Shown piece after piece: positions 1-64,000 of a DNA stretch of 64,000 bases. The DNA is from Alkalibacillus aidingensis (GTDB taxonomy: Bacteria; Bacillota; Bacilli; Bacillales; Alkalibacillaceae), in the NCBI RefSeq assembly GCF_014595945.1, contig NZ_JABXWU010000002.1, positions 62,001 through 126,000 of the forward strand, written 5' to 3'. Under the pieces are notes generated by a model that made no database searches, was not told where the DNA came from, and worked only from the letters and a program-made list of their open reading frames with translations. Made by a program: the position numbers and the translations under genes. Position 1 is the first letter of the stretch. Each line of letters starts with the position of its first letter.

Positions 1-626
1 ATATTTTCAGAGTTAATTCGGAAGTATGCTTGTAGTGGCGTTTCAACTTTGGTGTTTTTCGGTACATAGATGAAAGAACCACCAGACCATACAGCAGAGT
101 TTAACGCAGAAAACTTATTGTCAGAAGGTGGGATTACTTTACCAAAATACTCACGGAATAAGTCTTCATTTTCACGAAGTGCTGTATCTGTATCTTTAAA
201 CACAACACCCATCTCTTCTAATTCTTTTTCCATATTATGATAAACCACTTCGGATTCGTATTGTGCGGATACACCAGCTAAATACTTCTGTTCCGCTTCT
301 GGAATACCTAAACGATCAAATGTTTGCTTGATCTCTTCAGGTACTTCATCCCATGAGCGTTCAGATTGTTCAGATGGCTTAACATAATAAGTGATTTCGT
401 CAAAATCTAATTCATTTAAGTCCCCGCCCCATTGAGGCATTGGCATACTATGAAATTGTTCAAACGCTTTTAAGCGGAACTCTAACATCCACTCAGGTTC
501 ATCCTTTTGACGTGAAATTTCACGTACAACATTTTCTGTAAGGCCACGTTCTGTACGGAAAATCGAAACATCGCGATCATGGAAACCGTACTTGTAATCA
601 CCTACTTCAGGTGCTTTTTTAGCCAT
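1..626 (-). CDS. sufB: SufB, Fe-S cluster assembly scaffold (partial, C-terminus off the left edge)
   Basis: First 208 codons of SufB, scaffold subunit of the cytoplasmic SufBCD complex that builds iron-sulfur clusters; the family is about 465 residues, so over half lies outside the window. The start [15 protein letters not shown] and the stretch [18 protein letters not shown] are typical of Firmicute SufB. The ATG at 626 follows a strong AGGAGG about 8 nt upstream. It is the last gene of sufC-sufD-sufS-sufU-sufB and starts 45 bp after the sufU stop. No frame damage is seen in the visible part. Confidence 0.95.
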
Positions 627-671
627 ACTGTCACCCTCCTTTAAATGATTGTGTGAGAAACCTTTAACTCA

Positions 672-3632
<2,961 letters not shown>

Positions 3633-3650
3633 TCGTTACCCTCCTATCTG

Positions 3651-4436
3651 TTACGCTTTTTGGCCAACTGTTTCGTCGTCGATTCCTAGTTCATCTTTAA
3701 TCCAGTCATAACCTTCCGCTTCTAAGCGTTGTGCCAGCTCAGGACCACCAGATTTAACAACGCGACCTTGCATCATCACGTGTACGTGGTCAGGTGTAAT
3801 ATAATCAAGTAGACGTTGGTAGTGAGTAATAATTAAGCAACCAAACTCATCACTACGCATTTTGTTTATGCCATTTGCTACAACTTTTAAAGCGTCTATG
3901 TCAAGACCTGAGTCAATTTCGTCTAAAACAGCAATTGCGGGCTTAAGCATCATTAATTGAAGAATCTCATTACGCTTCTTCTCACCACCTGAGAATCCTT
4001 CATTTAAGTAACGTTGTGCCATATTTTTATCAATTTCTAGATCGTCCATTGTTGCATCCATTTCTTTGATGAATTTCATTAATGGAATCTCATCGCCTTC
4101 TTCACGACGAGCATTAATAGAAGAACGTAAGAAATCAGAGTTCGTAACACCACTGATCTCACTTGGGTATTGCATTGCAAGAAATAAACCAGCTTGCGCA
4201 CGTTCATCAACTTCCATTTCGAGAACGTCTTCACCATCTAGTTTTACTTCACCTTTAGTGATTTCATATTTTGGATGGCCCATAATCGCACTAGCTAATG
4301 TTGATTTCCCGGTACCATTTGGACCCATAACTGCGTGGAATTCCCCACCGTTAATTGTAAGGTTTACACCTTTTAATATCTCTTCCCCTTCGATTTCAAC
4401 ATGAAGATCCTTAATTTCTAAAGTTGATCCTGCCAT
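3651..4436 (-). CDS. sufC: SufC, ABC-type ATPase of the Suf complex
   Basis: 261-residue cytoplasmic ABC ATPase that drives SufBCD conformational change. Walker A GPNGTGKST, signature FSGGEKKR and Walker B AIAVLDEIDSGLD are all present. I place the start at 4436 (MAGSTLEIKDLHVE), behind GGAGGTATTCAA; 15 codons of open frame further upstream lack a ribosome site and would begin inside the putative Fur box region. It is the first gene of the suf operon. Confidence 0.95.
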   Translation of the reverse strand: MAGSTLEIKDLHVEIEGEEILKGVNLTINGGEFHAVMGPNGTGKSTLASAIMGHPKYEITKGEVKLDGEDVLEMEVDERAQAGLFLAMQYPSEISGVTNSDFLRSSINARREEGDEIPLMKFIKEMDATMDDLEIDKNMAQRYLNEGFSGGEKKRNEILQLMMLKPAIAVLDEIDSGLDIDALKVVANGINKMRSDEFGCLIITHYQRLLDYITPDHVHVMMQGRVVKSGGPELAQRLEAEGYDWIKDELGIDDETVGQKA

Positions 4437-4473
4437 TTGAATACCTCCAATTTCTATTAATTCATGTCTGGTT

Positions 4474-4530
4474 ATTCTCAATTTATTATCATTCTCAGTT
4501 TAAAACATTTACAAATTATTATCAACTCAT
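4474..4530 (-). promoter_or_regulatory. Putative suf promoter with Fur-like box
   Basis: Positions 4483-4497 (plus strand TTATTATCATTCTCA) match the 7-1-7 Fur consensus TGATAATNATTATCA at 11 of 14 defined bases. On the minus strand just upstream, TTGATA, 17 bp and TAAACT could form a sigma-A promoter, and GATAAT within the box could serve an alternative -10. The box lies 47-61 bp before the sufC ATG. Fur control of suf is known in several bacteria; here it is inference. Confidence 0.45.
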
Positions 4531-4801
4531 CACAAGAACAACCAAGCATTGATTCTCTATCCATTATAGTAAAAAATCCGATGAATTAAAACGATTACGG
4601 TCTTTATTCATACAAAAAGATAGAAAATTGTCTCCTAAGATATTGAACATCATTCTCATTTACTGTTTGTCACTTGATTTTACGTGTTGATTTGCTAAGT
4701 AGCATCTTCATAACGTGAACCTTTTTAAGGTGCGCTATTGTAAATGAAACCATTCCATTTTGACGGTTGACGATCTCCTTAAACATAACATTATGTATAA
4801 A

Positions 4802-4843
4802 GAAAAATCCACTGTTACAATTGTAAGATTGTAACAATGGATT
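4802..4843 (-). terminator. Intrinsic terminator after the small ORF at 4876-5028
   Basis: Minus-strand hairpin with arms AATCCATTGTTACAAT and ATTGTAACAGTGGATT (one mismatch) followed by TTTTTC. It lies 33 bp beyond the stop of a 50-codon reading frame and is not needed by any other gene on that strand. Confidence 0.75.
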
Positions 4844-4875
4844 CACGTTTTAGGTATTTAGTTCATATTTTATTA

Positions 4876-5028
4876 TTAACGGTGAATCATTCGGTCAACT
4901 TCCGAAACCATCATTTGCGATTTTTGATATTCTTGTTCTCTTCGCTTTTCAACTGCTAATCGTTTGTCAAGTTTCTGACTGTACTCCTTATAACCAATTC
5001 CGTGTGACTGTTGCATTGCCTTCTCCAT
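4876..5028 (-). CDS. Small protein of unknown function (possibly truncated)
   Basis: 50-codon frame from ATG 5028, protein starting MEKAMQQSHGIGYKEYSQ and ending SEVDRMIHR; strongly charged, with a Lys/Arg/Glu-rich helical middle. Codon use looks coding and an intrinsic terminator follows. The same frame stays open for 21 more codons upstream (to 5091), reading plausibly (RDDLVILNDNQLDLTYTSD), but has no ATG, GTG or TTG there and no clear ribosome site before ATG 5028. It may therefore be a gene that lost its start, or start at an unusual codon. I do not recognise the family. Confidence 0.4.
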   Translation of the reverse strand: MEKAMQQSHGIGYKEYSQKLDKRLAVEKRREQEYQKSQMMVSEVDRMIHR

Positions 5029-5162
5029 ATCACTCGTGTACGTCAGATCAAGCTGATTGTCATTTAAAATAACTAAATCATCCCTTTCGAATTATTTACA
5101 TGATTAAGGATAACACGCTCAAGTTTTGAACGAAAATGGCATTCATATCCATTGAAACAAAT

Positions 5163-5207
5163 AAAAAGAGGTATGAACACCTTAATAGATGTTATACCCC
5201 TTCTCTT
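5163..5207 (-). terminator. Terminator of the met operon
   Basis: Minus-strand hairpin AAGGGGTATAACATC / GGTGTTCATACCTCTT with G-U pairs, followed by TTTTTAT, 55 bp past the metQ stop. Confidence 0.7.
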
Positions 5208-5261
5208 TATAATTCATTAAAATAACTTTGAATAAGTAGCAAATGCTCTTAATTTGCAATT

Positions 5262-6182
5262 TTATTCATTTGCTGGGACAATCGATCCTTCATATTCTTC
5301 TTCCATGAAGGTTTGAATTTCTTCAGTTCTTAGAATTTCAACGATTTTTTGTAGATCTTCATCATCTTTATCCTCAGCTCTTACAGCAATTACATTTGCG
5401 TATGGTGAGTCAGAAGCTTCTAAGAATAACGCATCTTCTGTTGGCGTTAGTTCAGCTTCAATGGCATAGTTCGTATTGATGGCTACTAGTGCATCAGCCT
5501 CACGCTCATAAAATTCTGGTAACAATCCTGCATCAATACTTGAATCAAATTCTAAATTTAATGGATTTTCAACGATATCATCAACAGTTGCAGCAACCGG
5601 ATCGACATCTTCATCAATCGAAATAAGTCCATTTTCTTGTAGGATAGTAAGAATTCGACCATGGTCAGCTACTGAACGACTCATAATTACTTCTGTACCT
5701 TCTGGGACGTTGTCAGGATCCGTGATATTTTGTGAATAAATTCCCATAGGTTCAATGTGAATACCACCTAGACTTACGAAGTCGTAACCAACTTCATCGA
5801 TTTGATCCTCTAAATAAGGAGTGTGTTGGAAGAAGTTTACATCCAATGTCCCATTATCTAAGTCTTCATTCGGTAACACGTAATCTTGGTAAACTTCAAT
5901 TTGAAGTTCAATACCTTCTTCTTCAAACAATGGCTGTGCTTCTTCTAAAATTTCAGAGTGTGGAACATTGGCTGAACCAATAATAATCTCTCTTAACTCT
6001 GATCCCTCTGCTTCTTCTTGTTCTTCTTGTTCTTCTTGAGCTTCGTCACTTTCTTCTTGTGCTTCATTATTTTCCTCTTCTTGAGGCTCTGCTTGATCTG
6101 CCTCTTCTGCGTCACCAGTACCACATGCTGCTAGAGCAAGTGCTAGGAATGCAATTAGTAAAACAGTAATAAACTTTTTCAT
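5262..6182 (-). CDS. metQ: MetQ, methionine ABC transporter substrate-binding lipoprotein
   Basis: 306-residue NLPA-family lipoprotein that binds methionine outside the membrane. The signal peptide ends in lipobox LAAC with the modified Cys at 20. Residues about 24-60 form a very acidic, Gln/Glu-rich linker typical of salt-adapted Bacillaceae; the binding domain begins near REIIIGSANVPHSEIL. It is the last gene of metN-metP-metQ, 53 bp after metP, and is under the tandem SAM riboswitches upstream of metN. Confidence 0.93.
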   Translation of the reverse strand: MKKFITVLLIAFLALALAACGTGDAEEADQAEPQEEENNEAQEESDEAQEEQEEQEEAEGSELREIIIGSANVPHSEILEEAQPLFEEEGIELQIEVYQDYVLPNEDLDNGTLDVNFFQHTPYLEDQIDEVGYDFVSLGGIHIEPMGIYSQNITDPDNVPEGTEVIMSRSVADHGRILTILQENGLISIDEDVDPVAATVDDIVENPLNLEFDSSIDAGLLPEFYEREADALVAINTNYAIEAELTPTEDALFLEASDSPYANVIAVRAEDKDDEDLQKIVEILRTEEIQTFMEEEYEGSIVPANE

Positions 6183-6235
6183 TCTAAAAACTCCCCTTAT
6201 ATTTTTTATTTAGAACTTGGTATGATACCAAATAA

Positions 6236-6904
6236 CTACCTTTTATCAATTGCTCTTGATACCCAATCACCAATGAATTGGAACACAAAAACAATGACAA
6301 CAATGAAAATAGTACAAGCAAATACCACATCAAAATCACGTCTTTGGAATCCTTGCATATAAGCTAAATCTCCAAGACCCCCTGCACCAATAACGCCAGC
6401 CATTGCTGTATAGCTGATTAAGGCAATAGCTGTAACTGTAATTCCAGAAATCAAAGCTGGCATGGATTCAGGAAGTAGTACTTTAAAGATAATGGTACGT
6501 GTCTTTGCCCCCATTGATTGAGCCGCTTCAACTACTCCTTTATCAACTTCTTTAAGTGCAATCTCTACAAGTCGTGCATAAAACGGAGCCGCTCCAATGA
6601 TTAAGGCTGGTAAAGCTGCTTTGGGTCCTCGGATGGTACCCATTAAGAAATCTGTAAACGGGAATAATAACAGGATTAATATAATAAACGGAATGGCACG
6701 AAACACGTTAACTAAGGTTGCTGTAATTGAATTAACTAAAGTGTTTTGCCATAGGTTTCCCCTTGATGTTAGAAATAGTAGTAAACCAAGTAAAATTCCT
6801 AAAATGAACGTCCCAATGACAGAAATAATCGTCATGTATAAAGTTTCATAAGTGGCCGTCCACATCTGATCCATTCGTACATTAGGAAACAACTCATTCA
6901 TCAT
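6236..6904 (-). CDS. metP: MetP (MetI-type) methionine ABC transporter permease
   Basis: 222-residue inner-membrane permease with about five hydrophobic helices and the EAA loop (EAAQSMGAKTRTIIFKVLLPES). It pairs with MetN and MetQ to import methionine. I use the ATG at 6904 (MMNELFPNVR), which overlaps metN by 11 bp and follows GAGGTG; the next ATG (6901) is equally possible. The frame extends 5 codons upstream inside metN. Confidence 0.93.
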   Translation of the reverse strand: MMNELFPNVRMDQMWTATYETLYMTIISVIGTFILGILLGLLLFLTSRGNLWQNTLVNSITATLVNVFRAIPFIILILLLFPFTDFLMGTIRGPKAALPALIIGAAPFYARLVEIALKEVDKGVVEAAQSMGAKTRTIIFKVLLPESMPALISGITVTAIALISYTAMAGVIGAGGLGDLAYMQGFQRRDFDVVFACTIFIVVIVFVFQFIGDWVSRAIDKR

Positions 6905-7922
6905 GCTGTAACACCTCAACTTCTACACCAGATGATTGGATAAAATCAACAGCTTCTTTAATTAATCTTGCTTCGCCGTTAATTTCTACATAAAGAGTTC
7001 CGTAAGCCCCTTCTTGTGTAGGAGAGATTGAACCCTGCAAAATGTTTATCGCCACATCCAGTTTTTTCGATACTTCACTAATTAGAGCACGTTTGGCATT
7101 ATTTCCGATGAAGTGTAACTTAACAACTTCACTATCTTCTCGGTCGTTAATAAACTCTTGTAAGTGCTCTTTTTGATGTTCTAATGGACTTAACTGCTGA
7201 ACAAATCGTTTCGTTGTTTTTGCTTGTGGTTTGACAAATACATCTAATACATCACCTTGCTCAACCACTTTCCCCTGCTCCATAACAGCGACACGATGAC
7301 AGATCTTCTGAATGACATGCATTTCATGGGTAATGAGAATAATCGTCAAGTTAAGCTTCTCATTAATAGAAACAAGCAAGTCTAAAATATCGTCAGTCGT
7401 TTCAGGATCTAACGCAGACGTTGCCTCATCACATAATAGAACAGTCGGATCATTGGCCAACGCTCTAGCAATTCCAACACGTTGCTTTTGACCACCACTT
7501 AATTGTGATGGATAAGACTTCTCTCTACCTTTTAAGCCAACAAGTTCAATTAACTCCATTACTTTCCGTTCACGTTCTTCTCTTGGAACACCAGCAATCT
7601 CAAGTGGGAATGAAATATTTTCAAACACCGTACGTGACCAAAGCAAATTGAAGTGTTGGAAAATCATTCCGATCTTCTGTCGTTCTTTTCGAAGGTCGCC
7701 TTTCCTTAGGCGAGCAATATCACGATCTTCTAAAAGAATCTCGCCTTCTGTCGGGTCTTCTAGTCGGTTGATTAAACGGATAAATGTACTTTTACCGGCA
7801 CCACTATACCCAATCACACCGTAAATTTCTCCTTTTTCTATATCAATAGAGACATCATCAACAGCCTGAACCGTTTGATGTTTTGTTTTAAACTGTTTCG
7901 ATAGATTCTTAATCGAAATCAA
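6894..7922 (-). CDS. metN: MetN, methionine ABC transporter ATPase
   Basis: 342-residue ATPase of the methionine importer. Walker A GYSGAGKST, signature LSGGQKQR and Walker B VLLCDEATSALDP are present. The C-terminal NIL regulatory domain (about 265-342) is characteristic of MetN and allows inhibition by methionine. The start is a TTG at 7922, 8 nt after GGAGGGG. It is the first gene of the operon, directly behind the proximal SAM-I riboswitch. Confidence 0.94.
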   Translation of the reverse strand: MISIKNLSKQFKTKHQTVQAVDDVSIDIEKGEIYGVIGYSGAGKSTFIRLINRLEDPTEGEILLEDRDIARLRKGDLRKERQKIGMIFQHFNLLWSRTVFENISFPLEIAGVPREERERKVMELIELVGLKGREKSYPSQLSGGQKQRVGIARALANDPTVLLCDEATSALDPETTDDILDLLVSINEKLNLTIILITHEMHVIQKICHRVAVMEQGKVVEQGDVLDVFVKPQAKTTKRFVQQLSPLEHQKEHLQEFINDREDSEVVKLHFIGNNAKRALISEVSKKLDVAINILQGSISPTQEGAYGTLYVEINGEARLIKEAVDFIQSSGVEVEVLQHDE

Positions 7923-7941
7923 TGATTACCCCTCCTTAACT

Positions 7942-7984
7942 TAAAAATAAAATCCTTTCTGCACATAAGAGAACAGAAAGGATT
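7942..7984 (-). terminator. Terminator of proximal SAM riboswitch
   Basis: Minus-strand hairpin AATCCTTTCTG / CAGAAAGGATT followed by TTATTTTTA, between the aptamer (8000-8108) and the metN start. It is the expected off-state hairpin when SAM is bound. Confidence 0.9.
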
Positions 7985-7999
7985 GACATCTTTCACGTC

Positions 8000-8108
8000 C
8001 TCTTATCTGTCAAAGCATCACGCTTTGCTGGAATTAGCACCTGTTAGACAATTGTCTAATGGTTGCTGGGTTTCATCGGGCCATTCCCTCCACCTCTCTG
8101 GATAAGAG
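8000..8108 (-). promoter_or_regulatory. SAM-I (S-box) riboswitch, proximal copy
   Basis: Classical S-box aptamer on the minus strand: P1 arms CTCTTATC / GATAAGAG, conserved core AGAGGTGGAGGGA, GATGAAACCCAGCAACC and GGTGCTAATTCCAGCA. It is followed by an intrinsic terminator (7942-7984). It switches metNPQ off when S-adenosylmethionine is abundant. Confidence 0.96.
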
Positions 8109-8138
8109 ATTCATATATTTTACTCTATTATCAGTTTT

Positions 8139-8160
8139 ATACGTTACTAGATTAACGTAT
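8139..8160. repeat. Perfect inverted repeat between the two riboswitches
   Basis: ATACGTTA, 6 bp, TAACGTAT: a perfect 8-bp inverted repeat between the distal terminator and the proximal aptamer. It could be a linker hairpin in the RNA or a protein site at an internal promoter; no strong promoter is evident. Confidence 0.5.
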
Positions 8161-8164
8161 TAGT

Positions 8165-8204
8165 GAAAAATAAAAAACTCTCCTTGCAAGAACAAGAAAG
8201 AGTT
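8165..8204 (-). terminator. Terminator of distal SAM riboswitch
   Basis: Minus-strand hairpin with outer arms AACTCT / AGAGTT and inner CTTG / CAAG, followed by TTTTTTATTTTT. It belongs to the upstream S-box copy. Confidence 0.88.
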
Positions 8205-8214
8205 AACCGACTCA

Positions 8215-8322
8215 TTCTTATCTTGCAATGAAAATCATTGCAGGAATTAGCACCTATTATGATTAAATCATAACGGTTGCCGGGTTTCATTGGGCCATTC
8301 CCTCCACCTCTCTGGATAAGAA
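8215..8322 (-). promoter_or_regulatory. SAM-I (S-box) riboswitch, distal copy
   Basis: Second complete S-box aptamer on the minus strand, with P1 arms TTCTTATC / GATAAGAA and the same core (AGAGGTGGAGGGA, AATGAAACCCGGCAACC, GGTGCTAATTCCTGCA). It has its own terminator (8165-8204). The leader RNA therefore carries two independent SAM sensors in series before metN. Confidence 0.95.
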
Positions 8323-8351
8323 AATAAATTATTCAACTTTCGATAGATAAT

Positions 8352-8380
8352 ATGTTAGCATAGTAACAGATTAAGGTCAA
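8352..8380 (-). promoter_or_regulatory. Sigma-A promoter of the met operon
   Basis: Minus strand: -35 TTGACC (8375-8380), 17-bp spacer, extended -10 TGC-TAACAT (8352-8357). It sits about 30 bp before the distal riboswitch. Confidence 0.7.
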
Positions 8381-8409
8381 TCAATTTTTTTAAAAAAGGA
8401 TGAAGAAAT

Positions 8410-8838
8410 ATGAAAGCACCTTTATTTGAACTCCCGTATCTGGACAACCCACGTGAAACCTTTAAGCTTGACGAGGTTTTAGGTAAGAAGGTAGTCATCC
8501 TAACTTTTTGGGTATCATGGTGCCCTGATTGTTCAAGAGATCTACCTAAAAAAGAACAATTTTATAAAACAATGAGAAATGATGAAATTGAAATGCTGAC
8601 GATAAATGTTCCTGGTCGAGAACGCGAAGAACAAGAAGCACACCAATTTCAAGAACAGTTTCTTTCTCAACCAACCCTAAAAGATCATGGGCGTGAAGTA
8701 TACGACTTGTACGAATGTGAATCCGTACCGACGACCATCATCATTGATTTAAATGGCGAAATAGTTGGAAGGTTTGGCGACAAAGATGACTTTGTGGAAG
8801 TGATTAAAATTGTAGGGAATTATTTTCCTACTCGATAG
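8410..8838 (+). CDS. Thioredoxin-fold protein, TlpA/ResA-like, cytoplasmic
   Basis: 142 residues with a redoxin/TlpA fold: FWVSWCPDC places the CxxC at 38 and 41, and SVPTTIIIDLNGEIVGRFGD holds the cis-Pro and the strand after it. There is no signal peptide or membrane helix, unlike ResA, so it is probably a cytosolic disulfide reductase or peroxiredoxin-like protein. It is divergent from metNPQ. The ATG at 8410 follows AAAGGATG. A 10-bp inverted repeat (CTGTCCAACT / AGTTGGACAG, about 8857-8892) follows the stop but lacks a good T-run. Confidence 0.75.
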   Translation: MKAPLFELPYLDNPRETFKLDEVLGKKVVILTFWVSWCPDCSRDLPKKEQFYKTMRNDEIEMLTINVPGREREEQEAHQFQEQFLSQPTLKDHGREVYDLYECESVPTTIIIDLNGEIVGRFGDKDDFVEVIKIVGNYFPTR

Positions 8839-8965
8839 GAGAAGCTTGGTCCAAACTGTCCAACTTCTATGTAGAAACCGTAGTTGGACAGCTTAGTATT
8901 TGGGCTTTAACCCCTCTACTCCCAAAAACAACGTGGTATACTTTTTTATGAATAAAGCGAGTTCG

Positions 8966-9240
8966 TTGACCGAAAGCGGCTCTTCCCTGGCGTCTCTGGG
9001 AAAATAGAGGATAGCTCTTTGACCGGTGACCCCTCTTAACGTGCGTCTTTGGGAATATAGAGGTGCGCTCTTTGACCGGTACTCCCTCTTAACGTGCGTC
9101 TTTGGGAATATAGAGGTACGCTCTTTGACCATAAACGATTCTGACCCTGCGTTACCGGGAATATAGACACCACCTCTTTGACCAAAGCTTCCTTCTCACT
9201 TGCACCACCGGGAATATAGACTCTGAGTCTTGTCCCGGAA
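8966..9240. repeat. Tandem repeat array A, 53-bp period, about 5-6 units
   Basis: TTGACC recurs at 8966, 9019, 9072, 9125 and 9178, exactly 53 bp apart, with a degenerate sixth (TTGTCC, 9230). Each unit also has GGGAATATAGA or a close variant. Units 2 and 3 are nearly identical; the outer ones diverge. It lies between two convergent genes (8410-8838 and 9287-9604). 53 is not a multiple of 3, so the open frames across it are not genes. An inverted repeat ACAGTTAC / GTAACTGT (9240-9280) follows. Confidence 0.9.
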
Positions 9241-9286
9241 CAGTTACTCCACTACTCCTCCGGTTAAAGAAGGTAACTGTATGGCA

Positions 9287-9604
9287 CTATTCATCTACTA
9301 AATAAGGACTCATCTCTTTAAGAACAAATGGGACCGAGTTAAATGTGTACATTCGTTCTACTGGTACTCCATTTTTAAATACGATCAAACATGGCACACT
9401 TGTTATGTTAAATTGTTGCATTAAATCAGGTGCTAAAGTCGCATTTAACTCAAAGAATTTTTCCTCACCAAGTATTTCTTCGACGTATTTTAGCATTCGC
9501 TTAGCTATTTTACATGTTCCACAAAATGGACTGTTAACAAATAGTATATGATAGCTCTTCTTATTAATTAAAAATCGTGCGTGATCGTGGTTTATTTCTT
9601 GCAT
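9287..9604 (-). CDS. yusE: YusE-like thioredoxin-fold protein
   Basis: 105 residues, thioredoxin fold with SPFCGTCKIAKRM giving CxxC at 28 and 31 and the cis-Pro in NITSVPCLIVFKNG. It is probably a cytosolic thiol-disulfide protein of unknown partner. The position (yusE-yusF-gcvH) matches the B. subtilis yus cluster. It starts one base after the yusF stop, so the two are probably co-translated. Confidence 0.85.
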   Translation of the reverse strand: MQEINHDHARFLINKKSYHILFVNSPFCGTCKIAKRMLKYVEEILGEEKFFELNATLAPDLMQQFNITSVPCLIVFKNGVPVERMYTFNSVPFVLKEMSPYLVDE

Positions 9605-9605
9605 G

Positions 9606-9974
9606 TTATTCGGACCCTTTCAAGTAATCAATCTTGACATTAAAATTTGCTGCTTGCAGAATCGATGCTAACACGTGATCAGGTGTGTCTTCAACTTGAC
9701 GATATTTAGCATCGATATACAAATTTTCGGCATGTGATAATTCTTGATTTAATAACTTTCTTAGTTGTTTTCCTGAATCATCAGCATCGGTAAATATATA
9801 AACATCGCGTTCAAAGAGCATATACTCATCAATTAATTCATCTAAAGCATAAGCGCTCAGGGTTCCGAATGTGCAAAGAATCATCTCATCTTCTGCTAAG
9901 ATTTTCTCAACTTTTTTACGATCTTGCTTCCCCTCAACAATTAACACTTGAGATAACATATCCATATTCCACAC
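9606..9974 (-). CDS. yusF: YusF-like Toprim domain protein
   Basis: Up to 122 residues: small stand-alone Toprim domain with the acidic Glu in VLIVEGKQDRKK and the DxD pair in FTDADDSGKQLRK. This fold is found in primases and RNase M5; the role here is unknown, with metal-dependent nucleic acid handling as inference. The start is uncertain: a GTG at 9974, ATG 9965 or ATG 9959. B. subtilis has a homologue at the same place. Confidence 0.82.
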   Translation of the reverse strand: MWNMDMLSQVLIVEGKQDRKKVEKILAEDEMILCTFGTLSAYALDELIDEYMLFERDVYIFTDADDSGKQLRKLLNQELSHAENLYIDAKYRQVEDTPDHVLASILQAANFNVKIDYLKGSE

Positions 9975-9987
9975 TCACTTATCTTAT

Positions 9988-10022
9988 AGAAAAGACTGAC
10001 TCAGGTATCGGAGTCAGTCTTT
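9988..10022 (-). terminator. Terminator of gcvH
   Basis: Hairpin AAAGACTGACTC / GAGTCAGTCTTT with TTTTCTATAAG downstream on the minus strand, between gcvH and yusF. Confidence 0.8.
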
Positions 10023-10044
10023 CATTACTTATCTTATTATATGC

Positions 10045-10428
10045 TTATTCATCTTCAGTCATTTCTTGATAAGCATCTGCATCCATTAGATCATCTACCT
10101 GAGATTTATCAGTTGGCTCAACAACGATCATCCAAGCTTTTTCATAAGGTGATTCATTAACGAATTCTGGACTGTCTTCTAATTCTTCGTTTACTTCTAC
10201 CACTTTACCGGATACTGGCGCATAAAGTTCTGAAACAGTTTTAACAGATTCAACGCTACCGAATGGCTCGTCTAATTCAATTTCATCGCCTTCTTCTGGA
10301 AGCTCAACGAATACGATATCGCCAAGTTCTGACTGTGCAAAGTCTGTGATTCCAATTCGTAGTTTATCGCCTTCGTCTTTTACCCATTCGTGTTCTTCAG
10401 AATAACGTAAGTCTTTTGGTAAACTCAT
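10045..10428 (-). CDS. gcvH: GcvH, glycine cleavage system H protein
   Basis: 127-residue lipoyl carrier of the glycine cleavage system; in Bacilli it also takes part in lipoate relay to other enzymes. The lipoylated lysine is K63 in [10 protein letters not shown]. The ATG at 10428 ([15 protein letters not shown]) follows GAGGGTCAAGAT; 10 extra upstream codons are not family-like. No other gcv gene is adjacent, as in B. subtilis. Confidence 0.95.
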
Positions 10429-10507
10429 ATCTTGACCCTCCATATTTATCAATATCACATGTTAATCATACAATAAACACGTGCTTTATGCATTATTTAA
10501 GAATCTA

Positions 10508-10864
10508 TTATTTCCAAGTATCAGAAAAAAGATCTTCTTTAAATCCGACTGTTACTTTCTCACCATCTGTAGTAATTGGTCGTTTGATTAACATTCCGTC
10601 AGAAGCAAGAAGTTCAATTTGCTCTTCATCACTCATATCCTTCAACTTGTCTTTAACACCTAGCTCACGGTATTTTTTTCCGGAAGTGTTAAAAAACTTT
10701 TTAACCAGTAACCCACTTTTTTCAATTAATTTAGTTAGTTCTTTCTTAGATGGTGGCTGATCGACAATATGTATGGATTCATAATCAATTCCTTCTTCAT
10801 CTAACCATTTTAGAGCTTTTCGGCATGTACCACACTTAGGGTACTGGTAAACTGTTAACGCCAT
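10508..10864 (-). CDS. yusI: YusI, ArsC/Spx-family protein
   Basis: 118 residues of the ArsC/Spx thioredoxin-like family, starting MALTVYQYPKCGTCRKALKWL with CxxC near 11-14, followed by the family helix and RPITTDGEKVTVGF near the C-terminus. Biochemical role is not known; it is not Spx itself. The ATG at 10864 follows GAAGGAGGTG. Its position between gcvH and fadE matches B. subtilis yusI. Confidence 0.87.
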   Translation of the reverse strand: MALTVYQYPKCGTCRKALKWLDEEGIDYESIHIVDQPPSKKELTKLIEKSGLLVKKFFNTSGKKYRELGVKDKLKDMSDEEQIELLASDGMLIKRPITTDGEKVTVGFKEDLFSDTWK

Positions 10865-10943
10865 AGCATACACCTCCTTCAACTGCTTCAGTTTAACATA
10901 GTTTAACCAACCACTCACATAATTAGACTGATTATGTGATGAT

Positions 10944-10976
10944 AAAGGCGTATAGTAGGTCTACTATACGCCTTTT
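10944..10976 (-). terminator. Terminator of the fad operon
   Basis: Near-perfect hairpin AAAGGCGTATAGTAG / CTACTATACGCCTTT just beyond the fadE stop; it could act in both directions. Confidence 0.8.
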
Positions 10977-10989
10977 ATGATATATAGAA

Positions 10990-12768
10990 TTACACAACAT
11001 ACTTTTCTTCTTCAATTAATTTGCTTGCAATCTCACGTTTCTTCTCAATCACATTAACATGATCGCGACGTGTGAGCTTTCTTAATGCAGAAAGCATCAT
11101 GCGTAAATTATCGCCTTCTTCAACAGCAATTAACGTTTCCTTTGCATGTGATTCAATGCGATTTAAAGATTCTTCTACATAAACTTGAGTGTAAAGAAGT
11201 TTCTGTTTGCTCTTTTCTTCGCCATCTTTAGCAATCGCTTTTGCGGTACGTAAAACAGCTGATTCCATGTTATAAATTTCTGCAGCAATATCAGCAATGT
11301 TTGATAAAAGCTCTTGTTCTTGTTCAATTTTCTCTTGGTACTTTTGCGCTGCAAGCCCAGCAGCTAAAAGTCCAATTTTCTTAGCGTTCCCAACTAAATA
11401 GATCTCTTGTTCTAACGCTTCATCACCTGGTGTTTCTGGCATCATGGCCATCAGCTCATTTTGTAAGCCCATTGCTTTTTCCAGGAGTGGCAGCTCACCT
11501 TTCATCGCTTTTTTCAAGAATGTTCCTGGGACTAATAAACGATTAATCTCATTGGTGCCTTCAAAGATTCGGTTGATGCGAGAATCACGATAAATTCTCT
11601 CAACTTCATATTCAGCCATAAACCCATACCCACCATGAATTTGTACCGCTTCATCAGCAACATAGTCTAAAAGCTCTGTTGCTGTATATTTATTCATCGA
11701 GCATTCAATCGCATATTCTGCAATTCCTTTAGCAACTAATGAACCATCATTTAATTCTTCTTTAGATAGCTTACCTAAACGCGACTCAAATAAGCCAACT
11801 GTACGATAAACGGCGCTTTCATTAGCATAGGTTCTTACAGCCATATTAGCTAGCTTCTCTTGGATTAATGAAAAGCTTGAGATCGGTGTTTTGAATTGCT
11901 TACGTTCATTCGCGTAGCTCACTGCTAATTCTAGTGCACGTTTGGCACCACCAACACCACCAATCGCCAGCTTATAACGACCGACATTTAAAATGTTAAA
12001 AGCAATAATGTGGCCACGGCCGATTTCACCTAATACATTTTCAACTGGAACTTCTGCATCTTCTAGCACTAATGTGCGCGTTGATGATGACTTAATTCCC
12101 ATCTTCTTCTCTTCTGGTCCTGTTGATACACCAGGGAAGTCTCGCTCTACGATGAACGCTGAGAACTTCTCGCCATCAATTTTGGCGTATACTACGAATA
12201 TATCAGCAAAAGCAGAGTTGGTAATCCACTGTTTTTCGCCATTTAAAATATAATGGGTCCCCTCTTCATTCAGAACGGCTGTTGTCTTAGCTCCCAATGC
12301 ATCTGAACCAGAACCTGGCTCTGTTAATGCATAAGCAGCAATTTTTTCACCTGTAGCGAGCGAAGGTAAATATTTTTGTTTTTGTTCCTCATTACCGAAA
12401 AAGACAATTGGAAGTGAACCAATTCCAACGTGGGCACCGTGTGTAATCGAAAAACCACCAGCTAGTGACATTTTTTCTGTAACTAAAGAAGAAGTAATCT
12501 TATCTAGCTCAAGCCCTCCATATTCTTCTGGTACATCGATTCCTAATAACCCTAACTCGCCGGCTTTTTGTAATAGTTTAACAGACTGATCAAATTCATG
12601 ATTTTCCAGGTTATCTAAAACTGGCCAAACATCATTTTTGATAAATTCTTCGGTTGTTTTGGCGATCATCTTATGTTCATCTGTGAAATCTTCTGGTGTT
12701 AACACATCTTCTGGCTCAATATCTTCGATTAAAAATGACCCACCTTTTAATAACTTTTCATCAATCAT
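10990..12768 (-). CDS. fadE: FadE-type acyl-CoA dehydrogenase
   Basis: 592-residue FAD-dependent acyl-CoA dehydrogenase, first oxidation of fatty-acid beta-oxidation. The usual ACAD domains span about 30-415 (YALTEPGSGSDALGAK; QWITNSAFADIFVVYAK; QIHGGYGFMAEYEVERIYRD), followed by a C-terminal helical extension of about 170 residues as in YusJ and VLCAD-like enzymes. The start has AGGGGGAAGGAAC. It is the last gene of fadN-fadA-fadE, 21 bp after fadA. Confidence 0.95.
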   Translation of the reverse strand: MIDEKLLKGGSFLIEDIEPEDVLTPEDFTDEHKMIAKTTEEFIKNDVWPVLDNLENHEFDQSVKLLQKAGELGLLGIDVPEEYGGLELDKITSSLVTEKMSLAGGFSITHGAHVGIGSLPIVFFGNEEQKQKYLPSLATGEKIAAYALTEPGSGSDALGAKTTAVLNEEGTHYILNGEKQWITNSAFADIFVVYAKIDGEKFSAFIVERDFPGVSTGPEEKKMGIKSSSTRTLVLEDAEVPVENVLGEIGRGHIIAFNILNVGRYKLAIGGVGGAKRALELAVSYANERKQFKTPISSFSLIQEKLANMAVRTYANESAVYRTVGLFESRLGKLSKEELNDGSLVAKGIAEYAIECSMNKYTATELLDYVADEAVQIHGGYGFMAEYEVERIYRDSRINRIFEGTNEINRLLVPGTFLKKAMKGELPLLEKAMGLQNELMAMMPETPGDEALEQEIYLVGNAKKIGLLAAGLAAQKYQEKIEQEQELLSNIADIAAEIYNMESAVLRTAKAIAKDGEEKSKQKLLYTQVYVEESLNRIESHAKETLIAVEEGDNLRMMLSALRKLTRRDHVNVIEKKREIASKLIEEEKYVV

Positions 12769-12789
12769 GTTCCTTCCCCCTATAATCCA

Positions 12790-13965
12790 TTATAGTAATT
12801 CAAACACACCAGCAGCTCCCATACCGCCACCAATACACATCGTAACCACACCATACTTCACATCACGGCGTTTCATTTCATGAATGAGTGAAAGAGTTAG
12901 CTTCGTACCCGTACAACCTAGCGGGTGTCCTAACGCAATAGCTCCACCATTCACGTTCACAATATCCTGATTGAGGCCTAACTCACGGCAAACCTGTAAA
13001 GATTGAGAAGCAAATGCCTCATTTAATTCAAATAGCCCTATGTCATCTAAAGTTAAACCAGCCATTTCAACTGCTTTTGGTATAGCCTTAACTGGACCAA
13101 TTCCCATAACTTCCGGTTCCACACCGGCAACCGTAAAGGAGAGGAATTTGGCCATTGGTTGAAGACCTTCTTTTTCAGCTTTTTCCCGATCCATTAATAA
13201 GACTGACGCAGCTCCATCACTCATTTGTGATGCATTACCTGCTGTTACCGAACCAGTGCCTGAGAACGCAGGCTTTAATTTGGCTAACGTTTCCATATCT
13301 GTTCCTTCACGAACTCCTTCATCCTGAGATAGGGTCAGTGTTTTCTCAGTGACTTGGTTATCAGGTCCAATTTCTCGATCGATTACTTCAACAGGAACGA
13401 TTTCGTCTGCAAATTTCCCTTCACTAATGGCTTGGGCTGCTCGCTCATGACTTCGTACTGCAAAAGCATCTTGGTCTTCACGGCTAATACCATAACGGTT
13501 AGCGACTTCCTCTGCTGTATGCCCCATATTCATATAGTATTCCGGTGCTTGCTCGACCAATGTCGGATTTGGCTTAATCACATGGCCCCCCATTGGAATC
13601 ATTGACATGGACTCTGCACCACCAGCAATAATGGTGTCCGCGTGACCTAGCATAATTCGTTCTGCTGCATAGGCAATACTTTGTAATCCAGAAGAACAAT
13701 AACGGTTGATCGTAATCGCTGGTACATCATGTGGTAATCCAGCAAGCCCAGCAATCTGTCTCGCCATATTCATTCCTTGCTCAGCTTCTGGCATAGCACA
13801 TCCGATAATCACATCATCTATATTTCCGTCATAATCGTTAGCGCGTTTTAACGTTTCTTTCACTGTTAAAGCAGCTAAGTCATCTGGACGCGTGTGAGCA
13901 AGTGTTCCTTTATTTGCTTTACCGACGGGCGTGCGTGCACCCGTAACAATCACGGCTTCTTTCAC
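12790..13965 (-). CDS. fadA: FadA, acetyl-CoA C-acyltransferase
   Basis: 391-residue thiolase that cleaves 3-ketoacyl-CoA. The nucleophilic Cys lies in [11 protein letters not shown], the His in [15 protein letters not shown] and the second Cys in [10 protein letters not shown]. The start is GTG at 13965, 6 nt after AGGAGGATC. It lies between fadN and fadE in one operon. Length is normal. Confidence 0.96.
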
Positions 13966-14012
13966 GGTTGATCCTCCTCATTAGGTTGGATTTTTTATAA
14001 TTAACAAGTCGT

Positions 14013-16397
14013 TTAGTTACGTAACGGTTTTCCTTTTTGAAGCATATGAATCATACGCTCTTGTGTCTTTTGTTCGCCAACTAAGCTTAAAAACGCTTCA
14101 CGCTCTAAATCTAGTAAATACTCTTCATCGACCTTGGTGCCGTATTTTATTTTTCCACCTGATAAGACCTGTGCTAATTTAGTTGCAATCTTAATATCGT
14201 GTTCAGAAGCGTAACCACTTAATTGCATTTGTTTAGCTCCTAAAAGCATGGTTGCATAGCCTGCTTCACCGACAACAGGGACCTTTTCTTTCTTAGGTGG
14301 TTGGTAACCTGTTTCACTTAAAGCAATGACTTTATTTTTAGCATCGTGGATTTGGTGGTCACCATTCAAGCTAATGGAATCCTGCTGATTTAAAAATCCA
14401 TACTCGGCTGCTTCTGCAGCTGAAGTGGATACTTTACCAGTAGCAATCTTTTCAAACACATCATTAGCTACTTTTTGTAAATCAAAATCTATCCCTTGTG
14501 GAAGGCCATTTAATTGTTTGATATAAAACTCTTTATTACCGCCTCCACCTGGGATTAGGCCAACACCCGCTTCAACTAACCCCATGTATGTTTCCGGTGA
14601 TGCTTGTGCCGATGCACTTGGTAGAACAAGCTCAGTTCCACCACCTAAAGTCATCCCAAAAGGAGCGGCAACAACTGGTTTTTCGTTAAACTTAATATTT
14701 TGCATCGCTTGCTGGAATTGCTTAACGACCATCTCGATTTCAAAGAAGTTAAACTCTTGGGCTTCCATTAAAATCATCGCTAGGTTTGCACCAACACAGA
14801 AATTCTTACCTTGGTTACCGATTACTAAACCACGGTAGTTTTTGTTCACTTCCTCAAGAGATTGATTGATCATTTGAATAACATCTAAACCAATCGAGTT
14901 GTTAGGTGAATTAAATTCTAGGAGTGCTACATTATCTCCTAAATCTATTAAACTTGCACCACTGTTTTTCTTAATAACACCATTTGCTTGCTTTTTGAGC
15001 TTTAAGTTAATTTCCTTTTCGTTAACAACTTTCTCGACGTAATCACCGTTTTGATAAAAATATAGTTTTCCATTTTCCGTTTTGTAGAAAGACTTTAGTC
15101 CAGCGTCTAGCATCTCTTTAACCCAAGTAGGTACCTCTAAGCCTTCTTCCTCCATACGCTTGACAGATTTTTCAAGGCCAATAGCATCCCACATTTCAAA
15201 TGGACCTAATTCCCAACCGAAGCCCCATTTCATTGCATCGTCAATCTGGGTTATGTCATCAGCAATTTCACCTAGTAGATTTGCTGAGTATACTAATGTT
15301 GGTTTCGTGATATTCCATACTAAGTCACCAGCGCGATCACCTTTAGCAGATACTAATGCTTTCAGCTTGCGCTTGGGTCCTTTTTCTTGTTTAGCTGCGC
15401 CTGATGCAGCTGTTTTAAGCTTTTGTTGCTCTTGGTCGTACTCAAGAGTTTTGGGATTCAATTCATAAATGACGCTTCCTTTGTCACCTTTTTTCTTAAG
15501 GTAAAACCCTTTTCCAGCCTTTGCACCAAGCATTCCTTTCTCGTTCATCTGCTTCATAAATTCGGGAACTTCAAATACTTTCTTTTCATCCCCTTCGACT
15601 TGGTCATAAACATTTTTCGCAACATGGATAAATGTATCTAAACCTACGACATCTAATGTTCGGAAGGTTGCACTCTTCGGTCGACCGATCATCGGTCCAG
15701 TAACCGAATCGACTTCACCGACACTATAGTCACCTTTTAACATTTCCTGTACGGTTACTAGTAAACCGTATGTACCGATTCGATTAGCAATGAAGTTTGG
15801 TGTGTCCTTCGCCTCAACGACACCTTTTCCTAGTACATCTTCTCCAAAGCGTTTCATAAATGATAACACTTTCGGGTCAGTATCTTTCGTCGGAATTACC
15901 TCAAGTAACTTTAGATAACGTGGGGGGTTAAAAAAGTGTGTACCTAAGAAGTGCTTTTTAAAATCCTCGGAGCGCCCTTCTGCCATCCCCTCGATCGAAA
16001 TACCTGAAGTATTTGAACTGACAATCGTACCTTGACTGCGATATTCTTCAACCTGTTCATAAACTTTTCTCTTAATTTCTAGATTTTCGACAACTACCTC
16101 AATAATCCAATCGACATCATTTAAATCCTTCATGTTGTCTTCGAAGTTTCCGACTGTTATTAAATCTAAACTTTTCTTAGTTGTAATTGGTGATGGATTT
16201 TGTTTAAGAAGCTTTTTCTTACTGTTTTCAGCAATTTGATTACGTGCACGGGGGTCTTGTTTTTCTTCATCAGTTAAGTTATTGGGGACAATATCAAGCA
16301 TCAATGTTTCAATACCTAAATTAGCTAAGTGAGCTGCTATTCCAGAACCCATAACGCCTGATCCTAAGACAGCTGCGCGCTTAATTTTTCTGTTCAT
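14013..16397 (-). CDS. fadN: FadN, 3-hydroxyacyl-CoA dehydrogenase / enoyl-CoA hydratase
   Basis: 794-residue bifunctional beta-oxidation enzyme. The N-terminal Rossmann domain begins KRAAVLGSGVMGSGIAAHLA (about 5-25), followed by the HAD C-terminal domains; a crotonase domain occupies roughly 470-700 (GMTLGGGTELVLPS). The ATG at 16397 follows TAGGAGGAGC; 16 upstream codons run through the FadR operator and are excluded. It is the first gene of fadN-fadA-fadE. Confidence 0.95.
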   Translation of the reverse strand: MNRKIKRAAVLGSGVMGSGIAAHLANLGIETLMLDIVPNNLTDEEKQDPRARNQIAENSKKKLLKQNPSPITTKKSLDLITVGNFEDNMKDLNDVDWIIEVVVENLEIKRKVYEQVEEYRSQGTIVSSNTSGISIEGMAEGRSEDFKKHFLGTHFFNPPRYLKLLEVIPTKDTDPKVLSFMKRFGEDVLGKGVVEAKDTPNFIANRIGTYGLLVTVQEMLKGDYSVGEVDSVTGPMIGRPKSATFRTLDVVGLDTFIHVAKNVYDQVEGDEKKVFEVPEFMKQMNEKGMLGAKAGKGFYLKKKGDKGSVIYELNPKTLEYDQEQQKLKTAASGAAKQEKGPKRKLKALVSAKGDRAGDLVWNITKPTLVYSANLLGEIADDITQIDDAMKWGFGWELGPFEMWDAIGLEKSVKRMEEEGLEVPTWVKEMLDAGLKSFYKTENGKLYFYQNGDYVEKVVNEKEINLKLKKQANGVIKKNSGASLIDLGDNVALLEFNSPNNSIGLDVIQMINQSLEEVNKNYRGLVIGNQGKNFCVGANLAMILMEAQEFNFFEIEMVVKQFQQAMQNIKFNEKPVVAAPFGMTLGGGTELVLPSASAQASPETYMGLVEAGVGLIPGGGGNKEFYIKQLNGLPQGIDFDLQKVANDVFEKIATGKVSTSAAEAAEYGFLNQQDSISLNGDHQIHDAKNKVIALSETGYQPPKKEKVPVVGEAGYATMLLGAKQMQLSGYASEHDIKIATKLAQVLSGGKIKYGTKVDEEYLLDLEREAFLSLVGEQKTQERMIHMLQKGKPLRN

Positions 16398-16426
16398 GAA
16401 TGTGCTCCTCCTATCTACGGTCTTTT

Positions 16427-16449
16427 TGAATGAATACTCATTCATTTTA
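16427..16449 (-). promoter_or_regulatory. FadR operator and -10 of the fad promoter
   Basis: 16427-16444 reads TGAATGAATACTCATTCA, a full match to the Bacillus FadR palindrome TGAATGAnTAnTCATTCA. A minus-strand -10 (TAAAAT, 16444-16449) abuts it; the -35 is weak (GGACTA). FadR would block the promoter until long-chain acyl-CoA is present. Confidence 0.88.
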
Positions 16450-16452
16450 CCT

Positions 16453-16481
16453 CAAAAAAATTTGGATAGTCCTCTATCCAA
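16453..16481 (-). terminator. Terminator before the fad promoter
   Basis: Minus-strand hairpin TTGGATAG / CTATCCAA (perfect 8 bp, 4-nt loop) followed by ATTTTTTT. It would stop transcription arriving from the proline dehydrogenase gene through array B. Confidence 0.75.
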
Positions 16482-16660
16482 TTCGTTCTAATTATTACTA
16501 TAAATTATTTTCTGATATTTCGCAATCATTTATTTCGTTATTTTGTGTTTAATTGGATAATTTATGTAGGGATGGTTGGGTTAAGGGCTCATGGTCGAAT
16601 TTAATTTATTTGTGGTCGTTGGGGAGAGGAATCAACACCATTTTCACCTTTGAACTAGTT

Positions 16661-16987
16661 GCTTTGGCCTTGAGAGCCGTTCTACCGGACATTTCTTCCA
16701 CAATTACCAGCGCTTTGGGCCTTGAGAGGCGTTCTATCGGACATTTATTCCACGATTACCAGCGCTTTTGGCCTTGAGAGCCGTTCTATCGGACATTTCT
16801 TCCACAATTACCAGCGCTTTGGGCCTTGAGAGCCGTTCTATCGGACATTTCTTCCACGATTACCAGCGCTTTGGGCCTTGAGAGCCGTTCTATCGGACAT
16901 TTCTTCCACGATCACCAGCGCTTTGGGCCTTGAGAGGCGTTCTATCGGACATTTTGATCATACGCCGATGACCTTTTGTCCAATAGA
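16661..16987. repeat. Tandem repeat array B, exact 52-bp period, 6 units
   Basis: GGCCTTGAGA starts at 16666, 16718, 16770, 16822, 16874 and 16926, always 52 bp apart. Each unit contains TTGGCC or TGGGCC, 12 bp, CTATCGGACATT (first copy CTACCGGACATT), then a variable half (TTCCACGATTACCAGCGCT). The right end carries an inverted, one-mismatch copy of the core (TGTCCAATAGA, 16977-16987). To the left (16560-16660) is G/T-rich single-copy sequence with TTGGGTT and GGGCTCATGGTCG. It lies between two minus-strand genes (fadN and the proline dehydrogenase gene). Confidence 0.95.
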
Positions 16988-17012
16988 AGCACTCCCTCCA
17001 ACATCCAACCAT

Positions 17013-17930
17013 TTATTTTTTAAAGACACCTTTTAATACGAAGGCGACATTCGCTGGGCGTTCTGCCAAGCGGCGCATAAAGTAGCCATACCAATCACGC
17101 CCGTATGGAACATAGACGCGGACTTTATAACCTTCAGATACGAGCTTATTTTGCAGTTCTGTACGCATTCCGTAAAGCATTTGAAATTCAAATTGACTTT
17201 TAGGAATATCGTTTTCTTTAACGAACTCTTTTGTGAACTCAACCATACGGTCATCGTGGGACGCCACGGCTGTATAGTTTCCATTTTGCAAGTGAATCTT
17301 AATCATCTGTCTTAAGTTCGCATCGACATCTGCTTTATCAGGATAAGCGACTTCTTCAGATTCTTTATAGGCCCCTTTGACCAATCGCAAGTTGGGACTA
17401 TATTTATTTAAGTGTTCTAAGTCGCTAATCGTACGGTATAAATAAGACTGTAAAACGGTTCCAACATTGTCATACTCTTTTCTTAGCTCTTCGAATATAT
17501 CAAGGGTTTTTTGACAGCGTTCATAATCTTCCATATCAATGGTCACGAATACGTTATGCTCTTTAGCTGCCTCTAGGATCTTGCGCATATTAAACATAAC
17601 TAGCTCTTCTGAGATATCTAATCCCATCGATGTCATTTTAACAGATACTTGGGAATCAAGATCTAATTTATCAATGACTTTGATGGATTTAACTGTTTCA
17701 ATCATGCGATCCTTAGCTTCTTGTTCATCTGTTACATATTCTCCAAGATGATCAAGTGTTACCGATAAACCTTTGGCATTTAACTTACGAATTGTTTCTG
17801 CTGCATGACCAATGGAATCACCTGCAACGAAACGACTAGCACCAAACTTCAGACCATAACGCTTTGCTAATTTGGTAAATGATTTATTATCTGATAAAAA
17901 TAGGAAAAATTGGCGTAATACTTTTTCCAT
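17013..17930 (-). CDS. Proline dehydrogenase family protein (YusM/FadM-like)
   Basis: 305-residue flavin enzyme of the PRODH TIM-barrel family, oxidising proline to pyrroline-5-carboxylate. The C-terminal signature YVPYGRDWYGYFMRRLAERPANV is clear. The start ATG 17930 (MEKVLRQFFLFLSDNKSF) follows GGGGGATGAAG. In B. subtilis the equivalent gene (yusM) also lies beside fadN. No pyrroline-5-carboxylate dehydrogenase is adjacent. The only clear terminator downstream is past array B, so the array may be transcribed as its 3' tail. Confidence 0.9.
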   Translation of the reverse strand: MEKVLRQFFLFLSDNKSFTKLAKRYGLKFGASRFVAGDSIGHAAETIRKLNAKGLSVTLDHLGEYVTDEQEAKDRMIETVKSIKVIDKLDLDSQVSVKMTSMGLDISEELVMFNMRKILEAAKEHNVFVTIDMEDYERCQKTLDIFEELRKEYDNVGTVLQSYLYRTISDLEHLNKYSPNLRLVKGAYKESEEVAYPDKADVDANLRQMIKIHLQNGNYTAVASHDDRMVEFTKEFVKENDIPKSQFEFQMLYGMRTELQNKLVSEGYKVRVYVPYGRDWYGYFMRRLAERPANVAFVLKGVFKK

Positions 17931-18011
17931 GACTTCATCCCCCAGTCTGTCGAACAATTATGAAACCGTTTTCTATTTTATCATTTTTTGATAAAAAAAT
18001 TAATTAGAAAT

Positions 18012-18058
18012 AAAAAAATTACTCTAAACTTCAAAAATTGCTCGAAGTTTAGAGTAAT
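18012..18058 (-). terminator. Terminator of the PCYCGC-copZ unit
   Basis: Perfect 15-bp hairpin ATTACTCTAAACTTC / GAAGTTTAGAGTAAT followed on the minus strand by TTTTTTTATTTC, 8 bp after the copZ stop. Confidence 0.92.
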
Positions 18059-18065
18059 TAATCTA

Positions 18066-18272
18066 TTAGCTCTTCACATCATAACCTTGTTCTTCAATGG
18101 CTTCTTTCATTTCTTCTTTTCCTATTGTATCTTCATCAAACGTAACGTCGACTTTCCCACTATCTAAATGAACCTCAACAGAAGCAACTCCATCTAATTC
18201 TTTTAAAGCACCCTGAACAGCTTGTTTACAATGTCCACAAGACATTCCTTGTACATTTAATGTTAATTCCAT
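18066..18272 (-). CDS. copZ: CopZ-like copper chaperone
   Basis: 68-residue heavy-metal-associated domain, MELTLNVQGMSCGHCKQAV, with the metal-binding MxCxxC at Cys12 and Cys15. It is a cytosolic Cu(I) chaperone by family. No CopA ATPase or CsoR is nearby; instead it follows the PCYCGC lipoprotein gene with 67 bp between and no terminator, so the two are probably co-transcribed. Confidence 0.9.
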   Translation of the reverse strand: MELTLNVQGMSCGHCKQAVQGALKELDGVASVEVHLDSGKVDVTFDEDTIGKEEMKEAIEEQGYDVKS

Positions 18273-18339
18273 TTATTTATACCATCCCTTCAATCGTTTG
18301 ATACTATTATTTCGTATTTTCTGATACTTTTCAAATATT

Positions 18340-18825
18340 TTATTCTGGCTGTGGTGTGGGAGTCGGCTCCAAGCCAGTGTCAGCATACTCTTCATCGATT
18401 GCATCGCGAATTTCTTTGATCTCGTAACCATTATCTTGCATCTGTTTAGCCTCACGGGCTATATCGACACAAATTGCTCAGCCAAAGCCCATCTGATCAA
18501 TGTAGGCAACTTGATCATCGATTTCAGTGACAAAGCAGTGTTGATTATGCTCATGACCTACTTCACCACACCCACAATAACAAGGCATATTTTGAAGTAA
18601 ATCACCATCATGAATCGCAATTTCATATGCTTCTTTTACTTCCTCCATATCCTCCTCTGAGAACACATCAGCAAGTTCTGCTGACCAGGCTTGTTCTTCA
18701 ACATGATAAGTTAAAGCATCTAAGGAGGAATCATAACGAATTCCTTCTTCATTTTCTTCAATTTGATTTGAACAAGCTTCTAGAGTAATTAATAACAAAA
18801 GCAGTACTAGCATGTATTTTTTCAC
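18340..18825 (-). CDS. PCYCGC-motif lipoprotein, probable selenoprotein (in-frame UGA read as Sec)
   Basis: The frame from GTG 18825 runs 115 codons to a TGA (18478-18480), then stays open 45 more codons to TAA (18340-18342), giving 161 residues, about the length of the PCYCGC family. Signal peptide with lipobox LEAC (Cys18); PCYCGCG at 81-87; further Cys at 97. The UGA codon (116) starts UAIC, where I recall relatives having CGVC or CGIC; the sequence after it (VDIAREAKQ, KEIRDAID, PTPTPQPE tail) is family-like. A SECIS-like hairpin follows immediately. The alternative is a nonsense-mutated pseudogene, but all downstream codons are intact. The function of the family is unknown; a redox or metal role on the outer membrane face is inference. 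Confidence 0.8.
18436..18480 (-). promoter_or_regulatory. Bacterial SECIS-like hairpin after the UGA codon
   Basis: Directly after the UGA: 5 nt, lower stem UUGUGUC / GAUGCAA (7 bp with wobbles), 4x4 internal loop (GAUA / AACA), upper stem UAGCC / GGCUA (5 bp) and apical loop CGUGA. The loop starts 22 nt after the UGA and has G as its second base. This fits published bacterial SECIS rules (short upper stem, G in the first two loop bases, 16-37 nt spacing). Confidence 0.7.
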
Positions 18826-18919
18826 GACAGGTTATCCTTTCTTAATTAATTTTTTCTATTTATAATTTATCATGTCGGATAAAAGAGGTGGATGAAAAAT
18901 CATTAAGATTTATTGAACA

Positions 18920-19306
18920 CTACTTCGCCTGATCAATAGCTGCAACCATTGTCTTCTCAATGTCCAAAGCGAAATTTCTCACATCTTCTGAATTAATATT
19001 TTCCATTAAGGCAGTTGGTCGTGGCATACCTATTTTCGTTTGTCCTTCACTTTCATAGACAACCACTTTACATGGTAAAAAGTAACTAACCTTCTCCTCC
19101 ATTTTTAATATTTCACTAGCTGCCTTAGGATTACAGACTTCTAAGATTCTAAAAGACTGATTAAAATTATCAAAACCTTTACTATGCAAAGTCTCTTTAA
19201 CATCAAAGTCCCATAATACTCCGAACTTAACCTCTTGTAATGAACTTGTGATAGACTCTACTGCGTCATCAACCGTTTTATTCGTTGTCACTGTATAATC
19301 AAACAT
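18920..19306 (-). CDS. DUF302 family protein
   Basis: 128 residues matching the DUF302 fold: TVDDAVESITSSLQEVKFGVLW, central CNPKAASEIL, then LPCKVVVYE and a C-terminal helix. Cytosolic, no signal peptide. The function is unknown, though DUF302 genes often accompany thiol or metal genes. The start follows TTTTGGAGGGATTGT. It is divergent from the zinc operon. Confidence 0.82.
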   Translation of the reverse strand: MFDYTVTTNKTVDDAVESITSSLQEVKFGVLWDFDVKETLHSKGFDNFNQSFRILEVCNPKAASEILKMEEKVSYFLPCKVVVYESEGQTKIGMPRPTALMENINSEDVRNFALDIEKTMVAAIDQAK

Positions 19307-19379
19307 ACAATCCCTCCAAAATTAAATTGGCATATATTATGAGTTTACCCAATATAATTTCATTTGAAAACTCGTTTTC

Positions 19380-19426
19380 AAATCGTAATCATTACTGTTT
19401 ACAAATCGTAATCATTACGATATAAT
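19380..19426 (+). promoter_or_regulatory. Sigma-A promoter overlapped by tandem Zur boxes (znu operon)
   Basis: Two sites fit the Bacillus Zur consensus AAATCGTAATNATTACGATTT: 19380-19400 (right arm degraded) and 19403-19423 (nearly perfect), 23 bp apart. Between and across them lies TTTACA (19398-19403), 17 bp, TATAAT (19421-19426). Zinc-loaded Zur would cover both promoter elements. Confidence 0.93.
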
Positions 19427-19465
19427 CATTTACGGTTAATTCAAACACAAAGGGAGAGTTACATC

Positions 19466-20539
19466 TTGAAATTAATAAAATGGTGCTTTTTTATGATTTT
19501 ATTACTAACGTTAATAGCTTGTGGCAATCAAAATAATCCTGAAGACCCGGAACCTCAAGCAAACGATTCTGAAGATATTGATGAACAAACAGAAGAAAAT
19601 GATGAACAAACTGAAGATATAGGTAAAATCATTACTTCCCTTTATCCGATTGAATATATTGTTTCAGAAATTGTCGGTGACTTTGCAGAGGTTGAAACAG
19701 TTATGCCTCCTGGAGCAGATGCCCATGTGTATGAACCGTCTACACGTCAAATGATTGAGTTGGCCGATAGTGATGCTTTTTTCTATATTGGTGAAACGAT
19801 GGAAGTTTTCTCTGATACAATGGCAAACTCATTAGATAGTGAAGGTGTTCATACATTCGAGCTAGCTAAATTTGAGGAACAATTATTCATGGATTATGGT
19901 GATGAACAAGTAGACGATCATCACGAAGATGAGCACGGGGATGAGGATGACCATCATCACGAAGACGAACATGGTCATGAAGAAGAGGAAAATGATGACC
20001 ATGATCATGAACATGGCGATTATGACCCACACTTTTGGCTAGACCCATCACGCATGATTAGTGCTGGTGACATTCTATTAGATGAATTAATAACTTTATA
20101 TCCTAACCATGAAGAGGTATTTCGGGATAATTACGAACAGTTCACGGACAACATGGAGGAGTTAGATACATCTTTCCAAGAAGCTTTGGTGAATGAAGAG
20201 GTAAATATTTTAGTAGCACATGCAGCTTTCAGTTACTGGGAAGAGGCTTATGGAATTAATCAAATAAGCATCAGAGGGGTATCTTCATCCCAAGAACCAT
20301 CCCAGAGAGAATTACAACAATTATTTGAAACGTTAGAGGATTTAAACATCGATCACGTGATTTTAGAATCCAATCGTGATGATCGACTTGCTGAAACCGT
20401 TGCAGATGAATTTAATCTTGATGTTTATCATCTTCACAACTTAGAAACGAGAACAGAAGAAAATGTTGAACATGGTCTTGATTACATGGATATTATGCGA
20501 GAAAATCTTGAAGTACTAATACAAACAATGGAAGATTAA
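19466..20539 (+). CDS. znuA: ZnuA/AdcA, zinc-binding lipoprotein of the zinc ABC importer
   Basis: 357-residue metal-binding lipoprotein (cluster A-I). The lipobox Cys is residue 19 (TLIAC), followed by an acidic linker. The zinc ligand His in ADAHVYEPS and a His/Asp/Glu-rich loop (about 150-190, ending HGDYDPHFWLDP) mark zinc rather than manganese specificity. Later ligands are in VAHAAFSYW and the C-terminal NLETR region. First gene of znuA-znuC-znuB-zur under the Zur boxes. Confidence 0.95.
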   Translation: MKLIKWCFFMILLLTLIACGNQNNPEDPEPQANDSEDIDEQTEENDEQTEDIGKIITSLYPIEYIVSEIVGDFAEVETVMPPGADAHVYEPSTRQMIELADSDAFFYIGETMEVFSDTMANSLDSEGVHTFELAKFEEQLFMDYGDEQVDDHHEDEHGDEDDHHHEDEHGHEEEENDDHDHEHGDYDPHFWLDPSRMISAGDILLDELITLYPNHEEVFRDNYEQFTDNMEELDTSFQEALVNEEVNILVAHAAFSYWEEAYGINQISIRGVSSSQEPSQRELQQLFETLEDLNIDHVILESNRDDRLAETVADEFNLDVYHLHNLETRTEENVEHGLDYMDIMRENLEVLIQTMED

Positions 20540-20547
20540 TATTTTAT

Positions 20548-20588
20548 AAAGGCGGGAAGCGAGTATTCACTCGTTTCGCCTTTCTTTT
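20548..20588 (+). terminator. Attenuating hairpin between znuA and znuC
   Basis: AAAGGCGGGAAGCGAGT / ACTCGTTTCGCCTTT with TTCTTTTC after it, 10 bp past the znuA stop. It probably gives partial termination, so that the binding protein is made in excess over the transporter. Confidence 0.75.
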
Positions 20589-20606
20589 CATTAGGAAGGG
20601 GGTTGG

Positions 20607-21365
20607 ATGATGTCCAACACTTTAATCAACGTTAATGATGTGACACACCGTTATGATCGACATACGGTTTTAGAAAATATCTCTTTCTCGGTTGAAGAAG
20701 GAGCTTTTGTTGGTCTGGTTGGCCCTAACGGTTCAGGTAAAACGACGATTATTAAACTTATGTTAGGTCTAGAAAAACTACAAAAAGGATCAATTGAAAC
20801 TTTCGGAAAACCTATTCATAAATTCACCAACAAAGGACATATAAGCTTTGTTTCTCAAAAAGCTAACTCATTTAATCGTGGCTTTCCAGCAACGGCTAAG
20901 GAAGTTGTAGGTATGGGATTAACTTCAAAGTTAAGTCTCCTTCGTCCAACGACGAAAAAATTGGAGCATCATATCTATGAAGCACTTGATCAAGTAAATA
21001 TGAGTGAGTATGCCAACACTAATATTGGGGATTTATCTGGTGGACAACAACAACGAATTTTTATTGCTAGATCAATTGTAAACAAACCAAGACTGTTAAT
21101 CTTAGATGAGCCAACTGTTGGTGTTGATACTGAGAATGTAGAACAATTCTACCAATTACTATCTAAACTAAATGATGAACTAGGCATTACCTTAATCTTA
21201 GTATCACACGATATCGGTTCGATCACCACCCATGTGACTGATTTACTTTGTTTAAATAAATCGATCCATTATCATGGTAACCCTAGTGATTTTGAAAATA
21301 TGACTGATGAACAGCGCTCGAAGTTGTACGGTCATGATATGCATACGATCACCCATAATCACTAA
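20607..21365 (+). CDS. znuC: ZnuC/AdcC, zinc ABC transporter ATPase
   Basis: 252-residue ATPase: Walker A GPNGSGKTT, signature LSGGQQQR, Walker B LLILDEPTVGVD. It powers zinc import with ZnuB. ATG at 20607 or 20610, both behind AGGAAGGGGG. The C-terminal tail holds His residues (YGHDMHTITHNH). It lies 15 bp before znuB. Confidence 0.93.
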   Translation: MMSNTLINVNDVTHRYDRHTVLENISFSVEEGAFVGLVGPNGSGKTTIIKLMLGLEKLQKGSIETFGKPIHKFTNKGHISFVSQKANSFNRGFPATAKEVVGMGLTSKLSLLRPTTKKLEHHIYEALDQVNMSEYANTNIGDLSGGQQQRIFIARSIVNKPRLLILDEPTVGVDTENVEQFYQLLSKLNDELGITLILVSHDIGSITTHVTDLLCLNKSIHYHGNPSDFENMTDEQRSKLYGHDMHTITHNH

Positions 21366-21379
21366 GAAAGGAGGGGCAA

Positions 21380-22228
21380 ATGTTGTTAGATGCTTTATTA
21401 AGCTTTGAACTATTGAGAAATACATTTTATACTGGATTATTAGTCGGATTTATTGCCCCTTTACTTGGGACATTTATCGTAGTAAGACGTCTATCATTGA
21501 TTGCTGATGGTCTATCTCACGTCACCTTAGCTGGAATTGCTTTCGGTTTATTTATGCAAAAGAAATACACACTACTGTTTTTGACACCTTTTCATACAGG
21601 CATCATCTTTTCAATCATTGGAGCCATCGTGATCGAAAACTTAAGAAGTGTATATAAAGCGTTTCAGGAAATCGCTATTCCGATCACCTTATCACTAGGG
21701 GTCGGTTTGAGCGTTGTGTTTATCGCACTTGCAGATGGGATTAATACAGATATATTTGCATATTTGTTCGGTTCTGTTGCAGCTGTGAGTCGCTCTGACC
21801 TATATTTAATTCTCGTGACAACAGGACTCGTCTTGTTATTAATTATTTTCCTTTACAAAGAATTATTTGCACTATCGTTTGATGAGGAATTTGCAACCGT
21901 TTCGGGTATGCGCGCCAAAGTCATACACTATCTATTTATTATTATGACAGCATTAGTTATTTCCGCTTCAATTAGAATAGTTGGAGTTTTACTAGTTTCT
22001 GCTTTAATGACATTACCGGTTGCAACAGCTATTCGAGTGGCAAAAAGCTTTAAACAAACGATTATCTATAGTATTATTTATGGAGAAGTCGCAGTTATTG
22101 TCGGATTAGTGTCAGGTTATTATTTAGAAATACCGCCTGGTGGTACCATTGTCATCACCTCTGCTATTTTACTAGGTTTAACTCTGTTGGTGAAAAAGTG
22201 GTACCTGGCTTATATTTACAAAGGGTGA
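21380..22228 (+). CDS. znuB: ZnuB/AdcB, zinc ABC transporter permease
   Basis: 282-residue ABC-3 family membrane permease with about eight hydrophobic helices; GTFIVVRRLSLIADGLSHVTLAGIA is the family signature near the N-terminus. The start follows AAAGGAGGGG. Third gene of the zinc operon, 6 bp before zur. Confidence 0.93.
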   Translation: MLLDALLSFELLRNTFYTGLLVGFIAPLLGTFIVVRRLSLIADGLSHVTLAGIAFGLFMQKKYTLLFLTPFHTGIIFSIIGAIVIENLRSVYKAFQEIAIPITLSLGVGLSVVFIALADGINTDIFAYLFGSVAAVSRSDLYLILVTTGLVLLLIIFLYKELFALSFDEEFATVSGMRAKVIHYLFIIMTALVISASIRIVGVLLVSALMTLPVATAIRVAKSFKQTIIYSIIYGEVAVIVGLVSGYYLEIPPGGTIVITSAILLGLTLLVKKWYLAYIYKG

Positions 22229-22234
22229 TAATCG

Positions 22235-22645
22235 ATGAATATTAATGAAGCTCTTACTGTGCTTAAAGATGAGGGGTACAAATATACTAAAAAAAGAGAA
22301 GAAATTCTGGAATTCTTCACGGACGAAGATGGTTATCGTACAGCTAATGATCTACTAGAGTATATGGGTAAGAAGTATAATGGGGTAAGCTTTGATACGA
22401 TTTACCGTAATTTGCACCTCTTTCATGAATTAGATATATTAGAATCAACTGAGCTAAACGGGGAGAAACATTTTCGCTTGGCTTGTGGCCACGATGAACA
22501 CCATCACCACTTCATTTGTAAATCATGTGGTAAAACGAAAACGATTAATGCCTGTCCAATGAACCTGATCCAACAGGACTTTCCAGGATATACTATTGAA
22601 AATCACAAATTTGAAATTTATGGACGATGCCCTAGTTGTCACTAG
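22235..22645 (+). CDS. zur: Zur, zinc-responsive Fur-family repressor
   Basis: 136 residues: N-terminal winged helix (TKKREEILEFF, VSFDTIYRNLHLFHE), then metal sites GHDEHHHHFICKSCG and RCPSCH, the four-Cys structural zinc site. Placement at the end of znuACB and Zur boxes at the operon start support Zur over Fur or PerR. It probably represses its own operon. Confidence 0.9.
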   Translation: MNINEALTVLKDEGYKYTKKREEILEFFTDEDGYRTANDLLEYMGKKYNGVSFDTIYRNLHLFHELDILESTELNGEKHFRLACGHDEHHHHFICKSCGKTKTINACPMNLIQQDFPGYTIENHKFEIYGRCPSCH

Positions 22646-22662
22646 GACACCGTCCATTTTTT
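22620..22662 (+). terminator. Terminator of the znu-zur operon
   Basis: ATGGACG-CCTAG / CTAGG-CGTCCAT hairpin followed by TTTTTT; its left arm overlaps the last zur codons. Confidence 0.85.
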
Positions 22663-24592
22663 AAATACTCGATGCTTTAACTAGCAATAAGTCCTGTAGT
22701 GCCATGGGTTTGTCATAGTAATAACCTTGGGCAATCCGACAGCCGGACCTTAATAAGAAGTCCTGTTGCCAGCTGTTTTCAACACCCTCACTTATTACAC
22801 CAACCTCACACAGTTTTGCAAGATCAATCATAAACTGGACCATTTTTTCACCATCATCCCCAAGAGCATGGATAAATGAACGATCAATTTTAATATAATC
22901 GATCGGTAATTCACGAATATACATCAAGGAGCTGTAGCCTGTCCCAAAATCATCAATACTCACTTTAATTCCAGCATCTCTTAGGACATTTAACTTTTCA
23001 AGGTTTCGTTCGATATCCATCGTTACCGTTTCAGTTATTTCTATTTCAAATGCTTCAGGGGGCATTTGGTAGTTTTCTAATGTTGTTAATAGTTCATTAA
23101 CAAATCCAACTTTTGAAAATTGTTTAGTAGAAATATTGACCGCCACTCGTGGTATGTTAATACCTGCATGAATCAACGTATTATAATCCTGACATACTTG
23201 TCTAATGATATGATCTGTCATTGGAACAATAAGTCCCGTTTCCTCTGCAACAGGAATGAATGTAGCTGGTGAGATTTGCCCTTGCTCAGGGTGCTCCCAA
23301 CGAGCTAACGCCTCAATCCCTACCATCTTTTTCGTTTTCATATCATATTGTGGCTGATAATGGAGAATGATTTCTTCATTAAGAATCGCACGATGTAACT
23401 CATGCTCATAAAAATATGAATCTAAATTATAATTTAATGATTCATCAAAGAAACAGAAACGATTCCGTTCCTCTTTAGCATTTTTCAAAGCAACACTAGC
23501 CTTCTGATATAATTCCTCAAATGACTCACTATCTAGTGGGTATAATGAAGCCCCAGCAGAAGCAGTAATATTAATAGACACGTCCAAGGTCTGGTTAGAT
23601 TTCTGCAGTTCATTCATTAAGGATTGAACAACTGAATTAACGTCATATTGGTCACTTACATTAGGTAGAAAAATACCAAATTCATCACCACGAAGACGAG
23701 CTACTACACCTCTATCGCTTATTTGATTCTTTAATTTTAAGGCAATTAAACGAATCAGCTCGTCACCAAAATCATTACCATACTTATGATTGATCATATG
23801 TAAACGGTCGACATCCAAAATAATTAAGGCGTGTTGAGCTTCATGATTTCCTTTAACTAATGCTTTACTTTCATCAAAGAAAGTATCGAAGTTATATAAT
23901 CCAGTTGTCGCATCAAAGCTCTCCAAATAATTCACCTTACGTCTAAATACGTTCTCATTTGTTATATCGTTAAACATGACTTGCACGGCAATCCGTATAC
24001 CATCCTCATTATATATATCAGAGTATGCCAATTGTAACGAACGGTTTTCACCCTTACCATCGACAATTTCGATTGATTGCTGAAAAGCATTTTCATCATG
24101 AAAATTAGATGTGTGACTTGAGGATCTAGCCTTTCTAAAGATTCTAGCTGGCACTCCACTTAAGGTTTTCGAAACAAAATCCTCTTTTGACAAGCCTAGT
24201 ATCTCTTCTGCCTGCTCGTTAAAGATGGTGACCATGCCATTTGCATCACAAACAATCACCCCTAGTGGCGATAACTCCAACATAGCTTGTAGTTGGTTTT
24301 TTGTTTCATATAGCATTTTCTCTTTTCGCTTCGCATCATTATAGTAGTTAACTATTATCGTATTTTCACGGGATAGTAATAGATAGAATAAAACTCCAGT
24401 TAATATGACATAGAGCCAACCTTTAATCGATTGAAAAAAGGACATCACTTGAGGGTCATTTATCGCTACACTTAACAAGTAGTCTGACGCTGTGATCCAC
24501 ATTATTCCCACTAATAAATAGATCACCATAAACTTATTAGGGTAATTTTTCATTTTGGTTACCATGTTAGAATCCAAGCTAGACAACTTCAT
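22661..24592 (-). CDS. Membrane-bound PAS-GGDEF-EAL protein (cyclic-di-GMP turnover)
   Basis: 643 residues: two N-terminal membrane helices (about 20-85), PAS domain (about 105-215), GGDEF domain (about 225-380) and EAL domain (about 390-640). The GGDEF motif reads LRGDEFGIFL (first Gly replaced by Arg), so cyclase activity is uncertain. EALARWEHP, IEITETV, DDFGTGYSS and KIDRSFI are intact, favouring phosphodiesterase activity. The start has GAGGGGAG. Transcribed convergently with zur. Confidence 0.92.
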   Translation of the reverse strand: MKLSSLDSNMVTKMKNYPNKFMVIYLLVGIMWITASDYLLSVAINDPQVMSFFQSIKGWLYVILTGVLFYLLLSRENTIIVNYYNDAKRKEKMLYETKNQLQAMLELSPLGVIVCDANGMVTIFNEQAEEILGLSKEDFVSKTLSGVPARIFRKARSSSHTSNFHDENAFQQSIEIVDGKGENRSLQLAYSDIYNEDGIRIAVQVMFNDITNENVFRRKVNYLESFDATTGLYNFDTFFDESKALVKGNHEAQHALIILDVDRLHMINHKYGNDFGDELIRLIALKLKNQISDRGVVARLRGDEFGIFLPNVSDQYDVNSVVQSLMNELQKSNQTLDVSINITASAGASLYPLDSESFEELYQKASVALKNAKEERNRFCFFDESLNYNLDSYFYEHELHRAILNEEIILHYQPQYDMKTKKMVGIEALARWEHPEQGQISPATFIPVAEETGLIVPMTDHIIRQVCQDYNTLIHAGINIPRVAVNISTKQFSKVGFVNELLTTLENYQMPPEAFEIEITETVTMDIERNLEKLNVLRDAGIKVSIDDFGTGYSSLMYIRELPIDYIKIDRSFIHALGDDGEKMVQFMIDLAKLCEVGVISEGVENSWQQDFLLRSGCRIAQGYYYDKPMALQDLLLVKASSI

Positions 24593-24693
24593 AAAATTCT
24601 CCCCTCAAAGTTAAAAGAAGCACGAATTTTCAGAGTATAAAAGGTTAGTCACATTATATCATTTATATCGACAATGTCTAACAAAATGTTAGT

Positions 24694-25869
24694 TTAGCTG
24701 ACGGTGTGACTATTTCTTAGTTGATAGCTGGATTGATCTTCTTCTTTATGTGAAGTTCTACGTGCTATATTTCCTTTGATGGCGATATTCATTAAAATAC
24801 CTAGCAGGAAGAAGGTGATTAGCATCGACGAACCACCATAACTAACTAATGGCAAGGTGATACCGGTAATAGGCATTAATCCGGATACAGCACCAAAGTT
24901 AATCATCGCCTGCGTGACAATTTGAAAAGTTATTCCATAAGCTAGTAATCTTCCAAACTGGTCAGGCGCACGCTTGGCAATCAGAATTCCTTTAAACATA
25001 AACACAAAATACAAGCCAATAACTAATAACACACCAAGAAATCCTAGTTCTTCAGCAATAACAGCCATGATAAAATCGGTATGTGCTTCTGGTAGAAAAC
25101 CCGATTTTTGTACACTATTAGCTAGACCCACTCCTGTTAGATCCCCACTAGCGATAGCAATTAATGAATGAATTAATTGAAAGCCATCGCCTGTTGGATC
25201 GGCAAACGGGTCCATAAACGAAGTCAATCTCCCCATACGGTAATCAGCTCCAAGAATCAATAGAGCGACACCAGCTAAAGCTGCAATACCTAATACTAAC
25301 AAATGAGTGATTCTAATCCCTGCAAATAAAAGAATCATTCCACATGCAATAATAATTGATGCACCAGTTCCAAGGTCAGGTTGTAATACGATTAACCCAA
25401 AGATTATTCCAAGGAGAATTAATGGTGGTAAGACACCCTTGTTAAAGTTATGTAATTTATCTTGCTTATTCGTATATACTTTCGCAAAGTATAAAAGCAT
25501 CGCAACCTTCGCAAGCTCTGAAGGTTGGAATAATAGTGGCCCAAAGCCTAGCCAGCGCGTTGCATAGTTCCTTTCAACCCCAACTCCCGGAATTAACACA
25601 GCCACTAACAAAATAAGAGTCACGACGATAATTATGGGAATGAACTGGCCAATACGTCGGTATGAAAATAGACTAAAAAACAGAAACACGAATGCCCCTA
25701 CAATTAACCACATTCGTTGGCGATTAAAGTAAAAGGACGGATTATCAATATTAGGGTCCATCCCGGCAAATACAAAGCTAGCACTATATACCATCACTAA
25801 ACCAATAGCGGATAATAAAACAATGATTATAAATAACGGGTAATCTAAATTTTTTAGATGCTTTTTCAC
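24694..25869 (-). CDS. FtsW/RodA/SpoVE-family peptidoglycan polymerase
   Basis: 391-residue SEDS-family integral membrane protein with about ten helices; LQPDLGTGASIII and NFGAVSGLMPITGITLPLVSYGGSS are hallmark motifs. It polymerises glycan strands with a partner class B PBP. I take GTG 25869 as start, 9 nt after AGGAG; a GTG three codons earlier sits too close to it. FtsW versus RodA cannot be decided from context. Confidence 0.9.
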   Translation of the reverse strand: MKKHLKNLDYPLFIIIVLLSAIGLVMVYSASFVFAGMDPNIDNPSFYFNRQRMWLIVGAFVFLFFSLFSYRRIGQFIPIIIVVTLILLVAVLIPGVGVERNYATRWLGFGPLLFQPSELAKVAMLLYFAKVYTNKQDKLHNFNKGVLPPLILLGIIFGLIVLQPDLGTGASIIIACGMILLFAGIRITHLLVLGIAALAGVALLILGADYRMGRLTSFMDPFADPTGDGFQLIHSLIAIASGDLTGVGLANSVQKSGFLPEAHTDFIMAVIAEELGFLGVLLVIGLYFVFMFKGILIAKRAPDQFGRLLAYGITFQIVTQAMINFGAVSGLMPITGITLPLVSYGGSSMLITFFLLGILMNIAIKGNIARRTSHKEEDQSSYQLRNSHTVS

Positions 25870-25956
25870 TTCGAACACGCTCCTATATCTACTATCATAA
25901 CGGAAAAACCTAGTCGAACGGTAGTAGAATTTAGCACTATTTTTAACTATTTAATA

Positions 25957-26040
25957 GAGACTGATTGGGTTGTATTTGTAGTAGAGGGTTCATGTTCGGA
26001 TATTTCTTTTAGTTTTGATGGCTGTTGAACTTGAGAATAC
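25957..26040. repeat. Solo, decayed unit of the array B/F repeat family
   Basis: TTGGGTT, then GGGTTCATGTTCGGATATTT and CTTGAGA 34 bp after TCGGA, resembling one B/F unit and the left flank of array B (TTGGGTT, GGGCTCATGGTCGAATTT). It lies between the FtsW/RodA and ABC-F genes. Confidence 0.5.
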
Positions 26041-26048
26041 TTATAGTA

Positions 26049-26093
26049 ATAAAATAATCCCCTGCTAATCTTATTTAGTAAGATCAACAGGGG
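26049..26093 (-). terminator. Terminator of the ABC-F gene
   Basis: Minus-strand hairpin CCCCTGTTGATCTTA / TAAGATTAGCAGGGG, then ATTATTTTATT. Confidence 0.8.
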
Positions 26094-26105
26094 TATTTAG
26101 GCTAT

Positions 26106-27716
26106 TTACATAGCTGGCGTTTGGATTTTCTTAACATCTTCAAGGTATTCTTCGTAAGTCATTTCTTTATCAATGACTCCTCCGTCTTGTTTGATTTCAA
26201 TAATTCGATTAGCGATTGTCTGAACAAACTGGTGGTCGTGTGATGTGAAGATCACTGAGCCTTTAAAGTTAATCAATCCTTCATTCAATGATTGAATCGA
26301 TTCTAAATCTAAGTGATTCGTCGGGTCGTCTAACAATAACACGTTAGCATGACTTAACATCATACGTGACAACATACAACGAACCTTCTCTCCACCAGAT
26401 AAGACATTAGGCTTTTTGAACACTTCGTCACCTGAAAATAACATGCGCCCTAAGAAGCCTCGAAGGAACTTTTCACTCTCGTCCTCAGGTGAATATTTCC
26501 TTAACCACTCAATTAGATTTTTGTCATTTCCTTCAAAGAATTCTGAGTTGTCTTTAGGGAAATACGATTGCGACGTTGTAATTCCCCATTTAAATGAACC
26601 CTCATCAGGTTCGATTTCACCCATTAAAATTTGCATTAATGTTGTTTTAGCGACATCATCACCCATTAAAGCAACTTTGTCGTCCTTGTTCAAACGAAAC
26701 GTCACGTTATCTAATACTTTCTTACCATCGATTGTCTTAGATAAACCTTCTACTTCTAAAAGGTCATTACCAATTTCACGTTCTGGTGAGAAAGCGATAT
26801 ATGGGTACTTTCTTGAAGAAGGTTTGATGTCATCGAGCGTGATTTTATCTAAAAGTTTTTTACGAGAAGTCGCTTGTCGTGACTTAGAAGCGTTCGCACT
26901 GAACCTGGCGATAAATTCTTTTAGTTCGTTGATTTTCTCTTCTTTTTTCTTATTTTGCTCATGGGCCATCTTCTGAGCTAACTGACTGGATTCATACCAG
27001 AAGTCATAGTTACCGACGTATAACGTAATCTTCTCAAAGTCTAAATCAGCAATATGAGTACAAACATTGTTTAAGAAGTTACGGTCGTGTGAAACAACGA
27101 TCACGGTATTCTCAAAATTAATTAAAAACTCTTCTAACCAACGGATTGCCTGAATATCTAAACCGTTTGTCGGCTCGTCTAATAGTAAAATATCGGGATT
27201 ACCGAAAAGTGCCTGTGCAAGAAGGACTTTAACCTTCTCAGCTTCAGGTAAGTCCTTCATGTTTTTATAATGAAGGGATTCATCGACACCTAATCCAGTA
27301 AGTAAAGTAGCGGCATCACCTTCAGCTTCCCAACCATTCATTTCAGCGAATTCACCTTCTAATTCGGCTGCACGCATGCCGTCTTCTTCAGTGAATTCTC
27401 CTTTTGCATAAATGGCATCCTTTTCTTGCATGACCTCAAATAAACGCTCATGCCCCATCATCACTACCTGCAATACTTGTTCTTCTTCATAGGCGTAGTG
27501 ATCCTGTTTTAAGATCGCTAAGCGCTCACCTTTACCAATTGAAACCTGACCTTCTTGTGGTTCAATTTCTCCTGATAAAATCTTTAAAAACGTCGATTTA
27601 CCAGCACCATTAGCACCAATTAAACCGTAACAATTACCTTTAGTAAATTTTATAGAAACATCTTCAAATAGCTTACGATCAGAAAACCGTAATCCTACGT
27701 TAGTCACTTGTAACAT
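26106..27716 (-). CDS. ABC-F family ATP-binding protein (YkpA/YbiT-like)
   Basis: 536-residue soluble protein with two ABC cassettes and no membrane domain: Walker A GANGAGKST in the first, GDDVAKTT (degenerate) in the second; ABC-F linker rich in Lys/Glu about 240-300; second signature LSGGEKVR. The first cassette lacks a clean LSGGQ (KDLPEAEKVKV). ABC-F proteins act on the ribosome. The start has GGAGGATGTTAC. Confidence 0.9.
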   Translation of the reverse strand: MLQVTNVGLRFSDRKLFEDVSIKFTKGNCYGLIGANGAGKSTFLKILSGEIEPQEGQVSIGKGERLAILKQDHYAYEEEQVLQVVMMGHERLFEVMQEKDAIYAKGEFTEEDGMRAAELEGEFAEMNGWEAEGDAATLLTGLGVDESLHYKNMKDLPEAEKVKVLLAQALFGNPDILLLDEPTNGLDIQAIRWLEEFLINFENTVIVVSHDRNFLNNVCTHIADLDFEKITLYVGNYDFWYESSQLAQKMAHEQNKKKEEKINELKEFIARFSANASKSRQATSRKKLLDKITLDDIKPSSRKYPYIAFSPEREIGNDLLEVEGLSKTIDGKKVLDNVTFRLNKDDKVALMGDDVAKTTLMQILMGEIEPDEGSFKWGITTSQSYFPKDNSEFFEGNDKNLIEWLRKYSPEDESEKFLRGFLGRMLFSGDEVFKKPNVLSGGEKVRCMLSRMMLSHANVLLLDDPTNHLDLESIQSLNEGLINFKGSVIFTSHDHQFVQTIANRIIEIKQDGGVIDKEMTYEEYLEDVKKIQTPAM

Positions 27717-27900
27717 GTAACATCCTCCACTCTAAATATATACCGAATCTCAGTATAACATTTATCTAGGAAAATGCCGATGATTTTACATGGATTTGTT
27801 GGGCTGTTTTGGAAATGACCTATGGTGAGCAGTAATTGTGAAATTAGTCAAAGCTGGCATGATGACAGTCGAATTGAACTCAACGACGGTTGAACGAGGG

Positions 27901-28290
27901 GGCTGAGCGTCGGATTAAGCTTCGCCACAGTCGGATGAGGGGGCTGAGCGTCGGACAAAGGGCTACGACGGGCTGATGAGGGGGCTGAGCGTCGGACAAA
28001 GGGCTATGACGGCCGGATGAACGGGGCTGAGCGTCGGACAAAAGGCTATGACGGCCGGATGAACGGGCTGAGCGTCAGACAAAGGGCTATGACGGCCGGA
28101 TGAACGGGCTGACGGTCGGACAAAGGGCTATGACGGCCGGATGAACGGGCTGAGCGTCGGACAAAGGGCTATGACGGCCGGATGAAGGGGGCTGAGCGTC
28201 GGACAAAGGGCTATGACGGCCGGATGAACGGGCTGAGCGTCGGACAAAGGGCTATGACGGCCGGATGAACGAGGCTGATGGTCGGAACAA
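27901..28290. repeat. Tandem repeat array C, 41-42-bp period, 10 units
   Basis: GGCTGAGCGTCGGA or close variants start at 27901, 27942, 27983, 28025, 28066, 28107, 28148, 28190, 28231 and 28273 (steps 41 or 42 bp). The unit reads GGGCTATGACGGCCGGATGA then ACGGGCTGAGCGTCGGACAAA and is markedly GC-richer than its surroundings. It lies between divergent genes (ABC-F and MFS). TCGGACA is shared with arrays B, D and F. The period forbids a continuous reading frame. Confidence 0.95.
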
Positions 28291-28318
28291 GGTAGCTGAT
28301 TCCACATTAACATAGATC

Positions 28319-28560
28319 ATTCAGCAATTAATTTTGGCAATTCCACAATAATTGCTCTTGTTCAATACTAAATAATGCCGATTCATCAATTACGTGAAGT
28401 GATTCATGAATAAAAAAAACGAATTCCATAATAAAATCCCTTATTCATTAATTAGTCCACCCTATTCATCATTAAAATCACTCATTCATTAATTAACCCC
28501 CCTATTCATCATTAAAATTACGCATTCATTAATAAAACACGGGATCCATCAATTATTTTG
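28319..28560. repeat. AT-rich phased repeat array G, about 20.5-bp period, 12 units
   Basis: ATTCATNAATTA-like motifs begin at about 28319, 28340, 28360, 28381, 28402, 28423, 28443, 28464, 28484, 28504, 28524 and 28544, in steps of 20-21 bp. Units are loosely conserved (ATTCAT or ATTCC, then AATAA or ATTAAAA). Such two-turn phasing of A/T tracts suggests intrinsic curvature. It follows array C directly; 28560-28724 holds only AT-rich sequence and the leader of the next gene. Confidence 0.75.
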
Positions 28561-28724
28561 CTAGTACGTTTTTCACTTTACCGTTCAACGACTAATCAAA
28601 ACTCCTCATCTTTACAAAATCATATTTCCTCATCTATAAAAAATCATGTATTGTCGCTGATTTTACCTTTTTATCCCTCTTATAGAATAAAACTTACTTG
28701 TAAACATTAACTGAGAGGAAGACA

Positions 28725-29972
28725 ATGAGTGATTTACTCAGAGGTGTAGATATGGCAAAGGTAAGTATTACAACAAAAGAGGTTAGCGTTTGGTGCATTA
28801 TTACAATAGCTTCAATCCCATTAATTATGACATTGGGCAACTCAATGCTCATCCCTGTATTACCGGTATTTGAAGAAGAAGTAGGTATTTCGCCTTTTCA
28901 ATCCAGTATGATCATCACCAGTTACTCAGTTTCGGCCATACTACTTATACCAATAGCCGGGTATTTATCCGACCGTTATGGTAGAAAAATGATAATTATA
29001 CCCGGTTTATTGTTTACACTTGCAGGTGGGTTGGTAGCTGGGATTGCTTCCATTCTTACCGAAAATCCATATGGTTGGATTATCATCGGTCGAATTTTGC
29101 AAGGCATTGGTGCTTCCGGTGCCCTTCCAATTATTTTACCGTTAGTTGGTGATTTATATAAAGATGATGCACAAAGAGCAAGTACGTGTTTAGGAATTGT
29201 CGAGACGTCAAACACATTTGGTAAAGTGTTGAGCCCGATCATTGGTGCTGTTTTTGCTGTGATCTTATGGTATTTACCTTTCTTTTCAATTGCTGCATTT
29301 AGTTTAATTTCTCTAATTGCCGTGATGATTTTTATTAAGGTACCAAAAAAGAACGATCAACCTCCTAAATTTAAAGAATTCCTAAAGGAAACAAAAGAAA
29401 TTTTCAAAGTAGAGGGCAAATGGCTTTACACCATTTTTATGATTGGCGCCTATTCGATGTTGATTTTGTTTGGAATTTTATTTTATCTTTCCGATATTCT
29501 TGAAAAACAATACGAGATTGATGGAATACCAAAAGGCGTTCTTCTCGCGTTCCCATTAATCGTACTTTGCTTTGCATCATATTTCACAGGTAAGAAAATC
29601 AAGGATGATCTAAAGTTAATGAAAATTATTATTTTAGGAGCGCTTGGCGTACTTACCATTAGTGTGGTTACAGTTGGTTACACTAGTGATGCATTAGGTC
29701 TTCTATTGGTAGCTTCCAGTGTCAATGGGCTTGCGATTGGCGCACTCTTACCAACTTTAGATGCGATGATTACTGAAAATATTAGCCAAGAAACTCGCGG
29801 GACCATTACGTCATTTTATAGCTCCTCAAGATTTATCGGGGTTGCTGCTGGCCCACCGATTATTTCTCTAATGATGCCGATAGATATAAATATTGCCTAT
29901 ATCTTGGCTGGAGTAATTGGTGGTTTACTCCTAATCGTGGCGTGGCAATGGATTAATCCCGATCAGACATAG
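28725..29972 (+). CDS. Major facilitator superfamily drug:H+ antiporter-type transporter
   Basis: 415 residues, about 12 membrane helices. Motif A GYLSDRYGRKMIIIPG follows helix 2 and the antiporter motif C region is near GIVETSNTFGKVLSPIIG. Likely a multidrug exporter; substrate cannot be told from sequence. The ATG at 28725 follows GAGAGGAAGACA. Stands alone between array G and its own terminator. Confidence 0.85.
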   Translation: MSDLLRGVDMAKVSITTKEVSVWCIITIASIPLIMTLGNSMLIPVLPVFEEEVGISPFQSSMIITSYSVSAILLIPIAGYLSDRYGRKMIIIPGLLFTLAGGLVAGIASILTENPYGWIIIGRILQGIGASGALPIILPLVGDLYKDDAQRASTCLGIVETSNTFGKVLSPIIGAVFAVILWYLPFFSIAAFSLISLIAVMIFIKVPKKNDQPPKFKEFLKETKEIFKVEGKWLYTIFMIGAYSMLILFGILFYLSDILEKQYEIDGIPKGVLLAFPLIVLCFASYFTGKKIKDDLKLMKIIILGALGVLTISVVTVGYTSDALGLLLVASSVNGLAIGALLPTLDAMITENISQETRGTITSFYSSSRFIGVAAGPPIISLMMPIDINIAYILAGVIGGLLLIVAWQWINPDQT

Positions 29973-29980
29973 TATTCAAA

Positions 29981-30037
29981 AAAGCTGCCTCTAAAGTCAA
30001 ACTCATGACTTTGGAGGCAGCTTCTCTTTAATTTTAT
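29981..30037 (+). terminator. Terminator of the MFS gene
   Basis: AAGCTGCCTCTAAAGTCA / TGACTTTGGAGGCAGCTT hairpin followed by CTCTTTAATTTT. Confidence 0.85.
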
Positions 30038-30109
30038 AAAATTTTTTGGACTAGCTCAGGGGTGATTCCCATATAGTTTAAGTGAATGATTTTTTAGGGA
30101 GAGTTTACC

Positions 30110-30379
30110 ATGAGCTTAGATAAATTATTGTTATCAATTATCGTTATTCGTATCATATCTGGTACGATTGAAATTTCGGCTGCATTTTTAATGTTTAAAT
30201 TCAATGATTTATACAAGGCCTTTGTTATTAACAGCTTACTTGCCTTTGTTGGACCAGGGGTGTTACTACTGACAACTTTCATCGGTTTATATGGCCTTGC
30301 TGGGAAAATGTCCCTACTTAAAGCTGTCTTACTTGTTATGGGAATCTTACTGATCATCATTAGTCTAAGGATGAAATAA
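30110..30379 (+). CDS. YqhV-like DUF2619 membrane protein
   Basis: 89 residues with three hydrophobic helices; RIISGTIEISAAFLMFKFND and SLLAFVGPGVLLLTTFIGL resemble B. subtilis YqhV. Function unknown. ATG 30110 follows GGGAGAG. In B. subtilis yqhV sits by spoIIIA; here it stands alone. Confidence 0.75.
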   Translation: MSLDKLLLSIIVIRIISGTIEISAAFLMFKFNDLYKAFVINSLLAFVGPGVLLLTTFIGLYGLAGKMSLLKAVLLVMGILLIIISLRMK

Positions 30380-30384
30380 ATCAC

Positions 30385-31194
30385 TTACAAAGCTATTTGC
30401 CCATCTTGAGAATCAGTCTTTAGCTGCTGATGGATAAATTGAATCGTCAGGTTATTAAATTCGTCAGCCTGATCGACATTACATACATGACCACAATTAT
30501 CAATAACATTCATCTCTGCGAAGGGGTCTGTTTTCACAGCATATTGAACCCCTTTCATAAACACGTGATCCTCAGAGCCAATTAGATAAAGTTTAGGGAT
30601 TTTCTTTTTATTCTTATCTGCTAGTAGCTGGTCGTAGACATTATCCGAGTGAATCAAAAGACCCGCCCAATTAATAAATTCTTTTTGCCCGATTTTTTTC
30701 GCTTCGTTAACGAATAAATTCCGTGAGTGTTGATGATTCCTTTTTGGCATCAAAATTAGGGCAAATAGTGTATATAAAAACATATATGGAACCACGTAGC
30801 GAACCATATAGGCTAACTTAAACAAAAGGTCAGTCCAGAACTGCCATTTAATCACAGCTCCACCCAATGTCATCGAAGAGATTCTCTCAGGTGCTAAGCG
30901 ACTAAGCTCATTCATGACAATTGTACCTAAAGAGATGCCAACGAGGTGAGCTTTACTTATATTAAGATGATCAAGTATCTCCTTGACCTTATCGGCAATT
31001 TTGGTAAACGTATACTTTCCCTTTAAGGATTCACTTTCTCCGTGTCCAGGAAAATTAATAAATAACAAATTAAAGTGCTTTCTAAACTTTTTAATTTGTT
31101 TATGAAATAGAGAATAATTACCCCCTACTCCATGCAGGAATACAACCCATTCCTTACTCGAATCATGTTTGTACATTTTGTAGTCTAATAACAT
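30385..31194 (-). CDS. Alpha/beta hydrolase
   Basis: 269-residue alpha/beta hydrolase: oxyanion region FLHGVGGNYSLF, nucleophile elbow LVGISLGTIV (Ser), acid around GSEDHVFMKG and His in NCGHVCNVDQ. Substrate unknown. The start at 31194 (MLLDYKMYK) has GGGGAGG 6 nt upstream; five earlier codons run through that site. Confidence 0.85.
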   Translation of the reverse strand: MLLDYKMYKHDSSKEWVVFLHGVGGNYSLFHKQIKKFRKHFNLLFINFPGHGESESLKGKYTFTKIADKVKEILDHLNISKAHLVGISLGTIVMNELSRLAPERISSMTLGGAVIKWQFWTDLLFKLAYMVRYVVPYMFLYTLFALILMPKRNHQHSRNLFVNEAKKIGQKEFINWAGLLIHSDNVYDQLLADKNKKKIPKLYLIGSEDHVFMKGVQYAVKTDPFAEMNVIDNCGHVCNVDQADEFNNLTIQFIHQQLKTDSQDGQIAL

Positions 31195-31442
31195 GATGTA
31201 CCTCCCCATCTAAACGATCCCTCTAAAAGAATGTATCATAGCCTTGTCTGAATGTCACCTGTATAAATTTGTCGATTCCTTGAATATCTAGTTATTACCA
31301 TAATTCTGTCATTCATGTATAACTAATTCACTAAGAAACATACTAACAAAAAAAGACAAATGCTACATATTTATATTTTTAGTAGGCCAAGGTAAACACT
31401 ATAGATTAAGACATCAAGAAATCAAAGAGTAGGAGAATGATT

Positions 31443-32204
31443 ATGGAAGAAAAAAAAGAACACATACATGTCATTATTCAACGAAAGGACGACCCTGATT
31501 CAGAGTCATATAAAGAAGAGTTTTTAATCCCCTACCGACCAAGTATGAATATTATTTCTGTCCTAATGGAGATTCGCCAAAATCCGGTTAATAAAGACGG
31601 TGAGCCGACATCCCCCGTTCAATGGGATATGAATTGCTTAGAGGAAGTTTGTGGGGCTTGTTCTATGGTGATTAATGGGAAGGCCCAACAAGCTTGTGCG
31701 ACTTTAGTAGACAAGTTATCACAGCCCATTCGAATTGAACCAATGGAAACATTCCCGGTCGTTAGGGATTTATATATCGAACGTGAGCGAATGTTTGATG
31801 CATTGAAGCGTGTTAAAGCATGGATTCCTATTGACGGAACTTACGACATAGGACCTGGACCACGTATGGCTGAGAATAAACGACAATGGGCATATGAGCT
31901 TTCAAAATGTATGACTTGTGGTGTTTGTTTAGAGGCTTGTCCAAATGTTAATGATCGTTCTGATTTCATGGGGCCTTTTGCCTTTTCACAAGTACAATTG
32001 AAAAACATGCACCCTACTGGTGAAATGAATAGCGAAGAGCGATTAGCATCATTTATGGGAGAAGGTGGACTAGAATGGTGTGGTAACTCCCAAAATTGTG
32101 TCCAGTCATGCCCAAAAGGAATTCCCCTAACCACCTCAATAGCAGCTATTAACCGGAAAGCCACAGTACAATCGTTTAGAAGTTTTTTCGGTGGCAACTA
32201 TTAG
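31443..32204 (+). CDS. sdhB: Succinate dehydrogenase iron-sulfur subunit (SdhB), orphan
   Basis: 253-residue iron-sulfur subunit of succinate dehydrogenase. The 2Fe-2S ligands lie in CLEEVCGACSMVINGKAQQAC, of which the first 16 residues hold three; 4Fe-4S motif CMTCGVCLEACP; 3Fe-4S region WCGNSQNCVQSCPKGIPL. I use ATG 31443, 7 nt after AGGAG; the ATG at 31437 is too close. Unlike sdhCAB it is monocistronic, with its own terminator, and no sdhC or sdhA is in the window. Confidence 0.92.
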   Translation: MEEKKEHIHVIIQRKDDPDSESYKEEFLIPYRPSMNIISVLMEIRQNPVNKDGEPTSPVQWDMNCLEEVCGACSMVINGKAQQACATLVDKLSQPIRIEPMETFPVVRDLYIERERMFDALKRVKAWIPIDGTYDIGPGPRMAENKRQWAYELSKCMTCGVCLEACPNVNDRSDFMGPFAFSQVQLKNMHPTGEMNSEERLASFMGEGGLEWCGNSQNCVQSCPKGIPLTTSIAAINRKATVQSFRSFFGGNY

Positions 32205-32240
32205 AAATTTAGTGGGACTTCCTAAAAAGTCCTTTAATTG

Positions 32241-32294
32241 AACGAAACACCCATCGTGATCATTGAACATCATGATAGGTGTTTCGTTTTTTTT
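32241..32294 (+). terminator. Terminator of sdhB
   Basis: AACGAAACACC / GGTGTTTCGTT hairpin with an inner ATGAT stem, followed by TTTTTTT. Confidence 0.88.
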
Positions 32295-32398
32295 GGTGAT
32301 TTGCATTATAAAAAGGGCCACATTTTCATTAATTACGGGACACGAAATAACTTTTGTAGTATCATGATATTTAAACACAAAATTGGGGGAATTCAAAC

Positions 32399-33460
32399 AT
32401 GGAAAAATTATTGCAAGACTTAGCGAACATTCATGGCCCTTGTGGGTTTGAAGAGGATGTTGCCAAATACATAGCTCATCAATTAAAAGACTCAGTTGAT
32501 TCAGTTGAAGTAGACGGTGCTGGTAATTTAATTGCACGTAAAAAAGGACATCAAGAAGGGCCTACTGTTGTCGTCGCCACTCATATGGACGAAGTCGGCT
32601 TTATCGTTAAAAAGATTGAAGATAATGGTTTAATTCGCTTTGAAAAGTTAGGTGGACACGATGATCGCATCTTACTGTCACAACGTGTGCAAATTAAAAC
32701 AGATCAAGGTTTACGTTCTGGGGTAATTGGCACCATTTCAGCTCATATGAAAAAGTTTGATGATCCGAATAAAGTACGCGCCCATCAACAGCTGTACATT
32801 GACGTGGGTGCTTCATCCAAACAAGAAGTAATTGAACTCGGTATAAATATCGGTGATTCAGTAACTTGGTATCCTTACTTTGAACAACTAACTGAAAATC
32901 GGATTGTTGGTAAGGCATTTGATGATCGTGCGGGTTGTGCCATTCTCATCAAAGCGTTTGAAGAGCTAGATCGTAGTGAGTTTAAAGGTGAATTCGTTGG
33001 TGTCTTCACAGTTCAAGAGGAAGTTGGCTTACGAGGTGCAAGAGTTGCAAGCCATCAACAACATGCTGATGTAGCCATTGCTCTTGATACAACTGCCGTA
33101 AGTGATACAACTGAAGAAATGATGGATCAAACGTTATCATTAGGAGCAGGAACGGGAATTAAAGTACTAGATGCAAGCTTAATTGCTAATCAAAAAATTC
33201 GTAAGCATTTAATCCAGCTTGCTACTCAACAAGAGATTCCGTATCAGCTAGAAGTATTTCCAGGAATCGGAACAGATGCTGGTGAACTAAGCTTAGCCAA
33301 ACAAGGGATTCCTGCCGGGGTGTTATCCATTCCATCTAGGTATGCCCATTCCTCGATTGAAGCGATTGATCTTAATGACTTTAAAGCAACTAAAGATTTA
33401 CTCGTGGCATTTATTAAAAACATGAGACCAGCTGAAAAGTATCAATTCGATATTCATTAA
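32399..33460 (+). CDS. M42 family metallo-aminopeptidase
   Basis: 353-residue M42 peptidase (glutamyl aminopeptidase/YsdC type). Metal and catalytic residues appear in THMDEVGF, GKAFDDRAGC, TVQEEVGLRGA, LDTT and the C-terminal RYAHSSIE. Probably a cytosolic di-metal aminopeptidase. ATG 32399 follows GGGGGAATTCAAAC. Confidence 0.92.
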   Translation: MEKLLQDLANIHGPCGFEEDVAKYIAHQLKDSVDSVEVDGAGNLIARKKGHQEGPTVVVATHMDEVGFIVKKIEDNGLIRFEKLGGHDDRILLSQRVQIKTDQGLRSGVIGTISAHMKKFDDPNKVRAHQQLYIDVGASSKQEVIELGINIGDSVTWYPYFEQLTENRIVGKAFDDRAGCAILIKAFEELDRSEFKGEFVGVFTVQEEVGLRGARVASHQQHADVAIALDTTAVSDTTEEMMDQTLSLGAGTGIKVLDASLIANQKIRKHLIQLATQQEIPYQLEVFPGIGTDAGELSLAKQGIPAGVLSIPSRYAHSSIEAIDLNDFKATKDLLVAFIKNMRPAEKYQFDIH

Positions 33461-33468
33461 GCTCGTAA

Positions 33469-33518
33469 TAAATAGGGGTAGCCATTCACGCGAATGGCTA
33501 CCCCTATTTATTTTATTT
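33469..33518. terminator. Bidirectional terminator
   Basis: Perfect 17-bp hairpin AATAGGGGTAGCCATTC / GAATGGCTACCCCTATT with T-rich tails on both strands, between the convergent M42 peptidase and potassium channel genes. Confidence 0.92.
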
Positions 33519-33534
33519 AGTTACATCTTTCATA

Positions 33535-34548
33535 TCAGCTGATTTTTTGATAGGTCTCTTCGTTACAAATGACATACAATTCTGCATCACTTGGAATCTT
33601 TTCATTTAACCGTCTATTGATATCCAGTTTGGCTCCGTCAGCTATCAGCGTTGCCCCATTGTCTAGTAAGTCGTTAAAGGCATCCTGATAGGTAATCCAC
33701 TGATCTTTTTTAGAAATCTTGTAAAGATCTTCGCCATATTGCCGACTAATTAATTGCGAATATACTTTACTGACCCCCTCATACATCGCTGCACGGACAG
33801 CAATTCTCGATACAGTCTCCTGAGAAAGAATAAACTCGTCTACTTTGACATGAGAAAAGTTTGAGGTGTGTTCTTCCGTTAATACTTCAACAGTCGTATG
33901 TACGCTAGGTGCTAATCGTTCTACAACAATTGCAATTGTCAGCGTTTTAGCATCCCTTAAAGAAGGATCCTGAATGCTTTCATCTGAGAATATGATGACC
34001 GATTTTGCCTCAGAGATATTAGCCTTTTCAAAGGTCTCTTCAGCCGTTACATCGCCCTGAACATAATGAACCCTTTCTTGCGTCATATCAATAGGTGACT
34101 TGTTAAGGGTATCAATAAGCACTACCTCGATGGTAGGATTGGTACTTAATATTTCTTGAATGGCTGCTTCTGTTTTCTTATTCCAACCGACGATAATGAT
34201 ATGGCTCTTCTTCATATAGTTCACTTTTCCTTCCTCCCTTTTTCTCTTAAAAATCGAGAATGCATCGACAATTTTACCGATCACTACACCTAGCAAACCA
34301 ATTCCAACTAAATACATGAATACAGCAAAAAGCTTACCTGCAAATGTGACCGGTGAATAATCACCATACCCTACCGTTGAAAATGTCGTCATCACAAAAT
34401 AAAATGAATTCCATAGGCTCTCAAGATTATCTGATTCTAATAAATAAGCGACAATTGTACAAAACACCACAAAAATGACGGTATAAAGAATTAAGGTCAA
34501 GTTTCTCATCCTAATCAGACTTAGACCTAACTTAAGAAAAAAGTGCAA
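33535..34548 (-). CDS. Potassium channel with RCK (TrkA-N/TrkA-C) domain, YugO-like
   Basis: 337 residues: two membrane helices flanking the selectivity filter STVGYGD (about 55-62), then a cytosolic RCK domain (HIIIVGWNKKTEAAIQEIL) with a TrkA-N Rossmann fold and a C-terminal regulatory part. Domain order matches MthK and B. subtilis YugO. The start is probably TTG 34548, 8 nt after GGGGTGAG. Confidence 0.9.
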   Translation of the reverse strand: MHFFLKLGLSLIRMRNLTLILYTVIFVVFCTIVAYLLESDNLESLWNSFYFVMTTFSTVGYGDYSPVTFAGKLFAVFMYLVGIGLLGVVIGKIVDAFSIFKRKREEGKVNYMKKSHIIIVGWNKKTEAAIQEILSTNPTIEVVLIDTLNKSPIDMTQERVHYVQGDVTAEETFEKANISEAKSVIIFSDESIQDPSLRDAKTLTIAIVVERLAPSVHTTVEVLTEEHTSNFSHVKVDEFILSQETVSRIAVRAAMYEGVSKVYSQLISRQYGEDLYKISKKDQWITYQDAFNDLLDNGATLIADGAKLDINRRLNEKIPSDAELYVICNEETYQKIS

Positions 34549-34760
34549 AGTAACTCACCCCAGTTCATTATCATTTGCTAAAACAAAAATTGGTATTGTA
34601 ACTTTATACAAAATACTGATATCTGTCAATAAAGGTCATTTTATTCAAAAGGACATGATTCAATAGGTTTATGGGAATCATGAAAGGGAAAACATAAATA
34701 GTTCAGTTACCATACTTATATACATAATATACTTTAATTTACTAGTAGTGAGGAGATCTT

Positions 34761-36119
34761 ATGGCTTTAGACATGACTGAAAATGAAATCACATTAGCAA
34801 TTATAAAATCGTTAAAAGAAGGAAAAAAAACGGCATTCCAAGAAATAATCGACCAGTTACAACCTTATGATATGGCTCAGCAATATCATCATCTTCCTGC
34901 TAAACACCGAAACAAGTTCCTCATCTATCTATCGATCGAACAGCTTACAGAGCTGATTCAGGAGCTTGATAATGATGAACAAGTAAATGCCCTACAGAAA
35001 TTAGGCATTGAGAAATCAACTCAAGTCCTTGATTTGATGGAAAATGATGAATTGGCTTCTCTCTTATCAGACTTAGATTCTGAACAAATGGAAGAGCTCC
35101 TTTCAGAAATGAATAAAGAAGAATCAGCAATTGTTAAGAATCTCATGAATTATCCACCTGAAACAGCAGGGCGAATCATGAACAATCGCTATGTTTGGAT
35201 TCCAAAACACTATACGATTCGCGAAGCAGTTGATAAACTGAAGCATTTTGCTGAGTTAGCCGAATACTTAAACTATCTATATGTAATTGATGAACAAAAG
35301 AAATTAGTTGGTGTTGTATCATACAAAGACTTGCTTTTAGCCGATTTACACGATCAAATTGAAGACATTATGTATAGCCGTGTGGTAAAAGCTGATGTTC
35401 ATACAGACCAAGAAGAAGTTGCTAAATTAATTACACGATATGACTTCGTTTCCTTACCAATTGTTGAGGATGATCATAAACTGGTCGGTGTGATCACGGT
35501 TGATGATGTCTTGGATGTTGTGATTCAAGAAGCTAATGAAGACATTGAAAAACTGCATGCTTCCGGTAAGGCGATTGATTTTAACACGAAACCAATAACT
35601 GCCGCTTATCGGAGACTTCCATGGTTGATTTTGTTATTATTTATTGGTCTGATTTCAGGTGGAATCATCAGTGGTTTTGAAGACACGCTTGAAACAGTAG
35701 TGGCATTAGCCTTTTTTATGCCTATGATCGCTGGGATGACAGGTAATACCGGAACTCAATCATTAGCGGTCGTTGTCAGAGGTCTAGTGTCTGAAGACCT
35801 TGATTTTAAACAAGTAGTCAGATTAATTGTTCGTGAGCTTTGGGTAGGAATCATTATCGGGGTGACTTGTGGGATCTTGATATCCATTATAGCTTATATT
35901 TGGCGAGACAGTATGACACTCGGCTTAGTGGTCGGAAGTTCTCTTTTGATCACCCTAATTATTGGGACTTTAGCAGGTACCATTATTCCTTTAATATTAT
36001 ATAAATTTAATATTGATCCCGCCGTTGCATCAGGTCCTCTCATTACCACGATTAATGATATCTTTTCATTACTCATTTACTTTGGAATAGCGACAGCTTT
36101 CATTACACGTCTTATGTGA
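34761..36119 (+). CDS. mgtE: MgtE magnesium transporter
   Basis: 452 residues: N-terminal acidic superhelical domain (about 1-135), CBS pair (about 140-265) and five membrane helices with the signature MPMIAGMTGNTGTQSLAVVVRGL. Mg2+ channel gated by cytosolic Mg2+. RBS GAGGAG. I looked for an M-box riboswitch in the 210-bp leader and did not see its conserved core. Confidence 0.94.
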   Translation: MALDMTENEITLAIIKSLKEGKKTAFQEIIDQLQPYDMAQQYHHLPAKHRNKFLIYLSIEQLTELIQELDNDEQVNALQKLGIEKSTQVLDLMENDELASLLSDLDSEQMEELLSEMNKEESAIVKNLMNYPPETAGRIMNNRYVWIPKHYTIREAVDKLKHFAELAEYLNYLYVIDEQKKLVGVVSYKDLLLADLHDQIEDIMYSRVVKADVHTDQEEVAKLITRYDFVSLPIVEDDHKLVGVITVDDVLDVVIQEANEDIEKLHASGKAIDFNTKPITAAYRRLPWLILLLFIGLISGGIISGFEDTLETVVALAFFMPMIAGMTGNTGTQSLAVVVRGLVSEDLDFKQVVRLIVRELWVGIIIGVTCGILISIIAYIWRDSMTLGLVVGSSLLITLIIGTLAGTIIPLILYKFNIDPAVASGPLITTINDIFSLLIYFGIATAFITRLM

Positions 36120-36123
36120 CCAA

Positions 36124-36163
36124 TAAAGCGTCTGGTTGAATTCTTCTCACCCAGACGCTTTTC
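36124..36163. terminator. Bidirectional terminator of mgtE and the DUF212 gene
   Basis: AAGCGTCTGGGT-like arms (AAGCGTCTGGT / ACCCAGACGCTT) between convergent genes, followed by TTTTCACTACTTTT on the plus strand. Confidence 0.8.
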
Positions 36164-36164
36164 A

Positions 36165-36620
36165 CTACTTTTCTAACTTAGCAGACAAAACTCCTAACAA
36201 ACACCCTAAAAGAGCACCACCAACCACTTCAACTGGCTGATGCCCCAAAAGCTCTTCTAATTCCTTGTCTCTTGCAACAAATTCAAAGCTCGGGAAATCT
36301 CCTGAAAGCTCTTCAAAATGGTCCTCTAAATCATTCACTAATTGAGCGATTTCACCCGTATGACGACGAATTCCCTGTGCATCATACATAACAATGACGC
36401 CGAATATAGCTGCTAGGGCCGTCTCTGTATGGCTAATTCCCTTTCTGGCAGCAAGATATGATGTCAAAGCGGAAACACCTGCTGAGTGGGAGCTAGGCAT
36501 TCCTCCTGTTGTTGCTGCCTGCTTAAGATCCCAGTCACCCGAGACTCTTTTATGTGTGAAAATCTTCAACCCTTGAGCAATACCAATTGCAGAAAGTGCA
36601 GTTACAATTCCTCTATTCAT
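36165..36620 (-). CDS. YuiD-like DUF212 (divergent PAP2-related) membrane protein
   Basis: 151-residue membrane protein of the DUF212 family with GGMPSSHSAGVSAL, a phosphatase-like PSxH core, then GIRRHTGEIAQ and a C-terminal hydrophobic helix. Phosphatase activity is not proven for the family. RBS AAAGGGTGAGAAA. Confidence 0.87.
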   Translation of the reverse strand: MNRGIVTALSAIGIAQGLKIFTHKRVSGDWDLKQAATTGGMPSSHSAGVSALTSYLAARKGISHTETALAAIFGVIVMYDAQGIRRHTGEIAQLVNDLEDHFEELSGDFPSFEFVARDKELEELLGHQPVEVVGGALLGCLLGVLSAKLEK

Positions 36621-36712
36621 TTTCTCACCCTTTATTTTTTTCAGTAAGGAACCCCTACTATGGTGATGCCCTGAGAAAAGTTAAATTATGCAGAGTTAAC
36701 GTAAAAGTAAAT

Positions 36713-36740
36713 ACAAAAAAAGGACGGCAGAACCGTCCTT
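36713..36740 (-). terminator. Terminator of the CueP-like gene
   Basis: AAGGACGG / CCGTCCTT hairpin followed by TTTTTTTG on the minus strand. Confidence 0.88.
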
Positions 36741-36756
36741 GATCAAATCGTCATTA

Positions 36757-37296
36757 TTAAGTTAACTGCATGGTCGTTACGCAGGTGTTATCTCCCTCAA
36801 ATGTGGAAATTTCAGATTCAGTCACTTTTCCATCATGTTCAATCGTAACCTGGTACGTTTGATCGCGTGGTAACCATAAATCAATAAAACCATTTTCTAA
36901 GGAATTCACCTTTTCATCCATGACAACATTTCCATCTTCATCTTCAATAAAAAGATCGAATTCTTCTTCCACTAGTTCGCCTTGGCAGCCAGTTAAGCTG
37001 TGAATTTCACAAGGGTGTGTTGTATCGACATACGGAGCAATTGAAACAAAGAATTCCTCTTCTGGCAATTCATATGCTGTCTCTTTATCATTTTGATCAG
37101 TGACAATCAATTCGTGTGATGTAATCGATGCAGACACATCATCAAAACTACCGTCACTGTAATTATGCACAGTTTCCTTAATATCTTGTCCTTCCAATTC
37201 ATCTAGTATTGTTTCATCTTCCCCAGCATTGTCATTACAGGCTGCTAGCATGACGACCACTAGTAAACCGATGAGGACGAATAATCCTTTTTTCAT
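36757..37296 (-). CDS. CueP-like metal-binding lipoprotein
   Basis: 179 residues; lipobox LAAC with Cys20. The middle motif HPCEIHSLTGCQGEL (about 92-107) and a late Cys (NTCVTTM) resemble the CueP copper-binding family, originally periplasmic in Salmonella. Here it would be anchored to the outer face of the membrane. Very acidic N-terminal spacer. RBS AGGAGTTGAC. Copper handling is inferred from the family only. Confidence 0.78.
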   Translation of the reverse strand: MKKGLFVLIGLLVVVMLAACNDNAGEDETILDELEGQDIKETVHNYSDGSFDDVSASITSHELIVTDQNDKETAYELPEEEFFVSIAPYVDTTHPCEIHSLTGCQGELVEEEFDLFIEDEDGNVVMDEKVNSLENGFIDLWLPRDQTYQVTIEHDGKVTESEISTFEGDNTCVTTMQLT

Positions 37297-37458
37297 GTGT
37301 AGTCAACTCCTACTTTAGCTAAGTTTAAGCAAATTAATTTTACCACATCAGCACAACAAGATGGACAAAGGTCACGAAAGTTTCATAATTTGTTTAAAAA
37401 GAGGCACGGCAGTTTCTGACTTACCCTCTTAACAATCGCTCTGTTACACAACTTCCTC

Positions 37459-37496
37459 AAAAAAAGACAACTCGCCTTATTTGGCGAATTGTCTTT
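37459..37496 (-). terminator. Terminator of the SDR gene
   Basis: AGACAATTCGCC / GGCGAGTTGTCT hairpin followed by TTTTTTTG on the minus strand. Confidence 0.88.
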
Positions 37497-37515
37497 TGAT
37501 ATCTACCTATTTTAT

Positions 37516-38169
37516 CTAGACGGATTCTACAGCTTCTTTAACTGGAGTTGTTCCGGCCACAATTTGAAATTCTTTTCCTATGGTTTTGTTATTCTCTAAC
37601 GTAGCTAAAATGACACGCGCAACATCTTCTCTTGGTATTTCACCCCTATCGACTTTAGAAGCAGCCGTCACTTGCTCTTTTCCTTCATCATTAGTTAATA
37701 ACCCAGGGTGGATGATCGTATAGTCTAAATCGGTATTCTTTAACCATTCATCCGCATAGTGCTTAGCAGCAACATAAGGAGCAAAGGACTCAGGAGCATC
37801 TTGGATCGCTTGACGCGTCGTATCAAACGAACTAATCATAATATAGCGTTTGACACCTGCTTGTTTAGCAGCTTCTATCGTTTTAACGGCACCATCTAGG
37901 TCTACCATAATCGTCTTATCCTTTCCGGTATGTGGCCCAGATCCAGCTGTAAATACGATCGCATCCACGTCTTCTGCTGCTTTGGCAATCGCATCAATAT
38001 TGTCTTGCTCAAGATCAACTAATACCGTCTCTGTTCCTAAGCCTTCAAAAAAGGAAGCCTGCTCCTGTTTGCGAATCATTGCCTTTGCCTCTATACTTTC
38101 ATGATCCCGAATAAATGAAACTAGATGTTTACCAATTTGGCCATTTGCACCAATAACGAGAACCTTCAT
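37516..38169 (-). CDS. NAD(P)-binding atypical SDR (YhfK-like)
   Basis: 217-residue Rossmann protein of the atypical short-chain dehydrogenase group: MKVLVIGANGQIGKHLV at the N-terminus, VFTAGSG and RYIMISSFDT in the core, YVAAKHYADEWLKN (YxxxK). Substrate unknown. Start 38169 chosen for AAAGGATGAATTCA; the open frame extends 44 codons further through the promoter region. Confidence 0.88.
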   Translation of the reverse strand: MKVLVIGANGQIGKHLVSFIRDHESIEAKAMIRKQEQASFFEGLGTETVLVDLEQDNIDAIAKAAEDVDAIVFTAGSGPHTGKDKTIMVDLDGAVKTIEAAKQAGVKRYIMISSFDTTRQAIQDAPESFAPYVAAKHYADEWLKNTDLDYTIIHPGLLTNDEGKEQVTAASKVDRGEIPREDVARVILATLENNKTIGKEFQIVAGTTPVKEAVESV

Positions 38170-38221
38170 TGAATTCATCCTTTCTAAGTAATGAACTAAT
38201 AAACTTTGTTCCTTCACCTTT

Positions 38222-38250
38222 AGTATATTAGTCTTGGTTGACCTAACCAA
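38222..38250 (-). promoter_or_regulatory. SDR promoter with palindromic operator
   Basis: Minus strand: TTGGTT (38245-38250), 17 bp, TATACT (38222-38227). The -35 is one arm of the palindrome TTGGTT-N5-AACCAA (38234-38250), a likely repressor or redox-sensor site. The regulator is not identified. Confidence 0.5.
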
Positions 38251-38343
38251 ACTTGAAGGCTTAAGATTTTTAAGTTGATTCAATATGGGTAAAATCACCA
38301 TGCTTTCTGTGGAAAATTATGCTCACCTTAAGATAAAACATCC

Positions 38344-38388
38344 TAAAAAAGGAACCATAAAGTTTCCAAACGGAAATTTTATGGTTCC
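38344..38388 (-). terminator. Terminator of ssrA
   Basis: GGAACCATAAAATTTCC / GGAAACTTTATGGTTCC hairpin followed by TTTTTT on the minus strand, about 40 bp beyond the tmRNA 3' end. Confidence 0.88.
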
Positions 38389-38429
38389 TGTCACATACAC
38401 ATTCATATTTAATTCTCCACAAAGCCTTA

Positions 38430-38785
38430 TGGAGACGGCGGGACTCGAACCCGCGTCCAGAGATATCGCCACTTAAGCTTCTACGAGCGTAGTCGGTATA
38501 TTATCATTCGCCAATTCTTCAGCCTACCGACAGGCTTCCAAATGGCTAGTCTGGTTAGTCTCTTCTGAAGACCTCAGACGGTGGCCTTCATCGTAGCCCA
38601 CTTAGTTTGAGACCCTTCGATCTACCACATGGGCGATGGTAGGAAGGATCCTGTAGACTGACTACGCAGCTACAGCGAAATCGTTTTGTTTGCCAGTTAT
38701 ATTTAACTGAAATGACGGTTATCGAGTCGTCACCTCGGCTCGCTACTTAAGCTCGACCTATCCCTGTCGAATCCAAAACGTCCCC
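38430..38785 (-). ncRNA. ssrA: tmRNA (ssrA)
   Basis: About 356 nt. The 5' end GGGGACGTTTTGGATTCGAC and 3' end GGTTCGAGTCCCGCCGTCTCC form the tRNA-like acceptor (7 bp) and T arm. The tag frame (38662-38694) encodes GKQNDFAVAA then a stop, with GGC as resume codon; it rescues stalled ribosomes with SmpB. The CCA tail is not encoded. smpB lies 77 bp upstream in the same direction. Confidence 0.97.
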
Positions 38786-38861
38786 GTGAAATATAATCAC
38801 CAACGAATTGGTAACCATTATTATAACACGTCTTTGCCTTGATGCAAATGGGAATGTTTTC

Positions 38862-39323
38862 TTAATAACGATCCTTCAACGCTCTTTCCACTTCGCGTTT
38901 CATTGCTTTTTGTTTCAAGTCTTCACGCTTATCATATTTCTTCTTACCTTTACCTAATCCAATTAATAGCTTAGCTACGCCATTTTTGATATACATCTTT
39001 AGTGGCACGAGTGAATAACCCTTTTGCTGTGTTTGACCGATTAATTGATTAATTTCTTTACGGTGAAGTAATAACTTTCTTGCTCGCGTTGGGTCATGGT
39101 TAAATTGATTCCCCTGCTCATACTCCGATATATGCAAGTTATGAACATACACTTCACCCTTATGAATTCGGGCAAAGGAATCCTTTAAATTGACACGCCC
39201 GGCACGGATGGATTTAATTTCTGTTCCTTTTAAGACCATGCCCGCTTCAAACGTTTCTTCAATATGATAGTCATGTCTTGCTTTTCGGTTTGTCGCAATG
39301 GCATTCGATTCTTTTTTCGCCAT
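38862..39323 (-). CDS. smpB: SmpB, tmRNA-binding protein
   Basis: 153-residue OB-fold protein that delivers tmRNA to stalled ribosomes. Motifs [39 protein letters not shown] and the basic C-terminal tail ([14 protein letters not shown]) are typical. RBS GAGGAGGAAGGAAG. In most Bacilli it follows rnr directly; here about 1.9 kb with a GNAT gene and two repeat arrays intervene. Confidence 0.97.
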
Positions 39324-39402
39324 CTTCCTTCCTCCTCACTGCATCGTTATTTTATCAAAAAACGAAGAGCTTTTAAACTCGTAAGATATCATGGGAAGGG
39401 TG

Positions 39403-39602
39403 ATTCCACAATAAATTGAGTCGATTCAGTAATAACTAAGCGATATTCTAGAGTAACCTCTTTCTATTTAACAGTTAATCTCCATATTCAATAATAAAAA
39501 TAGCTACTCAATAATAACTCACTACGATTCATCAACTAAGTCAGGTAATCGACAATAATTCACAAACTGCTCCAACTCTTACTCAGCTTATCATTAATTT
39601 GA
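39403..39602. repeat. AT-rich phased repeat array H, about 20.5-bp period, about 9-10 units
   Basis: ATTCANNAATAA-like motifs at about 39403, 39424, 39445, (39465 weak), 39486, 39506, 39527, 39548, (39570 weak) and 39590: steps of 20-22 bp. Same motif family as array G. It occupies most of the 405-bp gap between smpB and the GNAT gene. Confidence 0.65.
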
Positions 39603-39729
39603 AGTAGACATTGTTCCACTCATAATTCTTTAACAACTGCTAAAAATGTTAATACTAAATCATAGACAGTCAAACCCTAGTTGTGGCATTCTATGTAATT
39701 AGGGAACCGAAATAAGAGGAGGAACGACT

Positions 39730-40596
39730 ATGATTGATACCATCCAAATTCGCCCTTTACAATTAGATGATGCTGATCATTTACAGAACATGCAAACGGG
39801 GATTGAAGATGATTATGTGGTTCGCATCTTTGACCGTTTAATTGAGAGTGATGAACACGCTTTATATGGGCTTTTCACTGAAGGTCAGCTTGTTTCTGTT
39901 GCAGGATATTCTGTATTTAAAGATCAATATGCGATGCTTGGACGTTTAAGAAGTGACCAACGTTTCTTAGGGAATGGCTATGCAACAACCTTAATTGAAA
40001 GTATTGTGGATTATTTACAAAAAGATGATCAGATTAAGTGGATTGGTGCAAACACACAATTACATAACTTCCCGGCTTTACGGGTATTAGAAAAGCTCCG
40101 TATCCCTAAACTGCAACTTCTTCATGCGGCAACGTTATTTAATCGAGAGCTGTTAACAACTCCTGAAGGCGAGACGTGGAAGCCATTAAACACATTGGAA
40201 GAAAAGCGTAAGTGGATTAATCCATTAATCCAAGACTCTGATGCTATTTTTCCATTAGAAGCTTATTATCCGTTCCCGACGAGTGAGGCTTTATTTTCAG
40301 ATGAAGATATCAACGACTGGTTTATGTTTGAAAATGAAAGTCGTGATCGCTTTGTTATTGTGAAGTTCGACCAAAAGCGGCATCAATACGCTCACGTTAT
40401 TTATCTGTGGGATGATTTGTTTGACCAGCCTGGACTTTGGAATACACTCGATGAAACGCTTGTCGACTTTAAGGAAACTTTCGGAGATGAAACCTATATC
40501 CGTTTAGACGTTCCAGATGAGACATATGAAAAGATTCCAAACAAAGATGCCTTCGAATTTCAAGACCCTTGGATTTTACACGGGTATTGGAAATAA
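39730..40596 (+). CDS. GNAT family N-acetyltransferase
   Basis: 288 residues; N-terminal GNAT fold with acetyl-CoA loop RSDQRFLGNGYATTL (about 78-92), followed by a C-terminal domain of about 150 residues I do not recognise. Substrate unknown. RBS AAGAGGAGGAACG. It is inserted, with repeat arrays on both sides, between rnr and smpB and runs opposite to them. Confidence 0.8.
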   Translation: MIDTIQIRPLQLDDADHLQNMQTGIEDDYVVRIFDRLIESDEHALYGLFTEGQLVSVAGYSVFKDQYAMLGRLRSDQRFLGNGYATTLIESIVDYLQKDDQIKWIGANTQLHNFPALRVLEKLRIPKLQLLHAATLFNRELLTTPEGETWKPLNTLEEKRKWINPLIQDSDAIFPLEAYYPFPTSEALFSDEDINDWFMFENESRDRFVIVKFDQKRHQYAHVIYLWDDLFDQPGLWNTLDETLVDFKETFGDETYIRLDVPDETYEKIPNKDAFEFQDPWILHGYWK

Positions 40597-40612
40597 AGCT
40601 AAATTTGAAAGT

Positions 40613-40648
40613 ACAGCCTAAATCAGTGATTGGTTTAGGCTGTTTTTT
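40613..40648 (+). terminator. Terminator of the GNAT gene
   Basis: ACAGCCTAAA / GTTTAGGCTG hairpin followed by TTTTTTA. Confidence 0.88.
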
Positions 40649-40713
40649 ATGATTGATATTGAAGCTTGGGTAGTAATCCGTTTGGGGACGAGCGAATTTA
40701 TCAGATTTAGTGT

Positions 40714-41127
40714 TTATCTCGGACATATTTAACTGTGGTAGACTCCGTTTTGTCCGATAGACCCCGGCTATTGGACATTACGTAATGCGTTTGACCTCAT
40801 TTTGGCCGATAGACCCCGGCTATCGGACATTACGTAATGCGTTTGACCTCGTTTTGTCCGATAGACCCCGGCTATTGGACATTACGTAATGCGTTTGACC
40901 TCATTTTGGCCGATAGACCCCGGCTATCGGACATTACGTAATGCGTTTGACCTCATTTTGGCCGATAGACCCCGGCTATTGGACATTACGTAATGCGTTT
41001 GACCTCATTTTGGCCGATAGACCCCTGCTATTGGACATTTCCTGCTGCGGTAGACTCCGTTTTGTCCGATAGACCCCTACTATCAGACACTACCTAATGC
41101 GTTTGACCTCATTTTGGCCGATAGAAC
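40714..41127. repeat. Tandem repeat array D, exact 52-bp period, 8 units
   Basis: CCGATAG starts at 40754, 40806, 40858, 40910, 40962, 41014, 41066 and 41118, each 52 bp apart; a weaker unit precedes. The unit is TTGGCC (or TTGTCC), GATAGACCCCGG, CTATCGGACATT (or CTATTGGACATT), ACGTAATGCGTTTGACCTCATT. CCGATAG-N7-CTATCGG forms a 7-bp hairpin in several units. It lies between two convergent terminators (GNAT and rnr), outside any evident transcript. Confidence 0.95.
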
Positions 41128-41208
41128 TTATTTAATGACACCTACATCAATCTATTAAGAAGTTACTTCGGTCTTTAGAGGAAGTGTGTCCGTTTTACAC
41201 AAGAATAC

Positions 41209-41242
41209 GAAAGAAAAAGGATACAGCTTATGCTGTATCCTT
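41209..41242 (-). terminator. Terminator of rnr
   Basis: AAGGATACAGC / GCTGTATCCTT hairpin followed by TTTTCTTTCG on the minus strand; it overlaps the last rnr bases. Confidence 0.88.
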
Positions 41243-43412
41243 AGTCATTATCTCCACGTGGTTTTTTCTTCTTACGTTCTTTCATGCCGATGACTTCAAA
41301 GTCAATCACGCGCTCTTCAATATTCGTACTAACGACGCGCACTTTTAGCTCGTCACCGATTTTAAAAATATGACCTGTACGTTCACCAATCATCGCTTGG
41401 TGCCGGTCGTCATAATGATAATAGTCATCGGTTAGGTAACTGACGTGAACCAGACCTTCTACTGTATTAGGTAATTCAACAAATAAGCCGAAGTTCGTAA
41501 TGGAACTGATGATTCCTTCAAACTCCTCACCGATCTTATCAGACATAAATTCGGTTTTCTTTAGGTCATCTGTTTCTCGCTCAGCATCAACAGAGCGACG
41601 CTCCATCTCAGATGAATGTCTGGCAATATCAGGTAGTTTCTCTTCCCATTTCTGACGAGTTTCATTACTTAGATCACCTTCTAGTAAGTACGTCCGTATT
41701 AACCGGTGAACCATTAAGTCTGGGTAACGTCTAATCGGGGAAGTAAAATGTGTATAGAATTCTGTCGCAAGCCCGAAGTGACCGACACTTTCAGGCGCAT
41801 ACTTAGCTTGCTGCATGGAACGTAGCATTAATTTAGAAACAACCAATTCTTCTTTACTTCCTTCAATTTCTTTTAACACTTTCTGTAGAGCTTTAGGATG
41901 GACATCATCAAATGTGCCTTTGACGTGGTGTCCTAAGTTAGCGATGAACTCAAAGAACTTCTGAAGTTTACCAGTGTCAGGGTCTTCGTGAATTCGGTGG
42001 ATGAATGGTACGTCCATCCAATGGAAGTGTTCAGCCACTGTTTCATTGGCCATCAACATAAAGTCCTCAATAATTCGCTCAGCTTCACCACGTTCACGTA
42101 AAACAACATCTGTTGGATGCCCCGTTTCGTCGACTTCCACTTCAGCTTCTTTAAAGTCAAAGTCGATCGCCCCACGACTCGTTCGCTTATTACGTAGGAT
42201 TTTCGCTAATGTGGCCATCAGTTCAAACATTGGAACAAGAGGCTCATATCGTTTTCTTAATTCCTCATCCCCGTCAAGGATTCCATTGACATCTGTATAA
42301 GTCATTCGTTCGTCGGTCTTAATCACGGCTGACATGATCTCATGGCTAACAACTTTTCCACTTCCATCGATCTCCATTTCACAACCTAAGGTTAAACGGT
42401 CGACCTGTGGGTTTAATGAACAAATGCCGTTAGATAGGCGATGAGGAATCATCGGAATGACCCGGTCTGTTAAATATGTGCTTGTTCCACGCTCCATCGC
42501 TTCCTTATCAATCGGTGAGCCTTCCTTAACATAATGGGTCACATCAGCAATGTAAACACCTAATAAGAAGTTACCATTGTCCAGTTGTTCCACACGTACG
42601 GCATCATCAAGGTCTTTGGCATCTGCACCGTCAATTGTGACAATCTGCTTATCACGTAGATCTTTACGTCCTTTAAGATCTTCTTCAGAGATTTGATCAG
42701 GAACACTATTAGCATGATCCAAGGTTTCTTGATCAAACTCAGACTTAATACCGTGTTTGTGAATAATAGCAAGAATATCAATTCCAGGATCGTTTTTATG
42801 TCCTAAAATCTCAGTCACTTCACCCTCAGCACTTCTAACGCCCTCAGGGTATTGGACAATATTGACGATGACCTTATGTCCGTCAACCGCTCCATTTTCA
42901 TTACCTTCTTTAATGAATATGTCTCCTGGAATTCGTTTATCATCCGCAATCACAAAGCCAAACTTGCCATTATCTTGATAAGTACCAACGATGGGTTTAT
43001 CACTACGCTCAACAATTCGAACAACGACACCTTCTGGGCGGTTTCCAGCATATGATTCTGTTTCAATTCGCACTAAAACCGTATCATCATTCATCGCAGA
43101 ATTTAAGTCTGATTGATGGATATAAATATCTCGTTGGTCCTCATCTTCTGGAATTAGGAATGCAAATCCCTTCGAATGCATTTGAATTCGTCCACGAATT
43201 AAGTTCATTTTCTCTGGTAGACCATAACGATTATTACGATTTCGAACTAATTGTCCTTCATCTTCTAAAACGTTTAATGCTTTCATTAAATCTTGTAAAC
43301 CTTCACTATCTTCCATTGTAAATCTTTCTTGTAAATCATCGATACTTTGTGGTCGTGTTGCTTCTTCATTGAAGTAATCAAGTATTTGTTGTTTCAATTG
43401 TTCCATTTCCAT
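41241..43412 (-). CDS. rnr: RNase R
   Basis: 723-residue 3'-5' exoribonuclease: N-terminal winged helix (about 1-60), two cold-shock domains, RNB catalytic domain with [14 protein letters not shown] (Asp cluster), and S1 domain (about 630-705) ending in a short Lys-rich tail [10 protein letters not shown]. Degrades structured RNA and works with tmRNA. The first ATG has GAGGTGAAAGT. It lies 25 bp downstream of est. Confidence 0.95.
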
Positions 43413-43437
43413 ACTTTCACCTCAGCTTTAACCTCTT

Positions 43438-44184
43438 TTACTCAGACCAATCCAGTGATTCAAGGTAACGGTACACGTCCTCATGAACTTGTTCTTTAAA
43501 ATCACTTAATGTGATCACATGAGGGGCACCTTCATACCATTTAAGATCTTTTTCATCACATGCAACATGTTCATATATATAGTTTGCACTTTCCTTATTA
43601 ATCATTTCATCTTCTTCTGCTTGCATAACGAAAGTAGGTGCATAAATCGTATCTAAATTAGCTTGAACAGATTGAATCAGTTCACTTAAAGAGTTAAACA
43701 TATCATCTGAGTTATTCATCAGCTCTTCAAGCTCTTGTTCAACCGTTTCACGATCCTTTTGTTGGAGTTGCTTATATTGTTTTGCCTTTACGCGAAAACC
43801 GGCTGATAATTCTTCTTTGTTATCGAAGAAAATCGGCGTACAAATCGGCATAACGGCTTTCACAGGTTTATTCATCGCTAGTTTTAAAGATAGGACACCA
43901 CCTAATGATAAACCAGCTACGGCGATTTCGTCGTAACCTAACTCTTTGAGATGATTATAAGCAGCTAAAACATCCTCCCACCAGTCGTCAGCATTTGTTT
44001 CAGCCAGTTCTTCTGGTGGTTTTCCGTGGCCTCTGTAGATCGGCGCATGTGAGGTATAGCCTTTTTTCTCTAAGAATCTGCCAAGCATGCGAACATCTGC
44101 TGAATGCCCAGTAAATCCATGGAGTAGTAATACTGCTCGATTTCCTGCCTCAAAGGTAAATGGTTTTGGTTCTTTGATTTTCAT
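43438..44184 (-). CDS. est: Carboxylesterase, Est30 type
   Basis: 248-residue alpha/beta hydrolase: LLLHGFTGHSADVR oxyanion loop, AGLSLGGVLSLK nucleophile (Ser), Asp in QAEEDEMI and His in GAPHVITL. Matches Geobacillus Est30/YvaK carboxylesterases, which sit between secG and rnr in Bacilli. Start 44184 (MKIKEPKPFTFEAG) follows GGAAGGGAG. Confidence 0.93.
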   Translation of the reverse strand: MKIKEPKPFTFEAGNRAVLLLHGFTGHSADVRMLGRFLEKKGYTSHAPIYRGHGKPPEELAETNADDWWEDVLAAYNHLKELGYDEIAVAGLSLGGVLSLKLAMNKPVKAVMPICTPIFFDNKEELSAGFRVKAKQYKQLQQKDRETVEQELEELMNNSDDMFNSLSELIQSVQANLDTIYAPTFVMQAEEDEMINKESANYIYEHVACDEKDLKWYEGAPHVITLSDFKEQVHEDVYRYLESLDWSE

Positions 44185-44425
44185 CTCTTTTTCTCCCTTC
44201 CCGTATTCCATACCTACTTGATGTTACTTTTCCCAACTTAATACAAGTTTAATCATATGTAAACGAACTTAGCTTATAGAAAACTTAACTAAAGTCTCTT
44301 AAACATTAGCGTAGTATTATTTCTGTAACGTTTATTAACACTTGATCATCATCCACATTTAAATGAGATCATTAAAACGAGCAGATCTTTTGTCATTAAA
44401 CCCTAAACTTTAACAGATCCCAAAA

Positions 44426-44461
44426 CATAAAGAAACAGTAAGTGTTACCCACTTACTGTTC
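44426..44461 (-). terminator. Terminator of secG
   Basis: AACAGTAAGTG / CACTTACTGTT hairpin followed by TCTTTATG on the minus strand. The 240 bp between it and est hold no gene. Confidence 0.85.
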
Positions 44462-44478
44462 CGGTTAAATCGTTTATT

Positions 44479-44712
44479 CTACTGAACAATATACCCTAAT
44501 AAAAAGGTAATAACCATAAATAAGATTCCTAAAATGACCGTGATTCGGTGAAGGATTCCATCCATACCACGTGCCTTTTGTTTACCAAATAAGTGTTCAG
44601 CTCCTCCAGAGATTGCACCAGATAGCCCTGCGCTTTTCCCCTGTTGAAGTAGAACGACTGCGATTAAGGCAATTGTATTTAGAAATAATAGTGTCGCTAG
44701 AACTCCATACAT
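44479..44712 (-). CDS. secG: SecG, preprotein translocase subunit
   Basis: 77 residues, two membrane helices (about 2-24 and 52-74) joined by the conserved loop [20 protein letters not shown]; part of SecYEG. RBS ATAGGAGG. Order secG-est-rnr is conserved in Bacilli. Confidence 0.95.
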
Positions 44713-44809
44713 CGCTTTGACCTCCTATGACTACGCACAAATCCATAACATTAATGTAGCATAAGATTGTTCACAATTGCAAGGTCAAATTGAAGTTTAA
44801 GCGTGTTTG

Positions 44810-46060
44810 TTACGTCTGATTAGTTGATGATTGATTTTCTAAGCTCGAATCGTCCTTTTCTGTTTCATTAACATATAAAGCACACGCAGCGTCACCTGTA
44901 ATATTCACAGCTGTACGCGTCATATCTAATAGACGGTCAACACCTAAGATTAAACCAATCGCTTCGACTGGTAGGTTTACCTGATCTAACACCATTGCCA
45001 GCATAATCAAACCGACACCAGGAACTCCTGCCGTACCGATAGATGCTAAGACAGCAATCAAGACTACCGTTAACATTTCAGTTAAAGACAAGCTTTGTGC
45101 GTACACTTGAGCAATAAAGACGGTGGCAACACCTTGCATAATCGCCGTACCATCCATGTTTATAGTAGCACCGATTGGCTGAACGAAACCACTGACAGAT
45201 TCGCGAACACCTAAACGTTTTTGTGCAGTTGTCATGGATACAGGTAATGTCGCACTACTGCTTGCAGTACCGAATGCAACACTCATCGCAGGGATGAAGT
45301 TTTTAAAGAACCAAATTGGGCTCTTCTTCGCTAAGAATTTGACAACAGCTCCATATGTTAAGAGAGCATGGATGATTAAAGCTACGAAAACAACCATGAA
45401 ATACGCAAACATTGAGCTAATAGCATCAATACCTGCTCCACCAACGGCTGATGCAATTAAACCAAATGCACCAAATGGCGCGGTGTACATAATAATGGTG
45501 ATTAAGAACATAACTAGCTCAAAACCTTGATCAAATAACTTATGAATTCGATCAGTTTTCTTACTAAGGATCGCTAAACCTAGCCCAATTAAAATGGAGA
45601 AGAAGATAATTTGTAGCATTTCACCATTTACCATCGCATCAATTGGATTCGTCGGAATAATATTGACTAACGTATCAACAACTGATGGGGGTTCAGTATC
45701 ACCTTCATACTCCTCAAACCCTTCTGTATCAAGGGCACCAGGCTCACCTGGTTGAACGATTAACGCTAAAGACATCGCAATGGTTAACGCAATAGTTGTT
45801 GAGATCAAGAAGAAGCCAATGGTTTTACCACCAATTCTTCCTAACTTCTTAGGATCACCTAGATTGGCTGTACCTAATACTATTGAGATAATTACAATTG
45901 GGATAACCATCATTTGAATTAATCTTAAGAAGATATCACCTAAAGGCGTAAAGAAGTAAGCATCGATCGGATCAAATAAATCAGGCAAGAATATGTTCAG
46001 GCCAAGCCCTACTAAAATACCTAAAATAAGAGCGTAAATAATTTGCCTCGTCAAATTCAT
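44810..46060 (-). CDS. Dicarboxylate/amino acid:cation symporter (GltP/DctA family)
   Basis: 416-residue DAACS transporter with eight helices and two hairpin loops; ASSSATLPVSM and PIGATINMDGTAIMQG are the substrate-binding signatures. An acidic external loop (EEYEGDTEPP) follows helix 3. It probably imports glutamate/aspartate or C4-dicarboxylate with Na+ or H+. RBS GGGGGGAATAGAGT. It lies between the glycolytic operon and secG, as an independent unit. Confidence 0.9.
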   Translation of the reverse strand: MNLTRQIIYALILGILVGLGLNIFLPDLFDPIDAYFFTPLGDIFLRLIQMMVIPIVIISIVLGTANLGDPKKLGRIGGKTIGFFLISTTIALTIAMSLALIVQPGEPGALDTEGFEEYEGDTEPPSVVDTLVNIIPTNPIDAMVNGEMLQIIFFSILIGLGLAILSKKTDRIHKLFDQGFELVMFLITIIMYTAPFGAFGLIASAVGGAGIDAISSMFAYFMVVFVALIIHALLTYGAVVKFLAKKSPIWFFKNFIPAMSVAFGTASSSATLPVSMTTAQKRLGVRESVSGFVQPIGATINMDGTAIMQGVATVFIAQVYAQSLSLTEMLTVVLIAVLASIGTAGVPGVGLIMLAMVLDQVNLPVEAIGLILGVDRLLDMTRTAVNITGDAACALYVNETEKDDSSLENQSSTNQT

Positions 46061-46218
46061 ACTCTATTCCCCCCTAAAAATAAATACAATTATAAGAATA
46101 ACGATTATTAAAAACTTATGCACATGTAAACGTTTTCTTTCTATTTTTTTCTAGAATCCCCAACAATATAGATTATAATCGAAAAGTATAGGTTTGGAAA
46201 TAACTTTTAACAAAATAG

Positions 46219-46263
46219 ACAAAAATAAACCCTGGATCTTTTTCATACCAGGGTTTATTTTTA
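46219..46263 (-). terminator. Terminator of eno
   Basis: Perfect AAAAATAAACCCTGG / CCAGGGTTTATTTTT hairpin with T-rich flank; end of the glycolytic operon. Confidence 0.9.
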
Positions 46264-46293
46264 GTTTGTGAAATTATAGAGATTCTATTCTAA

Positions 46294-47604
<1,311 letters not shown>

Positions 47605-47713
47605 TTACTTTTAACTTTTGAAATGTATATCAGATTCTACAATGGAAATAAACGACAAATTCCACGTATTTCAACTGCTACTAACTTTCACTCAACATTA
47701 GTTAGAGGAAAGG

Positions 47714-49252
47714 TTACTTTTTGATTAACGACTGGCCTGTCATAGCTTTAGGTTGCTCGATGTTTAACAATTCTAAAACAGTTGGGGCTAAATCTCCTAA
47801 AATACCTCCATCACGTAGAGCAATCCCTTCTTTAGTGACAATCACAGGGACGGGATTAACGGTATGTGCTGTCATTGGATCACCCTCTTCTGTAAGTACT
47901 TCATCTGAATTACCGTGATCCGCTGTAATCACTGCTGTTCCACCTAGTTCAAGGATTTTATCCACTACTTTTCCTAAACAACGGTCAACCGCTTCTACCG
48001 CCTCAATCGTCGGTTGTAATTTACCTGAATGACCGACCATATCTGGATTAGCAAAGTTTAAAATCACTAAGTTAGGTGGTTCGTTATCAAGCGTATCTAT
48101 TAAGGCATCTGTCACTTCATAAGCACTCATTTCTGGCTTCAAATCATAAGTCGCTACTTTGGGAGAGTCAATTAAGATTCGCTTCTCCCCTTCAAAGGTT
48201 GATTCTAAACCACCGTTCATAAAGTAAGTGACATGTGGGTACTTTTCCGTTTCGGCAATTCTTAGTTGGGTCATCCCTTGTTTAGCAACAACTTCACCAA
48301 TCGTATCTTCTGGTGTGTTAGGTGGATAGGCAACATCAACGTCCAATTGATCGCTATACTGTGTCATCGTCACCATGTAGAGGTCTTCTAATGGACTATA
48401 CTCGTTTTCAAATCCATCAAACCGATTATTAACAAACACATCCGTTAATTGAAGCGCACGATCTGGTCGAAAGTTTGCAAAGATGATAGTATCACCTGAT
48501 TCAACAGTTGCAATCGGTTGATCATTGTCATCAATCATGACAATTGGCTCTACGAATTCATCGACGACATCTCGATCATATGATTCTTTCACAGCTTCAA
48601 ATGCACTTCTTTCAAGTTCACCTTCACCAAGGCGAATAGCCCGATAAGCTTTTTCAACTCGCTCCCAACGTTGATCACGATCCATTGCATAATAGCGTCC
48701 TGAAACCGTGGCTAGCTGGCCAACTCCGAGTTCATCCATCTTCTCTTCTAGTCGAATCAGATAGGAAACAGCAGTTTTCGGACCTACATCTCTCCCATCT
48801 AAAAAGGCATGAACATAAACATCTTCAATCCCTTGCTCTTTAGCTGTTTCTAGCAATCCAAAGATATGTTCCTGGTGACTATGAACCCCACCATCTGATA
48901 ACAATCCAAAGATATGCCATGCACCATTTGTTTGTTTCACATGGTTAGTAGCATTTGCAAAAGCCTGATTTTGATGGAACTCTTTTTCTTTAATAGCGAG
49001 ATTAATTCTCGTTAAGTTTTGATAAACGACTCGGCCGGCACCAATGTTTAAATGGCCGACTTCTGAATTACCCATTTGCCCTTCAGGTAGTCCGACTGCT
49101 TCACCTGACGCCTTTAACTGGGTTTTAGGGTATTGATTCCAATAGCGATCAAAATTGTCTGTATGTGCTTGTTTAATGGCATTACCGTAAGCTTCATCGC
49201 GAAGGGCAAAGCCATCGAGTATGATCAATGCTGATAAAGGTTGATTAGGCAT
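47714..49252 (-). CDS. gpmI: 2,3-bisphosphoglycerate-independent phosphoglycerate mutase
   Basis: 512-residue manganese-dependent mutase. Catalytic Ser63 in [14 protein letters not shown]; metal sites [21 protein letters not shown] and [10 protein letters not shown]. Start ATG 49252 ([14 protein letters not shown]) overlaps the tpiA stop by 8 bp and follows GGAGG; the in-frame GTG two codons earlier is less likely. Confidence 0.96.
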
Positions 49253-50006
49253 TTGCACCAGCCTCCACTAGTTTTAAGAACGAGTCTTGCTCTAAGCTTG
49301 CTCCACCAACTAAAGCACCGTCAATATCTGACATATTTAAAAGCTCTTCTATATTTGCTGGCTTAACACTTCCACCATACTGAATACGTACAGCCTCACT
49401 AACTTCTTCTGAGTAAGTATCTTTTAATACTTGTCTGATATGTGCACATACATCATTAGCTTCTTCACTTGTGGCTGTTTTACCCGTACCAATTGCCCAG
49501 ATTGGCTCATAAGCAATGACAACCTGTTTTAGCTGCTCTTCATTTAGACCTTCAAGAGCTGCTTTGACCTGTTTTTCAACAAATGTAAAGGTTTCATTAC
49601 TTTCACGCTGTTCTAACGTCTCGCCTACGCAAACGATTGGTGTTAGATCATGATTAAAAGCAGCTTTCGTCTTTTGATTCACAGATTCATCTGTTTCATT
49701 GAAATACTCACGACGCTCTGAATGACCGATAATCACATAATCAACTAAAATATCCTTTAACATTTCAGGACTGACCTCACCTGTATAAGCACCACTGTCT
49801 TCATAGTGCATGTTTTGTGCCCCAATTGCTACAGGGAAATCACGAGCTGCTTCAGTTAATAAAGGTAAGTGAATAAACGGTCCACAAACAACGGTATCCA
49901 CTCGCTCACCATCTGGCAACTTCTCACGGATATCCATTAGAAAGCGTGCCCCTTCACCTGCTAATTTGTTCATTTTCCAGTTTCCAGCAATAATTGGCTT
50001 ACGCAT
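49245..50006 (-). CDS. tpiA: Triosephosphate isomerase
   Basis: 253-residue TIM barrel: [16 protein letters not shown] (His), [11 protein letters not shown] (Glu) and [11 protein letters not shown]. The ATG shares one base with the pgk stop (TAATG), implying translational coupling. Confidence 0.97.
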
Positions 50007-51208
50007 TATTGATTCACCCCGTCTTCTTGATCATTTAGTGCAGCCACACCAGGTAGAACTTTACCTTCCATGAATTCTAGTGATGCACCACCACCTGTTG
50101 AGATATGATCCATTTGATCGGCATAATTGAACTTCTCAACTGCTGATGCAGAATCACCACCACCAATCACGGTATAACCTTCCGTATTCGCAAGTGCTTC
50201 TGCAACACCTTTTGTACCATTTGCAAAGATTTCGTATTCAAAAACACCCATCGGTCCATTCCAAATAATTAACTTAGAGTCGTTAATGATCTGACTAAAG
50301 TGTTCGATAGTTTTCGGACCAATATCTAAGCCTTCCCAATCACTTGGAATCTCTTCAATAGAAACCGCTTTAGTATTAGCCTCACGTGAAAACTCATCCG
50401 CAACGGTAATATCAATTGGTAAGTGGATCGATACACCTTGTTCCGTTGCCTTATCAATGAATTGTTTCGCAAGATCAATTTTATCTTCTTCTAATAAAGA
50501 CTGACCAACTTCATGGCCTAAGGCTTTAATAAATGTATAAGATAGGCCACCACCGATTAAGAGATGATCAACTTTATCTAATAAGTTGTCAATGACACCA
50601 ATCTTATCTTTTACTTTGGCCCCACCAATAATTGCTGTAAATGGGCGGTCAGGTTGTTCTAACGCTTTACCTAATACGTCAATCTCTTTTTCTAGAAGGA
50701 AACCGGAAACGGCAGGTAAATGATGAGCAATCCCTTCAGTTGAGGCATGAGCACGGTGAGCTGCACCAAAAGCATCATTTACATAAAGGTCAGCTAGTGA
50801 AGCAAATTGCTGTGCAAGTTCCCCATCATTCTTTTTCTCACCAGGATGGAAACGCACGTTTTCAAGTAAAAGAACATCGCCATCTTCTAACTCACCCACT
50901 GCTTTAACAACTTCCTCACTATATACATCATCTGTTTTAAATACGGGTTGTTCTAGGTAATTACTTAGGTGCTGTGCAATCGGGTCTAAGCGCAGTTCAT
51001 CAACGACTTCACCATCTGGTCGGCCTAAGTGACTAGCTAAAATCACCTTCGCTCCATTTTGAATTAAATACATAATTGTTGGTAACGCTGCTTGAATTCT
51101 CGTATCATCGGAAATCTCGCCTTTAGACATTGGCACATTAAAGTCCACACGACAAAAAACGCGTTTTCCCTGTAGTTCTACATCACGAACATTCATTTTT
51201 TGTTTCAT
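50006..51208 (-). CDS. pgk: Phosphoglycerate kinase
   Basis: 400-residue two-domain kinase: [32 protein letters not shown] and [12 protein letters not shown]. First ATG (50006-51208 frame, [14 protein letters not shown]) follows TTGGAGG by 9 nt. 112 bp after gapA with a hairpin between. Confidence 0.97.
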
Positions 51209-51235
51209 TAGTTATAACCTCCAAGGCTAAAGTTA

Positions 51236-51260
51236 AGGAGGGACGTATTAAGTCCCTCCT
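51236..51260 (-). other. Hairpin between gapA and pgk
   Basis: Perfect AGGAGGGAC / GTCCCTCCT inverted repeat with a weak T-tail (TTAACTTTAG) on the minus strand. Could be a partial terminator or an mRNA processing or stability hairpin like those setting gapA excess in Bacillus. Confidence 0.5.
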
Positions 51261-51320
51261 ATTATTTTAGAACAAGTTCTTCTTTAATGAAACTAAAGAT
51301 TTACCCAGCAATTGGTAAAC

Positions 51321-52328
51321 TTATAGTCCTTGCTCTGCCATATATAGAGCTAAGTCGATACAACGGTTTGAGTAACCAGACTCATTGTCATACCATGAAA
51401 CAACTTTCACCATATTATCTTCCATAACTAGTGTTGATTGTGCATCAACGATTGAAGATAACGGGTTACCATTATAGTCACGTGATACTAAAGGAAGTTC
51501 ACTATAACCTAAGACACCCTCCAACTCGTTTTCTGAAGCTGATTTAAGGGCTTCGTTCAACTGTTCAGCTGTTACATCTTGGTCTAGCTCTGCTACTAAG
51601 TCAACTAATGATACGTTTGGTGTTGGCACGCGCATTGCCATACCAGTTAATTTTCCATCAACTTCTGGAAGTACTTTCGCAACGGCTTCAGCTGCTCCTG
51701 TCGTTGTTGGAATAATATTCTCACCTGCCGCACGAGCACGACGGTAGTCTTTATGTGGTAAGTCTAGGATTTGCTGGTCATTTGTATAAGCGTGAACAGT
51801 TGTCATAATTCCACGCTTAATACCAAACTTATCACTTAATACTTTAGCTACTGGAGCTAAACAGTTAGTCGTACAAGATGCATTTGATACAACATGATGC
51901 TGTTCACTGTCATAGTCCTCATGGTTTACACCCATCACAACAGTTAAGTCTTCATTCTTACCAGGTGCAGAAATGATCACTTTCTTCGCACCAGCTTCAA
52001 CGTGCTTGTTCGCATCATCGCGATTGGTAAATAGACCAGTTGATTCAATGACAATATCAACACCTTTATCTCCCCAAGCAAGGTTTGCCGGGTCACGCTC
52101 AGCTGATACAGTGATCTCCTGACCTCCAACAACTAAGTTATCACCATTTGTTGTGACCTCTTCAGAAAGCTCGCCATGTACGGTGTCATACTTGAGTAAG
52201 TGAGCAAGCATGTCTGCATCTGTTAAGTCATTAATTGCTACTACTTCTACATTTTCATTATTCAACGCTGCGCGAAACACACGTCTACCAATTCTTCCAA
52301 AGCCATTAATTCCTAATTTTACTGTCAT
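51321..52328 (-). CDS. gapA: Glyceraldehyde-3-phosphate dehydrogenase, glycolytic (GapA)
   Basis: 335-residue NAD-dependent enzyme: GINGFGRIGRRVFRA, AINDLTD (Asp favouring NAD), catalytic Cys near 152 in SNASCTTNCLAP, SWYDNESGYSNR. RBS AGGAGGAATTACTT. Directly behind cggR, so it is the glycolytic paralogue. Confidence 0.97.
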   Translation of the reverse strand: MTVKLGINGFGRIGRRVFRAALNNENVEVVAINDLTDADMLAHLLKYDTVHGELSEEVTTNGDNLVVGGQEITVSAERDPANLAWGDKGVDIVIESTGLFTNRDDANKHVEAGAKKVIISAPGKNEDLTVVMGVNHEDYDSEQHHVVSNASCTTNCLAPVAKVLSDKFGIKRGIMTTVHAYTNDQQILDLPHKDYRRARAAGENIIPTTTGAAEAVAKVLPEVDGKLTGMAMRVPTPNVSLVDLVAELDQDVTAEQLNEALKSASENELEGVLGYSELPLVSRDYNGNPLSSIVDAQSTLVMEDNMVKVVSWYDNESGYSNRCIDLALYMAEQGL

Positions 52329-52354
52329 AAGTAATTCCTCCTAAAAAATAAATG

Positions 52355-53380
52355 TTAATTTATATAAATAGCAAGTAAATGACGAGCAATAGCCTCATCA
52401 ATCACTAATACATCACTCTGACCCCATTTTAAGTAGGCTGAAATCGCCTCACCTTTAGATAGTCCCCCAGCCACAGTTATCACTTTGTTGATGTTAGCAA
52501 GATGCTCAAGTGAAATACCGAGCGAGTTTACTCTGTGTACAGTTTTCCCGTTTTTGTCGAAGTAATAACCAAAAGATTCACCAACTGCGCCATTTTTCTC
52601 AATTTGTTTCATCGTGTTTTCTGACGATTTACGGCGCCTGGCCATCGTCAAGGCATCCCCAATCCCATGAATGACAATGTCAGCACGATTTAACAATTGT
52701 AAAACCTCATGAATCGTTGGCTCCTGTTGCATCCTTACATGTAATTCTTCATCAATTTCATCAGGTACATATAATAATCGATACTGCCCATTCGTTCGTT
52801 CAGCCATCTTAACGCAAATTGAATTGGCCTGGTATTCATGCAAGTCACCCAAGCCTCCCCTTGCTGGCACGAACAATGGATGAATTTGATCGACTGGTTT
52901 TAAATAGTCGCCAACAGCTGCTGTTGTCGACCCTCCAGTTACCGTGACAATCGATTCAGGCTGAAAAGAATCCATTAAAAGCTTGGCAGCCTGTTTTCCA
53001 AGCAGTTGCTTAACTTCCTTAGACTCATCTGCATTACCTGGGACAATTTTCACCTGTTTGATAGGCAATTGTTGCTTAAGCTGCTGCTCCATCAAATTCA
53101 AATCAGAACCTTCTCGTAAGATTTGATGATATCCGTCAATGATTTCCCTTCCATCAGTGGTCACAAACATCCCTTTCGATGTCACTTTTACCAACCCATG
53201 TTCATCGAGAAATTCAATCTCACTACGTATTTGACGCTCAGTTCGCTTCAAATGACTAGCAAGAGCACGACGTCCGACAGGTTCAACAGACGCGATCGTT
53301 TTTAAAATGCTGTACCTATCTTCCATTTTCTTGATTAAATCTGGTACGAGCTTTTGTTGAAATTGAAATAATTGGTGCAA
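52355..53380 (-). CDS. cggR: CggR, central glycolytic genes repressor
   Basis: 341-residue SorC/DeoR-family repressor: N-terminal helix-turn-helix (RRALASHLKRTERQIRSEI, about 37-55) and C-terminal sugar-phosphate domain (VTVTGGSTTAAVGDYL; VITVAGGLSKGEAI). It represses the gapA operon until fructose-1,6-bisphosphate binds. Start is probably TTG 53380, 9 nt after GAAGGTG. First gene of the operon. Confidence 0.93.
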   Translation of the reverse strand: MHQLFQFQQKLVPDLIKKMEDRYSILKTIASVEPVGRRALASHLKRTERQIRSEIEFLDEHGLVKVTSKGMFVTTDGREIIDGYHQILREGSDLNLMEQQLKQQLPIKQVKIVPGNADESKEVKQLLGKQAAKLLMDSFQPESIVTVTGGSTTAAVGDYLKPVDQIHPLFVPARGGLGDLHEYQANSICVKMAERTNGQYRLLYVPDEIDEELHVRMQQEPTIHEVLQLLNRADIVIHGIGDALTMARRRKSSENTMKQIEKNGAVGESFGYYFDKNGKTVHRVNSLGISLEHLANINKVITVAGGLSKGEAISAYLKWGQSDVLVIDEAIARHLLAIYIN

Positions 53381-53423
53381 AAGGAGTTCACCTTCTTTAT
53401 CAAAAACAGAATTATGTATCGTG

Positions 53424-53460
53424 GTCAGTTTTTGTCCTTCGTTTAGTCACAAAACGTCCC
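53424..53460 (-). promoter_or_regulatory. Putative CggR operator
   Basis: Minus strand GGGAC-N6-TGAC and AGGAC-N6-TGAC as a direct repeat 22 bp apart, close to the B. subtilis CggR site (two GGGAC-N6-TGTC repeats). It lies about 45-80 bp before cggR. Confidence 0.65.
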
Positions 53461-53531
53461 ACTAAGAGCAAAAAAATATCTTAACTACAGAGTAGCAAAG
53501 AGGTTAAACAATTTCAAACGATATCTAACCC

Positions 53532-53792
53532 CTATGCTAAATGCTCCTGTAAAAAGCGTTCAATGGTCACAAATGAAATATCCTCTGCAGTCAATTCATC
53601 ATCACCAATGCGAATTACCGGAATCGCTAAAAAATATTTTTCTAACAATTGCTCCTTCTGATAAATATTCTGCTCAAAAATCGTGAAATTATAATCCATC
53701 TGAAAAACTTGCAGCAATTGTTTCGCATCTTCACAAAGCTTGCAATTATTTTTTGTGTAAAAATAGATAATTGGATTACTTGTTCGGCTCAT
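53532..53792 (-). CDS. Glutaredoxin-like protein
   Basis: 86-residue thioredoxin fold: IIYFYTKNNCKLCEDAKQLL with CxxC at about 17-20, cis-Pro in LAIPVIRIGDDE. Likely cytosolic thiol protein; substrate unknown. RBS AGAGGGGGCAC. It lies 19 bp after the anti-sigma-like gene on the same strand, so they may be co-transcribed. Confidence 0.83.
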   Translation of the reverse strand: MSRTSNPIIYFYTKNNCKLCEDAKQLLQVFQMDYNFTIFEQNIYQKEQLLEKYFLAIPVIRIGDDELTAEDISFVTIERFLQEHLA

Positions 53793-53811
53793 AGGAAGTG
53801 CCCCCTCTAAG

Positions 53812-54228
53812 TCAATTTACAGTATACCATTTACGCATTAACACTTCATTACCTGTACTTGAGTAAATGACCTCATCCATAATACTATCAATCAGTTCAA
53901 TTCCTCGACCACTATCAAAGTTAAGCTCAACAGGTTGCTTTTTAAAGAAGTTTTGTGGCTGAAGACTGTTAGGAACGATAAATCCATGACCCTCATCCTT
54001 AATCCGAACAATTAGCGACTGGTTATTAAATAGAACGGTGATATCAATTACTTTTTGTTCATCTTTTAAGTGACCATGCCTCCAAGAATTAGTAACCGCT
54101 TCAAACATCGCCAAGTCAACTAGCATTTGATCTCCCGAAAACCACCTTACTAATTGCTCATGAATATCCTTACGAATGTGGTTAAACTCTTGGGGGGATG
54201 AAAGTTGGTATTTATAGACATGTTTCAT
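53812..54228 (-). CDS. RsbW/SpoIIAB-like ATP-binding protein (anti-sigma kinase type)
   Basis: 138 residues with the GHKL-ATPase motifs of serine-kinase anti-sigma factors: N box MFEAVTNSWRHG, G1 box VRIKDEGHGF and SGRGIELIDSIMDEV. Start 54228 (MKHVYKYQLSSPQEF) behind GAGGAGATTAATT. No sigma factor or anti-anti-sigma (STAS) gene is beside it, so its target is unknown. Confidence 0.82.
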   Translation of the reverse strand: MKHVYKYQLSSPQEFNHIRKDIHEQLVRWFSGDQMLVDLAMFEAVTNSWRHGHLKDEQKVIDITVLFNNQSLIVRIKDEGHGFIVPNSLQPQNFFKKQPVELNFDSGRGIELIDSIMDEVIYSSTGNEVLMRKWYTVN

Positions 54229-54279
54229 AATTAATCTCCTCATTTAATCATGACTCTTTGACTTTTTTAAATTACAGAT

Positions 54280-54315
54280 GAAAAGGGCTTAAAGAGTTGA
54301 AACTCCTTAAGCCCT
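54280..54315 (-). terminator. Terminator of tRNA-Arg
   Basis: AGGGCTTAAGGAGTT / AACTCTTTAAGCCCT hairpin followed by TTTCATC on the minus strand. Confidence 0.8.
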
Positions 54316-54321
54316 AAGTAG

Positions 54322-54393
54322 CGCCCTCGAGAGGAATCGAACCTCTATTTCAAGAACCGGAATCTTGCGTGCTATCCGTTGCACCACGAGGGC
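54322..54393 (-). tRNA. tRNA-Arg (CCG anticodon)
   Basis: Cloverleaf of 72 nt: acceptor GCCCTCG / CGAGGGC, anticodon stem CAAGA / TCTTG with loop TTCCGGT (anticodon CCG), T arm AGAGG-TTCGATT-CCTCT. CCA not encoded. A tRNA-Arg beside clpP is also found in B. subtilis. Confidence 0.96.
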
Positions 54394-54543
54394 AAGTTTA
54401 ACAGTGATTAAGTGCATATGTAATTATACTTTCTATTCGATTATTTTTCAAGCTGACATTATCTTTGAAACTTATGGAGCATATGTTTAAACTAGGTACA
54501 TGATGGGGATAACTGAAACTGTTACATAATGGTGAGTTTTTCG

Positions 54544-54573
54544 TTTGACCTTTTTTGACCAAAGAGGTATGAT
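54544..54573 (+). promoter_or_regulatory. clpP promoter with CtsR operator
   Basis: 54544-54560 is a perfect CtsR direct repeat, TTTGACC-TTT-TTTGACC (reverse: GGTCAAA-AAA-GGTCAAA). Its left half is the -35 (TTGACC, 54545-54550), 17 bp before -10 TATGAT (54568-54573). clpP is thus under heat-shock repression by CtsR. Confidence 0.93.
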
Positions 54574-54612
54574 AATCTTAGAAATAATTAAAATAAGAAG
54601 GAGTGACGTAAT

Positions 54613-55191
54613 ATGAACTTAATTCCTACAGTCATTGAACAGACAAATCGTGGAGAACGTGCTTATGATATTTATTCACGCCTATTAAAAGACCGAATTA
54701 TTATGCTTGGTGGTCCAGTTGACGATAATATTGCCAATTCAATCGTGGCGCAAATGTTATTCTTAGCAGCTGAGGACCCGGATAAGGATATTTCTTTATA
54801 CATCAACTCACCAGGTGGCTCGATCACTGCTGGTATGGCTATCTATGATACGATGCAATTCATTAAGCCAGACGTATCAACTATTTGTGTCGGCATGGCA
54901 GCATCAATGGGGGCATTCCTATTAGCTGCAGGTGAACCTGGTAAACGTTACGGCTTACCTAACAGTGAAGTGATGATTCACCAACCATTAGGTGGAACAC
55001 AAGGTCAAGCTACAGATATTCAAATCCACGCTAAACGTATTGTTGAGATGCGTGAGAAGTTAAATCAAATTTTATCTGAGCGTACAGGTCAGCCTTTAGA
55101 AGTTGTTGAGCGTGATACAGATCGTGATAACTTCATGTCAGCTGAAAAAGCTAAAGAATACGGCTTAATTGACGAGGTCATGGAAAAATAA
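54613..55191 (+). CDS. clpP: ClpP, ATP-dependent protease proteolytic subunit
   Basis: 192-residue serine protease forming the 14-mer chamber for ClpC, ClpX and ClpE. Catalytic triad Ser98 (GMAASMGAF), His123 (MIHQPLGG) and Asp172 (ERDTDRDNF) at canonical positions. RBS AAGAAGGAGTGACGT. CtsR site upstream. Confidence 0.98.
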
Positions 55192-55209
55192 TAACTTTTA
55201 TGACGCACA

Positions 55210-55237
55210 CCTCCCGGATTATCGGGAGGTTTTTTGT
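55210..55237 (+). terminator. Terminator of clpP
   Basis: ACCTCCCG / CGGGAGGT hairpin followed by TTTTTTG. Confidence 0.92.
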
Positions 55238-55295
55238 TTGGGATGGGGGTTGGGGTTGGGGCTGTGGTTCTTGATGACGCTTTTGGTATGTTTGA

Positions 55296-55622
55296 GGGCG
55301 ATTTCGTTAATTAGATCGCTTTTAACTGACGGTTTAGCCATGATCAAGAGGGTTTTCGTTAATTAGACTGCTTTTAATTGACGGTTTGGCCATGACCGAG
55401 AGGGTTTTCGTTAATTAGACCGCTTTTAATTGACGGTTTGTCCATGGTCGAGAGGGTTTTCGTTAATTAGACCGCTTTTAATTGACGGCTTGGCCATGAT
55501 CGAGAGGGTTTTCGTTAATTAGATCGCTTTTAACTGACGGTTTGGCCATGATCAAGAGGGTTTTCGTTAATTAGACTGCTTTTAATTGACGGTTTGGCCA
55601 TGACCGAGAGGGTTTTCGTTAA
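55296..55622. repeat. Tandem repeat array E, exact 52-bp period, 7 units
   Basis: TCGTTAATTAGA or its last partial copy starts at 55304, 55356, 55408, 55460, 55512, 55564 and 55616, each 52 bp apart. The unit is TTGGCCATGACCGAGAGGGT, TTTCGTTAATTAGACCGC, TTTTAATTGACGGT. Units 2 and 6, and the flanking repeats, are nearly identical, suggesting a duplicated block. G/T-rich leader at 55240-55290. It lies between clpP and the AAA+ gene. Confidence 0.95.
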
Positions 55623-55734
55623 TGACAATGAGCTTTCTTCCTATTCACTCAAAATCATCTTCATTTTGGGAAGAGAGAAACCCTCTCTTTTCCCAGATGT
55701 ACGATTTATGTTCGCCTTACAGGAATTTAAAACC

Positions 55735-55800
55735 CGTTCTATTGGACCAGACCCCTCATCGAGACGCATCTCCGGGAATAGATACCCTCCATTTGACCGT
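55735..55800. repeat. Solo, decayed repeat units between array E and the AAA+ gene
   Basis: TTCTATTGGACC (core of arrays B, D and F) followed by CCGGGAATAGATACCC and TTTGACC (hallmarks of array A). The remaining 55623-55958 has no credible gene; an 8-bp hairpin GAGAGAAA / CCCTCTCT-type and AT-rich leader are all I see. Confidence 0.45.
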
Positions 55801-55958
55801 TATGATCGCTTCAGTAACACACTTCCCATGAACAGACGCCTAACGCCTACCATATTTATTCCCCCCAAAATATTTCAAAAAGCTTTCACTATACACGATA
55901 AACTTTCAGCCGTACAATTAAGGTATCACAATGATTCTCACCTAAGGAGTGTAACCAA

Positions 55959-56840
55959 ATGAATCAACTTAAATCATCACTACCTAATCATATTTTAGAA
56001 ATGCTTAATGAATACAAAAATACTCAGTCGACTGAGTTTAACCACTTAATTGCTGAGAGTGGCTATATTCCTAACGACTTAGATTTATTTACAGATGCCC
56101 TTGCTGCATTAGCACAAGGTAAAAATATTTTATTAAAAGGTCCTACTGGCTCAGGTAAAACAAAACTGGCAGAAACATTATCGAGTCTTTTTAATCAACC
56201 GATGTTCAGTGTGAACTGTTCAGTAGATTTAGATGCTGAGAGCTTTCTAGGATTTAAAACGATTGATTATCAAAATGGTAAGCAGGTGATTGATTTTGTC
56301 CCTGGACCTCTTGTTCAGGCGATGGAACATGGCCATTTTCTTTATATTGATGAAATCAACATGGCTAAACCTGAGACGTTACCTTTAATCAATGGCGCTT
56401 TGGATTACCGAAGAACCGTAACTAATCCATTAACGAATGAAACGATTCAAGCAAACGGGAACTTCACGGTTATTGCTGCCATTAACGAAGGATATATTGG
56501 TACTACGCGTCTGAATGAAGCGCTGAAAAACCGTTTCATCGTTTTAGATGTCGATTATATACAAGGTGAGCAACTCAATGAGCTCATTAACAATCAAACT
56601 CAACTTAAAGATCAACAACTCATCAACTTGTTCGTCCAGCTTTCAAGCGATCTAATCGAAGCTGCTAACCAAGGGAAAATTTCTGAAGATGCCGCGAGTA
56701 TTCGTGCGTTATTAGATGCATGTGACCTCAGCGTCATGATCCCACCTAAACGCGCCATTTTAAGATCGATCACAGATAAGCTTGAAGATGATCGCGAGAA
56801 GGAAGTTGTGCGCAACCTTTCGGAGACCCTATTCGCCTAA
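55959..56840 (+). CDS. MoxR/NorQ-type AAA+ ATPase (YojN-like)
   Basis: 293 residues: Walker A KGPTGSGKTKLAE (about 58-70), Walker B HFLYIDEINMAKPE, sensor 1 FTVIAAINEG and Arg finger region LNEALKNRF. CbbQ/NirQ/NorQ subgroup that remodels or inserts metal into target enzymes together with a vWA partner. RBS CTAAGGAGTG. It lies 12 bp before the vWA gene; the same pair exists as yojN-yojO in B. subtilis. Confidence 0.9.
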   Translation: MNQLKSSLPNHILEMLNEYKNTQSTEFNHLIAESGYIPNDLDLFTDALAALAQGKNILLKGPTGSGKTKLAETLSSLFNQPMFSVNCSVDLDAESFLGFKTIDYQNGKQVIDFVPGPLVQAMEHGHFLYIDEINMAKPETLPLINGALDYRRTVTNPLTNETIQANGNFTVIAAINEGYIGTTRLNEALKNRFIVLDVDYIQGEQLNELINNQTQLKDQQLINLFVQLSSDLIEAANQGKISEDAASIRALLDACDLSVMIPPKRAILRSITDKLEDDREKEVVRNLSETLFA

Positions 56841-56852
56841 GGAGTGAGCACC

Positions 56853-58766
56853 ATGATTAAATTTAATGATTCGTTCGTCGATGCGAAACTATTTGTTCAG
56901 CTTCAGGATCTTGTCAATATTTTCTCAAAGCTCCCCGATCTGGAGTTCGATTTTCACTACGGTGCTTATTTTAATGTGAGTGAACGAAAAGTTACCGCGA
57001 GTCATTTTTGGGATAATTATAAAGATTCGATTCGTGTTCCAGGATATAAAACTGATGTCCTACTTCGCTCACTAGGAACACTGCATCATACATCATTGAG
57101 TGAGTGGGAGCAGTTTAATCAGGAAATCCAACAGTCTAATGTGAAAACGTTCATGGAACAAACGTTTACCTTACTAGAGGATTTAAGGCTAGAGGAAATC
57201 ATCCGCAAAGAGCGTAAAGGAACGATCGACTGGTTTAAAGTAAGGACCGATACGTACACGCATTACTTTGAATCGCAATTACTCACTAATGCGCGCCGTA
57301 ATTTTTATCTTGATGAATTATTTTCTATGATTTATTTAACGCTGACTTCAAAGACGCCATTCCTTTCGTTTCCTAAGGCCAATCAAGAACAACGGGACAT
57401 GCTAGAGCGTATTCAACCCATGTTAACTGAGCTATTCGAAGCGAGAACGACTCGTGACATCGTCAATATTTGCTTAAAACTACAACCCATGATTGAGGAC
57501 CAATATACTGATTCAATTAATAGTTATTTTGTTCCTCCGATCATTCATGGTTCATCCTTTGTCTATGAGCGTCTGTTCGACGAGCTATTGCGCACGGATG
57601 CTTTAGAAAATGACGATCAGGAAGAATTAGAAGACGAAGGCGAAACGATTGATGAAACCTTCTCGACCTGGCATCGCGAGAACGAAAATAAAGATCGAGA
57701 GCAAAGCTTTCTCCGCTATGAACTAGAACAAGGGACGAAAACAAATATTCTTGGTGAAGGAGCACGGGAGACTGAGGAAGGCGATCAGGCAATGGCAAGT
57801 GTGCAAGGAATGTCAGCCAAAACGGATCAAAACCAGTATGACAGCTTAGAAAGTCTAGATGAAAAGAAAAATGAAGAAACTAGCGAGCCATCTTACAAAT
57901 ACGGCAAGGAAAATTTACACGCGATTAAAGTGGACCGTTTTCCAGAAAAGCCGAGTGAAGAAGATCTCATGCTCTATCAAGATTACTTAGTCGACATCGA
58001 CCAACCGAAAAGGCGTTTATCTCAAACAATCGAAAAAGAACTCGAGCGTAAGCAGAACGCATCTAGGGAACATTTAATGTTCGGGCGATTATCTAAAAAA
58101 CGCCTATTACCCGTTATGATTGAAGATGAACCACGAATCTTTTATAAAAATGATCAAGATTCCAAGGAAATCGATGCGGCCTTTACGTTATTGATTGATT
58201 GTTCCGCTTCTATGCAAAATAAAATGGAAGAAACCAAAAAAGCCGCCCTCCTTTTCCACGAAGTATTGAAAGACTTAAAAATTAGTCACTCTGTTACTGG
58301 TTTTTGGGAGGATGGTTTTGAAGCGTCTGATACGGAACAGCCAAATTACTTCCACCGTGTATTAGGGTTTGATGATGTTCTCGTTGGAGGAAATGCAGGA
58401 GCAAGCATGATGCAACTGGAACCTGAAGAGGATAATCGCGACGGATTCAGCATTCGTGTAGTTGCAGAGGAACTATTATTACGACCTGAGGGGCATAAAT
58501 TTTTACTCGTCTTTTCAGATGGTGAACCTTCTGCCTACAATTACAGCGAAAACGGGATTGTCGATACTCACGAAGCTGTGTTGAATACGCGAAAACTCGG
58601 CATTGATGTCGTAGGGGTCTTTCTATCAGATGGTGAAATTAGCGAGAACGAAGCAGAAATGATGCACAATATCTATGGAAAAGAACACATGCTCGTCCCG
58701 TCGATTAGCGAACTTCCTGATATGTTTTCGTATATCTTAAAACGATTACTCCTAAAAACGTTGTAG
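56853..58766 (+). CDS. von Willebrand factor A domain protein (YojO/NorD-like)
   Basis: 637 residues: N-terminal helical domain, acidic and Gln-rich linker (about 245-365), C-terminal vWA domain (about 435-630) with MIDAS motif TLLIDCSASMQ and LVFSDGEPSAY. Partner of the preceding AAA+ protein, as in CbbQ/CbbO and NorQ/NorD pairs. Start ATG 56853 chosen because AGGAG lies 8 nt upstream; a GTG three codons earlier overlaps it. Target enzyme unknown; none is adjacent. Confidence 0.9.
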   Translation: MIKFNDSFVDAKLFVQLQDLVNIFSKLPDLEFDFHYGAYFNVSERKVTASHFWDNYKDSIRVPGYKTDVLLRSLGTLHHTSLSEWEQFNQEIQQSNVKTFMEQTFTLLEDLRLEEIIRKERKGTIDWFKVRTDTYTHYFESQLLTNARRNFYLDELFSMIYLTLTSKTPFLSFPKANQEQRDMLERIQPMLTELFEARTTRDIVNICLKLQPMIEDQYTDSINSYFVPPIIHGSSFVYERLFDELLRTDALENDDQEELEDEGETIDETFSTWHRENENKDREQSFLRYELEQGTKTNILGEGARETEEGDQAMASVQGMSAKTDQNQYDSLESLDEKKNEETSEPSYKYGKENLHAIKVDRFPEKPSEEDLMLYQDYLVDIDQPKRRLSQTIEKELERKQNASREHLMFGRLSKKRLLPVMIEDEPRIFYKNDQDSKEIDAAFTLLIDCSASMQNKMEETKKAALLFHEVLKDLKISHSVTGFWEDGFEASDTEQPNYFHRVLGFDDVLVGGNAGASMMQLEPEEDNRDGFSIRVVAEELLLRPEGHKFLLVFSDGEPSAYNYSENGIVDTHEAVLNTRKLGIDVVGVFLSDGEISENEAEMMHNIYGKEHMLVPSISELPDMFSYILKRLLLKTL

Positions 58767-58770
58767 TATA

Positions 58771-58799
58771 TTTACATTCTTTTCTGAATATTATAAGAT
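58771..58799 (+). promoter_or_regulatory. Putative sigma-A promoter of a structured RNA
   Basis: TTTACA (58771-58776), 17 bp, TAAGAT (58794-58799), placed just after the vWA stop, so that a transcript would begin at about 58806, at the first hairpin. Confidence 0.5.
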
Positions 58800-58805
58800 A
58801 TAGTA

Positions 58806-58975
58806 TAGGGTATAACTTATTGATAAAAAAATAAGTGCAAACCCTCCTTCTGACAACCGTAAGTTTTTTAAACTGTTCCCCCTACTCTAAATCCAACGCC
58901 AGGATCGTTTAAGTAGGTGTGAAGCCAGTTTTTATCTATGAGTTTTGTAGCCATAGGTAAAGACTGGCTTTTTTA
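58806..58975 (+). ncRNA. Candidate structured small RNA
   Basis: About 170 nt with consecutive hairpins: AGGGT-ACTTATT / AATAAGT-ACCCT (58807-58845), AGTTT / AAACT (58862-58874), C-rich TTCCCCC, then CCTACT-TAAA-TCC / GGA-TTTA-AGTAGG (58881-58917), and a very long terminator. No reading frame with a ribosome site. It could instead be the 3' UTR of the vWA gene. I matched it to no RNA family I know. Confidence 0.45.
58922..58975 (+). terminator. Long intrinsic terminator
   Basis: AAGCCAGT-TTTATCTATG / CATAGGTAAA-ACTGGCTT (18 pairs with one mismatch) followed by TTTTTT. Confidence 0.92.
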
Positions 58976-59023
58976 GTTAAAAAGGTGGCTTTGCAGGAGT
59001 TGGTGGTGACGTTATTGCTATCA

Positions 59024-59533
59024 AGGACATTTCTAGATTTGATGGAGTGGATTTTGGTCTTGAGATGGCTTCTATCGGCCATTTCTCGACGCGATGAGGG
59101 GCTTTTTGGCCTTGAGATAGCTTCTATCGGACATTTCTCGACGCGATGAGACTCTTTTTGGCCTTGAGACGTCTTCTATCGGACATTTCTCGGCTCTATG
59201 AGGCTCTTTTTGGCCTTGAGACGACTTCTATCGGACATTTCCCGGCTCGATGACGCTCTTTTTTGCCTTGAGACAGCTTCTATCGGACATTTCTCGACTC
59301 GATGAGGCTCTTTTTGGCCTTGAGACGACTTCTATCGGACATTTCCCGGCGCGATGACGCTCTTTTTGGCCTTGAGACGCTCTCTATCGGACATTTCCCG
59401 GCGCGATGACGCTCTTTTTGGCCTTGAAACGCTCTCTATCGGACATTACTCGGCTCGATGAGGCTCTTTTTGGCCTTGAGACAGCTTCTATCGGACATTT
59501 TCTGTCCATCTTAGCTAAGTTTTGTCCGATAGA
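59024..59533. repeat. Tandem repeat array F, exact 52-bp period, 9 units
   Basis: CTTGAGA (once CTTGAAA) starts at 59059, 59111, 59163, 59215, 59267, 59319, 59371, 59423 and 59475, all 52 bp apart. The unit is TTGGCC, 12 bp (TTGAGACGACTT), CTATCGGACATT, then CCCGGCGCGATGACGCTCTT or variants. At the right end TCTATCGGACA (59487-59497) faces a perfect inverted copy TGTCCGATAGA (59523-59533). It lies between the RNA terminator and the CoA-transferase gene. Confidence 0.95.
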
Positions 59534-59598
59534 CTAACTTCAAAAATTATCACCCATCTCCCCAATCGTAACAAAGCCAACATTAAAGGAGTGATTGG

Positions 59599-60786
59599 AT
59601 GTCTGGTCCACTGAATGGTATTAAAGTTTTAGATTTATCTAGAGTTTTGGCAGGGCCTTATTGCTCAATGATTTTAGGCGACTTAGGAGCCGAAGTCATC
59701 AAGGTAGAAGCTCCTGGTGGTAGTGATGAGACGCGTAACTGGGGGCCACCTTTTCAAAATGACGTGAGCGCCTATTACTTATGCGCCAATCGCAATAAGA
59801 AAAGTCTAACTGTCAACTTAAAATCTGAGCAAGGCTTAAAAATGATTAAAGAACTGATCAAAGAAAGTGATGTCCTCATACACAATTTCAAAACCGGCAC
59901 GATGGAACGCCTCGGCCTAGGATATGACACAGTTAAAAAACTAAACCCTGGTATGATCTACTGTTCAATTACTGGATTTGGCGAAACGGGTCCTTACCAA
60001 GACCTCCCTGGCTATGACTTTATTATCCAAGCAATGAGTGGACTGATGAGTATTACGGGAAGTGAACAGTCTGGTCCACAGAAAATGGGGATTGCGATTA
60101 CCGATGTGTTAACTGGTCTGTATGCTTGTAATGGGATTCAAGCAGCTCTTCTCGAACGAACGACATCTGGAAAAGGGCAAAAGCTTGATTTATCACTTTA
60201 CGACTGTGCCGTTAGCTCATTAGTCAACATTGCTAGTAACTACCTGATATCAGGTCAAACACCTCAGCGCTTAGGCAATCATCACGCCAACATCGTCCCA
60301 TACCAAACCTTTCCAACTCAAGATGGAGAATTCGTGATTGCAGTAGGCAATGATCGGCAGTTTGCTAGACTCTGTCAAATCATTAACCAACCTGACTTAG
60401 CAACGAACCCCAAATACCAAACTAACGCTGATCGTGTAAAGAATCGCCAATCATTAACCAAAATTCTAACCCACACCTTCTTAAATGAACCGACTGATTA
60501 TTGGGTCAGACAATGTCAGACACAACAAATCCCGTGTGGCCCGATTCAAAAAATCAGTGAACTACCTGATGATCCACAGCTTAACGATCGCGAAATGTTT
60601 ATTGAAACCCATCATCCAACAGCTGGCCCAATTCGACTCGTTGGCAGCCCTTTGAAACTATCAAGAACGCCAGTTAAATACAAGACACCCCCACCCAACC
60701 CAGGTGAGGACACAGAAGATATTCTAGCATCCTTAGGATATGAGAAAGATGAATTAGTAGATTTTAAGAATAATAAGTATATATAG
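59599..60786 (+). CDS. CaiB/BaiF family (class III) CoA-transferase
   Basis: 395-residue class III CoA-transferase: VLDLSRVLAGPYCSMILGDLGAEVIKVE at the N-terminus is the family signature (first 20 shown in part), catalytic Asp in GYDFIIQAMSG/ITDV region, C-terminal GEDTEDILASLGY. Transfers CoA between acids. RBS AAAGGAGTGATTGG. First of three genes with ACAD and ALDH. Confidence 0.9.
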   Translation: MSGPLNGIKVLDLSRVLAGPYCSMILGDLGAEVIKVEAPGGSDETRNWGPPFQNDVSAYYLCANRNKKSLTVNLKSEQGLKMIKELIKESDVLIHNFKTGTMERLGLGYDTVKKLNPGMIYCSITGFGETGPYQDLPGYDFIIQAMSGLMSITGSEQSGPQKMGIAITDVLTGLYACNGIQAALLERTTSGKGQKLDLSLYDCAVSSLVNIASNYLISGQTPQRLGNHHANIVPYQTFPTQDGEFVIAVGNDRQFARLCQIINQPDLATNPKYQTNADRVKNRQSLTKILTHTFLNEPTDYWVRQCQTQQIPCGPIQKISELPDDPQLNDREMFIETHHPTAGPIRLVGSPLKLSRTPVKYKTPPPNPGEDTEDILASLGYEKDELVDFKNNKYI

Positions 60787-60801
60787 AGGAGGAATTATGA
60801 C

Positions 60802-62004
60802 ATGAATTTCGAGTACTCAGAAGAGCAAAAAATGTTAAGGCAAACCGTGCGCCAATTTGTCGATACCGAGATTATGCCACACATCCAAAAATGGGATGAA
60901 GAAGGTAGCTTTGACCCGACTATTATCAACAGACTTGCTAGCTTGGGGCTAATGGGTGTCTGTATCCCCGAATCTTATGGTGGTAGTGGAATGGATTACA
61001 ACTCGTTAGCCATTGTCTGTGAAGAACTCGAACGAGGTGACACCACCTTTAGAACAGCCGTTTCCGTACATACGGGGCTTAACAGTATGACTTTACTCCA
61101 GTGGGGAAATGAAGAGCAAAAACAAAAATATCTCACCCCACAAGCTAAAGGGGAAAAGATGGGTGCCTTCGGATTAACTGAACCTGGTGCAGGATCTGAC
61201 GTTGCTGCTTTACAAACAACCGCCGTAAAAGATGGTAATGATTATATTTTAAACGGGCAAAAAACATGGATCTCACTATGTGACACGGCTGATCACTTCC
61301 TCGTCTTTGCCTACACAGATAAAAGCAAGCGCCATAAAGGAATCTCTGCCTTTATCGTGGAGCGAACAATGGAAGGCTTCTCCTCAAAAGCGATTAAAGG
61401 CAAGTTAGGTATTCGCGCTGGCAACACTGGGGAGTTATTTTTTGATCAAATGAGAGTTCCAAAAGAAAATCTACTCGGTGAAGAAGGTGAAGGATTTAAA
61501 ATTGCCATGTCTGCTCTTGATAATGGTCGATTTACAGTTGCTGCTGGTGCATGTGGATTAACTCAGGCTTGTCTAGAAGCAAGCGTCAACTACTGTCATG
61601 AGCGTGAAACTTTCGGAAAACCGATTGGCCAGCATCAACTCGTTCAACAAATGATTGCCAAAATGGAAGCAGGCTTACAGATGAGTCGTTTACTTGTCTA
61701 CCGTGCCGGGGAATTAAAAAACCAAGGAAAACGGAACACCCGTGAAACGTCCCTTGCTAAATGGCAAGCGTGTGATTTTGCTAACCAAGCAGCCGATGAT
61801 GCCGTTCAAATCCACGGAGCATACGGCTATTCAAATGAATACCCTGTCGAACGCTATTTGAGGAACTCAAAAGCCCCGGTCATTTATGAAGGAACTAGAG
61901 AAATCCATACGATCATGCAAGCTGAATATGTCTTAGGAGAACGTCAAGATAAGACACTGAATCAAATGCTTCCCCCATGGCCATTCGAGGTCGATCAAAA
62001 ATAA
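60802..62004 (+). CDS. Acyl-CoA dehydrogenase
   Basis: 400-residue FAD acyl-CoA dehydrogenase: GAFGLTEPGAGSDVAALQTT, ILNGQKTWISLCDTADH, DNGRFTVAAGACGL, QIHGAYGYSNEYPVERYLRN and the catalytic Glu region VIYEGTREIH. Standard length, unlike the 592-residue FadE. RBS AGAGGAGGAATT, 15 bp after the CoA-transferase. Confidence 0.93.
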   Translation: MNFEYSEEQKMLRQTVRQFVDTEIMPHIQKWDEEGSFDPTIINRLASLGLMGVCIPESYGGSGMDYNSLAIVCEELERGDTTFRTAVSVHTGLNSMTLLQWGNEEQKQKYLTPQAKGEKMGAFGLTEPGAGSDVAALQTTAVKDGNDYILNGQKTWISLCDTADHFLVFAYTDKSKRHKGISAFIVERTMEGFSSKAIKGKLGIRAGNTGELFFDQMRVPKENLLGEEGEGFKIAMSALDNGRFTVAAGACGLTQACLEASVNYCHERETFGKPIGQHQLVQQMIAKMEAGLQMSRLLVYRAGELKNQGKRNTRETSLAKWQACDFANQAADDAVQIHGAYGYSNEYPVERYLRNSKAPVIYEGTREIHTIMQAEYVLGERQDKTLNQMLPPWPFEVDQK

Positions 62005-62016
62005 AGGAGTGATTAA

Positions 62017-63471
62017 ATGATTGAAGTCGAGTCAAAGATTGCTAGTAATTTTATCAACGGCGACTGGTATCATGCTGACTCATCAGAAACACAACCCGTT
62101 TACAACCCCGCTACCTTAGAGAAAATAACAGAAGTCGCTTACTCCGGAGAAGCTGAAACGAAGCGAGCGATTGAAGGTGCACAAACAGCTTTTAAAGAAT
62201 GGTCAACTATGCCAGCGAGAAAACGATCACGAATTCTTTATAAAGCTCACCAACTTCTATTAAATGATGTCGATCGTCTCGCCCATATTTTAACGATGGA
62301 ACAAGGTAAGCCACTTAAAGAAGCCAAAGGAGAAATCAAATCAGCAGCAAGCTTTGTCCTTTGGTACGCTGAGGAAGCCAATCGCATGTATGGTGAATGG
62401 ATCCCTGCTTCACAAAAAGGAAAGCGACAACTGGTCATCCCCCACCCTGTCGGTGTTGTTGGGGCAATTACGCCATGGAACTTCCCAGCTTCAATGATTA
62501 CTAGAAAAGTCGCCCCTGCCTTAGCTGCAGGTTGTACGGTTGTCTTAAAGCCAGCACCTGAAACACCCCTTTCAGCAATGGAAATCGTTAAAATTTTCGT
62601 CAAAGCTGGTCTACCAAAAGGCGTCTTAAACTTAGTGACAGGTGATGCAAAAGAGATTGGAAATGCTCTTTTAACAAACCACAATGTCCGGTTAATCACT
62701 TTCACTGGATCAACTGAAGTTGGCAAACACTTGATGCGGGAAAGTGCCAATCATGTTAAAAAACTTTCACTTGAACTCGGTGGTCATGCACCGATCATCA
62801 TTTTTGATGACGCTGACTTAGATCTAGCTGTTAAACTCTCCTTAGCAAGCAAATTTAGAAATGCTGGTCAGACGTGTATTTGTGCGAACCGACTATATGT
62901 CCATGAGTCAGTCAAAGAACGCTTTACCGAAAAGCTAATTGAACAGGTGAAACAATTAAAAGTGGGGCAAGGAACGAGAGATGATGTTGATGTTGGGCCA
63001 CTTATTAATGAGCAAGCAGTTGACAAAGTTAAAGGACATTTGCACGATGCCGTTGAGAAGGGAGCCAAACTTGTATACGGAGGGGATTCACAAAATACTT
63101 CCGACTTAAATGGTCACTTCTACCATCCAACCGTCGTCCAAGGAACTACAAGTGAAATGAGGGTCATGAACGAAGAAACATTCGGTCCACTTCTTCCTAT
63201 TCAGACCTTTAAAGAGGACAAAGAAGCCATCGATGCGGCCAATGATACCAATTATGGCCTAGCAGCCTATGTGTTTACCGACAGTCTAGAGCGTTCCTAT
63301 CAAGTGATGGAGCAACTCGAATATGGAATTGTCGGCATAAACGATGTCTTTCCAGCCGTTGCTGAAGCTCCATTTGGTGGCATTAAAGAATCCGGAATCG
63401 GTAAAGAAGGTGGCCATCACGGTCTACACGAATTTGTTGAACAGAAATTTGTCTCGATAGGTTCTAAATAA
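62017..63471 (+). CDS. Aldehyde dehydrogenase, succinate-semialdehyde dehydrogenase-like
   Basis: 484-residue NAD(P)-dependent ALDH: ITPWNFPASMITRKVAPALA, FTGSTEVGKHLM, LELGGHAPIIIFDDAD (Glu) and catalytic Cys in NAGQTCICANRLYV. Closest in feel to GabD. RBS AAAGGAGTGATTAA, 12 bp after the ACAD gene. Together the operon suggests catabolism of a small acid through CoA ester and semialdehyde; substrate not deducible. Confidence 0.92.
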   Translation: MIEVESKIASNFINGDWYHADSSETQPVYNPATLEKITEVAYSGEAETKRAIEGAQTAFKEWSTMPARKRSRILYKAHQLLLNDVDRLAHILTMEQGKPLKEAKGEIKSAASFVLWYAEEANRMYGEWIPASQKGKRQLVIPHPVGVVGAITPWNFPASMITRKVAPALAAGCTVVLKPAPETPLSAMEIVKIFVKAGLPKGVLNLVTGDAKEIGNALLTNHNVRLITFTGSTEVGKHLMRESANHVKKLSLELGGHAPIIIFDDADLDLAVKLSLASKFRNAGQTCICANRLYVHESVKERFTEKLIEQVKQLKVGQGTRDDVDVGPLINEQAVDKVKGHLHDAVEKGAKLVYGGDSQNTSDLNGHFYHPTVVQGTTSEMRVMNEETFGPLLPIQTFKEDKEAIDAANDTNYGLAAYVFTDSLERSYQVMEQLEYGIVGINDVFPAVAEAPFGGIKESGIGKEGGHHGLHEFVEQKFVSIGSK

Positions 63472-63484
63472 TGCTAGTGTAATT

Positions 63485-63522
63485 AAAAAAGTAGGGCTTT
63501 CTATCAACTAGAAAGCCCTGCT
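63485..63522. terminator. Bidirectional terminator
   Basis: AGTAGGGCTTTCTA / TAGAAAGCCCTGCT hairpin between convergent genes; strong T-run on the minus strand (TTTTTTAAT). Confidence 0.85.
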
Positions 63523-63549
63523 TATATTCGTTCTGGTTAACGAATCATA

Positions 63550-63975
63550 CTATTTATGTTCTGCAACACTAGTAAAAGTACTAAATGTATTTAGGACTAG
63601 AATAAATAAGGGATAAAAGATTATAAGTCCTAAAATGATTATGCCATCCCCAGGACCACCTTGATCTGCTGGGTTGTTAATCGGGAATAAAGAGGCAAAA
63701 GTGAGAATAAAAAGAATGAAATACGGAAGCCATAGAAGAACCGACCAATAGGTTGATTTTCGATTCCTAAGCCACATTTTTGTTAAATAGATAATGGCTA
63801 CAGATAGAAGAAGAACAGAAACGATTACACAAACACCTACCATTATGCCAACAACATTTAATTCCCACCCCGTTAACCTACTTATACGGGAGACATTGAC
63901 AAAAAGCTCAATCGGTATAAAAATCGTAACAGCATACATCACGCTGATCACATTCACTTTCCAAAAGGTAGTCAT
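63550..63975 (-). CDS. Four-helix membrane protein of unknown function
   Basis: 141 residues with four hydrophobic segments (about 9-25, 38-66, 78-97, 115-133) and short charged loops (LTKMWLRNRKSTYW; INNPADQGGPGD). No family recognised. ATG 63975 follows GTAGGGGGGAAGAAT, so translation is likely. It reads convergently to the ALDH operon. Confidence 0.7.
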   Translation of the reverse strand: MTTFWKVNVISVMYAVTIFIPIELFVNVSRISRLTGWELNVVGIMVGVCVIVSVLLLSVAIIYLTKMWLRNRKSTYWSVLLWLPYFILFILTFASLFPINNPADQGGPGDGIIILGLIIFYPLFILVLNTFSTFTSVAEHK

Positions 63976-64000
63976 ATTCTTCCCCCCTACAACTATGATT

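Follow-up and report, generated by a model that had tools for sequence, protein, structure and literature searches.

We report that a lipoprotein-like member of the PCYCGC family (PF13798) in Alkalibacillus aidingensis is very probably a selenoprotein, in which the in-frame UGA at codon 116 is read as selenocysteine (Sec); we put the probability of this reading at roughly 0.93. The gene lies in the window, by which we mean the whole stretch of 64,000 nucleotides that was analysed. That Sec takes the place of a cysteine in a CxxC-type pair, as the initial annotation of this DNA had proposed, is strongly supported by the frame, the Sec machinery of the genome, the conserved UGA, a conserved and covarying stem-loop behind it, and Cys at this position in homologues. 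A Sec form of PF13798 has already been predicted, so what is new here is the Bacillota branch: a new branch, not a new family.

Results

The PCYCGC gene and the Sec machinery of its genome

The frame opens with GTG at 18825 and holds a single in-frame TGA, codon 116 (18480-18478), after which 45 more codons lead to a TAA. This is the frame that the initial annotation had outlined, with the TGA at 18478-18480, 45 intact codons to the TAA and a length of 161. The PF13798 profile matches the read-through translation with 117.3 bits (cut-off 25) and covers residues 8-160; since the match runs through to residue 160, the part behind the TGA is family sequence, as had been supposed from its appearance. 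With a score above the gathering cut-off and the PCYCGC motif present, the protein belongs to PF13798. Under the standard code the same start yields an ORF of 115 residues, and the UxxC end of the protein would therefore be missed. Residues 116 and 119 are the sole UxxC-spaced pair in the protein. The N-terminus is hydrophobic and continues into LEAC, whose Cys18 is almost invariant in alignments A2 (33 rows) and A3; with the Pfam model LPAM_1, 15 of 81 members give a match at an E of 1 or below, the best at 0.0026.

Table 1. Features of the PCYCGC locus and its surroundings in the window.
Feature	Position	Strand	Basis or remark
PCYCGC (PF13798) gene, lipoprotein-like, predicted selenoprotein	18825..18340	minus	161 codons, UGA = codon 116, TAA 18340-18342
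UGA codon 116, proposed Sec, opens UAIC (UxxC)	18478..18480	minus	sequence; recurrence in relatives
Cys119, second residue of the UxxC pair	18469..18471	minus	invariant, 81 alignment rows
PCYCGC motif, residues 81-86	18568..18585	minus	invariant, 81 alignment rows
Lipobox-like LEAC; Cys18 = predicted lipid-attachment cysteine	18772..18783	minus	sequence
Full hairpin: 7-bp lower stem, 4x4 internal loop, 5-bp upper stem, CGUGA loop	18436..18472	minus	RNAfold
Conserved SECIS core UAGCC-CGUGA-GGCUA	18447..18461	minus	loop begins 21 nt past UGA; relatives, covariation
CopZ-like HMA metal-binding protein	18066..18272	minus	downstream; PF00403 67.5 bits
Terminator-like stem and T run, 3' of copZ	18017..18059	minus	pattern scan alone; 2 in region vs 0.6 expected
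DUF302 protein	18920..19306	minus	upstream; PF03625 72.9 bits
Two Zur-box-like palindromes	19383..19420	plus	between divergent znuA and DUF302 genes
ZnuA/AdcA-like substrate-binding protein, divergent	19466-20539	plus	NCBIfam zinc and manganese SBP models, below cut-offs
Metal ABC transporter ATPase, divergent	20607-21365	plus	named by sequence and place
Metal ABC transporter permease, divergent	21380-22228	plus	named by sequence and place
Two SAM riboswitches in tandem	8000-8322	minus

The genome (2.84 Mb in 25 contigs) encodes the complete set of components that the initial annotation had suggested looking for. A tRNA-Sec scores 63.6 bits with the Rfam model (gathering 47) and is called tRNA-SeC with anticodon tca by ARAGORN, and profile matches were obtained for selA (552.6 bits), selB (342.8) and selD (384.7); all four genes are clustered within ~7 kb (C1:391498-397982). 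The selD gene carries an in-frame TGA of its own, in SSKAGUGCKL. Among the five protein families searched, selD and the PCYCGC gene are the only ones with an inner TGA in this genome. A Sec-type formate dehydrogenase was considered as a further user of the machinery and rejected, both PF00384 matches in the genome being without inner TGA. UGA also serves as an ordinary stop: the 37 stop-to-stop frames of at least 250 codons in the window, taken as frames and not as confirmed genes, end in TAA (28), TAG (5) or TGA (4).

A conserved stem-loop behind the UGA

Starting 5 nt past the UGA, RNAfold predicts a hairpin of -12.9 kcal/mol (z -2.54), which is only moderately better than shuffled sequence, 4 of 200 shuffles being as good. 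The fold, the offset of 5 nt and the CGUGA loop are those given in the initial annotation, and to this extent its hairpin was reproduced; its lower stem did not prove to be conserved, with 58.7% of cells paired in relatives against 100% in the upper stem. On this ground we ruled out the 7-bp lower stem as a conserved part of the SECIS.

The upper stem separates the two forms of the gene. Each of the 30 Sec segments allows all five of its pairs and none of the 51 Cys segments does, the latter allowing 2 to 4, and the loop reads CGUGA in 26 of the 30, so that upper stem and loop are nearly fixed. Over 28 distinct rows 140 of 140 upper-stem cells are paired, while controls in which the partner was slid by 1-3 columns gave 18.6-52.1%. 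Two pairs are doubly changed, one from A-U to C-G or U-A (5 rows) and the other from C-G to G-C (1 row, L061). In a comparison with 500 shuffles, the covariation score, the share of paired cells and the tally of doubly changed cells were never reached, the variety of pair types was reached once and the tally of doubly changed pairs 14 times; furthermore, RNAalifold, unprompted, returned the same five pairs. In the main covarying pair the two bases are synonymous third positions, one in an Ile and one in an Ala codon, and the changes are silent; the double change of the second pair in L061 also makes Glu into Asp. The Sec segments have C, T and G in 97% at offsets 23, 26 and 29, respectively, whereas among 49 Cys segments the most frequent base accounts for 31, 31 and 73%, a contrast that is not purely silent, as the amino acids differ there as well.

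According to the bSECIS model given in a 2026 catalogue (PMC13188914), such elements have a loop of 5 nt with G second and then U, and -7.5 kcal/mol over 50 nt. The window hairpin agrees with this description in its CGUGA loop, 5 bp, distance of 21 nt from the UGA and -12.9 kcal/mol. Set against the model, 5 of 30 Sec segments are weaker than -7.5 kcal/mol, and for 4 of 30 the most stable 50-nt structure does not contain the stem.

Recurrence of the TGA and its link to the machinery

Among 22 genomes from the same family, PF13798 matches turned up in 9, that of the window included, and each of the nine matches has exactly one TGA, at the same codon. Public genome contigs were scanned as well, and the best 80 of 314 related stretches were taken; their UGA116 column holds TGA in 29 and TGC or TGT in 51, which gives no prevalence because these 80 are the ones nearest to a Sec query. 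The Cys relatives have motifs such as CGVC and CLVC in this column, just as the initial annotation had given Cys for relatives where UAIC starts. Over all 89 loci, 8 of which duplicate another locus over 93 nt, the TGA is found in 38. These come from numerous assemblies and genera: Alkalibacillus, Salirhabdus, Melghiribacillus, Salinibacillus, Halalkalibacter, Neobacillus, Cytobacillus, Schinkia, Calidifontibacillus, Ammoniphilus, Fictibacillus, Mesobacillus, Kroppenstedtia and others. At the level of the order, at least 163 of 299 genomes match PF13798; the Sec forms sit among the low-scoring rows, and as these are incomplete among the matches listed, no Sec prevalence follows from this search.

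A sample of 398 genomes from the phylum gave matches to the NCBIfam model NF041379 in 9, of which 5 have an inner TGA. One of these five (L129), a short match with TAG and TAA besides TGA, was not counted as a Sec form. Two loci from Bacillota outside the window's class have the forms MGAGUGIC (L123) and MGFGUGVC (L125); their stem-loops, AUAGCG-CGUGA-CGCUAU and AUCGCG-CGUGA-CGCGAU, are the same stem-loop built from other base pairs. Matches in plasmid records numbered 17, all below 60% identity; 16 are annotated PCYCGC proteins and one is without annotation.

The link to the machinery was tested in the hosts of 49 of the 80 loci (L033-L080, L082), with L081 and L083-L112, the latter all Cys forms, outside the test. 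SelA and tRNA-Sec occur together in the same 29 of the 49 host genomes, namely in 28 of 29 TGA hosts and in a single one of the 20 Cys hosts. Fisher's test gives p 2e-11, with the proviso that species of common descent are not independent observations; as the tRNA-Sec search scored the best 68 candidates per genome, absence is less firm for the tRNA than for selA. The Cys host with both genes is Lentibacillus populi (L041). Conversely, in Bacillus sp. B1-b2 (L042), a TGA form, we found no selA and no tRNA-Sec match among the best 68 of 203 tRNA candidates scored with stricter filters. Over 12 kb there is 97% identity between the B1-b2 locus and the one in Bacillus sp. V59.32b (L050), whose genome has both; a mixed or incomplete assembly, recent transfer and real loss are possible causes. 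Some hosts have extra copies: two selA genes above cut-off and two tRNA-Sec genes in Ammoniphilus sp. YIM 78166 (L043), three tRNA-Sec genes in the genome of L044 (a MAG) and two in the host of L053.

These data bear directly on the other ways in which the codon could be understood. Were the TGA a true stop, the product would be a 115-residue protein, working or decaying, that keeps PCYCGC and loses the CxxC helix pair. The standard code does yield such an ORF, and UGA terminates other frames of the window; yet the 45 codons behind the TGA are conserved over many genera, as a decayed tail would not be, a covarying stem-loop follows, and the TGA tracks the Sec machinery, all of which makes a true stop very unlikely. 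Decoding of UGA116 as some other amino acid (Trp, Cys or another), through a suppressor or leaky termination, is compatible with the sequence taken by itself, but we judge it highly improbable in view of the tRNA-Sec (tca), of selA, selB and selD, of the SECIS-type stem-loop, of the way in which selA and tRNA-Sec track the TGA, and of the Cys in homologues. The idea that sequencing or assembly has turned a TGC or TGT into TGA, the two codons being one base away and present in Cys relatives, has a negligible chance and is already refuted by the recurrence of the same TGA over many genera and assemblies, the five stem pairs moreover forming in TGA forms only. Altogether, none of the three outcomes that the initial annotation had named as fatal to its proposal was encountered: the machinery is present, the TGA recurs in other genomes (nine of nine family matches, 29 of the best 80 stretches) and the homologues have Cys.

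Known relatives

A selenoprotein of this family has been listed before. Table 1 of the 2026 catalogue contains a CYCXC family protein (hypothetical protein OS_HP4) with PF13798 and UxxC, credited there to Zhang and Gladyshev 2007, the gutless-worm symbiont study (PMC13188914), and the entry in a 2022 review gives OS_HP4 with UxxC and names no domain (PMC9312934). NF041379, too, bears the name 'CYCXC family (seleno)protein'. The remark of the initial annotation that it was not aware of a described Sec form is overtaken by this listing, and its proposal of a new selenoprotein holds only in part. Like OS_HP4, the window protein belongs to PF13798 and has one Sec in UxxC, and the Sec of OS_HP4 presumably stands in the same column as U116.

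The difference from OS_HP4 lies in the branch, as judged by model score. Although its UAIC agrees with the UxxC motif, the window protein reaches 66.7 bits with NF041379, for which the cut-off is 90; we therefore rejected it as a member of NF041379 and place it in a separate Bacillota branch. All 33 rows of alignment A2 (31 TGA, 2 Cys) match the model, and the best of them also stays below the cut-off, because its E of 5.2e-22 lies between those of matches with 76.2 and 80.2 bits. Ten further proteins with NF041379 scores are all below 90 bits (eight Cys relatives, 63.4-80.2), and no protein in the 398 phylum genomes exceeds the cut-off. A literature search whose scope left aside subscription papers, preprints and supplements gave no description of a Bacillota Sec branch of PF13798. 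The branch adds a gene group spread over many genera, with a conserved SECIS, to the predicted selenoproteome of Bacillaceae and their neighbours.

The Cys-containing PCYCGC (lipo)proteins of Bacillales share family, architecture and cysteine set with the window protein. One example is AOT13_14730 of Parageobacillus thermoglucosidasius, described as a PCYCGC lipoprotein beside an Fe3+ binding protein (PMC13068155). These proteins differ in having Cys for Sec, mostly as DHGTRCxVC against MGFGUxxC in the Sec forms; they lie on the opposite side of a tree branch, never allow the five stem pairs (0 of 51) and have fewer of the listed metal genes nearby. The (2Fe-2S) CopZ-family selenoproteins resemble the window protein in that Sec is predicted in small proteins named for metal handling; going by their description in the catalogue, on which both likeness and difference are based, they are set apart by domain cd10141 and other Sec motifs (PMC13188914).

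We also considered kinship with CcmH/NrfF (PF03918), which have a helical RCxxC and a similar helix pair, and rejected it. The weak Foldseek matches 2hl7 (rank 1, E 2.5) and 2kw0 (rank 5, E 4.6) point to this family, the best PDB match being a CcmH domain. With hhalign we obtained a probability of 34% for E. coli CcmH and NrfF and 23% with six more sequences (8 in total), the alignment covering the helix pair only and leaving the CxxC motifs unaligned, and found no profile similarity spanning the RCxxC site. Among 25 of the 34 Pfam families matched by the members, CcmH does not occur; PF03918 itself is matched in 6 of the 31 host genomes searched. More generally, Foldseek gave no fold match among PDB structures at E 0.001 or better, and when PDB sequences were searched with a profile, all E values were 0.31 or higher.

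Genomic neighbourhood and possible role

With UGA116 read as Sec, this residue would stand in a predicted surface protein whose gene has zinc and copper genes close by. The initial annotation had pointed out copZ as the neighbour, and the HMA domain encoded downstream was indeed recovered at 67.5 bits. As far as the sequence tells, DUF302, PCYCGC and copZ may be transcribed as a single unit. Two palindromes in the divergent intergenic region resemble TCGTAATNATTACGA, which we take to be the core of the Bacillus Zur box: 19406-19420 exactly and 19383-19397 with 2 mismatches. For Bacillus Zur, a 9-1-9 box has been described (PMC6336718). Sites of this kind, with up to 3 mismatches and at most 1.2 kb upstream, occur at 10 of 31 Sec loci, at both Cys loci of the Sec clade and at 6 of 49 Cys loci. 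Zur-box-like sites are also seen upstream in L033-L036, L039, L040, L030, L038 and L041.

Metal genes were counted within 3 kb from a list of CopZ/HMA, heavy-metal P-type ATPase, CopC, CopD, YtkA, CsoR, ZnuA, ZnuB and CDF. They are present at 21 of 31 Sec loci versus 2 of 49 Cys loci, and at both Cys members of the Sec clade; when ArsR and ABC ATPase are added, the counts become 25 of 31 and 11 of 49. By the strict list, 10 of the 31 Sec loci have none nearby. The contrast between Sec and Cys loci is biased, because the reference proteins were taken from Sec neighbourhoods, some loci are near-copies and some flanks are short. Moreover, metal neighbours are not special to Sec forms, since the published Cys member adjoins the gene of an Fe3+ binding protein, a metal gene outside the list used for the counts.

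The AlphaFold model is confident and mostly helical (pLDDT 91.4) and has U116 directly before helix 117-131; CxxC redox sites are commonly found at the start of a helix. The protein might be made and act as follows. The ribosome would decode UGA116 as Sec by way of tRNA-Sec, SelA, SelB and SelD, with the SECIS AGCC-CGUGA-GGCU, its loop starting 21 nt past the UGA, directing insertion. The protein would be exported and lipid-anchored outside the membrane, where Sec116 and Cys119 could form a selenol-thiol pair at the helix start; together with PCYCGC and Cys97, this pair might handle or redox-protect zinc or copper ions, or the thiols of metal proteins, at the cell surface. For Alkalibacillus and close relatives, expression probably goes along with zinc uptake under Zur.

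For the role of the selenoprotein, we lean slightly towards metal handling. The main rival to zinc or copper handling accepts the Sec and assigns the protein a general extracytoplasmic task, in thiol-disulfide exchange or peroxide repair, with an electron supply shared with ResA/CcdA. The position of UxxC at a helix start speaks for it, and 5 of 31 Sec loci have ResA-like thioredoxin genes in the vicinity and 2 of 31 CcdA/DsbD-type genes; nevertheless, genes for metal transport and sensing are the commoner neighbours (21 of 31), and the Alkalibacillus lineage has Zur-like sites upstream. We take such a general thiol-redox role seriously without favouring it. Going back to metal handling, one could tentatively picture, as a conjecture that we would not expect to hold in every part, a widespread Bacillota branch of surface selenoproteins, probably called as 115-residue truncations, whose selenol-thiol pair handles extracellular zinc or copper and which in some hosts may be the reason why the whole Sec machinery is retained.

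Evolution of the Sec and Cys forms

The distribution of Sec over a tree of 81 proteins requires 2 changes of the label, against a mean of 25 after shuffling. One falls on the branch that splits 48 Cys rows from the rest and the other on an Oceanobacillus/Lentibacillus pair. The midpoint root of this tree is provisional: Kroppenstedtia, itself on a long branch, lies next to it, and the program cautions that long branches meet there. For the Oceanobacillus/Lentibacillus pair, the sequences suggest that the change was probably from Sec to Cys, and in such a change the stem-loop goes along with the Sec codon. The two loci, from Oceanobacillus halotolerans (L038) and Lentibacillus populi (L041), carry TGT at this codon, group within the Sec clade and can form only 3 of the 5 stem pairs. 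In a record titled Arthrobacter beigongshangensis (L108), the PCYCGC gene groups with Caryophanaceae/Bacillaceae, and this genome is possibly mislabelled, to judge by that gene.
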